DNA from: Georgenia sp. TF02-10
GTDB taxonomy: Bacteria; Actinomycetota; Actinomycetes; Actinomycetales; Actinomycetaceae
NCBI RefSeq assembly: GCF_022759505.1
Contig: NZ_CP094289.1
Location: 1,550,001-1,614,000 of the forward strand
Direction: 5' to 3'
DNA length: 64,000 nucleotides
Shown: positions 1 to 64,000 of the stretch, piece after piece
Position numbering within the stretch: position 1 is the first letter of the stretch
How the letters are laid out: every line of letters starts with the position of its first letter
The notes under the pieces: generated by a model
Told to the model about the DNA's origin: nothing
Database searches by the model: none
Seen by the model: only the letters and a program-made list of their open reading frames with translations
Program-made: the position numbers and the translations under genes

Positions 1-351
1 CTCCGCTTCGCCAGCGTCTACTCCGCGTTCAGCTCCCTGGACGACTTCGAGGCGGCGATCCGCACGCTGCGGGCCGAGCACGCCGAGCGCGCCGCGGCCG
101 GGGAGGTGCGTGACGGCGAGGGGCAGCAGTCGGTCGACGGCGCGGGGCCGGCCCGGCCGGACGGCGCCGCGGACGCTCTGCAGCCGGGCGCGGACGCGGT
201 GCAGCCGGACGCGGATGCGGCGCAGCCGGACGCAGACCGGGATGCCACGCCGACGGGCGCCGGCGCCCCGCAGCCCGGCGCGGGCGCCGGACCGGCCACG
301 TCCGCTACCCTGGCCCCAGCCGCGGCGCCCGAGGAGGCCCCGGCCCACTGA
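1..351 (+). CDS. nrdR: Transcriptional repressor NrdR, C-terminal part (gene begins upstream of window)
   Basis: NrdR is the zinc-ribbon/ATP-cone repressor of ribonucleotide reductase operons. Only its end is here. The first residues, LRFASVYSAFSSLDDFE, match the conserved segment that closes the ATP-cone part of the family. Normal NrdR proteins (about 150-160 residues) stop soon after this motif. This one continues for roughly 90 residues of low-complexity Ala/Pro/Asp/Gly sequence with repeated QPDAD- and QPGA-type units before the TGA at 349-351. The tail keeps strong third-position GC, so it looks translated. It is probably disordered. The zinc ribbon and nucleotide-binding residues lie outside the window and cannot be checked. 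Confidence 0.85.
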   Translation, partial: LRFASVYSAFSSLDDFEAAIRTLRAEHAERAAAGEVRDGEGQQSVDGAGPARPDGAADALQPGADAVQPDADAAQPDADRDATPTGAGAPQPGAGAGPATSATLAPAAAPEEAPAH

Positions 352-513
352 CCGCCGTCGGCGGTGGCGGAGGGGAAGCCGCCACCGCCGACGGCTTCCA
401 CGTCCGTGGGGGCCGGCTCCCCGGGACCGGTGAGCCCTGCGGCCGGTCAGCCTTCCGACCGGCGAGCCCCCGCGGGCGGCCGGGCCCCCGCGGCCGGCCG
501 CAAGACCCGCGGC

Positions 514-1548
<1,035 letters not shown>

Positions 1549-1607
1549 GCCCTGACCGTAGCGCCCGCCGGGCCCGGGTCACTCCGGCCGTCTGGCCCAG
1601 GGCCCGG

Positions 1608-2828
1608 TCACTGCCCGTCGTCGGGCCGCTGCATCACCCGCAGCCGGATCGTGTCCTCCAGCCCGGCCACGGCCGCCACGGCCTCGCGCGGCAGCTCGGA
1701 GCCGATGTCGGTGACGGCGTAGCCGATCTCCCCGACGGTGCCCAGGATCTGGCCGTCGATGTTGGCGCCGTGCTCGGCGAAGGTCTGGTTGACCAGGGCC
1801 AGCACGCCGGGGGTGTTGCGGTGCACCAGGGTGACCCGGTAGCGCGCCGCCGGGGAGGGCTCCAGGCTGAGGCGGGGGAGGTTGACGGAGAGGTCGGTGA
1901 CGCCGGTCCGGGCGTACCGGGCGAGCTTGCCGGCGACGAAGTGGCCGATGTTCTCCTGCGCCTCCTGCGTCGAGCCGCCCACGTGCGGGGTGAGGATGAC
2001 GTTGGGCAGGCCGCGCAGGACGGACTCGAACGCGTCGCCGTTCTTGCGGGGCTCCTCGGGGAAGACGTCGACGGCGGCGCCGGAGATGGACCCGTCCAGG
2101 ACGTGCGCGCGCAGCGCGTCGTAGTCCACCAGGAAGCCGCGGGAGAGGTTCAGGAAGCTCGCCCCGTGCTTCATCTGGTCGAACTGCTCGGCGCCGAACA
2201 TCCCGGCGTTGCCCGGCCGGCCGTCCACGTGCAGGGTGACGACGTCGGCGACGGCGAGCACCTCACTGAGCGAGCCCATCCGCTGGGCGTTGCCCAGGGC
2301 CAGCTTCTCCGCAGTGTCGTAGAACACCACCCGCATGCCCAGCGCCTCGGCGACGACGGAGAGCTGGGTGCCGATGTTGCCGTACCCGACGATGCCCAGC
2401 GTGCGGCCCCGCACCTCGTGCGAGCCGGCGGCCGACTTGTCCCACACGCCGGCGTGCAGGGCCTTGTCCCGGACCGTGAGCCGGCGGGTGAGCGCGATGA
2501 TCTCCGCGACCGCGAGCTCGACCACGGAGCGGGTGTTGGAGAACGGGGCGTTGAAGACGGCGATCCCGCGCCGGGCGGCGGCGCGCAGGTCGATCTGGTT
2601 GGTGCCGATGCAGAACGCCCCGACGGCGAGCAGGTCGGGCCGGGCGGCGAGGACCTGCTCGGTTACCTGGGTGCCGGACCTGATCCCGAGCAGGTCCACC
2701 CCGTCGAGGGCGTCGATCAGGTCCTCCTCCGCCAGGGCGGCGGGGTGGCGGACCACCTCGTAGCCGGCGGCGGCGAGGATCGGGTCGGCGTCGGGGTGGG
2801 GGTTCTCCAGGAGCAGTGCCGTTGCCAC
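1608..2828 (-). CDS. serA: D-3-phosphoglycerate dehydrogenase, SerA (ACT-domain form)
   Basis: Catalyses the NAD-dependent oxidation of 3-phosphoglycerate, the first step of serine synthesis. The GTG start chosen gives 406 residues, close to E. coli SerA (410), and begins VATALLLENPHPDADPIL. The order is substrate domain, Rossmann domain (GIVGYGNIGTQLSVVAEALGM), catalytic Arg (GIRSGTQ), Glu/His region (LTPHVGGSTQEAQENIG) and a C-terminal ACT domain (YRVTLVHRNTPGVLALVNQ). The short architecture differs from the long mycobacterial type 1 SerA, which carries an extra allosteric domain. The ACT domain is the usual site of serine feedback inhibition. The longer open frame upstream overlaps the toxin gene and lacks homology, so it was not used. 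Confidence 0.95.
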   Translation of the reverse strand: MATALLLENPHPDADPILAAAGYEVVRHPAALAEEDLIDALDGVDLLGIRSGTQVTEQVLAARPDLLAVGAFCIGTNQIDLRAAARRGIAVFNAPFSNTRSVVELAVAEIIALTRRLTVRDKALHAGVWDKSAAGSHEVRGRTLGIVGYGNIGTQLSVVAEALGMRVVFYDTAEKLALGNAQRMGSLSEVLAVADVVTLHVDGRPGNAGMFGAEQFDQMKHGASFLNLSRGFLVDYDALRAHVLDGSISGAAVDVFPEEPRKNGDAFESVLRGLPNVILTPHVGGSTQEAQENIGHFVAGKLARYARTGVTDLSVNLPRLSLEPSPAARYRVTLVHRNTPGVLALVNQTFAEHGANIDGQILGTVGEIGYAVTDIGSELPREAVAAVAGLEDTIRLRVMQRPDDGQ

Positions 2829-2905
2829 GCCCTCATGGTCCGCCGTCTCGCGATGCGGGAGCAAACCCGTCCGCGTTCCGGACGAGCGTTCCGCGGCGGC
2901 GCCAG

Positions 2906-3322
2906 TCAGGTCAGCCACGGGTCGAGGAGCTCGACGCCGGTGCCCTCGAAGTCCTTCGTGTTTCGGGTGGCCAAGCGGGCCCGGTGGGACCGCGTGATCG
3001 CTGCGATCTGCGCGTCGAGTGCGTCGATGGGGCGACCGACGCGCTCCCGTGCTGCGGCGATCACGCCGTAGAGCCGTGCAGCCGCATTGTCGAACGGCAG
3101 CACCTGACGCGGAAAGGCGTCCAAGATCTCCTCGGCGGTCTCTTGCAGCCGACTGGTGCGCCGACCCGCCGGCAGGCGCGCGAGGCCATACCGGATCTCG
3201 GCGACGGTGATCGCCGTCGTCGCCACGACGTCGCGCCGCTGCTGCCGGAGCCAGGAGGTGACCGCCGGAGACGGCGACGGCCGCATCAGTTCCGACACGA
3301 CGTTCGTGTCGACGATGATCAT
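2906..3322 (-). CDS. PIN-domain ribonuclease toxin (FitB/VapC family)
   Basis: A 138-residue PIN-domain protein, probably the toxin of a type II toxin-antitoxin pair. The N-terminal MIIVDTNVVSELMRP carries the first metal-binding Asp. VAEIRYGLARLPAGRR carries the conserved Glu and looks FitB-like. The ALDAQIAAI and ATRNTKDFEG segments supply the later acidic residues, so the active site appears complete. Such toxins cut RNA when free of the antitoxin. The ATG overlaps the antitoxin stop by 4 bp (ATGA), which implies translational coupling after the antitoxin, the usual order for this family. The RNA target cannot be predicted. Confidence 0.9.
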   Translation of the reverse strand: MIIVDTNVVSELMRPSPSPAVTSWLRQQRRDVVATTAITVAEIRYGLARLPAGRRTSRLQETAEEILDAFPRQVLPFDNAAARLYGVIAAARERVGRPIDALDAQIAAITRSHRARLATRNTKDFEGTGVELLDPWLT

Positions 3323-3564
3323 TCGGCGAAGCCGGCGGCCCGGGCCGGAGTCGATCGTGCAGGGATGGCGAGGTCAACGCCGCCGAGGTCACTGAAGCGG
3401 TCGAGCAGGGTGGTGAAGAGATCGGCGTCGGGCTCCGGCTCGCGCACCGCGGCAGTCAGGATGTGGCGGATCTCGGCCTCCATCGACCGGCCGTTGCGGG
3501 CCGCGCGCACGCGCAGCCGCTCACGCACGTCGTCATCCAGGTCACGGACGCTGATGGCCGCCAT
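3319..3564 (-). CDS. FitA/VapB-like ribbon-helix-helix antitoxin
   Basis: An 81-residue antitoxin. The N-terminal MAAISVRDLDDDVRERLRVR and following AARNGRSMEAEIRHIL form the ribbon-helix-helix DNA-binding fold of the FitA/Arc type. The C-terminal FTTLLDRFSDLGGVDLAIPAR segment is the kind that wraps around a PIN toxin and blocks its active site. The ATG at 3564 has a good Shine-Dalgarno sequence (GGAGGGAGG, about seven bases upstream). The gene is cotranscribed with the PIN toxin through a 4-bp overlap. A near-perfect inverted repeat 16 bases upstream of the start is the probable autoregulatory operator. Confidence 0.88.
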   Translation of the reverse strand: MAAISVRDLDDDVRERLRVRAARNGRSMEAEIRHILTAAVREPEPDADLFTTLLDRFSDLGGVDLAIPARSTPARAAGFAE

Positions 3565-3579
3565 GCCCCACCTCCCTCC

Positions 3580-3596
3580 TGCTAGCGACGCTAGCA
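3580..3596. promoter_or_regulatory. Putative antitoxin operator (inverted repeat)
   Basis: TGCTAGCGACGCTAGCA is a 17-bp inverted repeat, symmetric except for the central base, just upstream of the antitoxin ribosome-binding site. Ribbon-helix-helix antitoxins of the FitA/VapB type bind inverted repeats whose half-sites often contain TGCTA, so this is the likely site where the toxin-antitoxin complex represses its own promoter. This is inferred from position and symmetry. Confidence 0.6.
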
Positions 3597-3701
3597 CTCG
3601 CTGGTCCCGAGGCGGACCGGCGTGCGGATCAGCGCTCGGTGCTTCGGACTCCGCCGTCAGCGGGCCGGCGAGGCCACCCTGGCACCTCCGGCGCTCCGCG
3701 G

Positions 3702-5999
3702 CTACGCCCCCGCCGGCACCTCGGGCATCCCGGCCGGCAGCGGCGCGGCGTGCACGACGTGCAGCCGCCGGGTGGGCCGGGTCATCGCGACGTACAGGTC
3801 GCCCGGGCCGCCCGAGAGGATCTCGGCCGGCTCCAGCAGGACCACCGTGTCGAACTCCAGGCCCTTGACGCCCACCGCGTCGAGCACCACCAGGCGCGCG
3901 CCCAGCGGGTCGTCGTCGGCGCCGGCGAGGGCCGCGCGCAGCGCCGGGTCCGCGGCCAGGTCCGCGGCCACCCCCGCGGCAGCCCCGGCCGGCACGACGA
4001 CCGCCGCCCGGCCCAGCCCGGCGCCGTCGGTCTGGTCCAGCCGGGCGAGCTCGTCGGCCACCACGGCGGCGGTGACGGCCGGCAGGGTCGCCGGGGTCGC
4101 CCGGGTGGTCGCCAGCGCATCCGGCAGGTCCCGGGCGGACCGGACGGGGTAGGCGGGCGGGGACCCGGCGGCGGCGAGCACCGCCGTCGCGGCGGCCATG
4201 ACCGTGGCCGGGGTGCGGTAGCTGATGGTCAGCACGGCCTCGCGGACGTGCTCGCGCCCGGCGTCCCCGAGCACGCCCGCCCAGGACCGGGCCGGCACCC
4301 GCCCGCTGCGCTGGGCCAGGTCGCCCACCACCGTCATCGACCGGGACGGGCACCGGCGCAGCAGGGCCCGCCACGCCATCGGCGAGAGCTCCTGCGCCTC
4401 GTCGACGACGACGTGCCCGTAGGTCCAGGTGCGGTCCGCGGCCGCCCGCTCGGCGGTGCTCAGCACCGGCCCGGTCGCGGCGAACCGCTCGGCGAGCATC
4501 TGCGCGTCCACCAGGCCCCCGCCCAGGCCCTGGGCGGCGATCGCCTCCTGGGCGTAGCGCACCTCCTCGGCGGCCTGCTGGCGCTGCGCGGCCCGGGCCC
4601 GGGCGCTCTCGGCCTGCTCGTGCGGGCCGAGCAGCTCGGCCAGCTCGTCCAGCAGCGGCACGTCGGCCACCGTCCACGGCGCGCCTGGCTCCCGGTGCAG
4701 CAGCGCCCGGTCCGCGGCGGGCAGCCGCGGGGCGTACCGGGCCAGCAGGTCCGGCCGGGCGTAGAGCCGCTCGAGCAGGCCGTGCGCGGTGGTCGGCATC
4801 CAGCACAGGTTCACCGCCACCCGCACGTCCCGGGCGCTGCGCACGTCCTCGTAGAGGTAGGGCCGCTCCTCCGGGTCGTCCACGCCCCGCGCGGCGGCGT
4901 ACTCCCGGACCAGGACGTCCAGCACCGCCCGGGCGAACGTCTCCCGGGCCTGGTTGTGCGGCTGGCCGGTGCGCCGGGCCCGGGTCATCGCCGCCCGCAC
5001 GTCCTCCGGGCGCAGGTGGATCGTGGTGCCCTCGACGTCGAGCTCGCGGGCCTCGGCCGGCACCCGCTGCAGGCCGCGCACCGCCCGGGCGAGGACGTCG
5101 GCGAGCTCGACCCGGCCCTTGACCGCGGCGACCTCCGGGGCCTCCGTGCCGGTCGCCGTCGTCCCGGGCAGCAGGTCCGCCATGGTGGTGGCGACGACGT
5201 CGGTCTCGCCGAGCGAGGGCAGGACCTGCTCGATGTAGGACAGGAACACCCGGGAGGGGCCGACGAGCAGCACCCCCGAGCGCTCCAGCCGCTCCCGGTG
5301 GGCGTAGAGGAGGTAGGCGGCCCGGTGCAGCGCGACGGCGGTCTTGCCCGTCCCCGGCCCGCCCTGGACCACCAGGATGCCGGCGAGGTCGGACCGGATC
5401 ACGGCGTCCTGCTCGCCCTGGATGGTGGCGACGATGTCGCTCATCCGGCCCTCCCGGGCGGCGGACATGGCGGCGAAGAGCGCGCCCTCCCCGGTCAGCC
5501 CGGAGGCGGTGGCCTCGTCGAGGTGGTCGGCGTCGAGCAGCTCGTCCTCCACGCCGAGGACCGTGCGGGCCCGGGTCAGCAGGTGGCGCCGGCGCACCAC
5601 GTCGCCCGGGTGGGCGGCGGTGGCCTGGTAGAACGGCCGGGCCGACGGCGCCCGCCAGTCCACCAGCAGCTGGTCCCGGGCGGCGTCGGACAGCCCGATC
5701 CGGCCCACGTACCGCGGCTCGCTCGCCCCGCGCAGGTCCAGCCGGCCGAAGACCAGCCGGTTCTCCACGTGGTCCAGCCGGGCGACGGCGTCGGCGTAGT
5801 GGGCGGCGAAGGCGTCCCGCTCCGAGCGGTTCTGCGGGGAGCCGGACGGGCCGGTGCGGCGCACCTCGGCCAGCCGGGCGCGGTAGGCCTCGCGCAGCTC
5901 GTCGAGGCGGGCGTAGACGACGTCGACGTAGCCCTGCTCCTCGGCGGCCGCCTGGCGGGCCGCCGGCGTGCCGGACTGGTCGGCCTGCGTCTGCTGCAA
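3702..5999 (-). CDS. HelD/HelR-type RNA polymerase recycling ATPase (UvrD-like)
   Basis: A superfamily 1 ATPase of the HelD group, which pushes into stalled RNA polymerase and releases it from nucleic acid. Actinobacterial HelR proteins can also displace rifamycins. The charged N-terminal arm, containing LDELREAYRARLAEVRR, is followed by the family segment GRIGLSDAARDQLLVDWRAP, the Walker A motif GGPGTGKTAVALHRAAYLLY, Walker B VVVDEAQELSPMAW and C-terminal motif VAMTRPTRRLHVVH. The start is uncertain. TTG at 5999 has AGGAG six bases upstream and gives about 765 residues. GTG at 6038 gives 778 residues and lies eight bases after GATAAT, a leaderless arrangement. I see no rifamycin-associated element upstream. 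Confidence 0.88.
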   Translation of the reverse strand: MQQTQADQSGTPAARQAAAEEQGYVDVVYARLDELREAYRARLAEVRRTGPSGSPQNRSERDAFAAHYADAVARLDHVENRLVFGRLDLRGASEPRYVGRIGLSDAARDQLLVDWRAPSARPFYQATAAHPGDVVRRRHLLTRARTVLGVEDELLDADHLDEATASGLTGEGALFAAMSAAREGRMSDIVATIQGEQDAVIRSDLAGILVVQGGPGTGKTAVALHRAAYLLYAHRERLERSGVLLVGPSRVFLSYIEQVLPSLGETDVVATTMADLLPGTTATGTEAPEVAAVKGRVELADVLARAVRGLQRVPAEARELDVEGTTIHLRPEDVRAAMTRARRTGQPHNQARETFARAVLDVLVREYAAARGVDDPEERPYLYEDVRSARDVRVAVNLCWMPTTAHGLLERLYARPDLLARYAPRLPAADRALLHREPGAPWTVADVPLLDELAELLGPHEQAESARARAAQRQQAAEEVRYAQEAIAAQGLGGGLVDAQMLAERFAATGPVLSTAERAAADRTWTYGHVVVDEAQELSPMAWRALLRRCPSRSMTVVGDLAQRSGRVPARSWAGVLGDAGREHVREAVLTISYRTPATVMAAATAVLAAAGSPPAYPVRSARDLPDALATTRATPATLPAVTAAVVADELARLDQTDGAGLGRAAVVVPAGAAAGVAADLAADPALRAALAGADDDPLGARLVVLDAVGVKGLEFDTVVLLEPAEILSGGPGDLYVAMTRPTRRLHVVHAAPLPAGMPEVPAGA

Positions 6000-6229
6000 C
6001 GCGTGCTCCTGGGGGTGAGACGGGGTGCCGAGCGGCACGGCCTACCATTATCTGCCACGACGGCGGCGCGTGCAGGCGGCGCGGACGGCGCGGGCGGCGC
6101 GCGTGCCGGGGGGCGGCGGGGGCACGCGAGGCCGGCGCGTCGCCCGCGCGCCAAGGCGCCGGCCGCGGAATGCTGGGCCCGGCAGGGACGTTGTCCCCGG
6201 CAGAGACCTGAGAAGGAAGGAGCGTGCCC

Positions 6230-7267
6230 ATGCGCGACCCTCTGTTCACCCTGAGCCCCGGCGCGCAGGACGCCGCGCCGGTCCCCGTGCTCGTCCACGC
6301 GCTGCGCGGCGGGCTGGACGCCGGCAACGCCGGCGCGCTGGCGGCCCAGCACCTGCTGGAGTCCCTGCCCGCCGAGCGGGTGGCGACCTTCGACAGCGAC
6401 GCGCTGGTGGACTACCGCTCCCGGCGCCCGCCGCTGACCTTCGCGGACGGGCAGTTCAGCGACTACGAGGACCCGGTCATCGCCCTGGACCTGCTCCGTG
6501 ACGACGAGGGCAACCCCCTGCTGCTGCTGCACGGGCCCGAGCCGGACCTGCGCTGGGACGGCTTCGTCGACGCCGTCACCACCCTCGTGGAGACCCTGGG
6601 CGTGCAGCGCACCATCGGCGTGCACGGGATCCCGATGGCCGTCCCGCACACCCGGCCCACCACCGTCACCGCCCACGCCACCCGCGCCGGGCTGGTGCGC
6701 AACGCCGCGCAGATGCTCGGCACCATCCAGGTCCCCGGGTCCGTCGCCGGCCTGCTGGAGCTGCGGCTGGGCCGGGCCGGGCACGACGCCGTCGGCTTCT
6801 CCGCCAACGTCCCGCACTACCTGGCCCAGTCCGAGTACCCGCAGGCCGCCGCCGAGCTCGTCCGCCAGGTCGCCCGCAACGCCGACCTGGCCCTGCCGGT
6901 CGGGGAGCTCGAGGCCGCCGCGGCCGACGTCGCCCAGCAGATCGCGACGCAGGTCGCCGCCTCGGCCGAGGTGGGCGCCGTCGTCAGCGCCCTCGAGCGG
7001 CAGTACGACGCCTACGTCGCCTCCGCCGCCCAGCCCGGGCAGACCACCCTGCTGGCCGACCCCGGCTCCCTGCCGACCGGGGACCAGATCGGCGCCGAGC
7101 TCGAGGCGTTCCTCGCCGAGCAGGCCGGCGGGGACGAGCCCCGTCCCGGCCAGCCCGGGCCGGACCAGCACCGCACGGACCAGGCCGGGGCGGACCAGCC
7201 CGGCACGGACCAGGCCGGGGCGGACCAGCCCGGCACGGACCAGGCCGACGGCGACGGCGGGCGCTGA
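6230..7267 (+). CDS. PAC2-family protein
   Basis: A 345-residue PAC2-fold protein, related to proteasome assembly chaperones and common in actinobacteria, where its function is not settled. The fold is suggested by VLVHALRGGLDAGNAGALAA near the start and by LGVQRTIGVHGIPMAVPHTRP followed by TVTAHATRAGLVRN. The ATG at 6230 is preferred because AAGGAG lies seven bases upstream; the GTG six bases earlier is too close to it. The last 40 or so residues are a tandem repeat of the type TDQAGADQPG from 30-bp DNA repeats at about 7170-7250, so the tail is probably disordered. It is divergent from helD. Confidence 0.88.
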   Translation: MRDPLFTLSPGAQDAAPVPVLVHALRGGLDAGNAGALAAQHLLESLPAERVATFDSDALVDYRSRRPPLTFADGQFSDYEDPVIALDLLRDDEGNPLLLLHGPEPDLRWDGFVDAVTTLVETLGVQRTIGVHGIPMAVPHTRPTTVTAHATRAGLVRNAAQMLGTIQVPGSVAGLLELRLGRAGHDAVGFSANVPHYLAQSEYPQAAAELVRQVARNADLALPVGELEAAAADVAQQIATQVAASAEVGAVVSALERQYDAYVASAAQPGQTTLLADPGSLPTGDQIGAELEAFLAEQAGGDEPRPGQPGPDQHRTDQAGADQPGTDQAGADQPGTDQADGDGGR

Positions 7268-7300
7268 CCCGACCGAAACCGCCTGACCGCCGCGAGCGCG

Positions 7301-7396
7301 CCGCCCCTGCGGGCGGCGCGCTCTCGCCTGTGCACCGCCCCCCGCGGGCGGCGCGCTCTCGCCTGTGCACCGCCCCCCGCGGGCGGCACGCTCGCC
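7301..7396. repeat. Tandem 34/35-bp repeats, each with a GC hairpin (terminator-like)
   Basis: Three tandem copies start at 7301, 7335 and 7370, the last one shorter. Each begins with a self-complementary GCCGCCCC...GCGGGCGGC segment followed by gcgctctcgcctgtgca. The first hairpin lies about 35 bases after the PAC2 stop and is positioned to act as its terminator; the other copies look like duplications of it. There is no clear U-tract, as is common in very GC-rich genomes. Confidence 0.75.
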
Positions 7397-7458
7397 TCGG
7401 TCCGAGCAGCACCCAGAGCGCCGAGACGCCCGACGGCGGCCGGCCCGCCCGGGGCACA

Positions 7459-8841
7459 ATGGCCGGCGTGTCGCCCCTCCTCGCCCCCGCACCGCGGGGC
7501 CGGGCGGCGGCGGTGTGGGGTGCGGCGCTGGCGGCCTACGTCGTCGCCGTCACCGGCCGCACCTCCTTCGGCGTGGCCGGGCTGCAGGCCGCGGACCGGT
7601 TCCAGGTCGGCGCCTCCAGCCTCGCCCTCTTCGTCGTCGTCCAGCTCGCCGTCTACGCCGCCGCGCAGCTGCCGGTGGGCATCCTCCTGGACCGCTTCGG
7701 CAGCCGGCGGCTGCTCGCCGTCGGCGCCGCGGTCCTCGCCGCCGGCCAGCTCATCCTGGCCCTCGCCGACACCCTGCCCCTCGCCCTGGTCGCCCGGGTG
7801 CTCGTCGGCACCGGGGACGCCACCGCGTTCGTCTCGGTGCTCCGGCTCGTCCCGGCCTGGTTCCCCGCCCGACGGGTGCCGCTGCTGACCCAGCTCACCG
7901 GCATCATCGGGCAGACCGGGCAGATCGTCTCCGCCGTGCCCTTCCTCGCCCTCCTCCTCGGCGCCGGCTGGACGCCGGCCTTCCTCTCCCTCGCCGCGGT
8001 CGGGGTCCTTGTCGGCCTGCTCGTGGTCATCGTCGTCCGCGACCGGCCCACCCCGCTGGCCAAGCCGGCGCCGCGGGACAGGGTCCAGCCGGTCCCGTCC
8101 GGCGGGGAGCCGGTCGCCGCGCCGGTGCCCACCCCCGAGGGCGTCCGGGCCGGGCTGCGCGCCGTGCTGGCCGAGCCCGGCGCCTGGCTCGGCTTCTGCA
8201 CGCACTTCGTCTGCCTGTTCCCGACGAACACGTTCATGCTGCTGTGGGGCGTGCCGTTCCTCACCGCCGGGCAGGGCGTCAGCCCGGCCACGGCCAGCGG
8301 CCTGCTCTCCACCGCCGCCGTCGCCGGCATCGTCACCGGCCCGCTCTTCGGCGAGCTCGCCGCCCGCCACCCGCTGCGCCGGTCCTGGCTGGTCATCGGC
8401 TCGGTCGCCGTCGTCATCCTGATGTGGGCCCTCGTGCTCCTCCCCGCCACCCCGCGCCCGACCTGGCAGCTCGTCGGCCTCGTCCTGGCCCTGACCCTGT
8501 CCTCGACGGCGTCCAACGTCGGCTTCGACTTCGCCCGCACCTCCGTCCCGCCCGCCCGGCTCGGCACCGCCACCGGCTTCGTCAACGTGGGCGGGTTCGC
8601 GGCCTCCCTGCTGGCCATCTACCTGGTCGGGCTCGTGCTCGACCTGCGCGCCGGGGGCGCCGGGTACACCCTCGACGACTTCCGCGCCGCCCTGGCCACC
8701 CAGGCCCTGCTGTGGGCGGTGGGCCTGCTCGGCGTGCTGCTCTCGCGGCGGGCCGCCCGCCGGCAGCTGGCCCGCCGCGGCGTCGTCGTCCCGGCGCTGC
8801 GGGACGTCCTGGCCCGCCGGCGGGCCGAGGGCCGCGGCTGA
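7459..8841 (+). CDS. MFS transporter
   Basis: A roughly 460-residue major facilitator protein with about twelve hydrophobic segments. The loop after helix 2, GILLDRFGSRRLLAVGA, is the MFS signature (G-x-x-x-D-R-x-G-x-R-R). The central loop around residues 200-225 is polar and Pro-rich, as expected between the two six-helix halves. The substrate cannot be predicted; the sequence resembles nitrate/oxalate or drug-type MFS exporters only generally. ATG 7459 is given. A GTG at 7468 lies seven bases after CACAAT and could be the true leaderless start, which would shorten the protein by three residues. It stands alone between the PAC2 and cold-shock genes. Confidence 0.88.
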   Translation: MAGVSPLLAPAPRGRAAAVWGAALAAYVVAVTGRTSFGVAGLQAADRFQVGASSLALFVVVQLAVYAAAQLPVGILLDRFGSRRLLAVGAAVLAAGQLILALADTLPLALVARVLVGTGDATAFVSVLRLVPAWFPARRVPLLTQLTGIIGQTGQIVSAVPFLALLLGAGWTPAFLSLAAVGVLVGLLVVIVVRDRPTPLAKPAPRDRVQPVPSGGEPVAAPVPTPEGVRAGLRAVLAEPGAWLGFCTHFVCLFPTNTFMLLWGVPFLTAGQGVSPATASGLLSTAAVAGIVTGPLFGELAARHPLRRSWLVIGSVAVVILMWALVLLPATPRPTWQLVGLVLALTLSSTASNVGFDFARTSVPPARLGTATGFVNVGGFAASLLAIYLVGLVLDLRAGGAGYTLDDFRAALATQALLWAVGLLGVLLSRRAARRQLARRGVVVPALRDVLARRRAEGRG

Positions 8842-9168
8842 CGCCGGGCCGGGTGAGCGGGGGGCGGTGGCGAGCGTCGGCCGCCCGGGCCGGCGACGCG
8901 CGGCCGGCGCGCCGACCGTCGGCGAGAAGCTGCGGGGGCGAGGCCGGGCGGGCACGGCCCGGCCGCCGTCGGGAGAGTGCTAGCCGGCACGCCCCGGATC
9001 TGTCATGCTGGGGCCGTTGCATCTGCGTTTCCCTGACGTGCGGGACCGGCTCGACCGGCTCCACCGGTGCCCCCCGGTGCCTGGGCAAGGAAGTGGGACG
9101 AAGGAAGTGCGGCACGACCCGGGTCGGCACCAGTCCGGCCCACCGACGTCCCGGAAGGACACAGCAAG
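8842..9168 (+). promoter_or_regulatory. Long non-coding leader region of the cold-shock gene
   Basis: The 327 bases between the MFS gene and the csp start contain no convincing gene. A long untranslated leader is typical of cspA-type genes, where it controls mRNA stability and translation at low temperature. The segment from about 9000 is more T-rich than its surroundings (gttgcatctgcgtttccctg), so the promoter may be near there. I could not fix a transcription start. Confidence 0.4.
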
Positions 9169-9375
9169 ATGGCACAGGGAACCGTGAAGTGGTTCAACGC
9201 CGAGAAGGGCTACGGCTTCATCGAGCAGGACGGTGGCAACGCCCCCGACGTGTTCGTGCACTACTCGGCGATCGCTACCCAGGGCTACCGGAGCCTGGAG
9301 GACGCCCAGCGCGTGGAGTTCGAGATCACCCAGGGCCCCAAAGGCCCGCAGGCGGAGAACGTCCACCCGCTCTGA
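9169..9375 (+). CDS. Cold-shock protein, CspA family
   Basis: A 68-residue single cold-shock domain protein. It starts [20 protein letters not shown], which contains RNP-1 (KGYGFI), and continues DVFVHYSAI, which contains RNP-2 (VFVHY). These aromatic residues bind single-stranded RNA or DNA; the protein acts as an RNA chaperone. The ATG is preceded by GGAAGGAC about eight bases upstream. An in-frame upstream extension exists but has no homology and is rejected. The gene is monocistronic, between a long leader and a strong terminator. Confidence 0.96.
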
Positions 9376-9399
9376 GCTGAGCAACCCCAGTCACGCCAG

Positions 9400-9430
9400 G
9401 GGCCCGCACCGGTTCGGTGCGGGCCCTTCG
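9400..9430 (+). terminator. Intrinsic terminator of the csp gene
   Basis: A perfect 11-bp stem GGGCCCGCACC/GGTGCGGGCCC with the five-base loop GGTTC, followed by TTCGT, lies 24 bases after the csp stop. It probably also serves the convergent gene on the other strand. Confidence 0.85.
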
Positions 9431-9479
9431 TGCTGCCCGGCCGGCGCCGGCGGGGCGCGGCGCGCGGCGACGGCGGCGC

Positions 9480-10349
9480 TCAGGCCGGGGCGGCGTCGTC
9501 GGCCGGGTCCAGCAGCACCGGCGTCGTGCCGCAGAAGGCCGCCAGCGCCTCCCCGTGCAGCGCCCGCGCCGGCAGCGGCAGCGCGCGCAGGTCCCGCTCG
9601 ACCCGGCCCATCGGCAACGGGGCCGACGACGCCGCCAGCACCACGTTGCCGAACCGGCGCCCGCGCAGCACCGCCGGCTCGGCGATGACCGCGACGTCGG
9701 CGAAGACCGCCGCCAGCGTGGCCGCCTCCGCCCGCGCCTGGCGCAGCGGCGGCTCGTCGGTGAGGTTGACCAGGTACAGCCCGTCCGGGGCGAGCACCCG
9801 GCGCACCTGCTCCGCCGCGGCCAGGGTCCGCACGTGCGGGGGGACCTCGGCGTGGTCGAAGACGTCCCGCACCACCACGTCCCACGCCCCCTCGGCCAGC
9901 GTGGCGACCACCGCGCGGGCGTCCCCGACCCGGATCCGCAGCCGGGGCGCGCGGGGCAGGTCGAACCACTCCCGCACCAGGGCGGCCAGCCGCTCGTCCA
10001 GCTCGACGGCGAGCTGGGTGGACCCGGGCCGCCGGGCCGCCCAGGCCCGCGCCAGCGCGCAGCCGGCCGCCCCCAGGTGCACCGCGCGGACCGGGCCGGC
10101 CGGCCGGGCCGCGTCCAGGACCACGCTCATCTGCTGCATGTACTCGAACTCCAGGTGCGCCGGGTCGGCCAGGTCCAGGTGCGAGCTCTCCATGCCGTCC
10201 AGGAACAGGGTCACCCGGTGCGGCTCCCCGGGCTCCCGGCGCAGGCGGGCCACCCCGAGCGACGTCGGCACCGGGGACCGGGGCAGCGCGGCGGCGGTGC
10301 CGGCGGCGGCGGCGGGGCGGGCGGGTCGGTGGCGCGGACGATCGGGCAC
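9480..10349 (-). CDS. Spermidine-synthase-like methyltransferase-fold protein
   Basis: A 289-residue protein with a polyamine-synthase-type Rossmann fold. The VTLFLDGMESSHLDLADP and HLEFEYMQQMSVVLD segments correspond to the N-terminal substrate-binding part. VRAVHLGAAGCALARAW is the nucleotide-binding glycine loop, and VVVRDVFDHAEVPPHV sits where the catalytic acidic residue is found in spermidine synthases. Actinobacteria have many such soluble paralogues whose true product is unknown, so polyamine synthesis is not assured. The GTG start is six bases after TAACGT and has no Shine-Dalgarno sequence, so the transcript is probably leaderless. It is divergent from dinB, with only 37 bp between the start codons. 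Confidence 0.85.
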   Translation of the reverse strand: MPDRPRHRPARPAAAAGTAAALPRSPVPTSLGVARLRREPGEPHRVTLFLDGMESSHLDLADPAHLEFEYMQQMSVVLDAARPAGPVRAVHLGAAGCALARAWAARRPGSTQLAVELDERLAALVREWFDLPRAPRLRIRVGDARAVVATLAEGAWDVVVRDVFDHAEVPPHVRTLAAAEQVRRVLAPDGLYLVNLTDEPPLRQARAEAATLAAVFADVAVIAEPAVLRGRRFGNVVLAASSAPLPMGRVERDLRALPLPARALHGEALAAFCGTTPVLLDPADDAAPA

Positions 10350-10386
10350 CCCGCCACGTTAGCCTTGCCGGGAGGAGGTGGCGCCG

Positions 10387-11682
10387 ATGAGCCGCGGCCC
10401 GCGCAGCGCGACCGCCCGCCGGTCCTGGGGCGAGGACGACACCGGCTGCACCGTGCTGCACGTGGACATGGACGCCTTCTTCGCCTCCGTCGAGCTCCTC
10501 GACCACCCCGAGCTGCGCGGCCGCCCGCTCATCGTCGGCGGGGAGCACCGCGGCGTCGTCGCCGCGGCCAGCTACGAGGCCCGCGCCTTCGGGGTGCACT
10601 CCGCCATGCCCACCGCCCGGGCCCGGGCGCTGTGCCCGCAGGCGGTCGTGCTGCCCGGCCGGCACCACCGGTACGCCGAGGTCTCCCGGCAGGTGATGGC
10701 TGTCCTGGCCGAGGTGACGCCGGTGCTGGAGCAGGTCAGCGTGGACGAGGCCTTCCTCGACGTCGCCGGCGCGGTCCGCCGGATGGGGCCGCCGGTGACG
10801 ATCGCGCGGTGGATCCGCGCCCAGGTGCGCGAGCGCACCGGCGTGCCGGCGTCGGTCGGGGTGGCCACCACCAAGCACGTGGCCAAGCTGGCCTCCACCC
10901 ACGCCAAGCCCGACGGGCTGCTGCTCGTCCCCGCCGCGCAGACCGTGCCGTTCCTGCACTCCCTGCCGGTAGGGGCGCTGTGGGGGGTGGGGGAGAAGAC
11001 CCGCGAGGTGCTCGAGCGCCGCGGTTGGGACACGGTGGCGGACATCGCCGCCACCCCGCTGCCGGTCCTGCACCGGGCCGTCGGGGTCGCCGCCGGCCAG
11101 CGGCTGCACGAGCTCGCCTGGGGCATCGACCCCCGCCCGGTCCGGCCCGGCCGGGCGGAGAAGTCGGTCGGCACGGAGACCACCTTCGCCGTCGACGTCA
11201 TCGACCGCGCCGCCCTGGAGACGGTCCTGCTGGACCAGGCCCACCAGTGCGCCGCCCGGCTCCGCCAGGGCGGGCTGCGCGCCGGCGGGGTGGCGATCAA
11301 GGTCCGCCGGCCCGACTTCACCACCCTCACCCGGTCCCGGGCCCTGCCCGCCCCCACCGACCTCGCCCACGACCTGCACGTCGCGGCCCGGGCGCTGCTC
11401 GCGGCGGTGGAGATCCCGGCCGCCGGCGTCCGGCTCCTCGGGCTGCGGGCCGAGCGGCTCGTCGGCGCCGACGACGGCGTCCAAGCCACCCTCGACGAGG
11501 ACCCGCACCGCGCCCGCGCGGAGCGGGCGATGGACGGGGTCCGGGCCCGGTTCGGGCCCCAGCTGCTGCGCCCGGCCTCGCTCCTGGGTGCCGGCCGGAC
11601 CGACCCCGTCGGCGGCCGCCGGCCGGGCCCTGCACAGTGGCCCGCCCCGGCTTCCGAACCCGCCTCTCCCGACCTATCCTGA
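10387..11682 (+). CDS. dinB: DNA polymerase IV (Y-family)
   Basis: A 431-residue translesion polymerase. The catalytic motifs are intact: LHVDMDAFFASVELLDHPEL carries the first metal-binding Asp and the steric-gate Phe, and EQVSVDEAFLDVAG carries the Asp-Glu pair. The palm and fingers are followed by the helix-hairpin-helix thumb (GVGEKTREVLERRGW) and a little-finger domain. No clear beta-clamp-binding pentapeptide is obvious at the C-terminus. ATG 10387 is chosen because AGGAGG lies eight bases upstream; the nearby upstream in-frame start lies before the ribosome-binding site. It is expected to be mutagenic when induced. No SOS box was recognised upstream. Confidence 0.95.
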   Translation: MSRGPRSATARRSWGEDDTGCTVLHVDMDAFFASVELLDHPELRGRPLIVGGEHRGVVAAASYEARAFGVHSAMPTARARALCPQAVVLPGRHHRYAEVSRQVMAVLAEVTPVLEQVSVDEAFLDVAGAVRRMGPPVTIARWIRAQVRERTGVPASVGVATTKHVAKLASTHAKPDGLLLVPAAQTVPFLHSLPVGALWGVGEKTREVLERRGWDTVADIAATPLPVLHRAVGVAAGQRLHELAWGIDPRPVRPGRAEKSVGTETTFAVDVIDRAALETVLLDQAHQCAARLRQGGLRAGGVAIKVRRPDFTTLTRSRALPAPTDLAHDLHVAARALLAAVEIPAAGVRLLGLRAERLVGADDGVQATLDEDPHRARAERAMDGVRARFGPQLLRPASLLGAGRTDPVGGRRPGPAQWPAPASEPASPDLS

Positions 11683-11776
11683 GGGGTATCCGTCGACGCC
11701 CGACGACGGGACGACTGACCCCACGCCGTCGGCGCCGGATGACGGGGACGACGGGACGGGACGACTGGAGGACGCC

Positions 11777-12154
11777 ATGCCTCTCTCCGAGTACGAGCAG
11801 CGCATGCTCCAGCAGATGGAGCAGCAGCTCCGGTCCGACGACCCGAAGCTCGCCGACACCCTGGCCGAGCGCCCCCGCACCGACGTCCGCCGCCTCAGTC
11901 TCGGCGCGCTGCTCTTCCTGCTCGGGCTCGCCGGGCTCGTCGGCGGGGTGGCCACCGGGTGGGTCTGGCTCGGTGTGCTCGGGTTCGTCGTGATGCTCGG
12001 CGGCGTGCTGCTCGCCATCTCCGGCCCCCGCGGCTCCAGCCGCCGGGCCGGCGGCGTCCGGCGCCCCGGCGGCCCGGGCACGACCTCCAGGGGCAGCTTC
12101 ATGCAGCGCCAGGAAGACCGGTGGGACCGGCGTAACGAGGACCGCGGCCGGTAG
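11777..12154 (+). CDS. DUF3040-domain membrane protein
   Basis: A 125-residue actinobacterial protein of unknown function. It begins MPLSEYEQRMLQQMEQQL, the DUF3040 signature, with a short acidic amphipathic segment. Two hydrophobic helices follow at about residues 42-85 (LSLGALLFLLGLAGLVGG and WLGVLGFVVMLGGVLLA). A basic, Arg/Gly-rich C-terminus ends the protein. The ATG has GGAGGA five bases upstream. DUF3040 genes commonly sit between dinB and mraZ in actinobacteria, as here, suggesting a link to the cell envelope, but no function is established. Confidence 0.9.
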   Translation: MPLSEYEQRMLQQMEQQLRSDDPKLADTLAERPRTDVRRLSLGALLFLLGLAGLVGGVATGWVWLGVLGFVVMLGGVLLAISGPRGSSRRAGGVRRPGGPGTTSRGSFMQRQEDRWDRRNEDRGR

Positions 12155-12199
12155 CCCGGTCGCCGGGACGCCGCCGAGCGGGCGGCGCCCCGAGCACGT

Positions 12200-12228
12200 G
12201 AGCCCGCGGCCGGTGCCGCGGGCTCTTG
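12200..12228 (+). terminator. Intrinsic terminator after the DUF3040 gene
   Basis: An 11-bp perfect stem GAGCCCGCGGC/GCCGCGGGCTC with a four-base loop is followed by TTGC. It lies 46 bases after the DUF3040 stop and separates that transcript from the mraZ promoter region. Confidence 0.8.
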
Positions 12229-12799
12229 CGGCGGTCCGGTAGTTCCTCTGCGTCAGGCGGCCGACGGCGGCCGCCCCGGGTGGTCACGTCGGATGAGTGG
12301 CCCTCGCCCCGCGGCGCCGTGACCGACGGCGACGCTCACCTCGGCAGCGCGGCTCGACGGCGGCCCTTCGTGGCACCGCTGCCGACGGCGACCCCTCGCC
12401 TCGGTGGCACGGCTGCGGGCGCTGGCCTCGCCTCGGGGCACCGCTGCCGGCGGACGCTCGCCGCCGCACCCATCGTCGGGCTGCCGCACCGGTCGCCCCG
12501 CCGCCCGGTGCGACGCACCAGTCGCCGATATCCGCCGCACCGGGAGTCGCCGCCAGCGTCGCCTACCCGCCCCCACTTCCCTCCACCGGTGCTCCCGGCC
12601 CGCCGGTGGCCCCCGCCGGTCGTCGCCCACGCGGCGCCGAAACTTGCGGCGCGACGCCGGCGCCGCTCCGGTTTCCCGTCCACCTGGCCCCAGACACGCC
12701 CGCCGACGCGCCGCGGCCGCTCAATCTTCCTCCACTCCTCTCCCGGCCCCTGACCTGCGCCGACGCCGGCCTGGCGGTCACCACGCCGGCTCATGAGCG
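12229..12799. other. Non-coding region upstream of mraZ with degenerate repeats
   Basis: About 570 bases without a convincing gene on either strand; open frames here are Arg/Pro/Ala-rich and lack a codon-position pattern that favours one frame. Loosely repeated segments of the form gcaccgctgccgacggcgac, cctcggtggcacggct and cctcggggcaccgct occur between about 12335 and 12465, which suggests decayed tandem duplication. It may also hold distal regulatory sites for mraZ. Confidence 0.5.
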
Positions 12800-12841
12800 T
12801 TGACCGGGGAGGGAAGTGGAGTAATGTGGGGTGTGCTGGTG
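12800..12841 (+). promoter_or_regulatory. mraZ promoter with MraZ-box-like direct repeats
   Basis: TTGACC (12800-12805), a 16-base spacer and TAATGT (12822-12827) make a good housekeeping promoter for the whole division and wall cluster. Overlapping the -10 are TGGAG (12817), TGGGG (12827) and TGGTG (12837), spaced exactly 10 bp apart. This matches the known MraZ-box arrangement of TGGGN repeats with five-base spacers, so MraZ probably represses its own operon here. Confidence 0.75.
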
Positions 12842-12870
12842 GAGCCGAGGCGGAAGGGGGTGCGTCCCAG

Positions 12871-13302
12871 GTGTTCCTCGGCACGCACGCCCCCCGGCTC
12901 GACGACAAGGGCCGCCTGATCCTGCCGGCCAAGTTCCGCGAGGAGCTGGCCGGCGGTGTCGTGCTCACCCGGGGCCAGGAGCGCTGCCTCTACGCCTTCC
13001 CGATGCGGGAGTTCGAGGAGATGCACACCCGGCTCCGTCAGGCCCCGGTCACCAGCAAGCAGGCCCGGGACTACCTGCGCGTGTTCCTCTCCGGCGCCGC
13101 CGACGAGGTCCCGGACAAGCAGGGGCGGATCACCATCCCTGGCCCGCTGCGCCAGTACGCCGGTCTGGACCGCGACCTCGCGGTCATCGGCGCCGGCACC
13201 CGGATCGAGATCTGGGACGCCGGGGCCTGGGACCGGTACCTGACCGCGCAGGAGGAGGCCTTCGCCGAGACCGCCGAGGAGGTGATCCCCGGACTGTTCT
13301 GA
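12871..13302 (+). CDS. mraZ: Transcriptional regulator MraZ
   Basis: A 143-residue protein with two AbrB-like halves that forms a ring and represses the division and wall cluster. The first half contains [20 protein letters not shown] and the second [19 protein letters not shown]; the DxKGR/DKQGR motifs are the expected DNA-contacting loops. GTG 12871 is chosen because it gives the family start (M)[10 protein letters not shown]. An ATG at 12793 in the same frame lies upstream of the promoter and cannot be used. It is the first gene of the cluster and its promoter carries 10-bp-spaced TGG repeats. Confidence 0.95.
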
Positions 13303-13595
13303 CCGGCACCGGTCCGACGCCCGCCCGGCCCCCGGCCACCACGACCACCACGACCACCGTGACCAGCACGACCCGGACCACCAGCACCCGCACCGCCAGC
13401 CCCCGCACCACCAAGCACCACAGCACCAGCAGCCACGACCCCCGCACGACGAGGTCTCTCACCGCGACTCTGACGCACTTCCCCGGCGCCAGAGCAGGCG
13501 GAGGGAGTCCTGGTCGGGCGGTGGAGGGCCCCCGACCAGCTACCCCGCACGCACCCGCTGCCAGACACCGCCGCCAGGGCGCCAGGAGGACCCGC
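13303..13595 (+). repeat. mraZ-rsmH intergenic region with ACC/ACG low-complexity run and hairpin
   Basis: This 293-base gap holds an imperfect trinucleotide run (accacc, acgacc, accagcacg) from about 13336 to 13440 and then an 8-bp stem-loop, TGGTCGGG (13511-13518) with CCCGACCA (13531-13538). No gene is supported. The hairpin may attenuate or process the long transcript between mraZ and rsmH; this is inferred from position only. Confidence 0.5.
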
Positions 13596-14597
13596 ATGAG
13601 CCAGGACCCGGCCGCGCTGCACCTGCCGGTGCTCGTGGAGCGGTGCCTGGACCTGCTCGCCCCCGCCGTGGACCGGCCCGGCGCCGTCCTGGTGGACGCC
13701 ACCCTCGGCCTCGGCGGCCACACCGAGGGCGCGCTGCGGCGCTTCCCCGGGCTGCGCGTGGTCGGGATCGACCGCGACCCCCACGCCGTCGCCCTGGCCA
13801 CCGACCGGCTCGCGCCGTTCGGCGAGCGGTTCACCGCCGTGCGCACCACCTACGACCACGTCGACGACGTCGCCGCCGAGCACGGCACGGACGGTCAGGT
13901 CCAGGGCGTCCTGATGGACCTGGGCGTCTCCTCGCTCCAGCTGGACGACGCCGGGCGCGGGTTCGCCTACGCGCAGGACGCGCCGCTGGACATGCGGATG
14001 GACCCCACCACCGGGCGCTCCGCCGCCCAGCTCCTCGCCGAGGCGCCCGAGGCCGAGCTGCGCCGCATCCTGCACCTCTACGGCGAGGAGCGCTTCGCCG
14101 GCCGCATCGCCGCCGCCGTCGTCCGCCGCCGCGAGCGGGCCCCGCTCACCCGCACCACCGAGCTGGTCGACCTGATCCGCGGCGCCATCCCCGCCGCGGC
14201 CCGGCGCACCGGCGGCCACCCGGCGAAGCGGACCTTCCAGGCCCTGCGCATCGCGGTCAACGGCGAGCTGGAGGTCCTCGACCGGGCCCTGCCGCGCGCG
14301 GTGGAGGCGCTCGCCGTCGGCGGCCGGATCGTCGTGGAGTCCTACCACTCCCTGGAGGACCGGGCGGTCAAGGCCGCCCTCGCCCGCGGCGCGACGTCCT
14401 CCGCGCCGCCGGACCTGCCGGTCGAGCCGGAGACCCACCGGCCCTACCTCCGGCTGCTCACCCGCGGGGCGGAGGAGGCCGACGAGGCCGAGCTCGCCCG
14501 CAACCCCCGCGCCGCGTCGGTGCGCCTGCGGGCCGCCGAGCGGCTCCGCCCGACCCCCGCCCACCTGGCCCCCGCCCGCCCGAGGAGGAACGCATGA
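13596..14597 (+). CDS. rsmH: 16S rRNA (cytosine1402-N4)-methyltransferase RsmH
   Basis: A 333-residue SAM-dependent methyltransferase that N4-methylates C1402 of 16S rRNA. It begins with [13 protein letters not shown] and [17 protein letters not shown] (the SAM glycine loop). [22 protein letters not shown], the strongest family signature, follows, and [33 protein letters not shown] and [12 protein letters not shown] complete the set. The ATG is preceded by AGGAGG about seven bases upstream. It overlaps the ftsL-like start by 4 bp (ATGA). Position and motifs leave little doubt. Confidence 0.97.
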
Positions 14598-15031
14598 GTG
14601 CCGCCGCCGCCCCGGCCCGCGCCCCACGCCCAACCACCCACCAGCCCACGACGGCGGCGGGGGCCCGCCCGGCCCCCGGCGCCCGCCCCGGCGGCGGGTG
14701 GCGCCCCCGGCTGGCCGTGGTGCCCAACCCGGCCCCGTCCCGCGGCGTCGTGCCCTACCTGCTGCTGTGCGCGGCGGTCCTGGCCGCCGCGCTGCTCGGG
14801 GCGCTGCTGCTCAACACCCAGATGGCCGCCACCGCCTACGAGATCCACGACCAGCAGGTCGCGCTGAACCGGCTGGAGGAGGCCGAGGCCTCGCTGGTGG
14901 CCCAGGTGGAGGAGGCCGGCTCGCCCGCCGCCCTGGAGCGGCGCGCCGAGGAGCTCGGCATGGTCCCCGCCGAGACGGTCCGCCATCTCCGCCTCGCCGA
15001 CGGCACCATCCTCGGCGGTGAGGCCGAGTGA
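14594..15031 (+). CDS. ftsL: FtsL-like cell-division membrane protein
   Basis: A 145-residue bitopic protein in the position always held by ftsL. A 50-residue Pro/Ala-rich cytoplasmic part is followed by one transmembrane helix at about 52-73 ([20 protein letters not shown]). A short extracytoplasmic coiled coil around residues 84-125 ([18 protein letters not shown]) comes next. FtsL proteins are poorly conserved and pair with FtsB/DivIC and FtsQ to activate FtsW-FtsI. The identification rests on topology and gene order. Overlaps of 4 bp with both neighbours indicate tight translational coupling. Confidence 0.85.
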
Positions 15032-16791
15032 GCCCCCGCGCCGCGCGGCTGCGCCACCGGGTCCCGCTCGTCCTGGTCCTGACCGTCCTGCTCGTCTTCG
15101 GCGGCCGGCTGGTCTACGTCCAGGCGGTCCAGGGCGCCGACCTCGCCGCGGCCGCCCGCGAGGACCGCACCCGGACCAGCACCATCCGCGCCCCCCGGGG
15201 GGACATCGTCGACGCCGACGGGGAGATCCTCGCCACCTCGGTGGAGCGGTTCAACGTCGGGGTGAACCAGCGCCTGGTGCGCCAGTACGAGGCCAAGGAC
15301 GACGACGGCGAGGTCACCGGCACCGGCCCCGCCGCGGCCGCCGAGGCCCTCGCCCCGGTGCTCGGCAAGGACAAGGCCGAGCTCGGCGCCGCGATGGTCG
15401 GGGACTCCACCTTCGTCTACCTCGCCAAGGGCCTGACCCCCGAGCAGTGGCGCAAGGTCGACGCCCTGGGCATCCCCGGCATCGAGCCGGAGGAGACCAC
15501 CGCCCGGGTCTACCCCAACGGCACCACCGCCGGGAACGTCATCGGCTTCGTCGGCCGCGACGGCGAGGGCCTGGCCGGCCTGGAGCTGAGCTACCAGGAC
15601 CAGCTCACCGGCACCGACGGCAGCCTGACCGTGGAGATCGGCGCCACCGGCCAGGTCATCCCCACCGGCCGGCACGAGGAGGTGCCCGCCGAGGCCGGGC
15701 AGACCGTGCACACCACCCTGGACCGGGACCTGCAGCACGTCGCCCAGCGCAGCATCGACCAGGCCGTGGCCGACCACGGGGCCGAGTGGGGCGCCGTCGT
15801 CGTCGAGGAGATCGGCACCGGCCGGATCCTGGCCCTGGCCGACTCCGCCACCGTCGACCCCGGCAAGTACCAGGAGGCCGACCCCGAGGACCGCGGCTCG
15901 CGCGCCGTCTCCACCCCCTACGAGCCCGGCTCCACCGGCAAGCTGCCGACCTTCGCCGCCGCCCTGGAGGAGGGGACCGCCGACCCCGGCACGGTCTTCA
16001 CCGTCCCGGACACCCTGACCATGCCCAACGGGCAGACCTTCCACGACAACAGCCCGCACGCCACCCACGTCCTGACCACCACCGGCGCGCTGCAGATGTC
16101 CTCCAACACCGCCACCGTCCAGATCGGGGACACCGTCTCCGACCGCACCCGCTACGACCTCATGCGCCGCTTCGGGTTCGGGCAGCGCACCGGCATCGAG
16201 CTGCCCGGGGAGAGCACCGGGGTGCTGCGCGAGCCGGACGGGTGGGACCCGCGCACCCGGTACACCACCATGTTCGGCCAGGGCATGTCGGTCACCCTGC
16301 TGCAGAACACCTCCATGGTCGCCACCCTGGGCAACGGCGGGGTCCGGGTGGACCCGCGCATCGTCGAGGGCACCACCGACGGCACGGGCACCTTCACCGA
16401 GACCGAGACCACCCCCGGGGAGCAGGTGCTCAGCCCGGAGACCGCCGGCACCATGCTGGCCATGATGGAGTCCGTCGTGGCCGACGGCGGCACCGGCACC
16501 CGCGGCGCCGTGCCCGGCTACCGGGTGGCCGCCAAGACCGGCACCGCCGAGATCCCCGACGCCGCCGGCGGGCTGAGCAACCGGCTCGGGTCCTACGTCG
16601 GCGTCGCCCCGGCCGAGGACCCCCGGGTCGCCGTCGGGGTGGTGGTCTACCGCGGCGCCGGCACCTCCTACGGCGGCACCGTCGCCGCCCCCACCTTCAG
16701 CGAGGTGATGGGCGCGGCGCTGCGCGACCTCGGCGTGCCGCCCAGCTCCGAGCCGGCCCCGCACCTGCCGCTGGCGCCGGGGGAGGGATGA
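15028..16791 (+). CDS. ftsI: Septal penicillin-binding protein FtsI (PBP3, class B)
   Basis: A 587-residue class B penicillin-binding protein that cross-links septal peptidoglycan with FtsW. One N-terminal transmembrane helix (VPLVLVLTVLLVFGGRLVYV) is followed by the pedestal domain beginning IRAPRGDIVDADGEILA. The transpeptidase domain has nucleophile Ser302 in GSTGK (families usually have STFK), the SxN motif S358-S-N360, and K503-T-G. The GTG start overlaps the ftsL stop (GTGA). No PASTA domain follows; the protein ends shortly after the catalytic domain. Confidence 0.96.
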   Translation: MSPRAARLRHRVPLVLVLTVLLVFGGRLVYVQAVQGADLAAAAREDRTRTSTIRAPRGDIVDADGEILATSVERFNVGVNQRLVRQYEAKDDDGEVTGTGPAAAAEALAPVLGKDKAELGAAMVGDSTFVYLAKGLTPEQWRKVDALGIPGIEPEETTARVYPNGTTAGNVIGFVGRDGEGLAGLELSYQDQLTGTDGSLTVEIGATGQVIPTGRHEEVPAEAGQTVHTTLDRDLQHVAQRSIDQAVADHGAEWGAVVVEEIGTGRILALADSATVDPGKYQEADPEDRGSRAVSTPYEPGSTGKLPTFAAALEEGTADPGTVFTVPDTLTMPNGQTFHDNSPHATHVLTTTGALQMSSNTATVQIGDTVSDRTRYDLMRRFGFGQRTGIELPGESTGVLREPDGWDPRTRYTTMFGQGMSVTLLQNTSMVATLGNGGVRVDPRIVEGTTDGTGTFTETETTPGEQVLSPETAGTMLAMMESVVADGGTGTRGAVPGYRVAAKTGTAEIPDAAGGLSNRLGSYVGVAPAEDPRVAVGVVVYRGAGTSYGGTVAAPTFSEVMGAALRDLGVPPSSEPAPHLPLAPGEG

Positions 16792-18353
16792 GGACCCTCG
16801 CCCCGGGGGACAATGACCGGGTGACCGCACCCCGGCTCCGCCCGGCCACGCCCCCCCGGCGGCGCCTGGGCGACCTCGCCGACGCCTTCGCCCTGACCGC
16901 CACCACCCCCGGCCCGTGGCGCGCCGTGACCGTCGCCGGCGTCGCCGCCGACCACCGCACCGTGGCGCCCGGGGCCCTGTTCGCCGGGCACGCCGGCGGG
17001 CACGTCCACGGCGCCGCCTTCGCCGCGGAGGCGGTGGCCCGCGGCGCGGCCGCCGTGCTCACCGACCCCGCCGGCGCCGACCGGCTGGCCGGGGAGCCCC
17101 TCGGCGTGCCGGTGCTGCTCGCCCCGGACGTCCCGGCGATCCTCGGCGCCCTGGCGGCCGAGCTCTACGGCCACCCCGGCACCGCGCTGCGGACCTTCGC
17201 CGTCACCGGCACCAACGGCAAGACCACCACCACCTACATGCTCGACCACGCCCTGCGGGCGCTGGGCCGGCGCACCGGCCTGGTCGGCACCGTCGAGCTG
17301 CGGGTGGGCGCGCAGGTCGCGCCGGCCACCCTCACCACCCCCCAGCCCGCCGACCTGCAGGCAATGCTCGCGGCCATGGTGGAGGCCGGCGTGCAGGACG
17401 TCGTCCTGGAGGTCTCCTCCCACGCCCTCGCCCTGGGCCGGGTCGAGCCCCTGGTCGCCGACGTCGCCGGGTTCACCAACCTGACCCAGGACCACCTCGA
17501 CTTCCACGCCGACCTGGAGGACTACTTCGCCGCCAAGGCGAGCCTGTTCACCCCCGCCCGGTCCCGCGCCGGGGTCACCCTCGTCGACGACGCCTGGGGC
17601 GCGCGGCTGGCCGCGCGCGGCGCCACCGGCGTCTCGCTCACCGGCGCCCCGGCCCCCTGGCAGGTCACCGACCGCGCCGCGGCCGGCCCCGGGACCGCCT
17701 TCACCCTCCGCGGCCCCGGCGGCACCGCCCTGCGCACCAGCACCGCGCTGCCCGGGGAGTTCAACGTCGCCAACGCCGCGCTGGCCGCCGTGATGCTGCT
17801 CACCGCCGGCGTGCCGGCGGCCGACCTCACCGCCGCCCTGGACGGCGCCGGCGGGCTCAGCCCCCGGGTGCCCGGCCGGATGGAGCTGCTCGCCGACCGG
17901 CCCCGGGTGGTGGTGGACTTCGCGCACAACCCGGACGCCCTGGCCAAGGCCCTGACCGCGCTGCGCCCGACCACCGCCGGCCGGCTGCACGTCCTCGTCG
18001 GCGCCGCCGGGGAGCGGGACCGCGGCAAGCGCCCGGCGATGGGCCGGCTCGCCGCCGAGCTCGCCGACACCGTGGTGATCACCGACGACGACCCGCACGA
18101 CGAGCCCGCCGCCCAGATCCGCGCCGAGGTCCGCGCCGGCGCCGAGACGGTGAGCGGCGCCACCGTCGTCGAGGTTGCCGACCGGGCCCAGGCCATCCGT
18201 ACCGTTGTCCGCGGCGCCGCCGCCACCGACACCGTGCTGGTGGCCGGCCGCGGGCACGAGACCGTCCAGGAGGTCGGCGGCGTCGCGCACCACCTGGACG
18301 ACCGGGAGGAGGTGCGCGCCGCCCTGGCGGAGCGCACCGGAGGACACCGATGA
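16788..18353 (+). CDS. murE: UDP-MurNAc-tripeptide synthetase MurE
   Basis: The ATP-dependent ligase that adds the third stem-peptide residue. Visible motifs are [18 protein letters not shown] (ATP loop), [27 protein letters not shown] (with the carbamylated-Lys region YFAAKASLF), and the C-terminal [15 protein letters not shown]. The substrate-determining loop reads DDPH (residues 434-437) instead of DNPR, so the enzyme probably does not add meso-diaminopimelate; Lys or Orn is more likely. ATG 16788 overlaps ftsI. A GTG at 16821 sits six bases after GACAAT and may serve as a second, leaderless start. Confidence 0.95.
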
Positions 18354-19780
18354 TCACCATGCCCCTGGCCGAGGTCGCCGCCGTCACCGGCGGGCACCTG
18401 GCCGGCCCCGACGCGGGCGCCGTCGTCGACGGCGACGTCGTCGCCGACTCCCGGGCCGCCGGGCCGGGCAGCCTGTTCGCCGCCTTCGCCGGCGCCCGCG
18501 CCGACGGGCACGACCACGTCCCCGCCGCGCTGGCCGCCGGGGCCGCCGGCGCCCTGGTCAGCGCACCGGGGGCGGTCCTGGCCGCCGGCGCCGAGCCGGG
18601 CCGGCTCGTCGTCGTCCCGGACGTCGCCGCCGCCCTCGGCGCCCTGGCCCGGCACGTCCTGGCCGCGCTGCGCGCCGCCCGGCCCACCGACCCGCCGCGG
18701 GTGGTCGCGGTGACCGGCTCGGTCGGCAAGACCACCACCAAGGACCTGCTCGCCCGCCTGCTCGCCCCGCTCGGCCCGCTGATCGCCCCGCCCGGGTCCT
18801 TCAACAACGAGATCGGGCTGCCGCTCACCGTGCTCCGGGCCGACCATGCCACCACCACCCTGGTGCTGGAGATGGGCGCCGACCACGTCGGCAACCTGGC
18901 CTACCTGACCTCGGTCGCCCCGCCCGACGTCGCCGTCGTCCTGGTCGTCGGGCGGGCGCACCTGGGGGAGTTCGGCGGCATCGAGAACGTCGCCCGGGCC
19001 AAGGGCGAGCTGGTGAGCGGGCTGCTGCCCGGCGGGACCGCCGTGCTCAACGCCGACGACCCGCGGGTGGCCGTGATGGGAGCGCTCGCCCCCGCCCGGG
19101 TGGTCACCTTCGGCCGCGGCGAGCGCCCGGCCGACGTGCGCGCCACCGGGGTCCGGCTGGACGACGCCGGGCACCCCACCTTCACCCTGACCGCCCCGGC
19201 CGGCAGCGCCGAGGTCACCCTCGCCCTGGTCGGGGAGCACCACGTCACCAACGCCCTGGCCGCCGCCGCGGCGGCGCTCGACCTCGGCGTCCGGCTGCCC
19301 GCGGTGGCCGCCGCCCTCGCCGGCGCCGGCCCGGCCAGCCCGCACCGGATGGCGGTGACCGACCGGGACGACGGCGTGCGGGTGGTGGACGACGCCTACA
19401 ACGCCAACCCCGACTCCGTGCGCGCCGCGCTGGCCGCGCTGACCACCCTCGGCGCCGGGCGGCGGCGGGTCGCCGTGCTCGGCGAGATGCTCGAGCTCGG
19501 CGACGCCGCGGACGCCGAGCACCGGGCCGCCGGTGCCGCGGCGGCCCGGGCCGCCGACGTCGTCCTCGCCGTCGCCGCCGCCCCGCTGGCCGCCGGCGCC
19601 CGCGCGGCCGCCGCGCACGGCACCGAGGTGCGCGAGGCCGGCGACGTCGACGACGCCGCCGACCAGCTGGCCGGGCTCCTGCGGGCCGGGGACGTCGTCC
19701 TGGTCAAGGGCTCCAACGGCACCGGCCTGTGGCGGCTCGCCGACCGGCTCACCGCCCCCCGGCCGGCGGTGCCCCGGTGA
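18350..19780 (+). CDS. murF: UDP-MurNAc-tripeptide:D-alanyl-D-alanine ligase MurF
   Basis: A 476-residue Mur ligase that adds D-Ala-D-Ala to complete the UDP-MurNAc-pentapeptide. The N-terminal substrate domain contains [19 protein letters not shown]. The ATP loop is [33 protein letters not shown] is a strong MurF signature, followed by [15 protein letters not shown], and [17 protein letters not shown] and VLGEMLELG in the C-terminal domain. ATG 18350 overlaps the murE stop by 4 bp. The stop overlaps the mraY start in the same way. Confidence 0.96.
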
Positions 19781-20862
19781 TCGCCGTCCTCATCTCCGCC
19801 GCGGTGGCCCTGGTGCTGGCGATGGCCGGCACCCCGCTGCTCATCAAGGTCCTCGTCGCCAAGAACTACGGCCAGTTCATCCGCCAGGACGGCCCGACCG
19901 CGCACTACACCAAGCGCGGCACGCCCACCATGGGCGGGGTCATCATCATCGCCGCCACGGTGGCCGGCTACGCCGTCGCGAACCTGGCCACCGGCCGGCT
20001 GCCGAAGGCCTCCGGCCTGCTGCTGCTCTTCCTCATGGTCGGGCTCGGCGTGATCGGCTTCCTCGACGACTACATCAAGATCTCCCGCCAGCGCTCCCTC
20101 GGCCTGGACCCCAAGGGCAAGATCGTCGGGCAGGCGGCGGTCGGGATCACCTTCGCGGTGCTGGCCCTGCAGTTCCCCAACGAGAACTTCCGCACCCCGG
20201 CCTCCACCCAGGTCTCGGTCATCCGGGATACCCCGCTGGACCTGGCCTGGCTAGGCGCCGGGGTGGGCCTGGTGCTGTTCGTGGTCTGGGCGAACTTCCT
20301 CATCACCGCCTGGTCCAACGCCGTCAACCTCACCGACGGGCTGGACGGGCTGGCCAGCGGCGCCTCGATCTTCGTCTTCGGGGCCTACGCCACCATCACC
20401 AGCTGGCAGCTGAACCAGTCCTGCCAGTTCCTCTCAGCCCCGGGCCCGGGCTGCTACGAGGTCCGCGACCCCCGCGACCTGGCCATCATCAGCGCCGCCA
20501 TCGTCGGCGCCTGCCTGGGGTTCCTGTGGTGGAACACCTCCCCGGCCCAGATCTTCATGGGGGACACCGGCTCCCTCGCCCTCGGCGGGGCGCTGGCCGG
20601 GCTGTCGATCCTCACCCGCACCGAGGTCCTCGCCGCGGTCCTCGGCGGGCTGTTCGTCATCATCGTGCTCTCCGACGTCATCCAGATCGGGTTCTTCAAG
20701 GCCACCGGCCGCCGGGTCTTCCGGATGGCCCCGCTGCACCACCACTTCGAGCTCAAGGGCTGGGGCGAGGTGACCATCGTCGTGCGGTTCTGGATCATCG
20801 GCGCGCTGTTCGCAGCCGCCGGGCTGGGCCTGTTCTACGCCGAGTGGGTGGCCAGCCAGTGA
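19777..20862 (+). CDS. mraY: Phospho-MurNAc-pentapeptide translocase MraY
   Basis: A 361-residue polytopic membrane enzyme that moves phospho-MurNAc-pentapeptide to undecaprenyl phosphate (lipid I synthesis). About ten transmembrane helices are seen. Signatures are [28 protein letters not shown] (catalytic Asp pair and Lys), [15 protein letters not shown] (magnesium and nucleotide site), [14 protein letters not shown], and the cytoplasmic [14 protein letters not shown] histidine motif. The GTG start overlaps murF. It is uninterrupted, unlike the next two genes. Confidence 0.97.
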
Positions 20863-22465
20863 CCGCCGACCCCGCCGGCACGCCGCCCACCGGTCCGGCC
20901 GGCCCCGCCGACGGCGCCCGGCCCGCCGACGGCGCCCGGCCTGCCGACGGCGCCCGGCCTGCCGACCCCGCCGACGGCGCCCCGCCCACCGACCTGGCCG
21001 GCGCCCGGGTCGCCGTCGTCGGCCTGGGCGCCTCCGGCCGGGCCGCGCTGGCCGCCTGGCCCCCACCGGCGCCCGCCTGCACGGCTACGACGCCGCCGCG
21101 GACGCCGTCGACGCCGCCCGGGACAGCGCCGAGGTGCCGGCCGGGGCCGCGCTGCGCGCCGTGGCCGACCCCGCCGCGCTGGCCGAGCAGGTGCTGGCCG
21201 ACCGGCCCGACGTGCTCGTCGTCTCCCCGGGGCTGCCCGCCGTCGGCCCGCTGCACCGCCGCGCCGCCGCCGCCGGGCTGCCGGTGTGGAGCGAGGTCGA
21301 GCTCGCCTGGCGGCTGCAGGCCCCCCGGCCGGGCGGCGGCCGGGCCCCCTGGCTCACCCTCACCGGCACCAACGGCAAGACGACGACGGTCGGCATGCTC
21401 GCCGCCATCCTCACCGCGGCGGGGGAGCGGGCCGAGGCGGTCGGCAACGTCGGCACCCCGATCGTCACCGTCGCCACCCGCCGCGGCCCCGACGCCCCGG
21501 ACGTGCTGGCGGTGGAGCTGTCCAGCTTCCAGCTGCACGCCACCGAGACCGTCAGCCCGCAGGCGGCGGCGTGCCTGAACGTCGCCCCCGACCACCTGGA
21601 CTGGCACGGCTCCTACGAGGCGTACTGGCGGGCCAAGGCCAAGGTCTACGAGCGCGCCGCGGTGGCCTGCGTGTACAACGCCGCCGACCCCCTCACCCGG
21701 ACCATGGTCGAGGAGGCCGAGGTCCGCCCGGGCGCCCGGGCGGTCGGGTTCACCCTGGGCGTGCCGGCCGTCGGGGAGGTCGGGGTGGTGGAGGACTACC
21801 TCGTCGACCGCGCCTTCACCCCGGACAGGTACACCCACGCCGCCGAGCTCGGCACGCTGGCCGACCTCGCCCACCTCGCCCCCGCCGGCGGGCAGGTACC
21901 CGGCCACGTGGTGGCCGACGCGCTCGCCGCGGCCGCGCTGGCCCGGGCGCACGGGGTGCCCCCGGCGGCCGTGCGGGACGGGCTGCGGGCCTACCGCGGG
22001 GGGCACCACCGGATCGAGCGGGTGGCCGTGGTGGACCAGGTGGCCTACGTGGACGACTCCAAGGCCACCAACGCCCACGCCGCCGCCGCCGCCCTGGCCG
22101 GGCAGCGGCCCGGCTCGGTGGTCTGGGTCGCCGGCGGGCTGGCCAAGGGGGCGACCTTCGACGACCTCGTCATCGCCCGCGCGGACCGGCTCCGCGCGGT
22201 GGTGCTCATCGGCACCGACCGGGAGCCGCTCCGGGGGGCGCTGGCGCGACACGCCCCGCAGGTGCCCGTGATCGAGGTCGTCCCCGGCGAGGATGGGGAC
22301 GTGATGCCCCGTGCCGTCGCCGAGGCCGCCCGGCTCGCCCGGGCGGGCGACACCGTGCTGCTGGCGCCGGCCTGCGCGTCGATGGACCAGTTCACCAGCT
22401 ACGCCGAGCGGGGGGCGGAGTTCGCGCGCGCGGTCCGCGCGCTGGCGGGGAGGAGCGGGCAGTGA
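20859..22465 (+). CDS. murD: UDP-MurNAc-L-alanine:D-glutamate ligase MurD, frameshifted as read
   Basis: Adds D-Glu to UDP-MurNAc-L-Ala. Translation from the GTG that overlaps mraY gives a 30-residue Ala/Asp/Gly/Pro linker built of 18-bp repeats, then [21 protein letters not shown], the normal N-terminal Rossmann motif. After about 21051 the frame goes wrong. Sequence homologous to MurD continues in another frame as [17 protein letters not shown], then [53 protein letters not shown] and [16 protein letters not shown]. The total length needs one extra base to be in frame. A C missing near GCCGCCTGGCCCCCACC would explain it. MurD is essential, so a sequencing or assembly error is more likely than a dead gene. 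Restored length is about 535 residues. Confidence 0.9.
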
Positions 22466-24026
22466 CGATGACCGACGGCGCCCGCCGCGCCGACCGGGCC
22501 CGGCGGCCGGCTCCCGCCCGGGGGCAGGCGCGCGGCCGGCGGCAGGCGCGCGGCCGGCCGCCCCGGCCGCCGGCCCGGCCACGACCGCCCGCGGCGCCGG
22601 GCGGGCCACGACCGCCCGCGGCGCCGGGCGGGCCACGGCTGCCCGGACCGGGCGGGCCACGGCTGCCCCGGCCACCGCCCGGGCCACGTCCGCGCCCGCC
22701 GGCCGGCGCACGGCCGCCGCCCCGGACGGGGCCGCCGCCCCGGCCCGTGCCGCACGCACCCGGACCACCGCCGGCCGGCTTGGCCGCGGCGGCACGGCCA
22801 CCCGCGCGCCGCGCCGCACCGGCCGCCGTCGTCCGGGCGACGGCGGCGCACCAGAGATCGCGGCGCTCAGCTACTACCTGGTGGCCGGCGCCGCGCTGCT
22901 GCTGCTCACCATCGGCGTCGTCATGGTGCTCTCGGCCTCCACCATCGACTCCATCCGCGCCAACGACGGCAACCCCTACGCCGAGTTCCTCGGCCAGGCG
23001 AAGTTCGTCCTGCTCGGGCTGCCGCTCGCGGTGGTCGCCTCCCGGGTGCCGGTGGCCTGGTACAAACGGCTGGCCTGGCCGGCGTTCGGCGCCGGGCTGG
23101 CCCTGCAGCTGCTCATCTTCTCCCCCCTCGCGCTGGGCAAGAACGGCAACGTCAACTGGATCTACCTGCCCGGGCTGGGCCAGTCCGTCCAGCCCTCGGA
23201 GTTCCTCAAGCTGGGCCTGGCGTTGTGGCTCGGGCTCGTCCTGGCGCGCAAGGGCCCGCTGCTCGGCGACTGGCGCCACGCCCTCGTCCCGGTCGGCGGC
23301 GCCGGCCTGGCCGTGCTGCTCGTCCTCGCCGGGCACGACATGGGCACCGTGCTCATCATCCTGGCCCTGTCGGTCGGGGCCTTCTTCGTCGCCGGCCTGC
23401 CGCTGCGCTGGTTCGCCGCCGGTGGGGTGCTGGGCGTCGCGGCCGCGGCCTTCCTGGTGATCGGCTCGCAGAGCCGCAGCGCCCGGGTGCTGTCCTTCCT
23501 CGGCGCCGCCGAGGACGACCCCACCGGGGTCGGCTTCCAGACCCGGCACGGCCTGTGGGGCCTGGGCACGGGCGGCGTCTCCGGGGTGGGCCTGGGCGCC
23601 TCCCGGGAGAAGTGGTCCTACCTGCCCGAGGCCCAGAACGACTTCATCTTCGCGATCATCGGCGAGGAGCTCGGCCTGGTCGGCACCCTGGTGGTGCTCG
23701 CCCTGTTCGCCGTGCTCGCCGTCGGCATGTTCCGCATCGTCCGGCGCCACCGGGACCCGTTCGTCCAGATCACCACCGCCGCGATCGCCACCTGGATCCT
23801 CGCCCAGGCGCTGGTGAACATCGGCGTCGTGATCGGGGTGCTGCCGGTCATCGGCGTGCCCCTGCCGCTGGTCTCGGCCGGCGGGTCGGCGATGATCTCC
23901 ACCCTGGTGGCCATCGGGGTGCTGCTCGCCTTCGCCCGCGCCGAGCCCGGCGCCGCGCAGGCGCTGGCCACCCGCACCGGTGTGGTCCGCCGCTCCCTGG
24001 CCGTGCTGGGCCGGCGCCGTGGCTGA
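22462..24026 (+). CDS. ftsW: Septal glycosyltransferase FtsW (SEDS), probable frameshift near the start
   Basis: FtsW polymerises septal glycan strands from lipid II together with FtsI. The body from about 22850 is typical: [20 protein letters not shown] (helix 1), [58 protein letters not shown] and [16 protein letters not shown], with ten membrane helices. The only start codons near the murD end, GTG 22462 and ATG 22468 with GGAGGAG upstream, are in a different frame from this body, and the body frame has no start codon before helix 1. Adding one G to the run at 22520-22524 joins them into a plausible 521-residue protein with an Ala/Arg/Thr-rich cytoplasmic N-terminus. The N-terminus is full of 18- and 27-bp repeats. 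Confidence 0.88.
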
Positions 24027-25413
24027 GCGGCCGTCCGGCCCCGCGCCGGGCGCCGCCCGCACCGGCCCCGCAGCGGTTGCCGCCCGCACCGGCCCTGCAG
24101 CGGGTGCCGCCCGCACCGGCCCTGCAGCGGGTGCCGACGGCGGCCGGCCGCTGCGGGTGCTGCTCGCCGGCGGCGGCACCGCCGGGCACGTCAACCCGCT
24201 GCTGGCCACCGCCGCCGCCCTCGCCGCCCGGCCCGGCGGCGCCGAGCTCACCGCCCTGGGCACCGCCGACGGGCTGGAGCACACCCTCGTACCGGCCGCC
24301 GGCTACCCGCTGCGGACCGTGCCGCGCGTCCCGCTGCCGCGCCGACCCACCCCGGACCTGCTCCGGCTGCCCGGCCGGCTGCGCACCGCCGTCCGCGCCG
24401 CCGAGGCGGCCCTGGCCGAGACCGGCGCGACGGTCGTCGTCGGCTTCGGCGGCTACGTCGCCACCCCCGCCTACCTCGCCGCCCGCCGCCGCGGCGTGCC
24501 GGTGGTGATCCACGAGCAGAACGCCCGCCCCGGCCTGGCCAACCGGCTCGGCGCCCGGTGGGCGGCCGCCGTCGCCGTCACCTTCCCCGGCACGCCGCTG
24601 CGCGCCGCCCGCGGCCGCACCGAGGTGACCGGGCTGCCGCTGCGCCCGGCCGTCGCCGCGCTCGCCGCCGCGCGGGCCGGCGCAGCCGGAGCCGCCCCGC
24701 CCTCCGCCGTCCCGACCGACGACGACGCATCCGCCGCGGCCGCGGCCGCCACGGCCGCCGTCGTCCCGCCCGCTACCGACGACGCCGCCACCGACCCCGC
24801 CGCCGACCTCCGCGCCCGCGCCGCCCGCGAGCTCGGCCTGGACCCCGGCCGGCCCACCCTCGTCGTCACCGGTGGGTCCCTCGGCGCCCAGCGGCTCAAC
24901 ACGGCGGTCCCGCCCGCCGCCGGTGACCTCCTCGCCGCCGGCGCGCAGGTGCTCCACCTGACCGGCCGGGGCAAGGACGGGCCGGTCCGCGCCGCGCTCG
25001 CCGGGGTGCCCGGCGCCGCCGAGCGCTACCACGTGCGGGACTACCTCGGCCGGATGGAGCTCGCCTACGCCGTCGCCGACCTGGTCCTGTGCCGGGCCGG
25101 GGCGGGCACCGTCAGCGAGCTCGCCGCCCTCGGCCTGCCCGCGGTGTACGTCCCGCTGCCGGTGGGCAACGGCGAGCAGCGCCGCAACGCCGCCGACGTC
25201 GTCCGCGCCGGCGGGGGCCTGCTGGTCGACGACGCCGCGCTGGACCCGGCCTGGGTCCGCGGGCACGTCGTGCCGCTGCTGGCCGACCCGGCCCGCCTCG
25301 CCGCCATGGGCGCCGCCGCGGCCGGCGCCGGCCCGCGCGACGGCGCCGCCCGGCTGGCCGCGCTGGTCGCCGACGTCGCGCACGCCGCCGCGCACGGGGG
25401 CGGGCGTGGCTGA
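24019..25413 (+). CDS. murG: UDP-GlcNAc:lipid I N-acetylglucosaminyltransferase MurG
   Basis: A GT28 glycosyltransferase that makes lipid II at the inner face of the membrane. Motifs are [21 protein letters not shown] (first glycine loop), [45 protein letters not shown] and [27 protein letters not shown]. At 464 residues it is about 90 longer than usual. Some of this is a 27-bp triple repeat (ARTGPAAGA) at the N-terminus, and the rest a roughly 50-residue Ala/Asp-rich insertion at about 214-262 between the two Rossmann domains. The GTG start overlaps the ftsW end by 8 bp. Confidence 0.95.
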
Positions 25414-26779
25414 GCGGTACCACCTGATCGGGGTGGGCGGGGCCGGCATGTCCGCGCTCGCCGAGCTCCTCCGCGCCCGCGGCCACGACGTCTCCGGCTC
25501 CGACCAGCGCGACTCCGCCGCGCTGGCCCGGCTCCGGGACCTGGGGGTGCGGGTCTACCTCGGCCACGACCCCGCGCAGGTGCCCGCCACCGGCTCGGTG
25601 GTCGTCTCCACCGCGGTGCGCCCGGACAACCCCGAACTGGTCCGCGCCCACGAGCTCGGCCGGCCGGTGCTGCACCGGTCGGTGGCCCTGGCCCGCGCGG
25701 CCGCCGGGCAGGACTTCGTGGCCGTCGCCGGCGCCCACGGCAAGACCACCACCTCGGCGATGCTCGCCGTCGCGCTGCGCGCGGCCGGGCAGGACCCGTC
25801 CTACGCCATCGGCGGCACGGTCCTGGCCCTGGGCACCGGGGCCCACCTGGGCACCGGCCGGGCCTTCGTGGCCGAGGCCGACGAGTCCGACGGTTCCTTC
25901 CTCGCCTACCGCCCCCGGGTCGCGGTGGTCACCAACGTCGAGCCGGACCACCTGGACCACTACGGCTCCGCGGCCGCGCTCGCCCGTGCCTTCGAGGACT
26001 TCGCCGGCCGGGTGGTGCCCGGCGGGCTGCTCGTGGCCGGCGCGGACGACCCCGGCGCGCTGGCCCTGGCCCGGCACGCGGCCGCCGCCGGCACCCGGGT
26101 GCGCACCTACGGCACCGGACCGGCCCCGGCCGACCTGCCCCACCTGGCCGTCCGCGACGTCGTCCTCACCGGCGCCGGCGCCACCGCCCGCCTGGGCCCG
26201 GACGGCGTGCCGCTGGCGCTGCGGGTCGGCGGGGAGCACATGGTCCGCAACGCGGCCGCCGCCTGGTGTGCCGGGGTCGAGCTCGGCGTCGCCCCGGCGG
26301 CGATGGCGACGGCGCTGGGCAGCTTCACCGGCACCGGCCGGCGGTTCGAGACCCGCGGCACGGCCGCCGGGGTGCGGGTGGTGGACGACTACGCCCACCA
26401 CCCGACCGAGATCGCCGCCACGCTGGCCGCCGCGCGGCTGGTCGCCGGGCCCGGGCGGGTGCTGGTGCTGTTCCAGCCGCACCTGTACTCCCGGACCCAG
26501 GCCTTCGCCGCCGAGTTCGCCGCCGCGCTGAGCGCCGCCGACGCCGCGGTGGTCACCGACGTCTACGCCGCCCGCGAGGACCCGGTGCCCGGGGTGGACG
26601 GCTCCCTCGTCACCGCCGCGATGGAGCCCGGCCGGGGCCGGTACGTGGCCGACAAGGTGGCCGCCGCCCGGGCCGTGGCCGACGACGCCCGGCCCGGTGA
26701 CCTGGTGCTCACCGTCGGCGCCGGCGACGTCACCGAGCTCGGCGCCGTGATCCTGGACCGGCTCCGGGAGCGGGCATGA
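25406..26779 (+). CDS. murC: UDP-MurNAc:L-alanine ligase MurC
   Basis: A 457-residue Mur ligase that adds L-Ala to UDP-MurNAc, the first step of stem-peptide synthesis. Motifs include [18 protein letters not shown] (UDP-binding Rossmann loop), [18 protein letters not shown] (ATP loop), [43 protein letters not shown] and [11 protein letters not shown]. The GTG start overlaps murG by 8 bp and the stop overlaps ftsQ by 4 bp. Length and motifs are normal. Confidence 0.97.
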
Positions 26780-27969
26780 GGCCGCCGGTCACCCCGCGCC
26801 GGCCCCGCCGCGGCGCTGCCGAGCCTGCCCGGCCGGGCGTGGGCGGGACCGGCGGGACCGGGGACCCGGCGCGCGGTGGTGCCGGCCGGGCGCGGTCGCA
26901 CGCCGAGAGGTCCGGCGCCGAGACGTCCGGGGCCACCGCCGCCGACCGCGGGGGCAGGCGCGGGGCCACGCCCCGCTCGGCGACCGCCGGCACGGCTCCG
27001 ACCGACCGCCGCGCCCCCGCTGGCGGCGGCGCCGCCCCGGCGAGCCGCGCCGCTAGCGCCAGCGGCGGCGCCAGCAAGGTCCGTGGCCGCGGCGCCTCGG
27101 CGGCGCCGGCGCGAGCCAGCACCGACGTCGTCCCGGTGCACCGCCCGGCGGCGCCGCTCGCCGCACCCCGCACCCCCACCGCGGGCGAGGTCCCGGTGGT
27201 CAGCACCGGGCTCGCCGCCCGGGCGGCCGAGCGCGAGGCCGCAGCCCGGCACCTTCGGCGCCGCCGGATCCTCCTCGCCCTCGCCGGCCTCGCCGCCGTC
27301 GCGGCGCTGGCCTGGGTGCTGCTGCTGTCCCCGCTGCTCGCCGTCCGCCCCGACCAGGTCGAGGTGACCGGCGCGGCGGGGCCGGTCGACCCGGCCGACG
27401 TGCACGCCGTCGCCGAGCCGGCCGTCGGGGTCCCCCTGCTGCGGGTGGACACCGGCGCGCTCGCCGACCAGGTGGCGAGCATCACCGGGGTGAAGGAGGC
27501 CCGGGTGGCCCGGTCCTGGCCGAACGGGCTCACGGTCGCCGTCGTCTCCCGGATACCCGTGGCAGCCGTCCAGTCCGACGGCGGGTGGGTGCTCGTCGAC
27601 GGCGACGGCGTCCAGGTCGCCGAGTCCGCCGAGCAGCCGGCCGACCTGCCGGTGGTGTCCGTGCCGCTGACCTCCAGCGAGGAGACCGCGCCGGCCGTCA
27701 CCGCGGTGCTCAAGGTCCTCGACGTCCTGCCGGCCGAGCTGCTCGCCGACGTCGCCGAGGCAGGCGCGACGTCCGCCGACCAGGTTGTGCTGACCCTCCA
27801 GGACGGCGCAACGGTGCGGTGGGGGAGCGCGGAGGAGGGGGAGTTCAAGGCCGCCGTGCTCCAGGTGCTCCGGCAGGAGCCGGCCAAGGTCTACGACGTC
27901 TCCATCCCGCGCAGCCCGACGACGTCGCAAGGGACGAGCGGTGTGCCCAATGCCTCCGCTGGGAACTGA
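26776..27969 (+). CDS. ftsQ: Cell-division protein FtsQ
   Basis: A 397-residue bitopic divisome protein. The first 165 or so residues form a long basic, Ala/Gly/Arg-rich cytoplasmic region. A transmembrane helix (ILLALAGLAAVAALAWVLLL) is followed by the POTRA domain starting LLAVRPDQVEVTGAAGPVDP and continuing VPLLRVDTGALADQVASI. The FtsQ core region has KEARVARSWPNGLTVAVVSR and RIPVAAVQSDGGWVLVDGDG. It links FtsL/FtsB to the septal synthases. The cytoplasmic part is longer than usual and probably disordered. There is no ftsA next to it, as in other actinobacteria. The decayed toxin gene on the other strand abuts its stop. Confidence 0.95.
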   Translation: MRPPVTPRRPRRGAAEPARPGVGGTGGTGDPARGGAGRARSHAERSGAETSGATAADRGGRRGATPRSATAGTAPTDRRAPAGGGAAPASRAASASGGASKVRGRGASAAPARASTDVVPVHRPAAPLAAPRTPTAGEVPVVSTGLAARAAEREAAARHLRRRRILLALAGLAAVAALAWVLLLSPLLAVRPDQVEVTGAAGPVDPADVHAVAEPAVGVPLLRVDTGALADQVASITGVKEARVARSWPNGLTVAVVSRIPVAAVQSDGGWVLVDGDGVQVAESAEQPADLPVVSVPLTSSEETAPAVTAVLKVLDVLPAELLADVAEAGATSADQVVLTLQDGATVRWGSAEEGEFKAAVLQVLRQEPAKVYDVSIPRSPTTSQGTSGVPNASAGN

Positions 27970-28047
27970 TGCGGGCTGCGCACGTGGGCCAGGCGGGAGC
28001 TTCGTCACCTGCCCCGCGGCGGTAGCGAGCTCGACGCGGTACGTCAG
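27970..28047 (-). pseudogene. Remnant of a RelE/ParE-type toxin gene
   Basis: Directly after the antitoxin frame on the minus strand, a frame reads TYRVELATAAGQVTKLPPGPRAQ, which resembles the first helices of RelE-type toxins (compare family starts of the MTYRVELxxxAxRxLxKLP kind). The start position reads CTGACG where an ATGA overlap with the antitoxin stop would be expected. The similarity ends where the sequence meets the ftsQ stop, so only about 25 codons remain. This is inferred by eye from a short match; the alternative is chance similarity in non-coding DNA. Confidence 0.45.
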
Positions 28048-28307
28048 GACGCTACGTCGCGCAGCACCTCGTCGAGAATGACCCGTTCGCCGTCGGCTGC
28101 CGCCTTCGCCTCACGCTAGGCGGCCACGTCCCGGCGCATCTCGAACTCTTCGAGGGCTTCGACGTCGCCGACGCTCACGACCACCGCGACCAGCTTGCCG
28201 TTACGAGTCACGCCGATGCGCTCGCCCGCGTACATGGTGCGCCCCAGCACGTCCGAGAGCCGGTCGCGTAACTCCCGAGTCGTAACCGTGCTCGTCACCG
28301 TGTCCAC
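28044..28307 (-). pseudogene. Phd/YefM-like antitoxin with in-frame amber codon
   Basis: From GTG 28307, seven bases after TACGGT on the minus strand, the frame reads VDTVTSTVTTRELRDRLSDV, then AGERIGVTRNGKLVAVVVS. This is the N-terminal DNA-binding part of a Phd/YefM antitoxin. A TAG at 28116-28118 ends it at 63 residues. The same frame continues past the TAG as REAKAAADGERVILDEVLRD and stops at TGA 28044-28046. This extension looks like a normal antitoxin C-terminus, so the amber codon is probably a degenerative mutation. The truncated protein might still bind DNA. It lies inside the ftsQ-ftsZ gap. Confidence 0.65.
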
Positions 28308-28500
28308 GAGGGAAACCGTAGGCCGTCGGGCGACCGTGGTACACCCATGCGCCACGGTCTGCTGCTCGTGCTGACGGTGGAGGCAGCCGGACGCCGGGCC
28401 TCGTGGTCGGTGGCCCGCCTCGGCCGGGCTCGCCCGGTCGCCGCCGACACGACGCGCGCGACACACCGGCGGCGGTCGTTGCCCCGGGGTGGGCTGCCCA

Positions 28501-28590
28501 CCTAGCGTCACGGGTGGCAGGAAATGACATAAGTCTAGCCCTCAAGTAGAGACTTAGGGTTGGGCCCGCAGGACGACGAGAGGGACCGAC
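28501..28590 (+). promoter_or_regulatory. ftsZ upstream region with inverted repeat
   Basis: This short, relatively AT-rich stretch precedes ftsZ. It holds a perfect 7-bp inverted repeat, TAAGTCT (28530-28536) and AGACTTA (28550-28556), and a TAGGGTTG-type run. Such sequences close to ftsZ are typical of its main vegetative promoter, so ftsZ is probably transcribed separately from the long cluster as well. I cannot fix the -10 element with confidence. Confidence 0.45.
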
Positions 28591-29862
28591 GTGGCGGCAC
28601 CGCAGAACTACCTGGCGGTCATCAAGGTGATTGGCATCGGCGGTGGCGGCGTGAACGCCGTCAACCGCATGATCGAGGTCGGGTTGAAGGGCGTGGAGTT
28701 CATCGCCATCAACACCGACGCCCAGGCCCTGCTCATGAGCGACGCGGACGTCAAGCTCGACGTCGGCCGCGAGCTCACCCGCGGACTGGGCGCGGGCGCG
28801 GACCCCGAGGTGGGCAAGAAGGCCGCCGAGGACCACGCCGAGGAGATCGAGGAGGTCCTGCGCGGGGCCGACATGGTCTTCGTCACCGCCGGCGAGGGCG
28901 GCGGCACCGGGACCGGCGGCGCCCCGGTGGTGGCCCGGATCGCCCGCTCGCTCGGGGCGCTGACCATCGGCGTGGTCACCCGGCCCTTCACCTTCGAGGG
29001 CCGGCGCCGCGGGGTGCAGGCCGAGTCCGGCATCGACGCGCTGCGCAGCGAGGTCGACACCCTCATCGTGATCCCCAACGACCGCCTGCTGTCGATCAGC
29101 GACCGCGGGGTGTCGGTCCTGGACGCCTTCAAGTCCGCCGACCAGGTGCTCCTCTCCGGCGTCCAGGGCATCACCGACCTGATCACCACCCCGGGCCTGA
29201 TCAACCTGGACTTCGCGGACGTGAAGTCCGTCATGCAGGGCGCCGGCAGCGCGCTGATGGGGATCGGCTCCGCCCGGGGGGAGGACCGGGCGGTCCAGGC
29301 CTCCGAGCTGGCCATCTCCTCCCCGCTGCTCGAGGCGAGCATCGACGGCGCCCACGGGGTGCTGCTGTCCATCCAGGGTGGTTCCGACCTCGGCCTGTTC
29401 GAGATCCACGAGGCCGCCCGGCTGGTCCAGGAGGCCGCGCACCCGGAGGCGAACATCATCTTCGGCGCGGTCATCGACGACGCCCTCGGCGACGAGGTGC
29501 GCGTGACGGTCATCGCGGCCGGCTTCGACGAGGGCACCGGCCCGTCCGGGGCGGAGAGCCGGATGCGCGGCCGGCCGGTGGGCCAGGTCGCTGCCCGGCC
29601 CGAGCCGGTGCAGCCGGCGGCCGAGCCGGGCGACGCCGGCTCGCACCGGGCCCCGCTGCCCACCCCGGGCGCCTCGGCACCCTCGCCGGCCCGGGCGCCC
29701 GAGCCCGCGCCGGTCGGCGCCGGCGCGCAGCAGGTCCCGGCCTTCCTCGGGGAGAACGGGCAGGCGCCGCAGCGGTCGCTGGAGGTGCCCCGGGTCTTCG
29801 ACGAGGAGCCGGTGCGGCCCCGACGCGAGGACGACCTCGACATCCCCGACTTCCTCAAGTGA
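28591..29862 (+). CDS. ftsZ: Cell-division GTPase FtsZ
   Basis: A 423-residue tubulin homologue that forms the Z-ring. It begins [20 protein letters not shown] and has the tubulin signature GGGTGTGG at about residues 103-110 and the synergy-loop [21 protein letters not shown] long Pro/Ala-rich linker follows residue 320. The C-terminus, [10 protein letters not shown], is the conserved actinobacterial tail peptide that binds SepF and FtsW. The GTG start has AGGGA about four bases upstream. All nucleotide contacts visible by eye are intact. Confidence 0.98.
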
Positions 29863-29902
29863 GCCGGGCCGCCGCCGCCTACCCGTCGGCGCGTCCGCGC
29901 CG

Positions 29903-30772
29903 GTGAGTGCGGCCGGGGCGGCGGGCGCCGCACCGGGAGGCACGGCGGACGACCCCGCCGGCAGGGGCGGGCGGCCGAGCGTTCCGGTGCCCGTCCCGCT
30001 GCTGCCCGTTGACCTCGGCCCCGGCGTCCGTGCCTGGTACACCACCTCCGCGGGCGGCGTGTCGAGCGGGCCGTACGCGCCGCTCGCCGGCCAGCACGAC
30101 GGCCACAACCTTCGCCAGCACGACGGCGGCCTCAACCTCGGCGACCACGTCGGGGACGACCCGGCGGCGGTCGCCGCGAACCGGGCCCGGCTCGACCGGG
30201 CCGTCGGCGCGCCGGTGGCCTGGATGCGCCAGGTGCACGGCGCCGTCGTGCAGGCGCTCGCCCCCGGCACGCCGCTGCGGGAGTGCGACGCGCTGGTCGC
30301 CGTCGCCGTCGCCGGCCCGGCGCCGGTCGCCGTCGGCGTGCTGGTGGCGGACTGCGTGCCGGTCCTGCTCGCCGCGCCCGACGGCGCCCTGGTCTCCGCG
30401 GTGCACGTGGGCCGGGCGGGCCTGGTGCGCGGCGTGCTCCAGGCGGCGCTGCGCGCCCTGGACGAGCGTGGCGCGCCGCCGGCGGTGGTGCGCGCCGCCG
30501 TCGGGCCGAGCATCTGCGGCCGCTGCTACGAGGTCCCGGCCGCGCTGGCCGCCCAGGTCGCCGGCCAGGTCCCGGCGGCCGCCGCCCGCACCTCCTGGGG
30601 CACCCCCGCCCTGGACCTGCCCGCCGGGGTGCTCGCCGTCCTCGCCGCGGCCGGTGTCCGGGAGGTAGCGCACGTGGCGGCGTGCACCCGGGAGGACGCC
30701 CGGTTCTACTCCTACCGTCGGGCCGGCGGCGGCCGTACCGGCCGCTTCGCCGGCGTCGTCCTGCCGGCCTGA
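29903..30772 (+). CDS. pgeF: PgeF/YfiH-family protein (peptidoglycan editing factor)
   Basis: A 289-residue YfiH-family protein. E. coli YfiH/PgeF hydrolyses mis-built UDP-MurNAc-L-Ser precursors; the family was formerly called polyphenol oxidase or laccase-like. The zinc-binding signature is present: WMRQVHGAVVQ carries the His, VADCVPVLLAAPDG the Cys, and AVHVGRAGLVRG the second His (the family usually has HAGWRG; here it is HVGRAG). GPSICGRCYEVP and a final FYSYRR motif follow. It sits between ftsZ and sepF as in many actinobacteria. The first 35 residues are low-complexity. Confidence 0.92.
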   Translation: MSAAGAAGAAPGGTADDPAGRGGRPSVPVPVPLLPVDLGPGVRAWYTTSAGGVSSGPYAPLAGQHDGHNLRQHDGGLNLGDHVGDDPAAVAANRARLDRAVGAPVAWMRQVHGAVVQALAPGTPLRECDALVAVAVAGPAPVAVGVLVADCVPVLLAAPDGALVSAVHVGRAGLVRGVLQAALRALDERGAPPAVVRAAVGPSICGRCYEVPAALAAQVAGQVPAAAARTSWGTPALDLPAGVLAVLAAAGVREVAHVAACTREDARFYSYRRAGGGRTGRFAGVVLPA

Positions 30773-31041
30773 TCCCCGGCGACGCCGGCCCGGCCCAGCC
30801 GACCCACACCCCGCGGACGTCGGCCCGGCCCAGCCGACCCCCCTCCGCCAACGCCGGCCCGCCCGGCCCACCCCGCCGACGCCCGCACGGCCGGCCCACC
30901 CCGCCGACGCCGGCCCGCCCGGCCCGGCCCGCCCGCGCGACACGCCGCCGCCCTGCCCGCCACGGCCCCCGCCTGTGGACTAGCGTCTGAGATGCACGAG
31001 CGTGGTTCTCCGCGCGCGACAGCACCACACGAGGAGCAGCC
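30773..31041 (+). repeat. pgeF-sepF gap with degenerate GC repeats
   Basis: About 160 bases (30778-30940) consist of imperfect repeats of gacgccggcccggcccagcc and cccgcccggcccaccccgcc types; no gene is supported. The following 100 bases become less repetitive and contain GGACTAGCGTCTGAG (about 30975), a possible promoter for sepF. Confidence 0.5.
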
Positions 31042-31539
31042 ATGGCCGGGACGATGCGCAAGATGATGGAGTACCTCTCCCTCGCCGAGCCCCAGGAGGA
31101 GCTCTACGACGACGAGGCCGACGGGGCGCTCGAGGAGCCGCCGGCCGAGGAGCACGGCGACCGGCGCGACCGCCCGGAGCGGCACGAGCGGCACGCCGAG
31201 GTCACCCCGATCTCGCGCGCCGCCGCCCTGCGTCAGGAGGAGGCCGCCGTGGGAGAGGACCTGCGCCGCATCGTCACCGTCCACCCCAGCACCTACAACG
31301 AGGCCCGGGTCATCGGCGAGGCGTTCCGCGACGGCACCCCGGTGATCATGAACCTCACCGGCATGAGCGAGGCCGACGCCAAGCGGATGGTCGACTTCGC
31401 CGCTGGGCTCGTCTTCGGCCTGCACGGGGTCATCGAGCGGGTGACCAACCGGGTGTTCCTGCTCTCCCCGGCCACCGTGGAGGTGGCCAGCGACCGCGAC
31501 GAGGCCGAGCGCGTCGGCCGCTTCTTCAACCAGAGCTGA
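31042..31539 (+). CDS. sepF: Cell-division protein SepF
   Basis: A 165-residue Z-ring membrane anchor. The N-terminal amphipathic helix [16 protein letters not shown] is the membrane-targeting segment. An acidic linker follows. The globular SepF domain spans about residues 75-165, with [20 protein letters not shown] and [20 protein letters not shown] followed by [16 protein letters not shown]. In actinobacteria, which lack FtsA, SepF is the essential FtsZ anchor. The ATG has GAGGAG six bases upstream. The gene is probably cotranscribed with yggT. Confidence 0.96.
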
Positions 31540-31542
31540 CGC

Positions 31543-31845
31543 GTGGCCCTGCTCTTCCAGCTCGTCGACCTGCTCCTGCTCCTGTACCTGCTCGTCCTCC
31601 TCGTGCGGCTGGTGCTGGACTGGGTGCAGGTCTTCGCCCGGTCCTGGCGGCCCACCGGCGTGGTGCTGGTGCTGGCCAACGTCGTGTACGGGCTGACCGA
31701 CCCGCCGCTGCGGTTCCTCCGGCGGTTCATCCCGCCGCTACGGCTGGGCCCGGTCCAGCTGGACCTGGGCTTCCTGGTCCTCTTCCTCGCGGTGTCCTTC
31801 GGCCGCACCCTCGTGCGGTATCTCGCGTTTCTCGCGCTTGGCTGA
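31543..31845 (+). CDS. YggT-family membrane protein
   Basis: A 100-residue integral membrane protein with two hydrophobic stretches: an N-terminal one (LVDLLLLLYLLVLLVRLVLD) and a C-terminal one (LGFLVLFLAVSFGRTLVRYL). A conserved loop DPPLRFLRRFIPPLRLG, the YggT signature, joins them. It follows sepF by three bases, and sepF-yggT pairs occur across Gram-positive bacteria and cyanobacteria, suggesting a division or envelope role that is not biochemically defined. Start GTG 31543. Confidence 0.92.
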   Translation: MALLFQLVDLLLLLYLLVLLVRLVLDWVQVFARSWRPTGVVLVLANVVYGLTDPPLRFLRRFIPPLRLGPVQLDLGFLVLFLAVSFGRTLVRYLAFLALG

Positions 31846-31958
31846 GGCGGCTAAGGTCAGCCCAGGCACCCCGCGCTGGCGGTCCGCTACGGTTGAGGCC
31901 GTGAGTTGCGGTACCGACAGCGCTCATGACCGAACGACACGACACTGAGGTGACGACC

Positions 31959-32642
31959 ATGGCGCTGCTCACGGCAGACGACGTCCTCAACAAGAAGTTC
32001 CAGCCCACCAAGTTCCGTGAGGGCTACGACCAGGACGAGGTCGACGACTTCCTCGACGAGGTGGTCAACACGCTGCGGGTGGTGCAGGGAGAGAACGAAG
32101 AGCTCAAGGCCAAGCTGGCCGCCGCGGAGCGGCGCGTCGCCGAGCTCACCCGCGACGGGGTCCAGCCCGACGGCGAGGAGGCCGCCGCGCCGGCGGAGGA
32201 GCGGGCCGAGGAGGCCCAGCCCGCCGAGGAGGCGCCGGCCCAGATCACCGAGACCCAGCCGGCGCCCGCCCAGGCCGCCCCCGCCCAGGCCGCCCCGGCC
32301 CAGCCCACCGCGCAGCAGCCGCCGGCGGGGAACGAGCCCGAGTCCGCCACCGGCATGCTCGCCCTGGCCCAGCGCCTGCACGACGAGTACGTGCGCAACG
32401 GCAAGGAGGAGGGCGAGCGGATCATCACCGAGGCGCAGGCCGAGGCCACGCGGATCGTCAAGGAGGCGGAGGACCAGCACAACCGCACCCTGACCCAGCT
32501 CGAGCAGCAGCGCTCGCTCCTGGAGCGGCGCATCGACGAGCTGCGCACCTTCGAGCGGGACTACCGCACCCGGCTGAAGAGCTACCTGGAGTCCCTCCTG
32601 CAGAACGTCGAGGGCGGCCGTCCGCAGGTCGAGGCCGTCTGA
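31959..32642 (+). CDS. divIVA: Polar growth scaffold Wag31/DivIVA
   Basis: A 227-residue DivIVA-family coiled-coil protein that marks the poles and septum and recruits wall synthesis. The N-terminal lipid-binding domain begins MALLTADDVLNKKFQPTKFR and continues GYDQDEVDDFLDEVVNTLRV. A Pro/Ala/Glu-rich linker with repeated PAQAA units (residues about 65-125) follows, then a long coiled coil containing GERIITEAQAEATRIVKEAE. ATG 31959 gives the canonical start and has AGGTGA seven bases upstream; the ATG 33 bases earlier would add a non-conserved peptide. Confidence 0.96.
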   Translation: MALLTADDVLNKKFQPTKFREGYDQDEVDDFLDEVVNTLRVVQGENEELKAKLAAAERRVAELTRDGVQPDGEEAAAPAEERAEEAQPAEEAPAQITETQPAPAQAAPAQAAPAQPTAQQPPAGNEPESATGMLALAQRLHDEYVRNGKEEGERIITEAQAEATRIVKEAEDQHNRTLTQLEQQRSLLERRIDELRTFERDYRTRLKSYLESLLQNVEGGRPQVEAV

Positions 32643-32667
32643 GCCTCCCGCCCGCACCGCTCGCGGC

Positions 32668-32690
32668 GGCGGCCCCCGACGGGGGTCGCC
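32668..32690 (+). terminator. Probable terminator after divIVA
   Basis: A 10-bp stem GGCGGCCCCC/GGGGGTCGCC (one G-T pair) with loop GAC starts 26 bases after the divIVA stop. There is no U-tract, so efficiency is uncertain. Confidence 0.5.
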
Positions 32691-32842
32691 ACCGTCGGCG
32701 TCTCGGCCGGGAGTATCGCGCCGCTGCCACCGCTGCCGCCGAGCTTGGACCGGGGCTTCCGACGGCGTCCGGCCCGACGGCGTGGCCGGCCGCCCCTGGC
32801 ACGTGCCTGCCCAGGAGACCAGCCGTGGGAGACTGGCCGGCG

Positions 32843-33556
32843 ATGGACACCCCACCCGCGCCCGGCGCCGCCGACAGACCGCCGGCCGACCGGGCCGGCG
32901 ACGCGGCACCGGCCCACCCGGGCGGCGCGGCTCCGGCCCGCCCGGACGGTCCGGCTCCGGTGCGCGAGGCCGAGGCCGACCATCAGGCGCCCCCGGCCGC
33001 TCCGACCCCCGCCCGCCGGCGCCGCCTCCTGCTGCTGCTGCTCGCCCTGGCCGGCGCCGTCGCCGTCGTGGACCAGCTGACGAAGCACCTGGCCGAGGCG
33101 CGGCTGGAGCCGGGGGAGATCGTCCCCGTCCTGGGCGACCTGCTCGGCCTGCAGCTCATCTACAACTCCGGCGCCGCCTTCTCCCTCGCCACCGGGATGA
33201 CGTGGGTGTTCACCCTGCTGTCGGCGGTGGTGGCCGTGGTCGTCGTCCGCTACGGCCGCCGGCTGGGCTCGGCCGGCTGGGCCGTCGCGCTCGGCCTGCT
33301 GCTCGGCGGTTGCCTGGGCAACCTCTACGACCGGCTCTTCCGCGAGCCCGGCTTCCCGGAGGGCCACGTCGTCGACTTCATCAGCTACGGCGGCCTCTTC
33401 GTCGGCAACGTCGCCGACATCGCCATCGTCGCCGCCGCGGCGCTCGTGGCGGTCCTGGCGCTGCGCGGCCGCGAGCTCGACGGCACCCGCGCCGGCACAG
33501 AACAACGCGACCGCAACCGCGCCCCCACCGCCCCGGAGCGCCCGGCCGATGCCTGA
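32843..33556 (+). CDS. lspA: Signal peptidase II (lipoprotein signal peptidase)
   Basis: An integral membrane aspartyl protease that removes signal peptides from prolipoproteins. After a 50-residue Pro/Ala/Asp-rich cytoplasmic N-terminus come four helices. The conserved [44 protein letters not shown] and [11 protein letters not shown] segments supply the two catalytic aspartates. ATG 32843 lies eight bases after GAGACT with no Shine-Dalgarno sequence, so it may be leaderless; GTG 32825 is an alternative. The gene overlaps the pseudouridine synthase by 8 bp, a standard lspA-rluD pair. Confidence 0.95.
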
Positions 33557-34475
33557 GGTCCGGGCCCTGCCGGTGCCCGACGGGCTGGTCGGGGAACGGG
33601 TCGACGCCGGCCTCGCCCGGCTCCTCGGGCTCTCCCGCACCCGCGCCGCGGAGCTGGCCGGCGCCGGGCACGTCACCCTCGACGGGCAGCCGCTGGCCAA
33701 GTCGGACCGGCTCACCGCCGACGGCTGGCTCGAGGTCACCCTGCCCGACGCGCCCGCCGCCCCCGCGCCGGCGCCGGTGGCCGGCATGGCCGTGCGGTAC
33801 GAGGACGCGGACGTCGTCGTCGTCGACAAGCCCGTCGGGGTGGCCGCCCACCCCAGCCCCGGCTGGGACGGGCCGACCGTGGTCGGCGCGCTGGCCGCCG
33901 CCGGGCACCGGGTCGCCACCTCCGGCGCCGCCGAGCGGCAGGGCGTGGTGCACCGCCTCGACGTGGGCACCTCCGGCCTGATGGTCGTGGCCAAGTCCGA
34001 GGCCGCCTACACCGTGCTCAAGCGGGCGTTCAAGGAGCGCACCGTCGAGAAGGTCTACCACGCGCTGGTCCAGGGCCACCCCGACCCCACCAGCGGCACC
34101 ATCGAGGCGCCCATCGGCCGGCACCCCACCGCCCCGTACAAGATGGCCGTCACCGCCGCCGGCAAGGACGCCGTCACGCACTACGCCACGCTCGAGGCGA
34201 TGGCCGGGGCGTCCCTGCTGGAGGTGCACCTGGAGACCGGGCGGACCCACCAGATCCGGGTGCACCTGGCCGCCGTGCGCCACCCGTGCGTGGGCGACAT
34301 CACCTATGGCGCCGACCCCCGCCTGGCCGAGCGGCTCGGCCTGACCCGGCAGTGGCTGCACGCCGTCCGGCTCGGGTTCCAGCACCCGGTCACCGGCCGG
34401 TGGGTCGAGGTGCGCAGCGACTACCCGGCGGACCTCGCCCAGGCCCTGGAGCGGATGCGGGCGGGGGACCGGTGA
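33549..34475 (+). CDS. rluD: RluA/RluD-family pseudouridine synthase
   Basis: A 308-residue RNA pseudouridine synthase. The N-terminal S4-type domain ([20 protein letters not shown]) is followed by the catalytic domain. The motif [20 protein letters not shown] contains the catalytic Asp of the RluA family. [15 protein letters not shown] is the second signature, and [13 protein letters not shown] the third. The adjacent S4 domain and lspA linkage favour RluD (23S rRNA helix 69 uridines), but the exact target is not certain from sequence. It overlaps lspA by 8 bp. Confidence 0.93.
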
Positions 34476-35131
34476 GCCGCGCTGTCCCGGCCCACGGGGT
34501 GGACGACGGCGCCGCGCGGGCCCTGGCGGACGACGGCGCCACGCGGGCCTTGGCGGATGACGGCGCCCGGAGCCACGGAGCGGACGACGGGGCCGCTGCC
34601 ACCGCCGTCGGGGACCGGACCGGCGAGGTGCTCGACGGCGGAGGGCCGGGCGGGGTCGACGTCGTCCGGGTCACCTCCCGGGCCCAGCTCGAGCAGTGCT
34701 GGGAGGTCCGCACCGAGGTCTTCGTGGTCGAGCAGCACGTGCCCCTCGCCGAGGAGATCGACGACCTCGACACCGCCGCCACCACCACCCATGTGCTCGC
34801 CGTCGAGCGGACCACCGGCCGGGCCCTGGGCACCGGCCGGCTGCTGAGCGACCCGGCCCACGCCGGCGAGGTGCACCTGGGCCGGCTCGCGGTGCGCGCC
34901 GCGGCCCGCCGCACCGGCCTCGGCGCGCGGCTGGTCGTCGCCATCGAGGCCCTGGCCCTGGCCGGGCACGCCGAGCCGGCGGGGGCGGCGCTGGAGGTGA
35001 CCGTGGTGCTGTCCGCGCAGGAGTCGGCGATGGGGTTCTACCGGCGGCTCGGCTACGAGGTGGTCGACGGCGAGCGCTACCTCGACGCGGGGATCTGGCA
35101 CCAGGACATGCGCCGCCGGGTCCGCGCCTGA
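34472..35131 (+). CDS. GNAT-family N-acetyltransferase
   Basis: A 219-residue acetyltransferase. The catalytic part starts near residue 65 with [20 protein letters not shown] and has [37 protein letters not shown] forms the acetyl-CoA-binding R/Q-x-x-G-x-G/A loop, and [20 protein letters not shown] closes the fold. It resembles ElaA/YjcF-type proteins. The N-terminal 60 residues come from 27-bp repeats ([18 protein letters not shown]) at 34502-34582 and are not part of the fold. GTG 34472 overlaps the rluD stop by 4 bp. The substrate is unknown. Confidence 0.88.
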
Positions 35132-35305
35132 CGCCCCCGGAACACCCGGGCCGGACCATGGCGCTCCGTCCGGCGGCCCTGAGGGTGTCCGATTCGGCGA
35201 ACCGGCCGCAGTCGTTTCGCGTCGTCCGCGTAGCCCGCATCCACCCCGCGCCCGACGCGCCCGACACCCTGGGGGCCGCCTCCCGGACCCGGCCCGCGGT
35301 CGACC

Positions 35306-35311
35306 TAGACT
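35306..35311 (+). promoter_or_regulatory. dnaE -10 element (leaderless start)
   Basis: TAGACT lies seven bases before the dnaE ATG and no Shine-Dalgarno sequence is present. Transcription would start at or next to the A of ATG. The same hexamer at nearly the same distance precedes hisD and hisC. Confidence 0.65.
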
Positions 35312-35318
35312 GACGCCC

Positions 35319-38300
35319 ATGCCACCTGGAGGACCCGAAGACTTCGTCCACCTCCACGTCCACACCGAGTACTCGATGCTCGACGGCGCCGCCAAGCTCG
35401 ACCCGCTCTTCGCCGAGGTGAACCGGATCGGCCAGCGGGCGATCGCGATGACCGACCACGGCTACATGTTCGGCGCCTACGACTTCTGGTCCAGGGCGCG
35501 GGCGGCCGGGGTCAAGCCGATCATCGGCGTCGAGGCGTACCTCACCCCGGGCACGGCCCGGGCGGACAAGACCCGGGTGCGGTGGGGCGAGGACTCCCAG
35601 GCCGAGGACGACGTCTCGGCCCGCGGCTCCTACACCCACATGACGCTGCTCGCGCGCAGCACCGCCGGCATGCACAACCTCTTCCGGATGGCCTCCCTCG
35701 CCTCCCTGGACGGGCAGATGGGCAAGGCCCCCCGGATGGACCGCGAGCTGCTCACCACCTACGGCGAGGGGCTGATCGCCACCACCGGGTGCCCCTCCGG
35801 GGAGGTCCAGACCCGGCTGCGGCTGGGCCAGTACGACGAGGCCGTCCGCGCCGCCGGGGAGCTGCAGGAGATCTTCGGCCGGGAGAACTACTACGTCGAG
35901 CTGATGAACCACGGCCTGGACCTGGAGACCCGGGTGACCGGGGACCTGCTGCGCCTGGCCCGCCACCTCGGCGCCCCGCTGCTGGCCACCAACGACTCCC
36001 ACTACGTCAAGGCCGAGGACGCCACCACCCACGACGCGCTGCTGTGCATCAACTCCGGCTCCACCCTGGCCGACCCGGACCGGTTCGCCTTCACCGGGGA
36101 CACCTACTACGTGCGCACCGCCGCCGAGATGCGCGACCTGTTCCGGGACCTGCCCGAGGCCTGCGACAACACCCTGCTCGTCGCCGAGCAGTGCGACGTG
36201 GACTTCCGCACCACCGACCAGGGCGCCAACTACATGCCCCGCTTCGACGTCCCGCCCGGGGAGGACGAGCACTCCTGGTTCGTCAAGGAGGTCGAGCGCG
36301 GCCTGCACTACCGCTTCCCCGGCGGCGTGCCGGACCACGTGCGCAAGCAGGCCGAGTACGAGGTCGGCGTCATCACCCAGATGGGCTTCCCCGGCTACTT
36401 CCTCGTCGTCGCCGACTTCATCAACTGGGCCAAGTCCCGCGGCATCCGGGTGGGCCCGGGCCGCGGCTCCGGCGCCGGGTCGATGGTGGCCTACGCGATG
36501 CGCATCACCGACCTCAACCCGCTGGCCCACGGGCTGATCTTCGAGCGGTTCCTCAACCCGGACCGGGTCTCCATGCCGGACTTCGACGTCGACTTCGACG
36601 AGCGCCGGCGCGGGGAGGTCATCGACTACGTCACCCGCAAGTACGGCGACGACCGGGTCGCCCAGGTGGTCACCTACGGCACCATCAAGGCCAAGCAGGC
36701 CCTGAAGGACTCCTCCCGGGTGCTCGGCTACCCCTTCGCCATGGGCGAGCGGCTGAGCAAGGCCATGCCGCCCGCCGTCGGCGGCAAGGACATCACCCTG
36801 GCCGGCATCTTCGACCCCGCCGACAAGCGCTACGCCGAGGCGGAGGAGTTCCGCCAGCTCCACGCCGGCGACCCCGAGGCGCAGAAGGTCGTCACCACCG
36901 CCCGCGGGCTGGAGGGCATCAAGCGGCAGTGGGGCGTGCACGCGTGCGCGGTCATCATGTCCTCCGACCCGCTGGTCGACATCATCCCGATCATGCGGCG
37001 CCCGCAGGACGGGGCGATCATCACCCAGTTCGACTACCCGACCTGCGAGCGGCTCGGGCTGCTGAAGATGGACTTCCTCGGCCTGCGCAACCTCACCGTC
37101 ATCGACGACGCGCTGAAGAACCTGGTCGTCAACGGCAAGGAGCCGGTGGACCTGGAGCGGCTCACCCTGGACGACCCCAGGGCGTACGAGCTGCTCGGCC
37201 GCGGGGACACCCTGGGGGTCTTCCAGCTCGACGGCGCCGGCATGCGCACGCTGCTGCGGCTCATGCGGCCGGACAACTTCGAGGACATCTCCGCCGTCCA
37301 GGCGCTGTACCGGCCCGGCCCGATGGGGGCGAACTCCCACACCAACTACGCGCTGCGGAAGAACGGCCAGCAGCGGATCGAGCCGATCCACCCCGAGCTC
37401 GAGGAGCCGCTCAAGGAGATCCTCGGCACCACCTACGGCCTGATCGTCTACCAGGAGCAGGTCATGGCGATCGCGCAGAAGGTCGCCGGGTTCACGCTCG
37501 GCCAGGCCGACCTGCTGCGCCGGGCGATGGGCAAGAAGAAGAAGGCGGAGCTGGACAAGCAGTACGCCGCCTTCGAGGCCGGGATGCGCGAGCGGGGCTA
37601 CTCCGCGGCGGCCGTGAAGACCCTGTGGGACATCCTGGTCCCGTTCTCCGACTACGCCTTCAACAAGGCGCACTCGGCGGCGTACGGCGTGGTGTCCTAC
37701 TGGACGGCGTACCTCAAGGCCAACTACCCGACCGAGTACATGGCCGCCCTGCTGACCTCCACCCAGGACAACAAGGACCGGCTCGGCCTGTACCTCGGCG
37801 AGTGCCGCCACATGGGCATCACCGTGCTGCCGCCGGACGTGAACACCTCCGCGGCGGACTTCACCCCGGTGGGCCAGGACATCCGGTTCGGCCTGGCCGC
37901 GATCCGCAACGTCGGGGCACACGTGGTCCGGGCCATCATCGAGACCCGGGAGCAGAAGGGGGAGTTCACCTCCTTCACCGACTTCCTGGACAAGGTCCCG
38001 GCCGTCGTGTGCAACAAGCGCACGGTGGAGTCCCTGATCAAGGCCGGCGCGTTCGACTCCCTCGGGCACACCCGCCGGGCGCTGCTCGCCCGCCACGAGG
38101 AGGCCATCGACGCCGTCGTGGACGTCAAGCGGAACGAGGCGGTGGGCCAGTTCGACCTCTTCGCCGGCCTGGGCTCCGCCGACGGCGCCCCCTCCTTCAC
38201 CGTGGAGGTCCCGGCCCTGCCCGAGTGGGACAAGAAGCAGAAGCTCACCTTCGAGCGGCAGATGCTCGGCCTGTACGTCTCCGACCACCCCCTCGCCGGG

Positions 38301-38864
38301 CTGGAGCACGTGCTCCAGCGCGCCGCGGACACCCAGATCGCCGCGCTGCTCGGGGACGAGGCCCGCCCGGACGGGGCGAGCGTGCACGTCGCCGGGCTGG
38401 TGACGTCCCTGCAGCGGAAGATGACCAAGAACGGCAACCCGTGGGCGATCGCCACCGTGGAGGACCTGACCGGGTCCATCGAGGTGCTGTTCTTCCCGCA
38501 GACCTTCGCCACCGTCTCCACGGCCCTGGTCGAGGACACCATCATCACCGTCCGGGGCCGGCTCAACCGCCGCGACGACGTCCCCGCCATCGCCGCCCAG
38601 GAGATGACCCTGCCGGACGTCTCCGACGCCGCCGGCGGGCCGGTGAGCCTGACCATGCACGAGACGCGGTGCACCGGCCCGGTGGTGGAGCAGCTGCGCT
38701 CGGTGCTCAGCAACCACCCCGGCACCTCCGAGGTCCGGTTGCGGCTGACCCGGGGCAACAAGGCCCAGGTGGTCCAGCTGGCCGACCGGTACCGGGTGGA
38801 GCCCAGCTCGGCGCTCTTCGGCGACCTCAAGGCCCTGCTCGGGCCGAGCTGCCTGGTGCACTGA
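35319..38864 (+). CDS. dnaE: DNA polymerase III alpha subunit DnaE
   Basis: The 1181-residue replicative polymerase (DnaE1 type). The N-terminal PHP domain begins with FVHLHVHTEYSMLDGAAKL. The polymerase palm carries the catalytic Asp pair in PDFDVDFDERRR (D421, D423). VGPGRGSGAGSMVAYAMRI, KMDFLGLRNLTVIDDAL and ALYRPGPMGANSH are the family motifs. The C-terminal part has the helix-hairpin-helix region, the OB fold (SVHVAGLVTSLQRKMTKNG) and a tail domain. Length is normal for actinobacteria. The start is set by the TAGACT element seven bases upstream. Confidence 0.98.
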   Translation: MPPGGPEDFVHLHVHTEYSMLDGAAKLDPLFAEVNRIGQRAIAMTDHGYMFGAYDFWSRARAAGVKPIIGVEAYLTPGTARADKTRVRWGEDSQAEDDVSARGSYTHMTLLARSTAGMHNLFRMASLASLDGQMGKAPRMDRELLTTYGEGLIATTGCPSGEVQTRLRLGQYDEAVRAAGELQEIFGRENYYVELMNHGLDLETRVTGDLLRLARHLGAPLLATNDSHYVKAEDATTHDALLCINSGSTLADPDRFAFTGDTYYVRTAAEMRDLFRDLPEACDNTLLVAEQCDVDFRTTDQGANYMPRFDVPPGEDEHSWFVKEVERGLHYRFPGGVPDHVRKQAEYEVGVITQMGFPGYFLVVADFINWAKSRGIRVGPGRGSGAGSMVAYAMRITDLNPLAHGLIFERFLNPDRVSMPDFDVDFDERRRGEVIDYVTRKYGDDRVAQVVTYGTIKAKQALKDSSRVLGYPFAMGERLSKAMPPAVGGKDITLAGIFDPADKRYAEAEEFRQLHAGDPEAQKVVTTARGLEGIKRQWGVHACAVIMSSDPLVDIIPIMRRPQDGAIITQFDYPTCERLGLLKMDFLGLRNLTVIDDALKNLVVNGKEPVDLERLTLDDPRAYELLGRGDTLGVFQLDGAGMRTLLRLMRPDNFEDISAVQALYRPGPMGANSHTNYALRKNGQQRIEPIHPELEEPLKEILGTTYGLIVYQEQVMAIAQKVAGFTLGQADLLRRAMGKKKKAELDKQYAAFEAGMRERGYSAAAVKTLWDILVPFSDYAFNKAHSAAYGVVSYWTAYLKANYPTEYMAALLTSTQDNKDRLGLYLGECRHMGITVLPPDVNTSAADFTPVGQDIRFGLAAIRNVGAHVVRAIIETREQKGEFTSFTDFLDKVPAVVCNKRTVESLIKAGAFDSLGHTRRALLARHEEAIDAVVDVKRNEAVGQFDLFAGLGSADGAPSFTVEVPALPEWDKKQKLTFERQMLGLYVSDHPLAGLEHVLQRAADTQIAALLGDEARPDGASVHVAGLVTSLQRKMTKNGNPWAIATVEDLTGSIEVLFFPQTFATVSTALVEDTIITVRGRLNRRDDVPAIAAQEMTLPDVSDAAGGPVSLTMHETRCTGPVVEQLRSVLSNHPGTSEVRLRLTRGNKAQVVQLADRYRVEPSSALFGDLKALLGPSCLVH

Positions 38865-39193
38865 CGGGGGTCCCTCACGACGGCGACGGCGCCAAACGCG
38901 CTGGGCATGGCGCGAGCGGGCCGTGTCCTCGGTCCGCCCCGGCGAGGCGGGGCCTGCTACCTCGATAGAGCGGCCGCGGCGACGACGTGCCTGACCCCTC
39001 GCCGCCTGGTCGGAAGCCGTCCATGGATGCCTCGCTACTCCTGTCCCTCGCAGCCGTCCTCCTCGGCCTGATCGGCTCGTGGGCGGCAGTCCCTACCGCA
39101 CCGCGCATCATCTGGCGCAGGCTCGGGCAGTGGTTGCGAACAAGGGTGTTGCCCAAGCGCACGCAGTACCTGACCGTCGCCGATCCCCTGATA

Positions 39194-39223
39194 CTAAGGC
39201 GGTCGTAAGTAGGTCGACTCCGG
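39194..39223 (+). repeat. IS630 left inverted repeat
   Basis: Thirty-base terminal repeat, matching the right end at 26 positions. The four mismatches are at positions 7, 9, 10 and 19 of the repeat. Confidence 0.9.
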
Positions 39224-39248
39224 CGGCCTTTTCTGCCATAATGGTTCT

Positions 39249-40289
39249 ATGCGCGACAACGACGGCCGGAAGCTGGACCACGCCACCTTGGAGCAGATGC
39301 GGTTCCGCGCGGTGGACGCGGTAGAGGCCGGGGCCCACCCGGAAGATGTCGCGAAGATGCTGGGGATGCACGCGAAAACGGTGTACGGGTGGTTGGCCAG
39401 AGCGCGTGAGGGTGGCCGGGATGCGTTGAAGGCCAAACCGGTCCCGGGTCGGCCACCAAAGCTGGACGGAAGCCAGCTGCGCCGGCTTTACACACTGATC
39501 GTCGGGACCAACCCGCGCCAGCTCCAGTTCGACTTCGAGCTGTGGACCCGGGCGATGGTGCGTGAGGTGATCCGGCGCGAGTTCGGGGTGCACCTGTCGG
39601 AGGTGTCCGTGGGCCGGTTGCTCAGGAAGCTCGGCCTGTCGCCCCAGCGCCCGCTGTGGCGGGCCTGGCAGGCCGACCCCGAGGCGGTGGAGCGGTGGAA
39701 GGCGGAGGAGTTCCCCGCGATCCGGGCGGCGGCCAAGGCCGAGGGCGCGACGGTGTACTTCGCGGACGAGGCCGGCATCCGCTCGGACTACCACGCCGGG
39801 ACCACCTGGGCCCCGGTCGGGCGCACCCCGGTGGTCAAGGCCACCGGGGCCCGGCACTCCCTGAACATGATCTCCGCGCTCACCCCCGCCGGAAAGCTGC
39901 GGTTCGCCACCTACACCGGCTCCTTCACCGCCGACCAGTTCATCAGCTTCTGCAAGAAGCTGCTCGCCGACACCGGCCGCGACGGCGGCGGCGGGGTGTA
40001 CCTGGTCGTCGACGGTCACTCCACCCACAAGGCCAAGAAGGTCAAGGAGTTCATCGCCTCCACCGACGGCCGGCTGAAGGTGTTCATCCTGCCCGCCTAC
40101 TCACCACAGCTCAACCCCGACGAGTGGGTCTGGAAGAACGTCAAGCACGACCGCGTCGGGCGCACCGCCCCACGCACCGCCGAGGAGTTCAAGAGCAACG
40201 TCATCGCCGCGCTCCACCGCCTCCAGAAACTACCGCACCTGGTACGCGGGTTCTTCGCCGATCCAGATCTCCGCTACATCACCGCATAA
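39249..40289 (+). CDS. IS630-family DDE transposase
   Basis: A 346-residue transposase. The N-terminal helix-turn-helix region (HPEDVAKMLGMHAKTVYGWL) and the winged-helix region with VRLLRKLGLSPQRP-like sequence bind the ends. The catalytic triad is visible as FADEAG (D173), VVDGHSTH (D255) and YSPQLNPDEW (E292), the last two separated by 36 residues as expected for the family. The frame is uninterrupted, so the element may be active. CATAAT (39237-39242), six bases before the ATG, suggests a leaderless transcript from inside the element. Confidence 0.95.
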   Translation: MRDNDGRKLDHATLEQMRFRAVDAVEAGAHPEDVAKMLGMHAKTVYGWLARAREGGRDALKAKPVPGRPPKLDGSQLRRLYTLIVGTNPRQLQFDFELWTRAMVREVIRREFGVHLSEVSVGRLLRKLGLSPQRPLWRAWQADPEAVERWKAEEFPAIRAAAKAEGATVYFADEAGIRSDYHAGTTWAPVGRTPVVKATGARHSLNMISALTPAGKLRFATYTGSFTADQFISFCKKLLADTGRDGGGGVYLVVDGHSTHKAKKVKEFIASTDGRLKVFILPAYSPQLNPDEWVWKNVKHDRVGRTAPRTAEEFKSNVIAALHRLQKLPHLVRGFFADPDLRYITA

Positions 40290-40293
40290 CGGA

Positions 40294-40323
40294 CCGGAGT
40301 CGACTTACTTACGTTCTCCTTAG
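40294..40323 (-). repeat. IS630 right inverted repeat
   Basis: Inverted partner of the left end, ending CCTTAG at the TA target site. Confidence 0.9.
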
Positions 40324-40751
40324 TAGTGGAGTTTCGCCCGGGCGGCCCCGCGTCGATCTGCGAAGAGCCCAACCCCTCGACGATGGAGGAGCAGGTGGAC
40401 TACCTCTGGCGAGAGCGGTGGGAGATCCGTGACCGCATCCGTCAGCTGGAGGACAAGGCGTACGCGCTAGGGCAGCAGATTGGCCAGGTTGATCAGGCAA
40501 TGGAAGCCAACATCGACGCCCTGCGCCAGCATCTGCATGGCGAGATGGCCGACGACGTCCGAGTGAACGCGCTCGCCCTGCCCGCCCTCGCACTCGCCCT
40601 GGTCATTGACAGCGTCGCGTCATGGATCGTGCTCAACCCCGTCGCCGTGTGGGGCACCCTCGCGCTCGCCGTGGTCGTGCTGATACCGACTCTGCACATG
40701 GCGGTGACTAGGTTCAGGCGAAGCAAGTGAGTGGGTCTCGGGAGAAGTTGG

Positions 40752-41780
40752 TCAGATCAACCTCTGGCGGAGGATCTTCTCGTCACCGTCGACAGTCAGT
40801 TCCGCCAACGCGCCGTTGACGAGCGCCAGGTGCGGGGGCACGTGGCCGCAGTCGACATCGACCACAACAGGGACGTCGACGCCATCGAGGGCGCTACGGA
40901 CGGCGTCAAGCTGGGTGAAGCCGTAGCCGTCGGGAGCCCGGGTCCGTCCGACAAGGACGGCGTTGGCGTGGTCGAACCAGCCGGCCAGCCGCATTCGCCA
41001 CAGATGCCGCGCGACGTCGGTGGCCACGTCGCCGGAGGCCTCCAGGTAGAGAATGACGCCCTCCGGTGCATAGTCCTCGACGAAGCTCGGCAGGTCACCG
41101 TAGGGGGTGCCAGCGAGAATCGACACTGTCTCGATGCAGCCGCCGATGAGGCGTCCGGTGACGTTGAGCTGCTCGTGCGGGTCGAGGAGCTTCCATGTCC
41201 CGGGCGTGTCGAGAGTGAATTCGGTGACGGTGGGGTCGTCCTGCCAGCGGTCGAAGCCGTCAGCGCGGTGGTACGTCGACGGCCCTTGGGCGAATCCCTC
41301 CCCGGGAGGTAGCGAGACGACGTCGATCCACGACCGGAGCGGCTCGGGCACGCGGTACGGCGTCTCCAGCAGGTTCTGCCCGTGGACCGTGGCGGTACCG
41401 GTCAGCGTGGTCAGCGGCAGCAGGAGCGTGGAGATGTCGGAGTAGCCCACCACCCAGGTGGGGTCGGCAGCGCGGACGGCCGCCCAGTCCACATGCGGCA
41501 GCACCTCGACCGCCAGCTCGCCGCCCCACGGCGGCACAACGGCGCGGATGCCGGGGTCTGTAAGCATGGCGGTCAGCTCCGCCCCTCGGTCTCGTGCCAG
41601 GGCGCTGACCACACCCTCACCGTCGATGCAGCCGCCGACGACGACGTCGAACCCTCTGTCGCGCAGGTGCTGGACGGAGAAGTTCAGGCGGGGCCGCAGG
41701 TCGGCCGGCACCCCGCTCGAGGGCGACGTGATGCCTATGCAGTCACCAGGGCGCAAAGCGGCGGGATAACGGAGCGTCAT
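40752..41780 (-). CDS. S66-family LD-carboxypeptidase / MccF-like peptidase
   Basis: A 342-residue serine peptidase of family S66. Members either trim the stem peptide of recycled muropeptides (LdcA) or destroy microcin C-type peptide-nucleotides (MccF). The nucleophile elbow is VVGYSDIST (Ser114), preceded by the PPWGGE loop; GGCIETVSIL supplies the probable catalytic Glu, and VDVDCGHVPPHLAL the His. A GGCxE motif is more like MccF than LdcA, which normally has GGN; this favours an immunity or resistance role but is an inference. ATG 41780 is chosen because GGATGAGG precedes it. It stands alone next to the IS-disrupted gene. Confidence 0.88.
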   Translation of the reverse strand: MTLRYPAALRPGDCIGITSPSSGVPADLRPRLNFSVQHLRDRGFDVVVGGCIDGEGVVSALARDRGAELTAMLTDPGIRAVVPPWGGELAVEVLPHVDWAAVRAADPTWVVGYSDISTLLLPLTTLTGTATVHGQNLLETPYRVPEPLRSWIDVVSLPPGEGFAQGPSTYHRADGFDRWQDDPTVTEFTLDTPGTWKLLDPHEQLNVTGRLIGGCIETVSILAGTPYGDLPSFVEDYAPEGVILYLEASGDVATDVARHLWRMRLAGWFDHANAVLVGRTRAPDGYGFTQLDAVRSALDGVDVPVVVDVDCGHVPPHLALVNGALAELTVDGDEKILRQRLI

Positions 41781-41949
41781 GGCCTCATCCTGTCGGACTA
41801 GCTCGCCGAGCGTCCGACAACAGGATTGGGCTGAGGCGAGCACCTCCGCGCCGGCGCCCGTGCCTGAGGTACCTCAGTCCCGGGCGCCCGGGGCAGAACT
41901 GGGCAGATGCCCGATGTCCGCGCGGGCCCCGCGGAGCAGGCTCGTCTGC

Positions 41950-42162
41950 ATGAGCACTACCGATCCCACCACCGTCCTGCTCTTCCACGGCTACCGCGAG
42001 CAGGAGCTCGCCGCGCGGGCCACGGAGCTGCGCGACCTCGCGGAGCTGCGCCACCGCGCGGAGCTCCAGGCCCCGGGGCGGCAGGCCCGCCGGCGCGCCC
42101 GCTCCCTCCTCCGCGGCTGGTTCACCGCCTCTCCTCGACAGGACGCGCGCGTGGCACGATGA
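41950..42162 (+). CDS. Small hypothetical protein upstream of LuxR-type regulator
   Basis: A 70-residue open frame beginning MSTTDPTTVLLFHGYREQEL, then a strongly charged helix (ATELRDLAELRHRAELQ) and a basic tail (RRRARSLLRGW). Codon third positions are GC-rich in this frame. Its stop overlaps the regulator ATG as ATGA, suggesting coupled translation. I do not recognise a family. It could be a small partner of the regulator or simply a chance frame. Confidence 0.5.
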   Translation: MSTTDPTTVLLFHGYREQELAARATELRDLAELRHRAELQAPGRQARRRARSLLRGWFTASPRQDARVAR

Positions 42163-45065
42163 CAGGCGTGCGCCCCCGCCCCGACGTCCCGGTCGTGGGC
42201 CGCTCCGCCCCGCTCGCCGAGCTGGCCGCGACCTGGCACGACGCCGTCGCGACCGGCGGGCGCGTCATGCTCGTCGCCGGCGAGGCCGGCATGGGCAAGA
42301 CGACGCTCGTCGGCGCCTTCGCCGACTCCCTGGGCGACGGCGCCGACGTCGTGACCGGCCAGTGCGTCGCGTTCGCCGGCGAGGGCATGCCGTACGCGGC
42401 GGTCGTCCAGGTCCTGCGGGAGGTCATCCGGCTGCACGGCGTGGACGACGTCCTCGGGTGGGCGGGGGTCGGCGGCTCCTCGCTCGGCGCCGTGCTGCCC
42501 GAGCTGGGGCCCGACCCGGGCGCCGCCGACACCCAGCAGCTGCGGCTGTACGAGGCGATCACCCTCGTCCTCGAGGGCGCGGCGCGGCGCCGGCCCCTCC
42601 TCGTCGTCATCGAGGACCTGCACTGGGGCGACCCCGCCACCTGGCACCTGCTGCGCTTCCTCAGCGGGGCGGTCACCGACGCCCCGCTGATGATCCTGGC
42701 CACCTACCGAGACGACGAGCTGCACCGGCGGCACCCGCTGCGCCCGGTCCTCGCCGAGCTGGCGCGCCAGCGCCGCGTCGGCCGGCTCGACCTGGGCCCG
42801 CTCGACCCCGACGCGGTGGCCGACCTCGTCACCGCAATCGCCGGACGGTCCACCGCGCGGGCGGTCACCGCGGCGATCGTCCGCCGCGGCGACGGCGTGC
42901 CGTACCTCGTCGCCGAGCTCGCGCGCTCCGCCGCCGAGGGCGTGGCCATGCCGGGTACCCTGCGTGACGCGCTGCTGGCCCGGGTGCGCGGGCTGAGCGA
43001 GGGGACCCAGGGCGTCCTGCGCCTCGCCTCGGCGGCCGGCACCCAGTTCGAGCACGAGCTCCTCGCCGAGGTCGCCGACGTGCCCGCGGCGGAGCTCGAC
43101 GTCGCGCTGCGCGAGGCGGTCGACGCCGTCATCCTGGTCCCGGACGAGACCGGCTACCGGTTCCGGCACGCCCTGCTCCACGAGGTCGTCCACGACGAGC
43201 TGCTGCCCGGCGAGCAGGCGCGGATCCACGGCCGCCTCGCAGACGTCGTCGCGGAGCGTCCCGAGCTCTCCGGCGCCCGCGGTCACGACCTCGTCCACCA
43301 CCTCTTCGCCGCCCACCGGTTCGAGGATGCGTTCGCCGCCGCCCTGCAGCGCGCCACCGACCGGGCCACGCCGCACCACGAGGCGCTCGCCCTCTACACG
43401 CGCGCCCTCGAGGTCTGGGACCTCGTCGGGGAGCCCGCCAAGGTCTGGGGCAGCCACGCCGACATCCTCCAGGGCGCGGCCGCCACCGCGGTCTGGGCGG
43501 GGCAGCCGGATCGTGCCCTCACCCTCATCGATGCGGCGCTGCACGAGACCGGGCCGGGCCAGGATCCCGAGGCCCGCGCCCGTCGCCTCGTCATCAAGGC
43601 TCAGGCCCTCAGCGCGCTGGTGCGGCCCGGCGCCCTCGAGGCGCTCGAGGAGGCGGTCGCGCTCACCTCCGCCGAGCGTCCCACCGCCGTGCGCGCCAAG
43701 ACCCTGGAGTTCCACGCGGCCCAGCTCATGCTCATCGGTCGGTACGCCGAGGCGCGGGACGTCGCCGACGAGGCAATCGCCGTCGCGACGGCGATCGAGG
43801 CGCCCGCCTACCGGGGCAGCGCGCGGACCACCCGTGCCATCGCGGTCTGCGCGCTCGGCGATGAGGAGCGCGGCCTGGCCGAGATGCAGGCCGCCCGCGC
43901 CGACTCCGAGGTGCGACCCCGCACGGCGCTGCGCCTGTGGATCAACTGGTCGGACCAGCTCACGCTCGCGGGGCGGTTCGCCGAGGCGCGGGACGCGGCG
44001 CTGGCCGGGGTGGAGCAGGCCCGGGCGAAGGGCCTCGAGCGCTCCCACGGCACCATGCTCCTCGGCAACGCGGCGGAGCCGATGCTCGCCCTGGGCGAGC
44101 TCGCCGAGGCCTCCCGGCTGGTCGCTCGCGGCCTCGAGCTGAGTCCGCCGCACAACCACCTCCTCCAGCTGCGCGGGCTGCAGGCCTGGATCGCCGTCTG
44201 GGAGGACCGGGCGGCCGAGGCCGAGGAGATCCTCGTCGAGTTCTGCCCGACCATCGAGGGCCGCACGGAGCAGGTCCAGTTCGAGATCGCGCTGTCGATG
44301 GTCGACGCCTGGCTGCGCCTGCTCAGCCCTGAGCCGGACCCCGAGCGGGCTTGGCGCACCACGCAGCGGATCCTGCGCAGCCCCGGCCGGCAGTCACCCG
44401 CCCGGCTGTGGCAGACCGCCTACCTGTCGGCGGCCGCCTGGCGGGCCCGGGCCGGCCGGACAGCTGCCGAGCGCGACCTCCTGAGCGCGCAGACCGCCGC
44501 CATCCCGGCCGCCCTCGTCGCGCCGACGTGGCGGCCGCTGGTGGCGGCCGAGCTCACCGACGACGCGACCACGTGGCGAGCGGCGCTCGACGACCCCGCC
44601 GTGGCGGCCGGGCCTGCCCAGCTCCGGCCCCTCGCGGCGATCCGGCTCGCCGAGAGCCTCTTGCGCGACGGCGACCGCGCCGCGGCGGCGGAGCTGCTCG
44701 CGGAGGCGGCCGGGAGTGCTGGGCGGATGGGCTTCCGGGTCTTCGTCCGGCGGGCCGAGGACGTGCTGGACCGTGCCGGCCTGGCCGGGCCGCGCCGTCG
44801 CTCGAGCGACCCCACCGAGCTGACCGCGCGGGAGCGCGAGGTCCTCGCTCGCCTCGCCGAGGGTCGCTCCAACGGCGAGATCGCCGCGGAGCTGTTCATC
44901 AGCACGAAGACGGCGAGCGTCCACGTCTCCAACATCCTCGCCAAGCTCCAGGTCTCCACGCGGGGCGAGGCGGCGGCGCTGGCGCACACCCGGCCTGAGC
45001 TGCTCCGCCGCGCCAACCGCCGGCAATCGAGCCTCAGCTCTGTCGGCCGGAACGGGCAGAGCTAG
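42159..45065 (+). CDS. Large ATP-binding LuxR-family regulator (LAL/MalT-like)
   Basis: A 968-residue STAND-type regulator. It starts with VVGRSAPLAELAATWHDAV and a Walker A motif GEAGMGKT (residues 41-48), then Walker B LLVVIEDLHWGDPATWHLL and a sensor region ATYRDDELHRRHPL. The middle 500 residues are helical repeats of the TPR type that would sense a ligand or partner. The C-terminal LuxR helix-turn-helix is LTAREREVLARLAEGRSNGE followed by IAAELFISTKTASVHVSNIL. ATG 42159 overlaps the small upstream gene. A GTG at 42168 lies seven bases after CACGAT and is a possible leaderless start. The target genes are not evident. Confidence 0.92.
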   Translation: MTGVRPRPDVPVVGRSAPLAELAATWHDAVATGGRVMLVAGEAGMGKTTLVGAFADSLGDGADVVTGQCVAFAGEGMPYAAVVQVLREVIRLHGVDDVLGWAGVGGSSLGAVLPELGPDPGAADTQQLRLYEAITLVLEGAARRRPLLVVIEDLHWGDPATWHLLRFLSGAVTDAPLMILATYRDDELHRRHPLRPVLAELARQRRVGRLDLGPLDPDAVADLVTAIAGRSTARAVTAAIVRRGDGVPYLVAELARSAAEGVAMPGTLRDALLARVRGLSEGTQGVLRLASAAGTQFEHELLAEVADVPAAELDVALREAVDAVILVPDETGYRFRHALLHEVVHDELLPGEQARIHGRLADVVAERPELSGARGHDLVHHLFAAHRFEDAFAAALQRATDRATPHHEALALYTRALEVWDLVGEPAKVWGSHADILQGAAATAVWAGQPDRALTLIDAALHETGPGQDPEARARRLVIKAQALSALVRPGALEALEEAVALTSAERPTAVRAKTLEFHAAQLMLIGRYAEARDVADEAIAVATAIEAPAYRGSARTTRAIAVCALGDEERGLAEMQAARADSEVRPRTALRLWINWSDQLTLAGRFAEARDAALAGVEQARAKGLERSHGTMLLGNAAEPMLALGELAEASRLVARGLELSPPHNHLLQLRGLQAWIAVWEDRAAEAEEILVEFCPTIEGRTEQVQFEIALSMVDAWLRLLSPEPDPERAWRTTQRILRSPGRQSPARLWQTAYLSAAAWRARAGRTAAERDLLSAQTAAIPAALVAPTWRPLVAAELTDDATTWRAALDDPAVAAGPAQLRPLAAIRLAESLLRDGDRAAAAELLAEAAGSAGRMGFRVFVRRAEDVLDRAGLAGPRRRSSDPTELTAREREVLARLAEGRSNGEIAAELFISTKTASVHVSNILAKLQVSTRGEAAALAHTRPELLRRANRRQSSLSSVGRNGQS

Positions 45066-45075
45066 GGCGTCAGAG

Positions 45076-45696
45076 TCAGTCAGGGAGCACGAAGATTCCG
45101 TCGGGGGAGGCGAAGGGCAGGGCGCCGCTCGGGTTCTGGTACACGGACACCGACCAGGGCGAGTCGTGATGCGGCGTGAGGTGCCAGTCCGCGAAGCGGT
45201 GCCGGAGAACCAGGCTGGCGTCCTGCGTGGCCCGGTCAAGATCGTTGATGGTGACTCCGCCGCTCGCCGTGGTGGTGGTGCCGACGACGAGGACCCCTCC
45301 CGGCCGGAGCATGGACGCGACTCGGGTCGCGAGGTCCTCCGCTGACCCGGAGGGCAGGAAGGCCACGACGTTGCCGAGGAGCGTCACCGCGTCGTAGGTG
45401 GCCGGGAGCCGGTGTGCCGACAACCATGGTTCAGTGAGGTCCGCGGCGCTGCCCCGTCGATACCAGACGCCCTCAAAGTTCTCGAGTGCAACGGTCAGGA
45501 CCGATCGGTCGGGGTCGATACCGAACGCACGGTGGCCGGCCGCGCGCAGGTGCGCCACTGTGCTGCCGGTCCCGCAGCCGACATCCAGGATCGTGCTGGC
45601 TCTGGGCAGCAGCATGTCGATGAAGCGCGCTTCCGTCCCGAGGTCTACGCCCTCGCGAATTAGGCGTCGGAACTTCTCCGCATAGCGTCCCCACAC
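45076..45696 (-). CDS. Class I SAM-dependent methyltransferase
   Basis: A 206-residue methyltransferase. The SAM loop is TILDVGCGTGSTVAHLRAAG, followed by the acidic AFGIDPDRSVLTVAL motif and YDAVTLLGNVVAFLPSGSAE at the motif IV position. The substrate is unknown. GTG 45696 lies eight bases after TAGCGT on the minus strand, which supports a leaderless start; there is no in-frame ATG upstream before a stop. The DNA just upstream translates in frame as HLSHVAWHV, which looks coding, so the true N-terminus may be longer or the gene may be trimmed. It is convergent with the LuxR gene, 10 bases apart. Confidence 0.85.
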   Translation of the reverse strand: MWGRYAEKFRRLIREGVDLGTEARFIDMLLPRASTILDVGCGTGSTVAHLRAAGHRAFGIDPDRSVLTVALENFEGVWYRRGSAADLTEPWLSAHRLPATYDAVTLLGNVVAFLPSGSAEDLATRVASMLRPGGVLVVGTTTTASGGVTINDLDRATQDASLVLRHRFADWHLTPHHDSPWSVSVYQNPSGALPFASPDGIFVLPD

Positions 45697-46149
45697 GACG
45701 TGCCACGCTACGTGAGAGAGGTGACGGTCATAGGATGTTCACCCGTCCATGTTGACTCTGCTTGGGCCGGCGCGATATGACCGGCGGTGTTCGATACCGA
45801 TAACAGACGTGGCCGCGGTACTTGCTTTACGAGATGGCTCTCGTTCTGTCAGGAGCGCTCGCCGTGGACGGCTCCGACACCAGCCTGCTCCCGTCCGGGA
45901 CCTCCCTCTGGTGCGCTCCCACACGGTCCCCGGGACGGCTTGAACGGGCGCGGACCTGGACTCAGCGGCGATTGGTCAGCGTGACTCCGAGGACGGCGAA
46001 CGCAAGCGTGCTTGCGGCCGAGCAGGACACTTCGTCGGAGTGGAGCCCGAAGAGGACGGCGAAGGGTCGGTAGGCACCGTGGTACCGGCATATTGATTGG
46101 GTGGTGTAAGAGTGGGTGGTGGGTGCCGTGCGTGGCCGTTGCACGGTAC
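45697..46149. other. Intergenic region with no supported gene
   Basis: About 450 bases of lower GC and weak codon bias. Short frames occur on both strands, including one on the minus strand ending FAVLFGLHSDEV...VLGVTLTNRR near 45962, but none has a start, a ribosome-binding site or a recognisable family. It may contain gene remnants at the edge of the accessory stretch. Confidence 0.5.
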
Positions 46150-46380
46150 CTAGCCCACTCGGGCGGAGAGCGGGCCGGCGGGTAGGTCCACGGTGACAAC
46201 CGCGCCGCGGTCGAGCTGACGGCCCCGCCGGGTCTCGACCTCCCCGTCCACGCTCACCTCGCCGCCCGCCACCAGCTCGCGGGCCTGCGCGCCGGACTCC
46301 GCCAGGTTCGCGAGCTTGAGGAACTGGCCCAGCCGGATGGTGCCCTGGGTGGGCACGGTGGGGACGTCGTCGGCGCGCAT
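46150..46380 (-). CDS. Small S4-domain RNA-binding protein (YbcJ-like)
   Basis: A 76-residue single S4 domain: [20 protein letters not shown], then [20 protein letters not shown] and a short beta strand. It matches the length and layout of E. coli YbcJ, a small RNA-binding protein of unclear target; the related HslR binds stalled ribosomal subunits. The ATG is six bases after CACCAT on the minus strand, with no Shine-Dalgarno sequence. It is divergent from hisD with 64 bp between starts. Confidence 0.88.
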
Positions 46381-46431
46381 GCCCCGATGGTGCCAGGCGA
46401 GACGGCCCGGGAGGGTGCGGCGCCGCGGACC

Positions 46432-46437
46432 TAGACT
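46432..46437 (+). promoter_or_regulatory. hisD -10 element (leaderless start)
   Basis: TAGACT seven bases before GTG 46445, with no ribosome-binding site between. Same hexamer and spacing as dnaE. Confidence 0.65.
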
Positions 46438-46444
46438 CGGCGCC

Positions 46445-47800
46445 GTGCTCAAGCGGATCGACCTGCGCGGACAGACCCTCAGCCCGGTGCAGCTCGCGGC
46501 CACCCTGCCGCGCGCCGCGCTCGACGTCGAGAGCGCGCTCGAGCAGATCCGGCCCGTCCTCGCCGACGTGCGCGAGCGGGGCGCTGCCGCGCTGCGCGAC
46601 CTCGGCGGCCGGTTCGACGGCGTCCGCCCCGAGCACCTGCGCGTCCCCGCCGAGGCGCTGGCCGACGCCCTCGACCGGCTGAACCCGGAGGTGCGCGCGG
46701 CCCTGGAGATCGCGATCGCCCACAACCGGGCCGGGCACGCCGCCCAGCTGCCCCGTGAGAGGAGCACCGAGATCACCGGCGGCGGGGTGGTGCACCAGCG
46801 GTGGGTCCCCGTGCGCCGGGTGGGCCTGTACGTGCCGGGCGGGCTCGCCGTGTACCCCTCGAGCGTGGTGATGAACGTCGTGGCCGCACAGGTCGCCGGC
46901 GTCGAGCAGCTCGCGGTGGCCTCCCCGCCGCAGCGGGAGCTTGGCGGGCTGCCCCACCCGGTCATCCTCGCCGCGTGCGCCCTGCTCGGCGTCGCGGAGA
47001 TCTACGCCGTCGGCGGGGCCCAGGCCGTGGCGATGTTCGCCTACGGGGCGCACGTCGAGAACGAGACCGACCGGGCCGACGCCGCCGCGGCCGGGGGCAC
47101 CGGCGACGTCCTGTGCGAGCCGGTCGACGTCGTCACCGGGCCGGGCAACGTCTACGTCGCCGCCGCCAAGCGGGCCGTCATGGGCACCGTGGGCATCGAC
47201 GCCGAGGCGGGCACCACCGAGATCGCCGTGCTGGCCGACGCCACCGCGGACCCGGTGCACGTGGCCGTGGACCTCATGTCGCAGGCCGAGCACGACCCGG
47301 CCGCGGCCTCCGTGCTCATCACCGACTCCGCCGAGCTGGCCGACGCCGTCGACGCCGAGATCGCCGCCCGCGTGCCGACGACGAAGCACGCCGAGCGGAT
47401 GCGCACCGCCCTGACCGGCCCGCAGTCCGGGACCGTCCTGGTCACCGACCTCAACCAGGCGGTCGCCGTCGCCGACGCCTACGGCGCCGAGCACCTCGAG
47501 GTCCAGACGGCGGACGCCGCCGCCGTCGCCGACCGGATCCGCAACGCCGGCGCCATCTTCGTCGGCCCGTACTCCCCGGTCCCGCTCGGGGACTACCTCG
47601 CCGGCTCCAACCACGTCCTGCCCACCGGCGGGACCGCGCGGTTCGCCAGCGGGCTCAACGTCACAGCCTTCATCAGGTCCGTCCAGGTCATCGAGTACGA
47701 CGAGGCGGCCCTGAAGTCCCTGGCCGACCCGCTGCGGGCGCTCGCCACGTCCGAGGACCTGCCGGCCCACGCCGAGGCGGTCGACGCGCGGTTCCAGTGA
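46445..47800 (+). CDS. hisD: Histidinol dehydrogenase HisD
   Basis: A 451-residue zinc enzyme that oxidises L-histidinol to L-histidine in two NAD-dependent steps. Motifs are [72 protein letters not shown] (zinc ligands) and [19 protein letters not shown]. Length is normal. GTG 46445 is fixed by the TAGACT element seven bases upstream. In many actinobacteria hisC and hisB follow directly, but here about 5 kb of other genes intervene. Confidence 0.97.
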
Positions 47801-47810
47801 TGGTCCAGTG

Positions 47811-48269
47811 ATGGTCCGCCGGATCCCCCGGAGGCTGGCCCGGACGCCCGTCGCGGTGTTCCGGGCCGGGTTCGGCTGGGTCTTCGGCGGCGTCTTCGTC
47901 ATGGTCGAGCACCGCGGCCGCCGGAGCGGGCATTTGCGGTACGTCGTCCTGGAGTCGCTCGACGCCGACGCGACGTCGGTCCTCGTGGCAGCCGGGTACG
48001 GCCGGCGCGCGCAGTGGTTCCGCAACATCGAGGCCGACCCGCGCGTGCGGGTCTGGCGCGGCATGACCGCCGGCCGGCGGGCGATCGCGCAGATCCTGCC
48101 CGCGGAGCAGGTCGCCGACTACCTCACCCGCTACCGCGACGCGCACCCGCTGCGCGCCCGGTTCCTCGCCCCGGTGCTCGGCCTGGGCGACCTCGTGGGT
48201 GCCGAGGCTGGGCCGGAGGTCGGGGAGCGGCTGCCGCTCGTGCGGCTGACGTACGTGCCGCGCGCCTGA
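47811..48269 (+). CDS. Nitroreductase-family deazaflavin-dependent (F420) oxidoreductase
   Basis: A 152-residue split-barrel protein of the Ddn/DUF385 type, which uses F420H2 or another flavin. Recognisable segments are FVMVEHRGRRSGHLRYVVLE, the substrate and cofactor region SVLVAAGYGRRAQWFRNIEA, and DPRVRVWRGMTAGRRAI. It starts ten bases after hisD. The short direct repeat tgatggtccag-tgatggtcc spans the hisD stop and this start, so the preceding GTG is a possible alternative. The substrate is unknown. Confidence 0.87.
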   Translation: MVRRIPRRLARTPVAVFRAGFGWVFGGVFVMVEHRGRRSGHLRYVVLESLDADATSVLVAAGYGRRAQWFRNIEADPRVRVWRGMTAGRRAIAQILPAEQVADYLTRYRDAHPLRARFLAPVLGLGDLVGAEAGPEVGERLPLVRLTYVPRA

Positions 48270-48327
48270 GCCGGCACGTCCCGGACGACGGCGGCCGGTC
48301 CCACGGCCCGGGCCGGGACGGCGGGTG

Positions 48328-49287
48328 TCAGACCAGGTCCGCCAGCGCCGCGTCGGCCTCGGCGAGGGCCGCCCGGTCGTAGGTCGAGGTCGAGGCGAGC
48401 ACCTCCGCGGCGCCGGTGCGGGCGACGAGGTCGCCGAGCTCGGCGCGGACCTGCCCGGCCGTGCCGTGCGCGGCGAGGTCCAGCTGCCGCTCGACCGCGC
48501 GTCGCTGCCGGTCGGTGAGCCGGTCGGGCGGCTCGGCTCGCAGCGGCCCGAACGCCCCCGTGGTGCGGGACTCCGCCGTCGCCCACGCCTCGGGCAGCAG
48601 CAGGTCGCGGGCGCGCTCGGCGGTCGCGGCCACCATGACGTCCAGGCTGATGACCACGTACGGCTCCGGCTGCGCGGTCGTGGGCCGGAAGCGGGCCCGG
48701 TAGTCGGCCAGCGCGGCGAGGTCCCCGCGCAGGGCCGGGCCGCCGACGACGACGGGCAGCCCCAGCTCCGCGGCCACGGCCAGCCCGGCCCCGGTGGCCA
48801 GGACGAACAGGGGCGGCCGGGGCGTCCCGCTGGGCTGGGCGGTCACGGGGCCCCGGTCGTCGAGGAGGTCGCGCAGCGCGGCGAGGTCCCGGCCGAACCG
48901 GTCGGGCGGGTAGCTGCTCACGCCGAGCGCCGCGCGCACCGGCGCGGTAAACCCCAGCGAGCGGCCGATACCGAGGTCGATCCGGCCCGGGTGCAGGGCG
49001 GCGAGCATCCGCGCCTGCTCCGCGACGACCAGCGGACGGTGGTTGGGCAGCATCACCCCGCCCGACCCGACCCGGATCCGACTGGTGCGGGCCGCGACGG
49101 CGGCCATCAGCACGGGCGGGCTGCCGCTGGCGATACCGGGCACTGCATGGTGCTCGGCCACCCAGAACCGGTGCAGCCCGAGCGCCTCGGCCCGCTGCGC
49201 GCGCTCCACAGTCGCCCGGAGCGCCGCCGCAGGTTCCTCTCCGGCCCGGGTGCGGGACCGGTCGAGGAGGGAGATGCGCACCGTCAT
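48328..49287 (-). CDS. LLM-class flavin-dependent oxidoreductase
   Basis: A 319-residue luciferase-like monooxygenase. Typical elements are ALGLHRFWVAEHHAVPGIAS, RIRVGSGGVMLPNHRPLVVA, EQARMLAALHPGRIDLGIGR and ELGLPVVVGGPALRG. It may use FMN or F420; the sequence alone does not decide. ATG 49287 is given. A GTG at 49299 overlaps the helicase stop (GTGA) and may be the coupled start, adding VSGP. It follows the RecQ-like helicase gene in the same direction, so the two are probably cotranscribed. Confidence 0.9.
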   Translation of the reverse strand: MTVRISLLDRSRTRAGEEPAAALRATVERAQRAEALGLHRFWVAEHHAVPGIASGSPPVLMAAVAARTSRIRVGSGGVMLPNHRPLVVAEQARMLAALHPGRIDLGIGRSLGFTAPVRAALGVSSYPPDRFGRDLAALRDLLDDRGPVTAQPSGTPRPPLFVLATGAGLAVAAELGLPVVVGGPALRGDLAALADYRARFRPTTAQPEPYVVISLDVMVAATAERARDLLLPEAWATAESRTTGAFGPLRAEPPDRLTDRQRRAVERQLDLAAHGTAGQVRAELGDLVARTGAAEVLASTSTYDRAALAEADAALADLV

Positions 49288-49295
49288 CGGGCCAC

Positions 49296-51641
49296 TCACC
49301 GCTGCGCCAGGACGAACGGGTAGACCGACGCCGCCCCGGCCTGCCGGAGCAGCCGGGCGGCCACGGCCAGCGTCCAGCCGGAGTCGGTGAAGTCGTCTAC
49401 CAGCACCACCGTCCGGCCGGGCAGGCCGGCCAGGGCGGCCTCGCCGAGCTCGAGCCGCAGCCGGCGGTGCACCGCGGCCAGCCGCTGGGCGGAGTTGACG
49501 TCGTGCCGGCGGGGCGGGAGCTGCGGGTCCGGCGCGACGGCGCCCACGACGGGGACGCCGAGGATGGTGCCCACCCCCTGGGCCAGGTGGCGCACGAGCC
49601 GCGGCCGGGTGGCGGAGCCGACGGCGACGACGCCGTCGACCTGCCCGCCGCCGGCGCCGATCTCCCGGGCCCAGTCGGTGAGCACCTCCTGGACCGGGCG
49701 GCGCAGCGCCATCGGGAGCAGCCCGTCCGCGCCGTGGACCGCCTCCGCGCCGGGGCCCTGGGCGGCCCGCCGCTGTGCAGCGTCCGGCGGGGCCGGTTCC
49801 GGCGGCGACGGTTCCGCGATCGGGTCGTGCTTGCCCGGGCCAGAGCCGGGTCCGGGGTCGGGGGCCGCGCCGCGGGCCGGCTCGAAGAGGGCGCGCAGCG
49901 GCACCGACCAGCCCAGGCCGTCCAGCCGGCCGACCGCGCGGCCCTCCTCGGCCCGCTCGTCCTCGGTGATCTTCCCGCGCAGCGGCACGCCGAGGGCGTC
50001 CATGCCGGTGGGCCACTGCCGCCGCGCGGCCACCGCCACACCCGGCCGGTCGAGCGCGGCCCGGGCCCGGGCGAGGGCGGCGGCGTCCACGCCGGCGTCC
50101 AGGGCGAGCCCGCCGCACAGGTCGCACCGCCCGCACCGCCAGCCCGGCGTGAGCTCGGGGTCGTCGAGCTGGTCGCGCAGGTAGGCCATCCGGCAGGCCC
50201 CCGTGGGCAGCCGGGCGTAGGCCAGCATCGCGCGCTGCTCCGCCTCCCGGGCCGCCGCGACCCGGGCGTACCGCTCGCCGTCGTAGGTCCACGGCGCCCC
50301 GGTCGCCTCCCACCCGCCGCGGACCCGCCGGACCGCGCCGTCGACGTCGAGGACCTTGAGCATCGTCTCCAGCCGGTTGCGGCGCAGGTCCACCTGGGTC
50401 TCCAGCCGGGCGGTGGACAGCGGGCCGCCGTCGGCGAGCGCGGCGAGCGTGGCCCGCACGGCCGCCTCGCCCGGGAAGGCGAGGGAGCCGAAGTAGGCCC
50501 AGATGTCCTGGTCCTCCCGGCCGGGCAGGAGCACGACGTCGGCCCGGTCCACCGCCCGCCCGGCCCGGCCGACCTGCTGGTAGTAGGCGATCGGCGAGGA
50601 GGGCGCGCCGAGGTGGATGACGAAGGCCAGGTCGGGCTTGTCGAAGCCCATGCCGAGCGCGGAGGTGGCGACCAGCGCCTTGACCCGGTTCTCCTTCAGG
50701 TCGGCCTCGAGCTGCTCACGCTCGGCCGGGTCGCTCTGCCCGGTGTAGGCGCGGACCTCGTGGCCCGCGGCGCGCAGCTGCTCGGCGACCTCCTGCGCCG
50801 CGGCGACGGTGAGGGTGTAGACGATCCCGGAGCCGGCGTACCGGCCGAGCTGCTCGCCCAGCCAGGCGACCCGGCTCGGCTGGTCGGGCAGGCCCAGCAC
50901 CGCCAGGTGCAGCGAGGGCCGGTCCAGGGACCCGCGCAGCACGAGCACCTCGCTGCCGGACTGGCCGACGCCGAGCTGCTCGGCGACGTCGGCGCTCACC
51001 CGGGCGTTCGCCGTCGCCGTCGTGGCCAGCACCGGGATGCCGGGCGGCAGCTCCCCGAGCAGGGTGCGGATCCGGCGGTAGTCCGGGCGGAAGTCGTGGC
51101 CCCAGTCCGAGATGCAGTGCGCCTCGTCCACCACCACCAGGCCCGCCGTCGCGGCCAGCCGGGGGAGGACCTCGTCCCGGAAGGCGGGGTTGTTCAGCCG
51201 CTCGGGCGAGCAGAGCAGGACGTCGACGGCGCCGGCCGCGATCGCGGCGTGGATCTCCTCCCACTCGGTTACGTTCGCCGAGTTGATCGTCACCGCGCGG
51301 ATGCCGGCCCGTCCGGCGGCGGCCACCTGGTCCCGCATGAGCGCCAGCAGCGGGGAGATGATCACCGTCGGGCCGGCCGGCGGCCGGCCGGCCCCGCCCT
51401 CGCGCAGCAGCGCGGTGGCGACGAAGTAGACGGCCGACTTCCCCCAGCCGGTGCGCTCGACGACGAGGGCCCGGCGCCGGCCGGCGACCAGGGCCTCGAC
51501 GGCGGTCCACTGGTCCTCCCGCAGGACGGCGTCGTCGCGGCCCACCAGGGCGCGCAGCGCCGCCTCGGCCCGGTCCCGCAGGGCGGCTTGCTGCTGCTCG
51601 TCCGGGGTGGCTTGCTGCTGCTGCTCGTCGGTCCGGCTCAC
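49296..51641 (-). CDS. RecQ-family helicase fused to phosphoribosyltransferase-like domain
   Basis: A 781-residue protein. A Gln-rich N-terminus is followed by a RecQ core: LREDQWTAVEALVAGRRRAL (motif 0), ERTGWGKSAVYF (Walker A), VVVDEAHCISDWGHDFRPDY (DEAH box), ATSALGMGFDKPDLAFVIHL and YYQQVGRAGRAVDRADVVLL (arginine fingers). A zinc-binding RQC part, WRCGRCDLCGG, follows. The last 200 residues contain GRTVVLVDDFTDSGWTLAVA, the PRPP-binding motif of type I phosphoribosyltransferases (ComF-like), here fused in place of the HRDC domain. GTG 51641 has AGGAG seven bases upstream. The role is probably DNA repair; the PRTase-like part could sense nucleotides. Confidence 0.92.
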   Translation of the reverse strand: MSRTDEQQQQATPDEQQQAALRDRAEAALRALVGRDDAVLREDQWTAVEALVAGRRRALVVERTGWGKSAVYFVATALLREGGAGRPPAGPTVIISPLLALMRDQVAAAGRAGIRAVTINSANVTEWEEIHAAIAAGAVDVLLCSPERLNNPAFRDEVLPRLAATAGLVVVDEAHCISDWGHDFRPDYRRIRTLLGELPPGIPVLATTATANARVSADVAEQLGVGQSGSEVLVLRGSLDRPSLHLAVLGLPDQPSRVAWLGEQLGRYAGSGIVYTLTVAAAQEVAEQLRAAGHEVRAYTGQSDPAEREQLEADLKENRVKALVATSALGMGFDKPDLAFVIHLGAPSSPIAYYQQVGRAGRAVDRADVVLLPGREDQDIWAYFGSLAFPGEAAVRATLAALADGGPLSTARLETQVDLRRNRLETMLKVLDVDGAVRRVRGGWEATGAPWTYDGERYARVAAAREAEQRAMLAYARLPTGACRMAYLRDQLDDPELTPGWRCGRCDLCGGLALDAGVDAAALARARAALDRPGVAVAARRQWPTGMDALGVPLRGKITEDERAEEGRAVGRLDGLGWSVPLRALFEPARGAAPDPGPGSGPGKHDPIAEPSPPEPAPPDAAQRRAAQGPGAEAVHGADGLLPMALRRPVQEVLTDWAREIGAGGGQVDGVVAVGSATRPRLVRHLAQGVGTILGVPVVGAVAPDPQLPPRRHDVNSAQRLAAVHRRLRLELGEAALAGLPGRTVVLVDDFTDSGWTLAVAARLLRQAGAASVYPFVLAQR

Positions 51642-51862
51642 GCCACGCTCCTCGTCGCTCCGCTGGTGCTGCCCTGGTGCTCGGTCGAGCCTGCCGCACG
51701 TCGCCCACATCTGCCCACGGCCGGCGGCGCCTGTGGACGGTCCTGATGACGCGAGCGGCGCTGTCGGCCCTGGCGCGCGGAGCCCGCGCGGCACCACGTC
51801 TGACCCGGCCCGGCCGTGGCACCCTTGGCGCCGAGTCGCTTTCCGGACGATGGGGCACGGGC

Positions 51863-52657
51863 ATGACGATCACCTGGGACGCCGCCGCCTACGAGCAGTT
51901 CGCCGAAGCCCGGGCGCGGCCGGTGACGGACCTGCTCGCCCGCGTCCGGGCCGAGGAACCCGCCCTCGTGGTCGACCTCGGCTGCGGCACCGGCGGGTCC
52001 ACCCGTCCGCTCGCCGAGCGCTGGCCGAGGGCCCGGGTCGTCGGCGTGGACTCCTCGCCGCAGATGCTCGAGCGGGCCCGCCGGGCCGACGGCGAGAGCC
52101 GGGTGGAGTGGGTCGAGGCCGACATCACCGACTGGGAGCCGCCCGGCCGGCCGGACGTCGTCGTCAGCAACGCCGTCCTGCAGTGGGTGCCCGGCCACCT
52201 CGACCTGATCCCGCGCTGGGTCGACGCCCTGGCGCCCGGCGGCTGGTTCGGGCTGCACGTGCCCGGCAACGCCGACGCGCCCAACCACACGATTCTGCGC
52301 GACCTGGTCGCCGAGCTCCCCGAGGGGCCGGAGCTGACGGTCCGGCTGCTCGGCGGCCGCGTCCCTGGGGACCCCGTCGACTACGCGGCGGCGCTGCACG
52401 CGGCCGGCTGCGACATCGACGCCTGGGAGACCACCTACCTGCACCTCCTCGACCCCGCCGGGGAGCTGGCGCACCCCGTGCTCGAGTGGATGCGCGGCAC
52501 CGGCCTGCGGCCGGTCCTCGGCCGGCTGCCCGCCGAGCGGGAGGCAGAGCTGCTGGCGCGCTACGCGACCGCGCTGGCCGCCGCCTACCCCCGCACCCCG
52601 ATGGGGGTCCCGCTGCCCTTCCGCCGGGTCTTCGCCGTCGGCCACCGGCGCGGCTGA
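51863..52657 (+). CDS. tam: SAM-dependent methyltransferase, trans-aconitate 2-methyltransferase-like
   Basis: A 264-residue methyltransferase that closely follows the Tam pattern, the enzyme that detoxifies trans-aconitate by methyl esterification. It begins TITWDAAAYEQFAEARARPV, has the SAM loop VVDLGCGTGGSTRPLAERWP, VVGVDSSPQMLERARR, SNAVLQWVPGHLDLIPRWVD and LHVPGNADAPNH. ATG 51863 gives the canonical start. It is divergent from the RecQ-like helicase with a 221-bp gap. Confidence 0.88.
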   Translation: MTITWDAAAYEQFAEARARPVTDLLARVRAEEPALVVDLGCGTGGSTRPLAERWPRARVVGVDSSPQMLERARRADGESRVEWVEADITDWEPPGRPDVVVSNAVLQWVPGHLDLIPRWVDALAPGGWFGLHVPGNADAPNHTILRDLVAELPEGPELTVRLLGGRVPGDPVDYAAALHAAGCDIDAWETTYLHLLDPAGELAHPVLEWMRGTGLRPVLGRLPAEREAELLARYATALAAAYPRTPMGVPLPFRRVFAVGHRRG

Positions 52658-52766
52658 GGCCGGGGCCACCGGTGCCACTGACCCCGGTGTGGGCAGCCGG
52701 CACCGGACTCCTTGCGCACAGGAGGGCCGGGGTCACCGGCGCCGCCGGAGGACGCGGTGGCCCGTG

Positions 52767-52779
52767 TCACGGAACGTGA
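52767..52779. promoter_or_regulatory. Palindrome upstream of the hisC promoter
   Basis: TCACGGAACGTGA has perfect 5-bp arms around a 3-bp centre, 38 bases before the hisC -10 element. It could be an operator for the hisC-hisB transcript. I do not recognise the regulator. Confidence 0.35.
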
Positions 52780-52816
52780 TCCCCCGGCGGCCGGCGGGGG
52801 CGGGAGCGGCGGCGCC

Positions 52817-52822
52817 TAGACT
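52817..52822 (+). promoter_or_regulatory. hisC -10 element (leaderless start)
   Basis: TAGACT six bases before GTG 52829, with no Shine-Dalgarno sequence. Confidence 0.65.
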
Positions 52823-52828
52823 TCCGGT

Positions 52829-53980
52829 GTGGCCACCCCCGCCCAGACCCCCGTCGCGGCCGTCCGCCTGCCGCTGCGCCCCGACCTGGCAGGCCTGACG
52901 CCCTACGGCGCCCCCCAGCTCGACGTCCCGGTGCTGCTCAACGTCAACGAGAACCCCTACCCGCCTTCCGAGGCCGTCGTCGCGGACATCACCGCCGCCG
53001 TCGCCGACGCCGCCCGCGGCCTCAACCGCTACCCGGACCGCGACTTCCCCCGGCTGCGCAGCGAGCTGGCCGAGTACCTGCAGGTGGAGTCCGGGGTGTC
53101 CCTGGCCCCCGAGCAGGTCTGGGCCGCCAACGGCTCCAACGAGGTCATGCTCCACCTGCTCCAGGCGTTCGGCGGGCCCGGGCGCACGGTGCTGTCCTTC
53201 GCGCCCACCTACTCGATGTACCCCGAGTACGCCCGGGACACCCTCACCGGCTGGGTCGCCGGCCGCCGGGAGCCGGACTTCACCGTCGACGTCGACCACG
53301 CCCGGGAGCAGATCGCCGCCCACCGGCCGGCCGTGATCCTGCTGGCCAGCCCGAACAACCCCACCGGCACCGCGCTGCCGCTGCAGACGGTGGAGGCGAT
53401 CTGCGCCGCCGCGGCCACCGGCGGGCCGGCCGCCGAGGACGGCGCGGCCACGGCCGCCGTCGTGGTGGTGGACGAGGCCTACGGCGAGTTCCGCCGCGCC
53501 GGCACCCCCAGCGCGCTGGCCCTGCTGGACCGCCACCCGCACCTCGCCGTCGCCCGGACCATGTCCAAGGCCTTCGGGATGGCCGGGCTGCGGCTGGGCT
53601 ACCTGGCCGCCGCGCCGGCGCTGGTGGACCACCTGCGCGTGGTCCGCCTGCCCTACCACCTCTCCGCCCTCACCCAGGCCGCCGCGCTGGCCGCCCTGAG
53701 CCACCGGGACGAGCTCATGGCGCAGGTGGCGTCGCTGCGCGCGGAGCGGGACGCCCTGGTGACCTGGCTGCGCGAGCACGGCCTGCGGGTCGCCGACTCC
53801 GACGCCAACTTCGTCCTGTTCGGCGTGTTCGACGACCGGCGGGCGGTGTGGGATGGTCTGCTCGCGCGCGGGGTCCTCATCCGTGAGGTGGGTCCCGAGG
53901 GATGGCTGCGGGTGTCGGTCGGCACCCCGGCGGAGACGGCCGCCTTCCGGGCGGCCCTGGAGGAGGTGCTCTGCTGGTGA
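52829..53980 (+). CDS. hisC: Histidinol-phosphate aminotransferase HisC
   Basis: A 383-residue PLP-dependent aminotransferase that makes histidinol phosphate. Motifs are [85 protein letters not shown] and the PLP-lysine region [16 protein letters not shown]. The GTG start is six bases after TAGACT. The stop overlaps hisB by 4 bp. A short Ala/Gly-rich insertion around residues 192-208 precedes the DEAYGEF strand. Confidence 0.97.
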
Positions 53981-54594
53981 CGCTGCAGGCAGCGGGCGGG
54001 CGGACCGCCCGGGTCACGCGCAAGACCGCCGAGTCCGACGTGCTGGTCGAGCTCGACCTGGACGGCACCGGCCGCACCGACGTCGCCACCACCGTCCCGT
54101 TCTACGACCACATGCTCACCGCGCTGGGCAAGCACTCCCTGATCGACCTGACCGTGCAGGCCACCGGCGACACCGACGTCGACGTGCACCACACCGTGGA
54201 GGACGTCGCCATCTGCCTGGGGCAGGCGCTGCGGCAGGCGCTGGGGGACAAGCGCGGCATCTCCCGGTTCGGCGACGCCCTCGTCCCGCTGGACGAGGCC
54301 CTCGCCCAGGCGGTGGTGGACGTCTCCGGCCGGCCCTACCTGGTCCACTCTGGGGAGCCGGCGGGGCAGGAGTACCACCTCATCGGCGGGCACTTCACCG
54401 GCTCCCTGACCCGGCACGTGCTCGAGTCCCTCGCCCACCACGCCGCCATCTGCCTGCACGTGCGGGTGCTGGCCGGCCGCGACCCGCACCACATCGTCGA
54501 GGCCCAGTTCAAGGCGCTGGCCCGGGCGCTGCGCGCCGCGGTGGCGCCGGACCCGCGGGTCGAGGGCGTGCCCTCCACCAAGGGGGCGCTGTGA
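53977..54594 (+). CDS. hisB: Imidazoleglycerol-phosphate dehydratase HisB
   Basis: A 205-residue monofunctional IGP dehydratase. It shows [59 protein letters not shown] and [19 protein letters not shown], followed by [19 protein letters not shown]. The His/Glu metal ligands of both half-sites are present. It lacks the phosphatase domain found in enteric HisB. GTG 53977 overlaps the hisC stop, and its stop overlaps the next gene. Confidence 0.97.
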
Positions 54595-55271
54595 GCGGCG
54601 GGCCCGGGCTGCCGGGCGGGCCCGAGGAGCCCGGCCCCGCCGACCGCCCGGACGACGCCCCGCTGACCGAGGCCGACGTCGAGCGGATGCTCCAGGCCCT
54701 GGACGGGGACGCCGGCGCCGCGCCCGCCCCGGCGGCGGACGCCCCGGACGCGCCCGGCCGGCTCGCCCTCGTGCTCACCCCGGTCGCCTCCGCCCCCGCC
54801 CTGGCCGGCCTGTGCGCCATGTCCGGCATCGACGTCGGGGTGCTGCCGAGCGCCTCGGGCGCCGTCGCCACCCTGGAGGTCCCCGCCCCGGCGGCCGCCG
54901 CGGACTGGGACGTCAGCGAGCTGCTCGGCGGGGACGAGGGCGGCTTCCCGCCGCAGGCCGAGGAGCTCGCGGCCACCCTGTCCCGGCTGGCCCGGGCCGG
55001 GGTCGTCCTCGTCGTCGCCGACCTGGCCACCGACGTCGGCATCGAGTCCGGCCTGTCCGGGCACGTCAGCGCCCGCCGCTACGTCGCCGGCGAGCCGGCC
55101 GGCGACGTGCCCGCCGGCCTCCTCGTCGCCAGCGCCGACCAGGTGGTGGAGGACCTCATCCTGGGCCGGACCCGGCCCGCCGACGTGCGCGGCTTCCAGC
55201 GCGCGGCCGACCTGCCCCGGTGGAAGGCCGCGCGGATGTTCGGCCGCGGCCTGCGCCGCCGCAAGCCGTGA
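54591..55271 (+). CDS. Conserved actinobacterial hypothetical protein in his operon
   Basis: A 226-residue protein of unknown function between hisB and hisH. The first 65 residues are low-complexity and Pro/Asp-rich, with [15 protein letters not shown]. The rest, from [20 protein letters not shown] to [20 protein letters not shown] and [15 protein letters not shown], looks globular with alternating strands and helices and no membrane segment. I know it only as a gene commonly found at this place in actinobacterial his clusters. GTG 54591 overlaps hisB by 4 bp, so it is translated with the operon. Confidence 0.82.
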
Positions 55272-55311
55272 CGGCCGGCCGCCGTCGCCGCGCGGTACCG
55301 GGGGAGGGGCC

Positions 55312-56052
55312 GTGACCCGCGTCGTCGTCCTCGACTACGGCTCGGGCAACGTCCGCTCCGCCGTCCGCGCCCTGGAGCGCGTCGGCGCCGACGTCGCGCT
55401 CACCGCCGACCCCCGCGCCGTCGACGCCGCCGACGGGCTGGTGGTGCCCGGCGTCGGTGCCTTCGCCGCCGTCATGGACCAGCTCCGGGCGGTGGGCGGG
55501 GACGCCCTGGTCGAGCGGCGCCTCGCCGCCGGCCGCCCGGTCCTCGGCATCTGCGTGGGCATGCAGGTCATGTTCAGCACCGGCCAGGAGCACGGCACCC
55601 AGACCCCGGGCCTGGCCCGCTGGCCCGGCGACGTCGTCCGGCTCCCCGCCCCCGTCGTGCCGCACATGGGCTGGTCGCCGGTGCGGGCGCCGGCCGGCAG
55701 CGTGCTGTTCGCCGGCCTCGCCGACGAACGGTTCTACTTCGTCCACTCCTACGGCGTCCTCACCGACCCCGCCGGCGGCGCCGCTCGTGCCGCCGACGGC
55801 GACCGAGCCCCGGCCGACGGCGGCCGCGAGGCCGGTGCCCTCGCCGACGGTGACCGTGCCCCGGCCGACCGCGCCCCGGCGGACGGCGGCCGCCCCACCG
55901 AGGCCACCGCCCCCCTGGCCACCTGGGCCGAGCACGGCGCCCCGTTCGTCGCGGCCGTGGAGGACGGCCCGCTCGCTGCCACCCAGTTCCACCCCGAGAA
56001 GTCCGGCGACGCCGGCGCCCAGCTGCTGCACAACTGGCTGACCAGCCTGTGA
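55312..56052 (+). CDS. hisH: Imidazole glycerol phosphate synthase, glutaminase subunit HisH
   Basis: The class I amidotransferase that supplies ammonia to His[21 protein letters not shown] opens the protein. The nucleophile elbow is [16 protein letters not shown], the oxyanion strand [10 protein letters not shown], and the His-Glu pair lies in [13 protein letters not shown]. At 246 residues it is about 40 longer than usual because of an Ala/Asp/Gly/Arg-rich insertion at residues 155-198 (repeats of [11 protein letters not shown] type) between [12 protein letters not shown] and PLATWAEHG. The insertion lies on the surface side and should be tolerated. GTG 55312. Confidence 0.95.
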
Positions 56053-56063
56053 CCGGAGGACCG

Positions 56064-56798
56064 ATGACCACCCCCCGCCTGACGCTGCTGCCGGCCGTCG
56101 ACGTCGTGGGCGGCCAGGCCGTGCGCCTGTTCCAGGGCGCGGCCGGCACCGCGACCACCTACGGCAGCCCGGCCGACGCCGCCCGCGCCTTCGTCGGCGA
56201 GGGCGCCGAGTGGATCCACCTCGTCGACCTCGACGCCGCCTTCGGCCGCGGGTCCAACCACGAGCTGCTGGCCGGCATCGTCGCCGACCTCGACGTCGAC
56301 GTCGAGCTCTCCGGCGGCATCCGCGACGACGAGAGCCTCGCCCGCGCCCTGGGCACCGGCGCCGCCCGGGTCAACCTCGGCACCGCCGCGCTGGAGGACC
56401 CGGCGTGGACCGCCCGGGCCATCGCCCGCCACGGCGAGCGGATCGCCGTCGGCCTGGACGTGCGCGGCACCACCCTGGCCGCCCGCGGCTGGACCCGGGA
56501 GGGCGGGGACCTGTGGGAGGTCCTGGCCCGGCTCGACGCCGACGGCTGCGCGCGGTACGTGCTGACCGACGTCACCAAGGACGGCACCCTGCGCGGACCC
56601 AACGTCGACCTGCTCCAGGAGGTCTGCGCGCGCACCGACGCCCCCGTCGTCGCCTCCGGCGGGGTCGCGAACCTCGGCGACATCCAGGCGCTGCGCGAGC
56701 TCACCGGCATCGGCGTGGAGGGCGTCATCGTCGGCAAGGCGCTGTACTCCGGCGCGTTCACCCTCGCCGAGGCCCTCGACGTGGCCGGGCGGCCGTGA
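56064..56798 (+). CDS. priA: Phosphoribosyl isomerase HisA/PriA
   Basis: A 244-residue TIM-barrel isomerase acting on ProFAR. In actinobacteria the PriA form usually also replaces TrpF in tryptophan synthesis. [20 protein letters not shown] carries the N-terminal catalytic Asp, [20 protein letters not shown] and [20 protein letters not shown] form the phosphate sites, and [20 protein letters not shown] holds the second catalytic Asp. ATG 56064 has GGAGGA just upstream. GTG 56049 overlaps hisH and could start five residues earlier. hisF does not follow in the window. Confidence 0.95.
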
Positions 56799-57571
56799 CC
56801 GCCACCGACTCCGCCGGGCAGCCGTGGGCCGGCCGTACCCTGCGCGCCAACCCCTTCGCCGGGGACGACGGCGCCTGCCAGCCCGCCATGGCCGCGGCGC
56901 TGGCGCTGGCCGAGCCCGAGCGGCTGCCCGCCGTCGTCGAGGCGCTGCGCACCACCCGGGTCCTGGTCCCGGTCCTCGCCCACGAGCACCCCGGCACCGA
57001 CGACGGCGGCCGGGTCCGCGAGCACGACCCGCACCGGTTCCGGAGCGGGGACCGGTCCGGGGACGCGATGGCCTCGGCCGCCCTGGTGTCCGTCCGCACC
57101 CCGGACGGCCGCAGCGCGGTGCCGGTCTTCTCCTCGGTGCCCGCCCTGCAGCGCTGGGACGACGGCGCCCGGCCGGTGCCCGTGGAGGGCACGCGGGCCG
57201 CGCTCGCCGCGGTCGGGGAGTCCGACTCCCTCCTCGTCCTGGACCCCGGGGACCCCGCACCGGTCCTCGTCCCGCGCCCGGCCGTCTGGGCCGTCGCGAA
57301 GCAGCAGCCGTGGACCCCGTCCTGGGCCGACCCCGACCTGCCCGGGGTGGTGGCCGCCGCGCTGCGCGGGGTGACCGAGCTGGTGGGCGTCCGGCTCGAG
57401 CGCGGCACCGGCGCCGAGCTGCGCGTGGTCCTCGCCGTCCGCGCCGCGGTGACCCGGCCGGCCGCGCAGGCGGCCGTGGCGCGGGCCAGCCAGGCCCTCG
57501 CCGCCGACCCGGTGGTGCGCGAGCGGGTGGACTCCGTGGAGATCGTGCCCGCCGCCGTCGCCGGCGGCTGA
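56795..57571 (+). CDS. SseB-family protein
   Basis: A 258-residue protein with the SseB N-terminal domain: [20 protein letters not shown], then [20 protein letters not shown] and [18 protein letters not shown]. The C-terminal half has [20 protein letters not shown] and looks like the SseB C-terminal domain. No enzyme activity is known. SseB genes follow priA in many actinobacterial his clusters. GTG 56795 overlaps priA by 4 bp. Confidence 0.9.
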
Positions 57572-57627
57572 CCCACGCCGCCGCCGGCCGCGCCGCCGTC
57601 GGGACGCCGCCGCCGGCCCGATGGTGG

Positions 57628-57899
57628 TATCCTTGAGGATTGACCGGCCTGGTTTGTGGCTGCCCGCAGCGGCGAGCCGGGTGCGCAAGTGGAGATCCTC
57701 CCACCCGGGTCGCGTCCCACCCTCGGGCTGGACGTGGCCGGGTCCTGGTCGACGAGGGGCTGCCCCTCGTCCGTACCCGTACGGCGGCACCGCCGTCCCG
57801 GGTCGACCGCCGAGGCCTCCTACGTGCGCTCGCACGACGGAGGCCTCTCTTCGTTCCCGCGGCCGGTCCCCCGAAGACAGAGAGACGAAGGAGCACAGC
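57628..57899 (+). promoter_or_regulatory. infC promoter and long leader with attenuator-like hairpin
   Basis: TATCCT (57628-57633) is a plausible -10 element. It is followed by about 260 untranslated bases before infC. Near the end, GAGGCCTCC (57812-57820) pairs with GGAGGCCTC (57839-57847), and an inner GTGC/GCAC stem lies in the loop; TCTTCGTT follows, as in an intrinsic terminator. infC-rpmI-rplT operons are autoregulated by L20 or IF-3 through such leaders in other bacteria, so this is probably a regulatory attenuator. Confidence 0.65.
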
Positions 57900-58853
57900 A
57901 TCAGCGAGCCTCGCATCAACGACCGGATCCGCGTCCCCGAGGTCCGGCTTGTCGGACCCGGCGGGGAGCAGGTCGGCGTCGTCCGCGTCGAGGACGCCCT
58001 GCGGCTGGCGCAGGAGGCCGACCTCGACCTGGTCGAGGTGGCGCCGGACGCCCGTCCGCCGGTCGCCAAGCTCATGGACTACGGCAAGTACAAGTACGAG
58101 TCGGCCATGAAGGCGCGGGACGCCCGACGCAACCAGACCAACACGGTCCTGAAGGAGATCCGGTTCCGGCTCAAGATCGACGCGCACGACTACGCCACGA
58201 AGAAGGGTCACGTCGAGCGCTTCCTCAAGGGCGGGGACAAGGTCAAGGTCATGATCATGTTCCGCGGCCGCGAGCAGTCGCGCCCCGAGATGGGCATGCG
58301 GCTGCTGCAGCGCCTGGCCGAGGACGTGGCCGACCTCGGCTCGGTGGAGTCCGCCCCGCGCCTGGACGGGCGCAACATGACCATGGTCATCGGCCCGCAC
58401 CGCAAGAAGTCCGAGGCCAAGAGCGAGCAGCGCCGCAAGCGCGAGGAGCGCACCGCCCACCGCGGTGACGGCGACGCCGCCCCCGCGCCGGCCACGCCCG
58501 CCCAGGCCGCACCCGAGCAGGCGGCACCCGCGCAGGCCGCGCCTGCGCAGGCGGCTCCCGCTCGGCCCGCGGCGCCTGCGCAGGCGGCTCCGGCTCGGCC
58601 CGCGGCGCCTGCGCAGGCGGCGCCTGCTCGGCCCGCAAGGCGACGATGGCGGACGGGCTGCCGCAGGGGCCCGGGGTGTACCCCCGGCCGGCGCCTGACC
58701 CACCGACCACCAGACGTCCTGGCCCCCACGGGCCAGGGCAGGACAGGCTGCGCCCGCCGCGGGCGCAGGTACACCGAGGGACGAACATGCCGAAGAACAA
58801 GACGCACTCCGGTGCGAAGAAGCGCTTCCGGACCACCGGCAGCGGCAAGCTGA
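57900..58853 (+). CDS. infC: Translation initiation factor IF-3 (rare ATC start; doubtful C-terminal tail)
   Basis: IF-3 binds the 30S subunit and checks start-codon selection. The protein reads (M)[56 protein letters not shown] and [20 protein letters not shown]. The start codon is ATC at 57900, six bases after AAGGAG. No ATG or GTG fits. Rare ATT/ATC starts are characteristic of infC and allow IF-3 to control its own synthesis. After residue 190 there is an Ala/Pro tail with three 33-bp repeats. Beyond about 58640 the frame uses rare codons and overlaps rpmI by 67 bases, so the natural stop has probably been lost by a frameshift in the repeats. Confidence 0.9.
58718..58767 (+). promoter_or_regulatory. 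Two hairpins between infC and rpmI
   Basis: CCTGGCC (58718-58724) pairs with GGCCAGG (58731-58737), and TGCGCCCG (58749-58756) pairs with CGGGCGCA (58760-58767). They precede the rpmI ribosome-binding site and may form an L20-type operator or processing site. This is inferred from position. Confidence 0.45.
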
Positions 58854-58981
58854 TGCGGGAGCAGGCCAACCGCCGCCACCTGTTCGAGCACAAGTCCAGC
58901 CGGCGCACCCGCCGCCTCGCCATGGACCAGACCGTGGCGTCGGCGGACACGAAGAAGATTAAGAAGCTGCTCGGCAAGTAA
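58787..58981 (+). CDS. rpmI: 50S ribosomal protein L35 (bL35)
   Basis: A 64-residue ribosomal protein, [20 protein letters not shown] followed by [20 protein letters not shown] and ending in KKLLGK, the usual bL35 layout. It is highly basic. The ATG has GAGGGACG upstream. It lies between infC and rplT as in nearly all bacteria. Confidence 0.98.
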
Positions 58982-59008
58982 GCCGCCCCGAACCAGAAGG
59001 AGAACGAC

Positions 59009-59389
59009 GTGGCACGCGTCAAGCGGGCGGTCAACGCCCAGAAGAAGCGCCGCACTACCCTCGAGCGCGCCAGCGGCTACCGCGGCCAGCGCTCCCGCCT
59101 GTACCGCAAGGCGAAGGAGCAGGTCACTCACTCGATGACCTACGCCTACCGCGACCGGCGCGCCCGCAAGGGTGATTTCCGCCGGCTGTGGATCCAGCGG
59201 ATCAACGCCGCGGTGCGGGCCGAGGGCATGACCTACAACCGCTTTATCCAGGGCCTGAAGGCCGCCGGGGTGGAGGTCGACCGCCGCATGCTCGCCGAGC
59301 TGGCCGTGAGCGACCCCGCGGCCTTCGCCGCGCTGGTCACCACCGCCCGGGAGGCCCTGCCGGCGGACGTCAACGCCCCGGCCGCCTGA
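59009..59389 (+). CDS. rplT: 50S ribosomal protein L20 (bL20)
   Basis: A 126-residue ribosomal protein needed for early 50S assembly and a translational repressor of its operon in several bacteria. It begins [20 protein letters not shown], with [19 protein letters not shown] in the rRNA-binding extension and [20 protein letters not shown] in the globular domain. The GTG start has AAGGAG six bases upstream. Confidence 0.98.
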
Positions 59390-59403
59390 GCGCGCCACGC
59401 ACC

Positions 59404-59426
59404 GGGGCCGGTCACCGGCCGGCCCC
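59404..59426 (+). terminator. Hairpin after rplT
   Basis: GGGGCCGG (59404-59411) pairs with CCGGCCCC (59419-59426) across a seven-base loop, just after the rplT stop and ten bases before the next start codon. There is no U-tract. It may reduce read-through into the methyltransferase gene. Confidence 0.5.
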
Positions 59427-59436
59427 AGCGAGCGAG

Positions 59437-60330
59437 ATGACCGAGCGCCCGGACACCCCCCAGCTGACCAACCCCCGCGCCGAGCGGGTGCGGAAGGTCC
59501 GGGGGCTGTCCGGGCGCTCGGCGCGCCAGCGGCACCGGCTGTTCCTCGTCGAGGGGCCCCAGGCCGTCCGTGAGCTCCTCCGGCACGCCCCGGACCAGGT
59601 CCGCGACCTCTACCTCACCCCCGCCGCCGCCGACCGCCACCGCGAGATCCCCGACGCCGCCCGGGCCGCCCGCCGCCACGTCCACCTCGGCACCGCCGAC
59701 GTGCTCGCCGCGATGAGCCCGGACGCCCAGGGCGTCCTCGCCGTCGCCCACCTCCCCGCCCCGGTGACCCTGGCGGAGCTGCCCGCCCCACGGCTCGTCG
59801 CCGTGCTGGCCCAGGTCAGCGACCCGGGCAACGCCGGCACCGTCATCCGGGCCGCGGACGCCGCCGGCGCCGACGCCGTGGTCCTCACCGCCGGCAGCGT
59901 CGAGCCGACCAACCCCAAGGTGGTGCGCGCCACCGCCGGCTCCCTGTTCCACCTGCCCGTGGTCACCGGCGTGGACCTCGCCACGGCCGCGTCCCAGCTC
60001 CGCGCGGCCGGCCTCACCCTCCTCGCCGCCGACGCCGGCGGGGAGTGGGACCTCGACGAGCTCGCCGACCGGGCCGCCGCCCGCGCGGCCGGCTACCCGC
60101 CGCAGGTGCCCGGGGAGCTGGCCGCCACGGCCGCGCTCGCCCCGGACCTCACCGCCCCCACCGGGTGGGTCTTCGGCAACGAGGCCCACGGCCTGGCCGA
60201 CGCCGAGCGCGACCTGGCCGACGCCGTCGTCGCCGTCCCCCTGCACGGCCGCGCGGAGTCCCTGAACCTGGCCGCCGCGGCCACCGTCTGCCTGTACGCC
60301 TCGGCCCGGGCCCAGCGGCGGGCGGGCTGA
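59437..60330 (+). CDS. TrmH/SpoU-family RNA 2'-O-methyltransferase
   Basis: A 297-residue SPOUT methyltransferase. The N-terminal substrate domain has RVRKVRGLSGRSARQRHRLF and LVEGPQAVRELLRHA. The knotted catalytic domain contains LAQVSDPGNAGTVIRAADAA (motif 1), VFGNEAHGLADAERDLAD (motif 2) and VPLHGRAESLNLAAAATVCL (motif 3). It probably ribose-methylates 23S rRNA or tRNA; the exact site is unknown. Genes of this family lie between rplT and pheST in many actinobacteria. No strong ribosome-binding site is seen. Confidence 0.92.
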   Translation: MTERPDTPQLTNPRAERVRKVRGLSGRSARQRHRLFLVEGPQAVRELLRHAPDQVRDLYLTPAAADRHREIPDAARAARRHVHLGTADVLAAMSPDAQGVLAVAHLPAPVTLAELPAPRLVAVLAQVSDPGNAGTVIRAADAAGADAVVLTAGSVEPTNPKVVRATAGSLFHLPVVTGVDLATAASQLRAAGLTLLAADAGGEWDLDELADRAAARAAGYPPQVPGELAATAALAPDLTAPTGWVFGNEAHGLADAERDLADAVVAVPLHGRAESLNLAAAATVCLYASARAQRRAG

Positions 60331-60996
60331 GTGCCCGCGCCGCTGACGGCCACCCCGGCCGACCTCACCGCCCTGCTCGCCCGCATCGCCGACCTGCGCG
60401 GCGGCCCGGGCACCCCCGGCCGCGCCCTCGTCGGGATCGCCGGCGCCCCCGGCGCGGGGAAGTCCACCCTGGCGGCGGTCCTGGCCACCGCGCTGGCGGC
60501 GACCGGCACCACCTGCACGGTCGTCGGCATGGACGGCTTCCACCTCGCCCAGGCCGAGCTCGTCCGGCTGGGCCGCGCGGCCCGCAAGGGCGCCCCGGAC
60601 ACGTTCGACGCCGAGGGGTACGTCGCGCTGCTGCGCCGGGTCCGGGCCCAGCGGCCCGGCGACCCGGTGGTCTACGCCCCGCGGTTCGACCGGGACCTGG
60701 AGGAGCCGGTCGGCTCGGCGGTCCCGGTGCCCGCCGACGCCGCGGTGGTCCTCACCGAGGGCAACTACCTCCTGCTCGACGCCGAGCCCTGGCGGCGCGT
60801 GCCGGACCTGCTCGACGAGACCTGGTTCGTCGCCGCTGACGACGGCGACCGGCGGGCCCGGCTGCTCGCCCGCCACCTCGCCCACGGCAAGGAACTGGCC
60901 GCCGCCCGGGCGTTCGCGCTCGGCTCCGACCAGCGCAACGCCGACCTCGTGGCCGCCACCGCCGACCGGGCCGACGTCGTCGTCCGCTGGGCCTGA
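60331..60996 (+). CDS. Nucleoside/nucleotide kinase-family P-loop protein
   Basis: A 221-residue kinase of the uridine kinase/pantothenate kinase-like group (YggC/FrcK type). The P-loop is VGIAGAPGAGKSTLAAVLAT. VVGMDGFHLAQAELVRLGRA carries the catalytic Asp, followed by GAPDTFDAEGYVALLRRVR, VYAPRFDRDLEEPVGSAVPV and VLTEGNYLLLDAEPWRRVP (Walker B region), then an arginine-rich lid. The substrate could be a nucleoside or sugar such as fructose. GTG 60331 directly follows the methyltransferase stop, so they are probably cotranscribed. Confidence 0.88.
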   Translation: MPAPLTATPADLTALLARIADLRGGPGTPGRALVGIAGAPGAGKSTLAAVLATALAATGTTCTVVGMDGFHLAQAELVRLGRAARKGAPDTFDAEGYVALLRRVRAQRPGDPVVYAPRFDRDLEEPVGSAVPVPADAAVVLTEGNYLLLDAEPWRRVPDLLDETWFVAADDGDRRARLLARHLAHGKELAAARAFALGSDQRNADLVAATADRADVVVRWA

Positions 60997-61040
60997 CCGC
61001 GCCCGCGCGGCGGCCGCGCGCGTCCTCGGGACGTGGCGGT

Positions 61041-61108
61041 GCATCCTGTGTAGTCGTTGAAGCGCTTTCCCGGGCCCGGGAAAGCGCTTCAACGACTACA
61101 CAGGATGC
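61041..61108. repeat. 68-bp perfect palindrome
   Basis: The arms are 34 bp each with no loop and no mismatch, meeting at 61074/61075 in CCCGGG/CCCGGG. The outer ends read GCATCCTGTGTAGTCG and its complement; the inner part of each arm contains TTGAAGCGCTTTCC, which resembles a LacI-family operator. It lies 44 bases after the kinase stop. It could be a very strong terminator, a double operator, a mobile-element trace or a library artefact. Confidence 0.95.
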
Positions 61109-61201
61109 GGGGCGCCGGGTGGGCTGGTCCTGACTGGATGCGGAGCGCCGGGTGGGCTGGTCCCGACTGGATGCGGGTCGCCCGGTCGACTGGTCCTGAC
61201 C
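61103..61201 (+). repeat. Three 33-bp tandem repeats
   Basis: Units at 61103-61135, 61136-61168 and 61169-61201 each begin GGATGCGG and end GGTCCTGAC or a close variant. The first overlaps the right end of the palindrome by six bases (GGATGC), so the repeat may have arisen with it. An in-frame translation reads MRGAGWAGPDW repeated, but no gene is supported. Confidence 0.85.
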
Positions 61202-61289
61202 GGGCCTGGTCTGCGCGGGCGCGGCGGTCCTACCCTGGGCGGGACGTCGCCGAGCCGCGGCGGCGCACCGGCACGGCGAGGTGGTGGCG

Positions 61290-61676
61290 ATGAGCGGTCG
61301 CGTGGTGCACTTCGAGATCCCGTTCGACGACGGCGAGCGCGCCCGCGCCTTCTACCGCGCGGCGTTCGGCTGGGACATCCAGGAGATGCCCGAGCTCGGC
61401 TACACCTCGGTCCGGACCGGCCCGGCCAACGAGGACGGGTTCCCGGCCGAGCCGGGGTACATCGGCGGCGGCATGATGGCCCGGGAGGCCTCGCTCCCGG
61501 CGCCGGTCGTCACCGTCGACACCGACGACATGGACGACGCCCTGGCAAGGGTCGTCGAGCTCGGCGGCGAGGTGGTCATCGGCCGCACCGCCGTCGCGGA
61601 CATGGGCTACGCCGCCTACTTCCGGGACACCGAGGGCAACGTCATGGGCCTCTGGCAGGACGCCCCGAGCGGCTGA
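61290..61676 (+). CDS. VOC-family (glyoxalase/bleomycin-resistance fold) protein
   Basis: A 128-residue two-repeat VOC protein. The first half is VVHFEIPFDDGERARAFYRA, AFGWDIQEMPELGYTSV; the second has VVTVDTDDMDDALARVVELG and YFRDTEGNVMGLWQDA. The paired His/Glu positions suggest a metal site, but the substrate is unknown. ATG 61290 is preferred; GTG 61281 is nine bases upstream in the same frame. Confidence 0.88.
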   Translation: MSGRVVHFEIPFDDGERARAFYRAAFGWDIQEMPELGYTSVRTGPANEDGFPAEPGYIGGGMMAREASLPAPVVTVDTDDMDDALARVVELGGEVVIGRTAVADMGYAAYFRDTEGNVMGLWQDAPSG

Positions 61677-61833
61677 CGGCGGACCGGTTCGGCCGCCCGC
61701 CGACCTGCTCCGACCGGCCGCCGAGCGGCCGGGACCGGCCACGGACCTGGTCAGCCGGCCGCCGTCCCGCACGACCGGCCGCCGACCGGCTGACCGCGCA
61801 ACCCCAGCGCCGGGCGACCCAGGCCGGACGGCC
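61677..61833. other. Intergenic region with GACCGGCCGCC repeats
   Basis: This stretch consists of scattered copies of gaccggccgccga and gccggccgcc between the VOC gene and the iron promoter. No gene is supported. Some copies could pair to form a terminator for the VOC gene. Confidence 0.4.
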
Positions 61834-61882
61834 TTTACGGCACGCCCTCCTAGCGTTATATGGTTAGGCAATGCTTACCTCA
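61834..61882 (+). promoter_or_regulatory. Iron-regulated promoter with DtxR/IdeR-like box
   Basis: TTTACG (61834-61839), a 16-base spacer and TTATAT (61856-61861) form a promoter. The sequence TTAGGCAATGCTTACCTCA (61864-61882) matches the DtxR/IdeR consensus TTAGGTTAGSCTAACCTAA at about 14 of 19 positions and covers the start codon of the siderophore-interacting protein. Fe(II)-bound DtxR/IdeR would block transcription when iron is plentiful. Confidence 0.75.
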
Positions 61883-62893
61883 CCGGTGCGCCCGGCGGCC
61901 GGCGACGTCGTCGTCAAGGACGACCGCCCCGCCTACCGGCCGTTCCCGGCACGCGTGGCCCGGCTGCGCCCGCTCAGCCCGCACTTCGTCCGGGTGACGT
62001 TCGCCGGCGAGGAGCTGCGGTGGTTCGGCACCGACCGGCTGGACCAGCGGGTCAAGCTCGTCCTCCCCGGCCCCGACGGCCGGCCGTGCGACGTCGGCGC
62101 CGACGACCCCGAGGTGCTCCGGGCGGGCACCTGGTACGCCCGCTGGCGGGCGCTGCCGGCGGCGGAGCGCACCCCCTTCCGCACCTACACCGTCCGGGAC
62201 GTGCGGCCCGAGGCCGGCGAGGTCGACGTCGACCTGGTCCGCCACGACCACCACGACGACGACGCCGGCCCCGCCGCCCGCTGGCTCGCCGCCGCCCGGC
62301 CCGGGGACCCGGTGCTCCTCGTCGGCCCGGACGCCCGCTCCGCGGAGTCCGCGACCGGCATCGACTGGGCGCCGGGCACCGCCACCGAGCTCCTGCTCGC
62401 CGGCGACGAGACGGCGGTGCCGGCGATCTGCTCGATCCTGGAGACCCTGCCCCCCGGGCGCCGGGCCCGGGCCTTCGCCGAGGTGCCGGACGCCGCGGAC
62501 ATCCTGCCGGTGGACCTGCCGGCCAACGCCCAGCTCACCTGGCTGCCGCGCGGGGACGCCCCGCACGGCCACCACCTGGTGCCCGCCGTGCAGGAGTGGA
62601 TCGGCGCCAACGCCACCGTGGTCGACGGCGCCCGCGCCGGCGCCGTCCAGCCGCTGCAGGACGTCGACGTCGACGCCGAGCTCCTCTGGGACTCCCCGGT
62701 CGTCCAGGTGCTGCCGGTGGACACCTGCGGGCGCGGCGGGGAGCGCTGCGGCAGCGACTTCTACGCCTGGTTCGCCGGCGAGGCCGGCACCATCAAGACC
62801 CTGCGCCGGATCCTGGTCACCGACACCGGGGTGTGCCGCCGCCGGGTCGCGTTCATGGGGTACTGGCGGCGCGGGCGCGCCGAGGCGCAGTGA
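61871..62893 (+). CDS. Siderophore-interacting protein (FAD-dependent ferric-siderophore reductase)
   Basis: A 340-residue ViuB/YqjH-type flavoprotein that reduces ferric-siderophore in the cytosol and frees the iron. The FAD domain has FVRVTFAGEELRWFGTDRLD and the flavin motif FRTYTVRDVRPEAGEVDVDL. The NAD(P)H domain has LLLAGDETAVPAICSILETL, and the C-terminus ends with KTLRRILVTDTGVCRRRVAF-like sequence. An unusual Cys-containing segment TCGRGGERCGSDFYAW sits before the C-terminal helix. ATG 61871 lies within a DtxR/IdeR-like box and about nine bases after TTATAT, so expression is probably iron-repressed and leaderless. Confidence 0.93.
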   Translation: MLTSPVRPAAGDVVVKDDRPAYRPFPARVARLRPLSPHFVRVTFAGEELRWFGTDRLDQRVKLVLPGPDGRPCDVGADDPEVLRAGTWYARWRALPAAERTPFRTYTVRDVRPEAGEVDVDLVRHDHHDDDAGPAARWLAAARPGDPVLLVGPDARSAESATGIDWAPGTATELLLAGDETAVPAICSILETLPPGRRARAFAEVPDAADILPVDLPANAQLTWLPRGDAPHGHHLVPAVQEWIGANATVVDGARAGAVQPLQDVDVDAELLWDSPVVQVLPVDTCGRGGERCGSDFYAWFAGEAGTIKTLRRILVTDTGVCRRRVAFMGYWRRGRAEAQ

Positions 62894-62906
62894 CGCGCGC
62901 CCGCCG

Positions 62907-63950
62907 ATGACCGCCACCCTCACCCCGGCCCCGCCCGTGCGGCCGGCCGCCCGGCCGAGCCGGCGCGGCCTCGGCCTGCTCGCCGTCGCCGTCGTCCTGG
63001 CGGTCGTCGTGCTGGCCTCCCTCGCCCTCGGCGCCCGGGACATTGCCCCCGCCGACGTGGTCCGCGCCCTCCTCGCCCCCGTGCCCGGCGACGCCGACCA
63101 CGCGGTGGTGCGCGACCAGCGCGTCCCGCGCACCGCCGTCGGGCTGGTGGCCGGCGCCGCCCTCGGGCTGGCCGGCACCCTCATGCAGGGCATCACCCGC
63201 AACCCGCTGGCCGACCCCGGCCTGCTCGGGGTCAACGCCGGCTCCGCCCTCTTCGTGGTCCTCGCGATCACCCTGCTGGGCGTGACCAGCCCGGCCGGCT
63301 TCGTCTGGTTCGCGCTGGCCGGCGCGGCGCTGGCCGCCGCCCTGGTCTACGGCATCGGGTCGATCGGCCGGGAGGGCGCCACCCCGGTCAAGCTGGCCCT
63401 GGCCGGCACGGCGCTGACCGCCGGGGCCACCTCGCTCATCACCCTCGTGCTGATCACCGACGAGGGCACCCTCAGCGTCTACCGCCGCTGGTCGGTGGGC
63501 TCCCTCGCCGGCCGCGGCACCGACCAGCTGCTGGCGCTGGCGCCCTTCCTCCTGCTCGGCGCCCTCCTCGCCCTGGCCACCGGGCGGACCCTGAACCTGC
63601 TCGCGATGGGCGACGACGTCGCCCGGGGCCTGGGGCAGAACCTGCCGCTGGCCCGGGCGGCCGCCGCCACTGCGATCGTCCTGCTCGCCGGGTCGGCGAC
63701 GGCGCTGGCCGGGCCGGTGGTCTTCGTCGGCCTGGTCGTCCCGCACCTCGCCCGGCCGGTCACCGGCCCGGACTACCGCTGGATCCTGCCCTACGCCCTC
63801 CTCCTCGGGCCGGTCGTGCTGGTCGCCGCCGACGTCCTCGGCCGCCTGGTGGTCCGGCCCGGGGAGCTCGAGGCCGGGATCGTCGTCGCCGTCGTCGGGG
63901 CGCCGGCCCTGATCGCGATCGTCCGGCGGACCAAGCTGGCCGGGCTGTGA
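62907..63950 (+). CDS. FecCD-family iron-siderophore ABC transporter permease
   Basis: A 347-residue BtuC/FecCD-type permease with about nine or ten membrane helices. Key segments are RVPRTAVGLVAGAALGLAGT, MQGITRNPLADPGLLGVNAG, the GMGD-like loop NLLAMGDDVARGLGQNLPLA that contacts the ATPase, and VGLVVPHLARPVTGPDYRWI. It starts 13 bases after the siderophore-interacting protein and overlaps the next gene by one base. It imports a ferric siderophore; which one cannot be told. Confidence 0.94.
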   Translation: MTATLTPAPPVRPAARPSRRGLGLLAVAVVLAVVVLASLALGARDIAPADVVRALLAPVPGDADHAVVRDQRVPRTAVGLVAGAALGLAGTLMQGITRNPLADPGLLGVNAGSALFVVLAITLLGVTSPAGFVWFALAGAALAAALVYGIGSIGREGATPVKLALAGTALTAGATSLITLVLITDEGTLSVYRRWSVGSLAGRGTDQLLALAPFLLLGALLALATGRTLNLLAMGDDVARGLGQNLPLARAAAATAIVLLAGSATALAGPVVFVGLVVPHLARPVTGPDYRWILPYALLLGPVVLVAADVLGRLVVRPGELEAGIVVAVVGAPALIAIVRRTKLAGL

Positions 63951-64000
63951 TGACCACCACCACCACCGCCCCCGCCCCCGCCCGCGGGGCCGCCCCCGCG
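63950..64000 (+). CDS. Probable second FecCD permease, N-terminal fragment (runs off window)
   Basis: ATG 63950 shares its A with the TGA of the first permease and opens a frame reading MTTTTTAPAPARGAAPA to the window end. A low-complexity N-terminus before a second FecCD permease would fit the normal operon order of two permeases and an ATPase. Only 17 codons are visible, so identity rests on context. Confidence 0.55.
   Translation, partial: MTTTTTAPAPARGAAPA

Follow-up and report, generated by a model that had tools for sequence, protein, structure and literature searches.

A perfect 68-nt palindrome of Georgenia sp. TF02-10 is one copy of a dispersed hairpin family, probably a non-autonomous mobile element

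Introduction

REPINs are doublets of REP units that form hairpins and are mobilized by RAYT transposases, as described in the accessible text of two studies (PMC3116915, PMC2817692). Two other kinds of short repeat are treated in the accessible part of PMC10969869: MITEs, which are short, non-coding and dispersed, have terminal inverted repeats and lack a transposase of their own, and the Rickettsia palindromic elements (RPE), which measure about 150 bp and of which nearly half lie in genes.

The DNA analyzed here, referred to as the window, is a stretch of 64,000 nt from Georgenia sp. TF02-10 (contig NZ_CP094289.1, positions 1,550,001 to 1,614,000). It holds a palindrome that proved to be one copy of a family of hairpins, and as far as the accessible descriptions go, the nearest described kind by behavior is the REPIN. 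Both consist of two inverted units forming a small symmetric hairpin, occur dispersed and mostly extragenic in several sequence groups per genome, and have a less conserved middle (PMC3116915, accessible text); compensatory changes on both sides of the hairpin and some tandem arrangements that include flanks are further points in common. Set against the REPINs described there, the center here is only a few nucleotides long and the copies number in the tens, not hundreds. The family also agrees with the MITEs of the accessible text of PMC10969869 in being a short, non-coding, dispersed unit with terminal inverted repeats and no transposase of its own. It differs from them in having almost no internal sequence and no target-site duplication, and no autonomous element with the same ends was seen among 150 scored of 1421 first-look candidates. 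Like the RPE of that description, a palindromic repeat can sit in frame inside a protein gene, although only 1 of 31 copies here lies in a called gene and the two are likened by description, not by sequence. The best reading is that the family works like a REPIN or MITE while missing tested hallmarks of each.

The Palindrome in the Window

The features of the locus are as follows (window coordinates).

61041..61108, no strand: palindrome, a type A member of the hairpin family (direct comparison and genome search)
61042..61071, + strand: left arm, conserved among type A copies (copy alignment)
61072..61077, no strand: center GGGCCC, varying between copies (copy alignment)
61078..61107, - strand: right arm, inverse of the left arm (copy alignment)
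61103..61200, + strand: 33-bp tandem repeat in three copies, starting inside the right arm (GGATGC) and continuing into the flank
60331..60996, + strand: flanking gene, P-loop kinase (uridine kinase family), context only
61281..61676, + strand: flanking gene, VOC/glyoxalase family protein, start uncertain (61281 or 61302), context only

Positions 61041-61108 form a perfect 68-nt palindrome between the genes for the P-loop kinase and the VOC protein, both on the + strand. Its arms (61041-61074 and 61075-61108) show 100% complementarity and meet without a spacer, as a sequence-only reading of this DNA had claimed when it described two 34-nt arms without mismatch or loop. With independent bases at 76% GC, about 8e-13 loopless 34-nt arms would be expected in the window, and the next-longest perfect inverted repeat there, with loops of up to 8 nt considered, has an arm of 17 nt. 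Comparison with 11 sister copies refined this picture, in that the conserved unit is an arm of about 30 nt and the center of about 6 nt differs between most copies. The palindrome looks loopless because its center happens to be self-symmetric, and this symmetry is luck.

The 33-bp tandem repeat at 61103..61200 probably arose as a by-product of the hairpin. In four places (window 61103-61200, the left flank of L021, L054:1482-1504 and the right flank of L086), tandem repeats or partial arms start at the hairpin edge or next to it and look like products of replication slippage. Elsewhere in the window, the sequence TTAGGCAATGCTTACCT at 61864-61880, at the start of a siderophore-interacting-protein-like gene, resembles what we take to be an iron-box operator.

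Copies in the Genome and Their Three Types

A BLAST search of the organism's own genome with the 68-mer recovered 12 close copies at E ≤5e-13 and one weak place at E 0.0015, the rest being at chance level. A covariance model built from those 12 copies added nine, with a tenth adjoining one of the nine. A second model, from 22 copies with both strands entered, gave at least 60 matches at at least 30 places, and an arm-only model added one further copy, split by another element. The total is thus at least 31 related hairpins, belonging to three sequence types and scattered over one chromosome, a lower bound since the searches scored 150 first-look candidates only. The genome-wide search for the arm that had been proposed from the sequence therefore showed that the palindrome is not unique.

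Thirty copies were assigned to types of 12, 10 and 8 members, with the window copy in type A; the remaining copy (L061), interrupted by an insertion sequence and left out of typing, is type C-like by eye. Each copy comprises two inverted arms of about 30 nt and a tiny variable center, about 65 bp in all. The conserved unit of type A is CATCCTGTGTAGTCGTTGAAGCGCTTTCCC, followed by the center and then by its inverse. Over 29 positions, with the outermost base dropped, the two arms match throughout in 7 of the 12 type A copies; L021, L023 and L026 have one mismatch each, L028 has two, and L029 has ten because it joins two different arm types. Centers differ between most copies, two of which have GTCGAC-type centers. 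Types B and C have an arm core in common, roughly TRGTNSTTGNNGCG, and differ in the outer and inner arm.

Among 19 folded sequences outside type A, the 17 own copies formed near-complete hairpins, some with internal breaks, and so did two palindromes from a related genome (G058). The loops are the variable centers, none of which is conserved. Single arms showed no fold-back: the nine arms tested did not exceed mononucleotide shuffles in stability (z +0.1 to +1.9), whereas seven published REP units used as a control gave z -1.1 to -3.4. This separates the family from REP units, which fold back singly according to the accessible text of PMC2817692.

Most copies have flanks no more alike than control stretches, and their arms are nearly identical. 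For L058/L059 and for L053/L056/L057/L060, the flank likeness extends past the hairpin, and L019 and L021 share a flank of 179 nt at 85%. These shared flanks suggest that part of the spread may be duplication of larger stretches, and the unit may sometimes be larger or seated within another repeat. Two further repeats were observed in the course of the survey. A second, imperfect 50-nt inverted repeat (84% self-complementary) lies near the hairpin at L020:1420-1470, upstream of a transketolase-like gene. At C1:2205175 and 2207943 (L089), same-orientation stretches about 2.8 kb apart are alike over the approximately 190 bases viewed, and each contains a 17-nt arm match.

Arms Changing Together

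Within type A, 7 of 31 pairs have changed on both sides, a number reached in 0 of 500 shuffles; the unconserved outermost pair accounts for one of the seven. Across types (22 copies), 20 of 30 pairs have changed on both sides and 95.0% of cells pair, in a count where both strands were entered as rows, so that cells are counted twice, and where the structure-fitted alignment favors pairing. A comparison independent of that alignment was made on 30 copies, leaving out L061. Sibling arms scored 705.0 in similarity, whereas within-type permutations averaged 631.7 and peaked at 680.2, so that 0 of 5000 reached the observed value. Copy by copy, the sibling was the closest arm in 10 of 30 cases and tied in seven, while another copy's arm was closer in 13. 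Where a paired change is confined to a single copy (CATCG in L027, TGCTTG in L079), either pairing must have been selected for or one arm must have been copied from its partner.

Genomic Placement and Evidence for Insertion

Eleven of the 31 copies lie between tandem genes, nine between convergent and nine between divergent genes, one inside a gene and one was left unclassified; genes were called with a simple codon-usage script, L061 was classed with its inserted transposase as neighbor, and two copies share one gap. Tandem gaps hold 11 of 29 copies, whereas in the window itself 17 of 21 gaps measuring at least 150 nt are tandem, so copies are relatively rarer there. This rarity could come from purifying selection or from a role at transcription units. 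The neighboring genes showed no common theme by eye.

No T run follows the hairpins, with at most three T in 8 nt at the 62 exits, and an intrinsic terminator was rejected on this ground together with the 9 of 31 copies between divergent genes. The bidirectional terminator that the sequence-only reading had offered is likewise not supported, divergent gaps being as frequent as convergent ones, although factor-dependent termination may still occur.

The L028 copy sits in frame within an open reading frame whose product, named by eye, resembles a histidine kinase with a fused membrane domain. The residues encoded by the hairpin are absent from all three compared orthologs (G002, G125 and G019, the three relatives matching both halves in one open frame), which supports insertion of this copy; the linker around it is variable, so the exact ends of the insertion are unreadable. 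Target duplications were not seen across 29 copies (L061 and L087 left out), where the mean best repeat was 2.76 against 2.38 in permutations (P 0.13). No exact empty site was seen in the one strain covered, and movement of the copies is inferred. The earlier suggestion that the palindrome is the trace of a mobile element gains support from the dispersed copies together with this in-frame insertion.

Two copies are split by other mobile elements. The type B hairpin at C1:1890845-1891034 contains a separate 119-nt element (L087:1575-1712, G000:C1:1890874-1891011) with 12-nt inverted ends, GAGCCTGTTGCT, and TGAT duplications. This element also occurs at C1:571153-571271, 2547296-2547407 and 2808730-2808812; the 571-kb copy is identical and is bordered by CCTCCGG and CCGGAGG, so its site is palindromic too, and the two others are 81-83% alike. 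The arm pair at C1:1890845-1891034 had been considered as a structured RNA or a parent MITE, and both were rejected once it was recognized as this split hairpin. In the second case, an IS630-type element with a DDE_3 transposase (L061:374-1507, G000:C1:2758423-2759556) interrupts a type C-like hairpin; the element has inverted ends of 32 nt at 88% and a TA duplication within the hairpin arm. The hairpin at 2759545 had been a candidate for a fourth type beside its own transposase and was rejected as such, being type C-like and split at TA. Joining the flanks of both split copies restores the hairpin (a full hairpin for the type B copy), which indicates that both sites were hairpins before the elements entered.

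Relatives and Databases

The 68-mer matched none of 28 relatives at E 0.001. At E 0.1, model R1 matched 6 of 212 other family genomes, and its strongest match (E 8e-12) was a different palindrome in G058; that genome carries a perfect 68-nt palindrome with other letters (L062, C1:2522481-2522548) and a 48-nt palindrome (L063, C1:2588014-2588061). At E 1, model R2 had matches in 8 of 19 chosen genomes (best 7e-5), including two of the six Georgenia assemblies (best 0.0016). Family arms were absent from the six model R2 loci inspected (L191, L193, L194, L192, L200 and L195), one of which, in Ruania (L192:1500-1550), is a clear hairpin whose arm, GCGAAGGTGTGGTTGTGGTCGT, is unlike the family arms. 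The inspected matches (L062, L063 and these six) were therefore rejected as other hairpins or chance. L062 was found by model R1 and is not listed by model R2, which shows that the first-look filter limits negative results in relatives. The search of relatives for the arm that had been proposed thus returned, within these filtered searches, no match that we read as the hairpin family. When the 10-11 kb surrounding TrmH in eleven relatives were compared together with three fusion-gene loci and the window, the window palindrome was the sole match. Judged by the TrmH-like protein, the nearest named relatives are Georgenia, with identities of up to 68%, which places the host among Georgenia-like actinobacteria.

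The exact type A arm pattern had no match in the genome-contig or viral-contig collections, and a type B pattern had none among viral contigs. Blastn of the window stretch found nothing in plasmids or phages. Rfam gave no match at gathering score for the window region and, for a 188-nt copy, four matches far below gathering scores (best E 0.98). No description of the family was found in titles or abstract openings of open-licence literature. The best reading is that the family is lineage-specific.

Alternative Explanations

We give a probability of roughly 0.7 to the reading that the palindrome belongs to a lineage-specific family of dispersed elements that are short, non-coding and non-autonomous, each of them essentially one long hairpin. 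It is supported by the at least 31 copies in different flanks, by the preservation of the hairpin across three types of differing sequence, by the 30 of 31 copies outside called genes or unclassified with convergent gaps not preferred over divergent ones, and by variable centers without a conserved loop. The failure to see this family in the relatives searched, the two split copies that were hairpins before, and the in-frame copy absent from three orthologs point the same way. It is weakened by the lack of any target duplication or Y1/RAYT gene seen, by the lack of a parent element among the 150 scored candidates, by the shared flanks of some copies, by the copies being rarer in tandem gaps, and by the lack of an exact empty site or second strain. 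The search for Y1_Tnp (PF01797) or RAYT gave no match in the organism's own genome (98.2% complete), with controls positive in 5 of 14 genomes, and could miss a very diverged RAYT.

RNA function is the main rival. The hairpins would then be RNA or DNA structures kept by the host with their pairing under selection, for example as stabilizers of mRNA ends, processing sites, factor-dependent terminators or boundaries of transcription units. Paired changes that preserve the stem and the under-representation of tandem, operon-like gaps relative to the gaps of the window would fit such a role. However, divergent gaps are as frequent as convergent ones (9 vs 9 of 31) and one copy lies within a gene, the centers are unconserved and no T run follows the stem, neighboring genes lack a common theme by eye, and the hairpins were not found in the relatives searched. 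We consider this explanation unlikely.

Still less probable is that the hairpins are remnants or by-products of another process, in which larger intergenic repeats are duplicated and palindromes within them grow and are perfected by template switching during replication, with no transposition-like enzyme involved. Some pairs do share flanks, tandem repeats start in an arm, partial arms stand beside two copies and arms resemble each other within a copy. Most copies, however, share nearly identical arms and no flank above control level, and template switching alone carries no sequence to new places.

The sequence-only reading had also proposed two inverted operators of a LacI-type regulator, which is very improbable. 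The inner arm does contain AAGCGCTT, and the L025 copy is 342 nt upstream of a LacI-family gene, but all 17 exact TTGAAGCGCTTTCC sites in the genome are inside type A hairpins with no single operator sites, types B and C are without the core, the outer 15 nt are conserved as much as the core, and pairing outlasts the sequence. Chimeric reads can take the form of perfect palindromes, but a chimeric-read, adapter or assembly artefact, also raised earlier, is contradicted by the family of at least 31 copies, which differ in their flanks and centers and two of which carry other inserted elements with target duplications, and we regard its probability as negligible.

Proposed Mechanism and Implications

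On the reading as a dispersed mobile element family, copies would have spread by a trans-acting enzyme that recognizes the hairpin or the shared arm core (roughly TRGTNSTTGNNGCG), possibly with folded single-stranded DNA as its substrate. Arm matching would be kept by correction of one arm from the other within the hairpin, or by selection for the fold during copying, and no host function would need to be assumed. A more specific version, which we put forward tentatively, is a hairpin-only mobile element that moves through a folded single-stranded intermediate and a non-Y1 enzyme (e.g., a recombinase acting on folded strands); in each round one arm would template the other, so that the near-perfect palindrome is renewed, not worn down.

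Long perfect palindromes are expected to disappear from bacterial chromosomes. Here, a family of near-perfect palindromes persists, split into three types and still paired. Other mobile elements sit in 2 of the 31 copies, so the hairpins may also serve as landing sites. If the copies move, they would be REPIN-like elements that lack the RAYT to which REPIN mobility is ascribed, and their engine is a testable question. If pairing is renewed by arm-to-arm copying, the family would be a natural record of that process.
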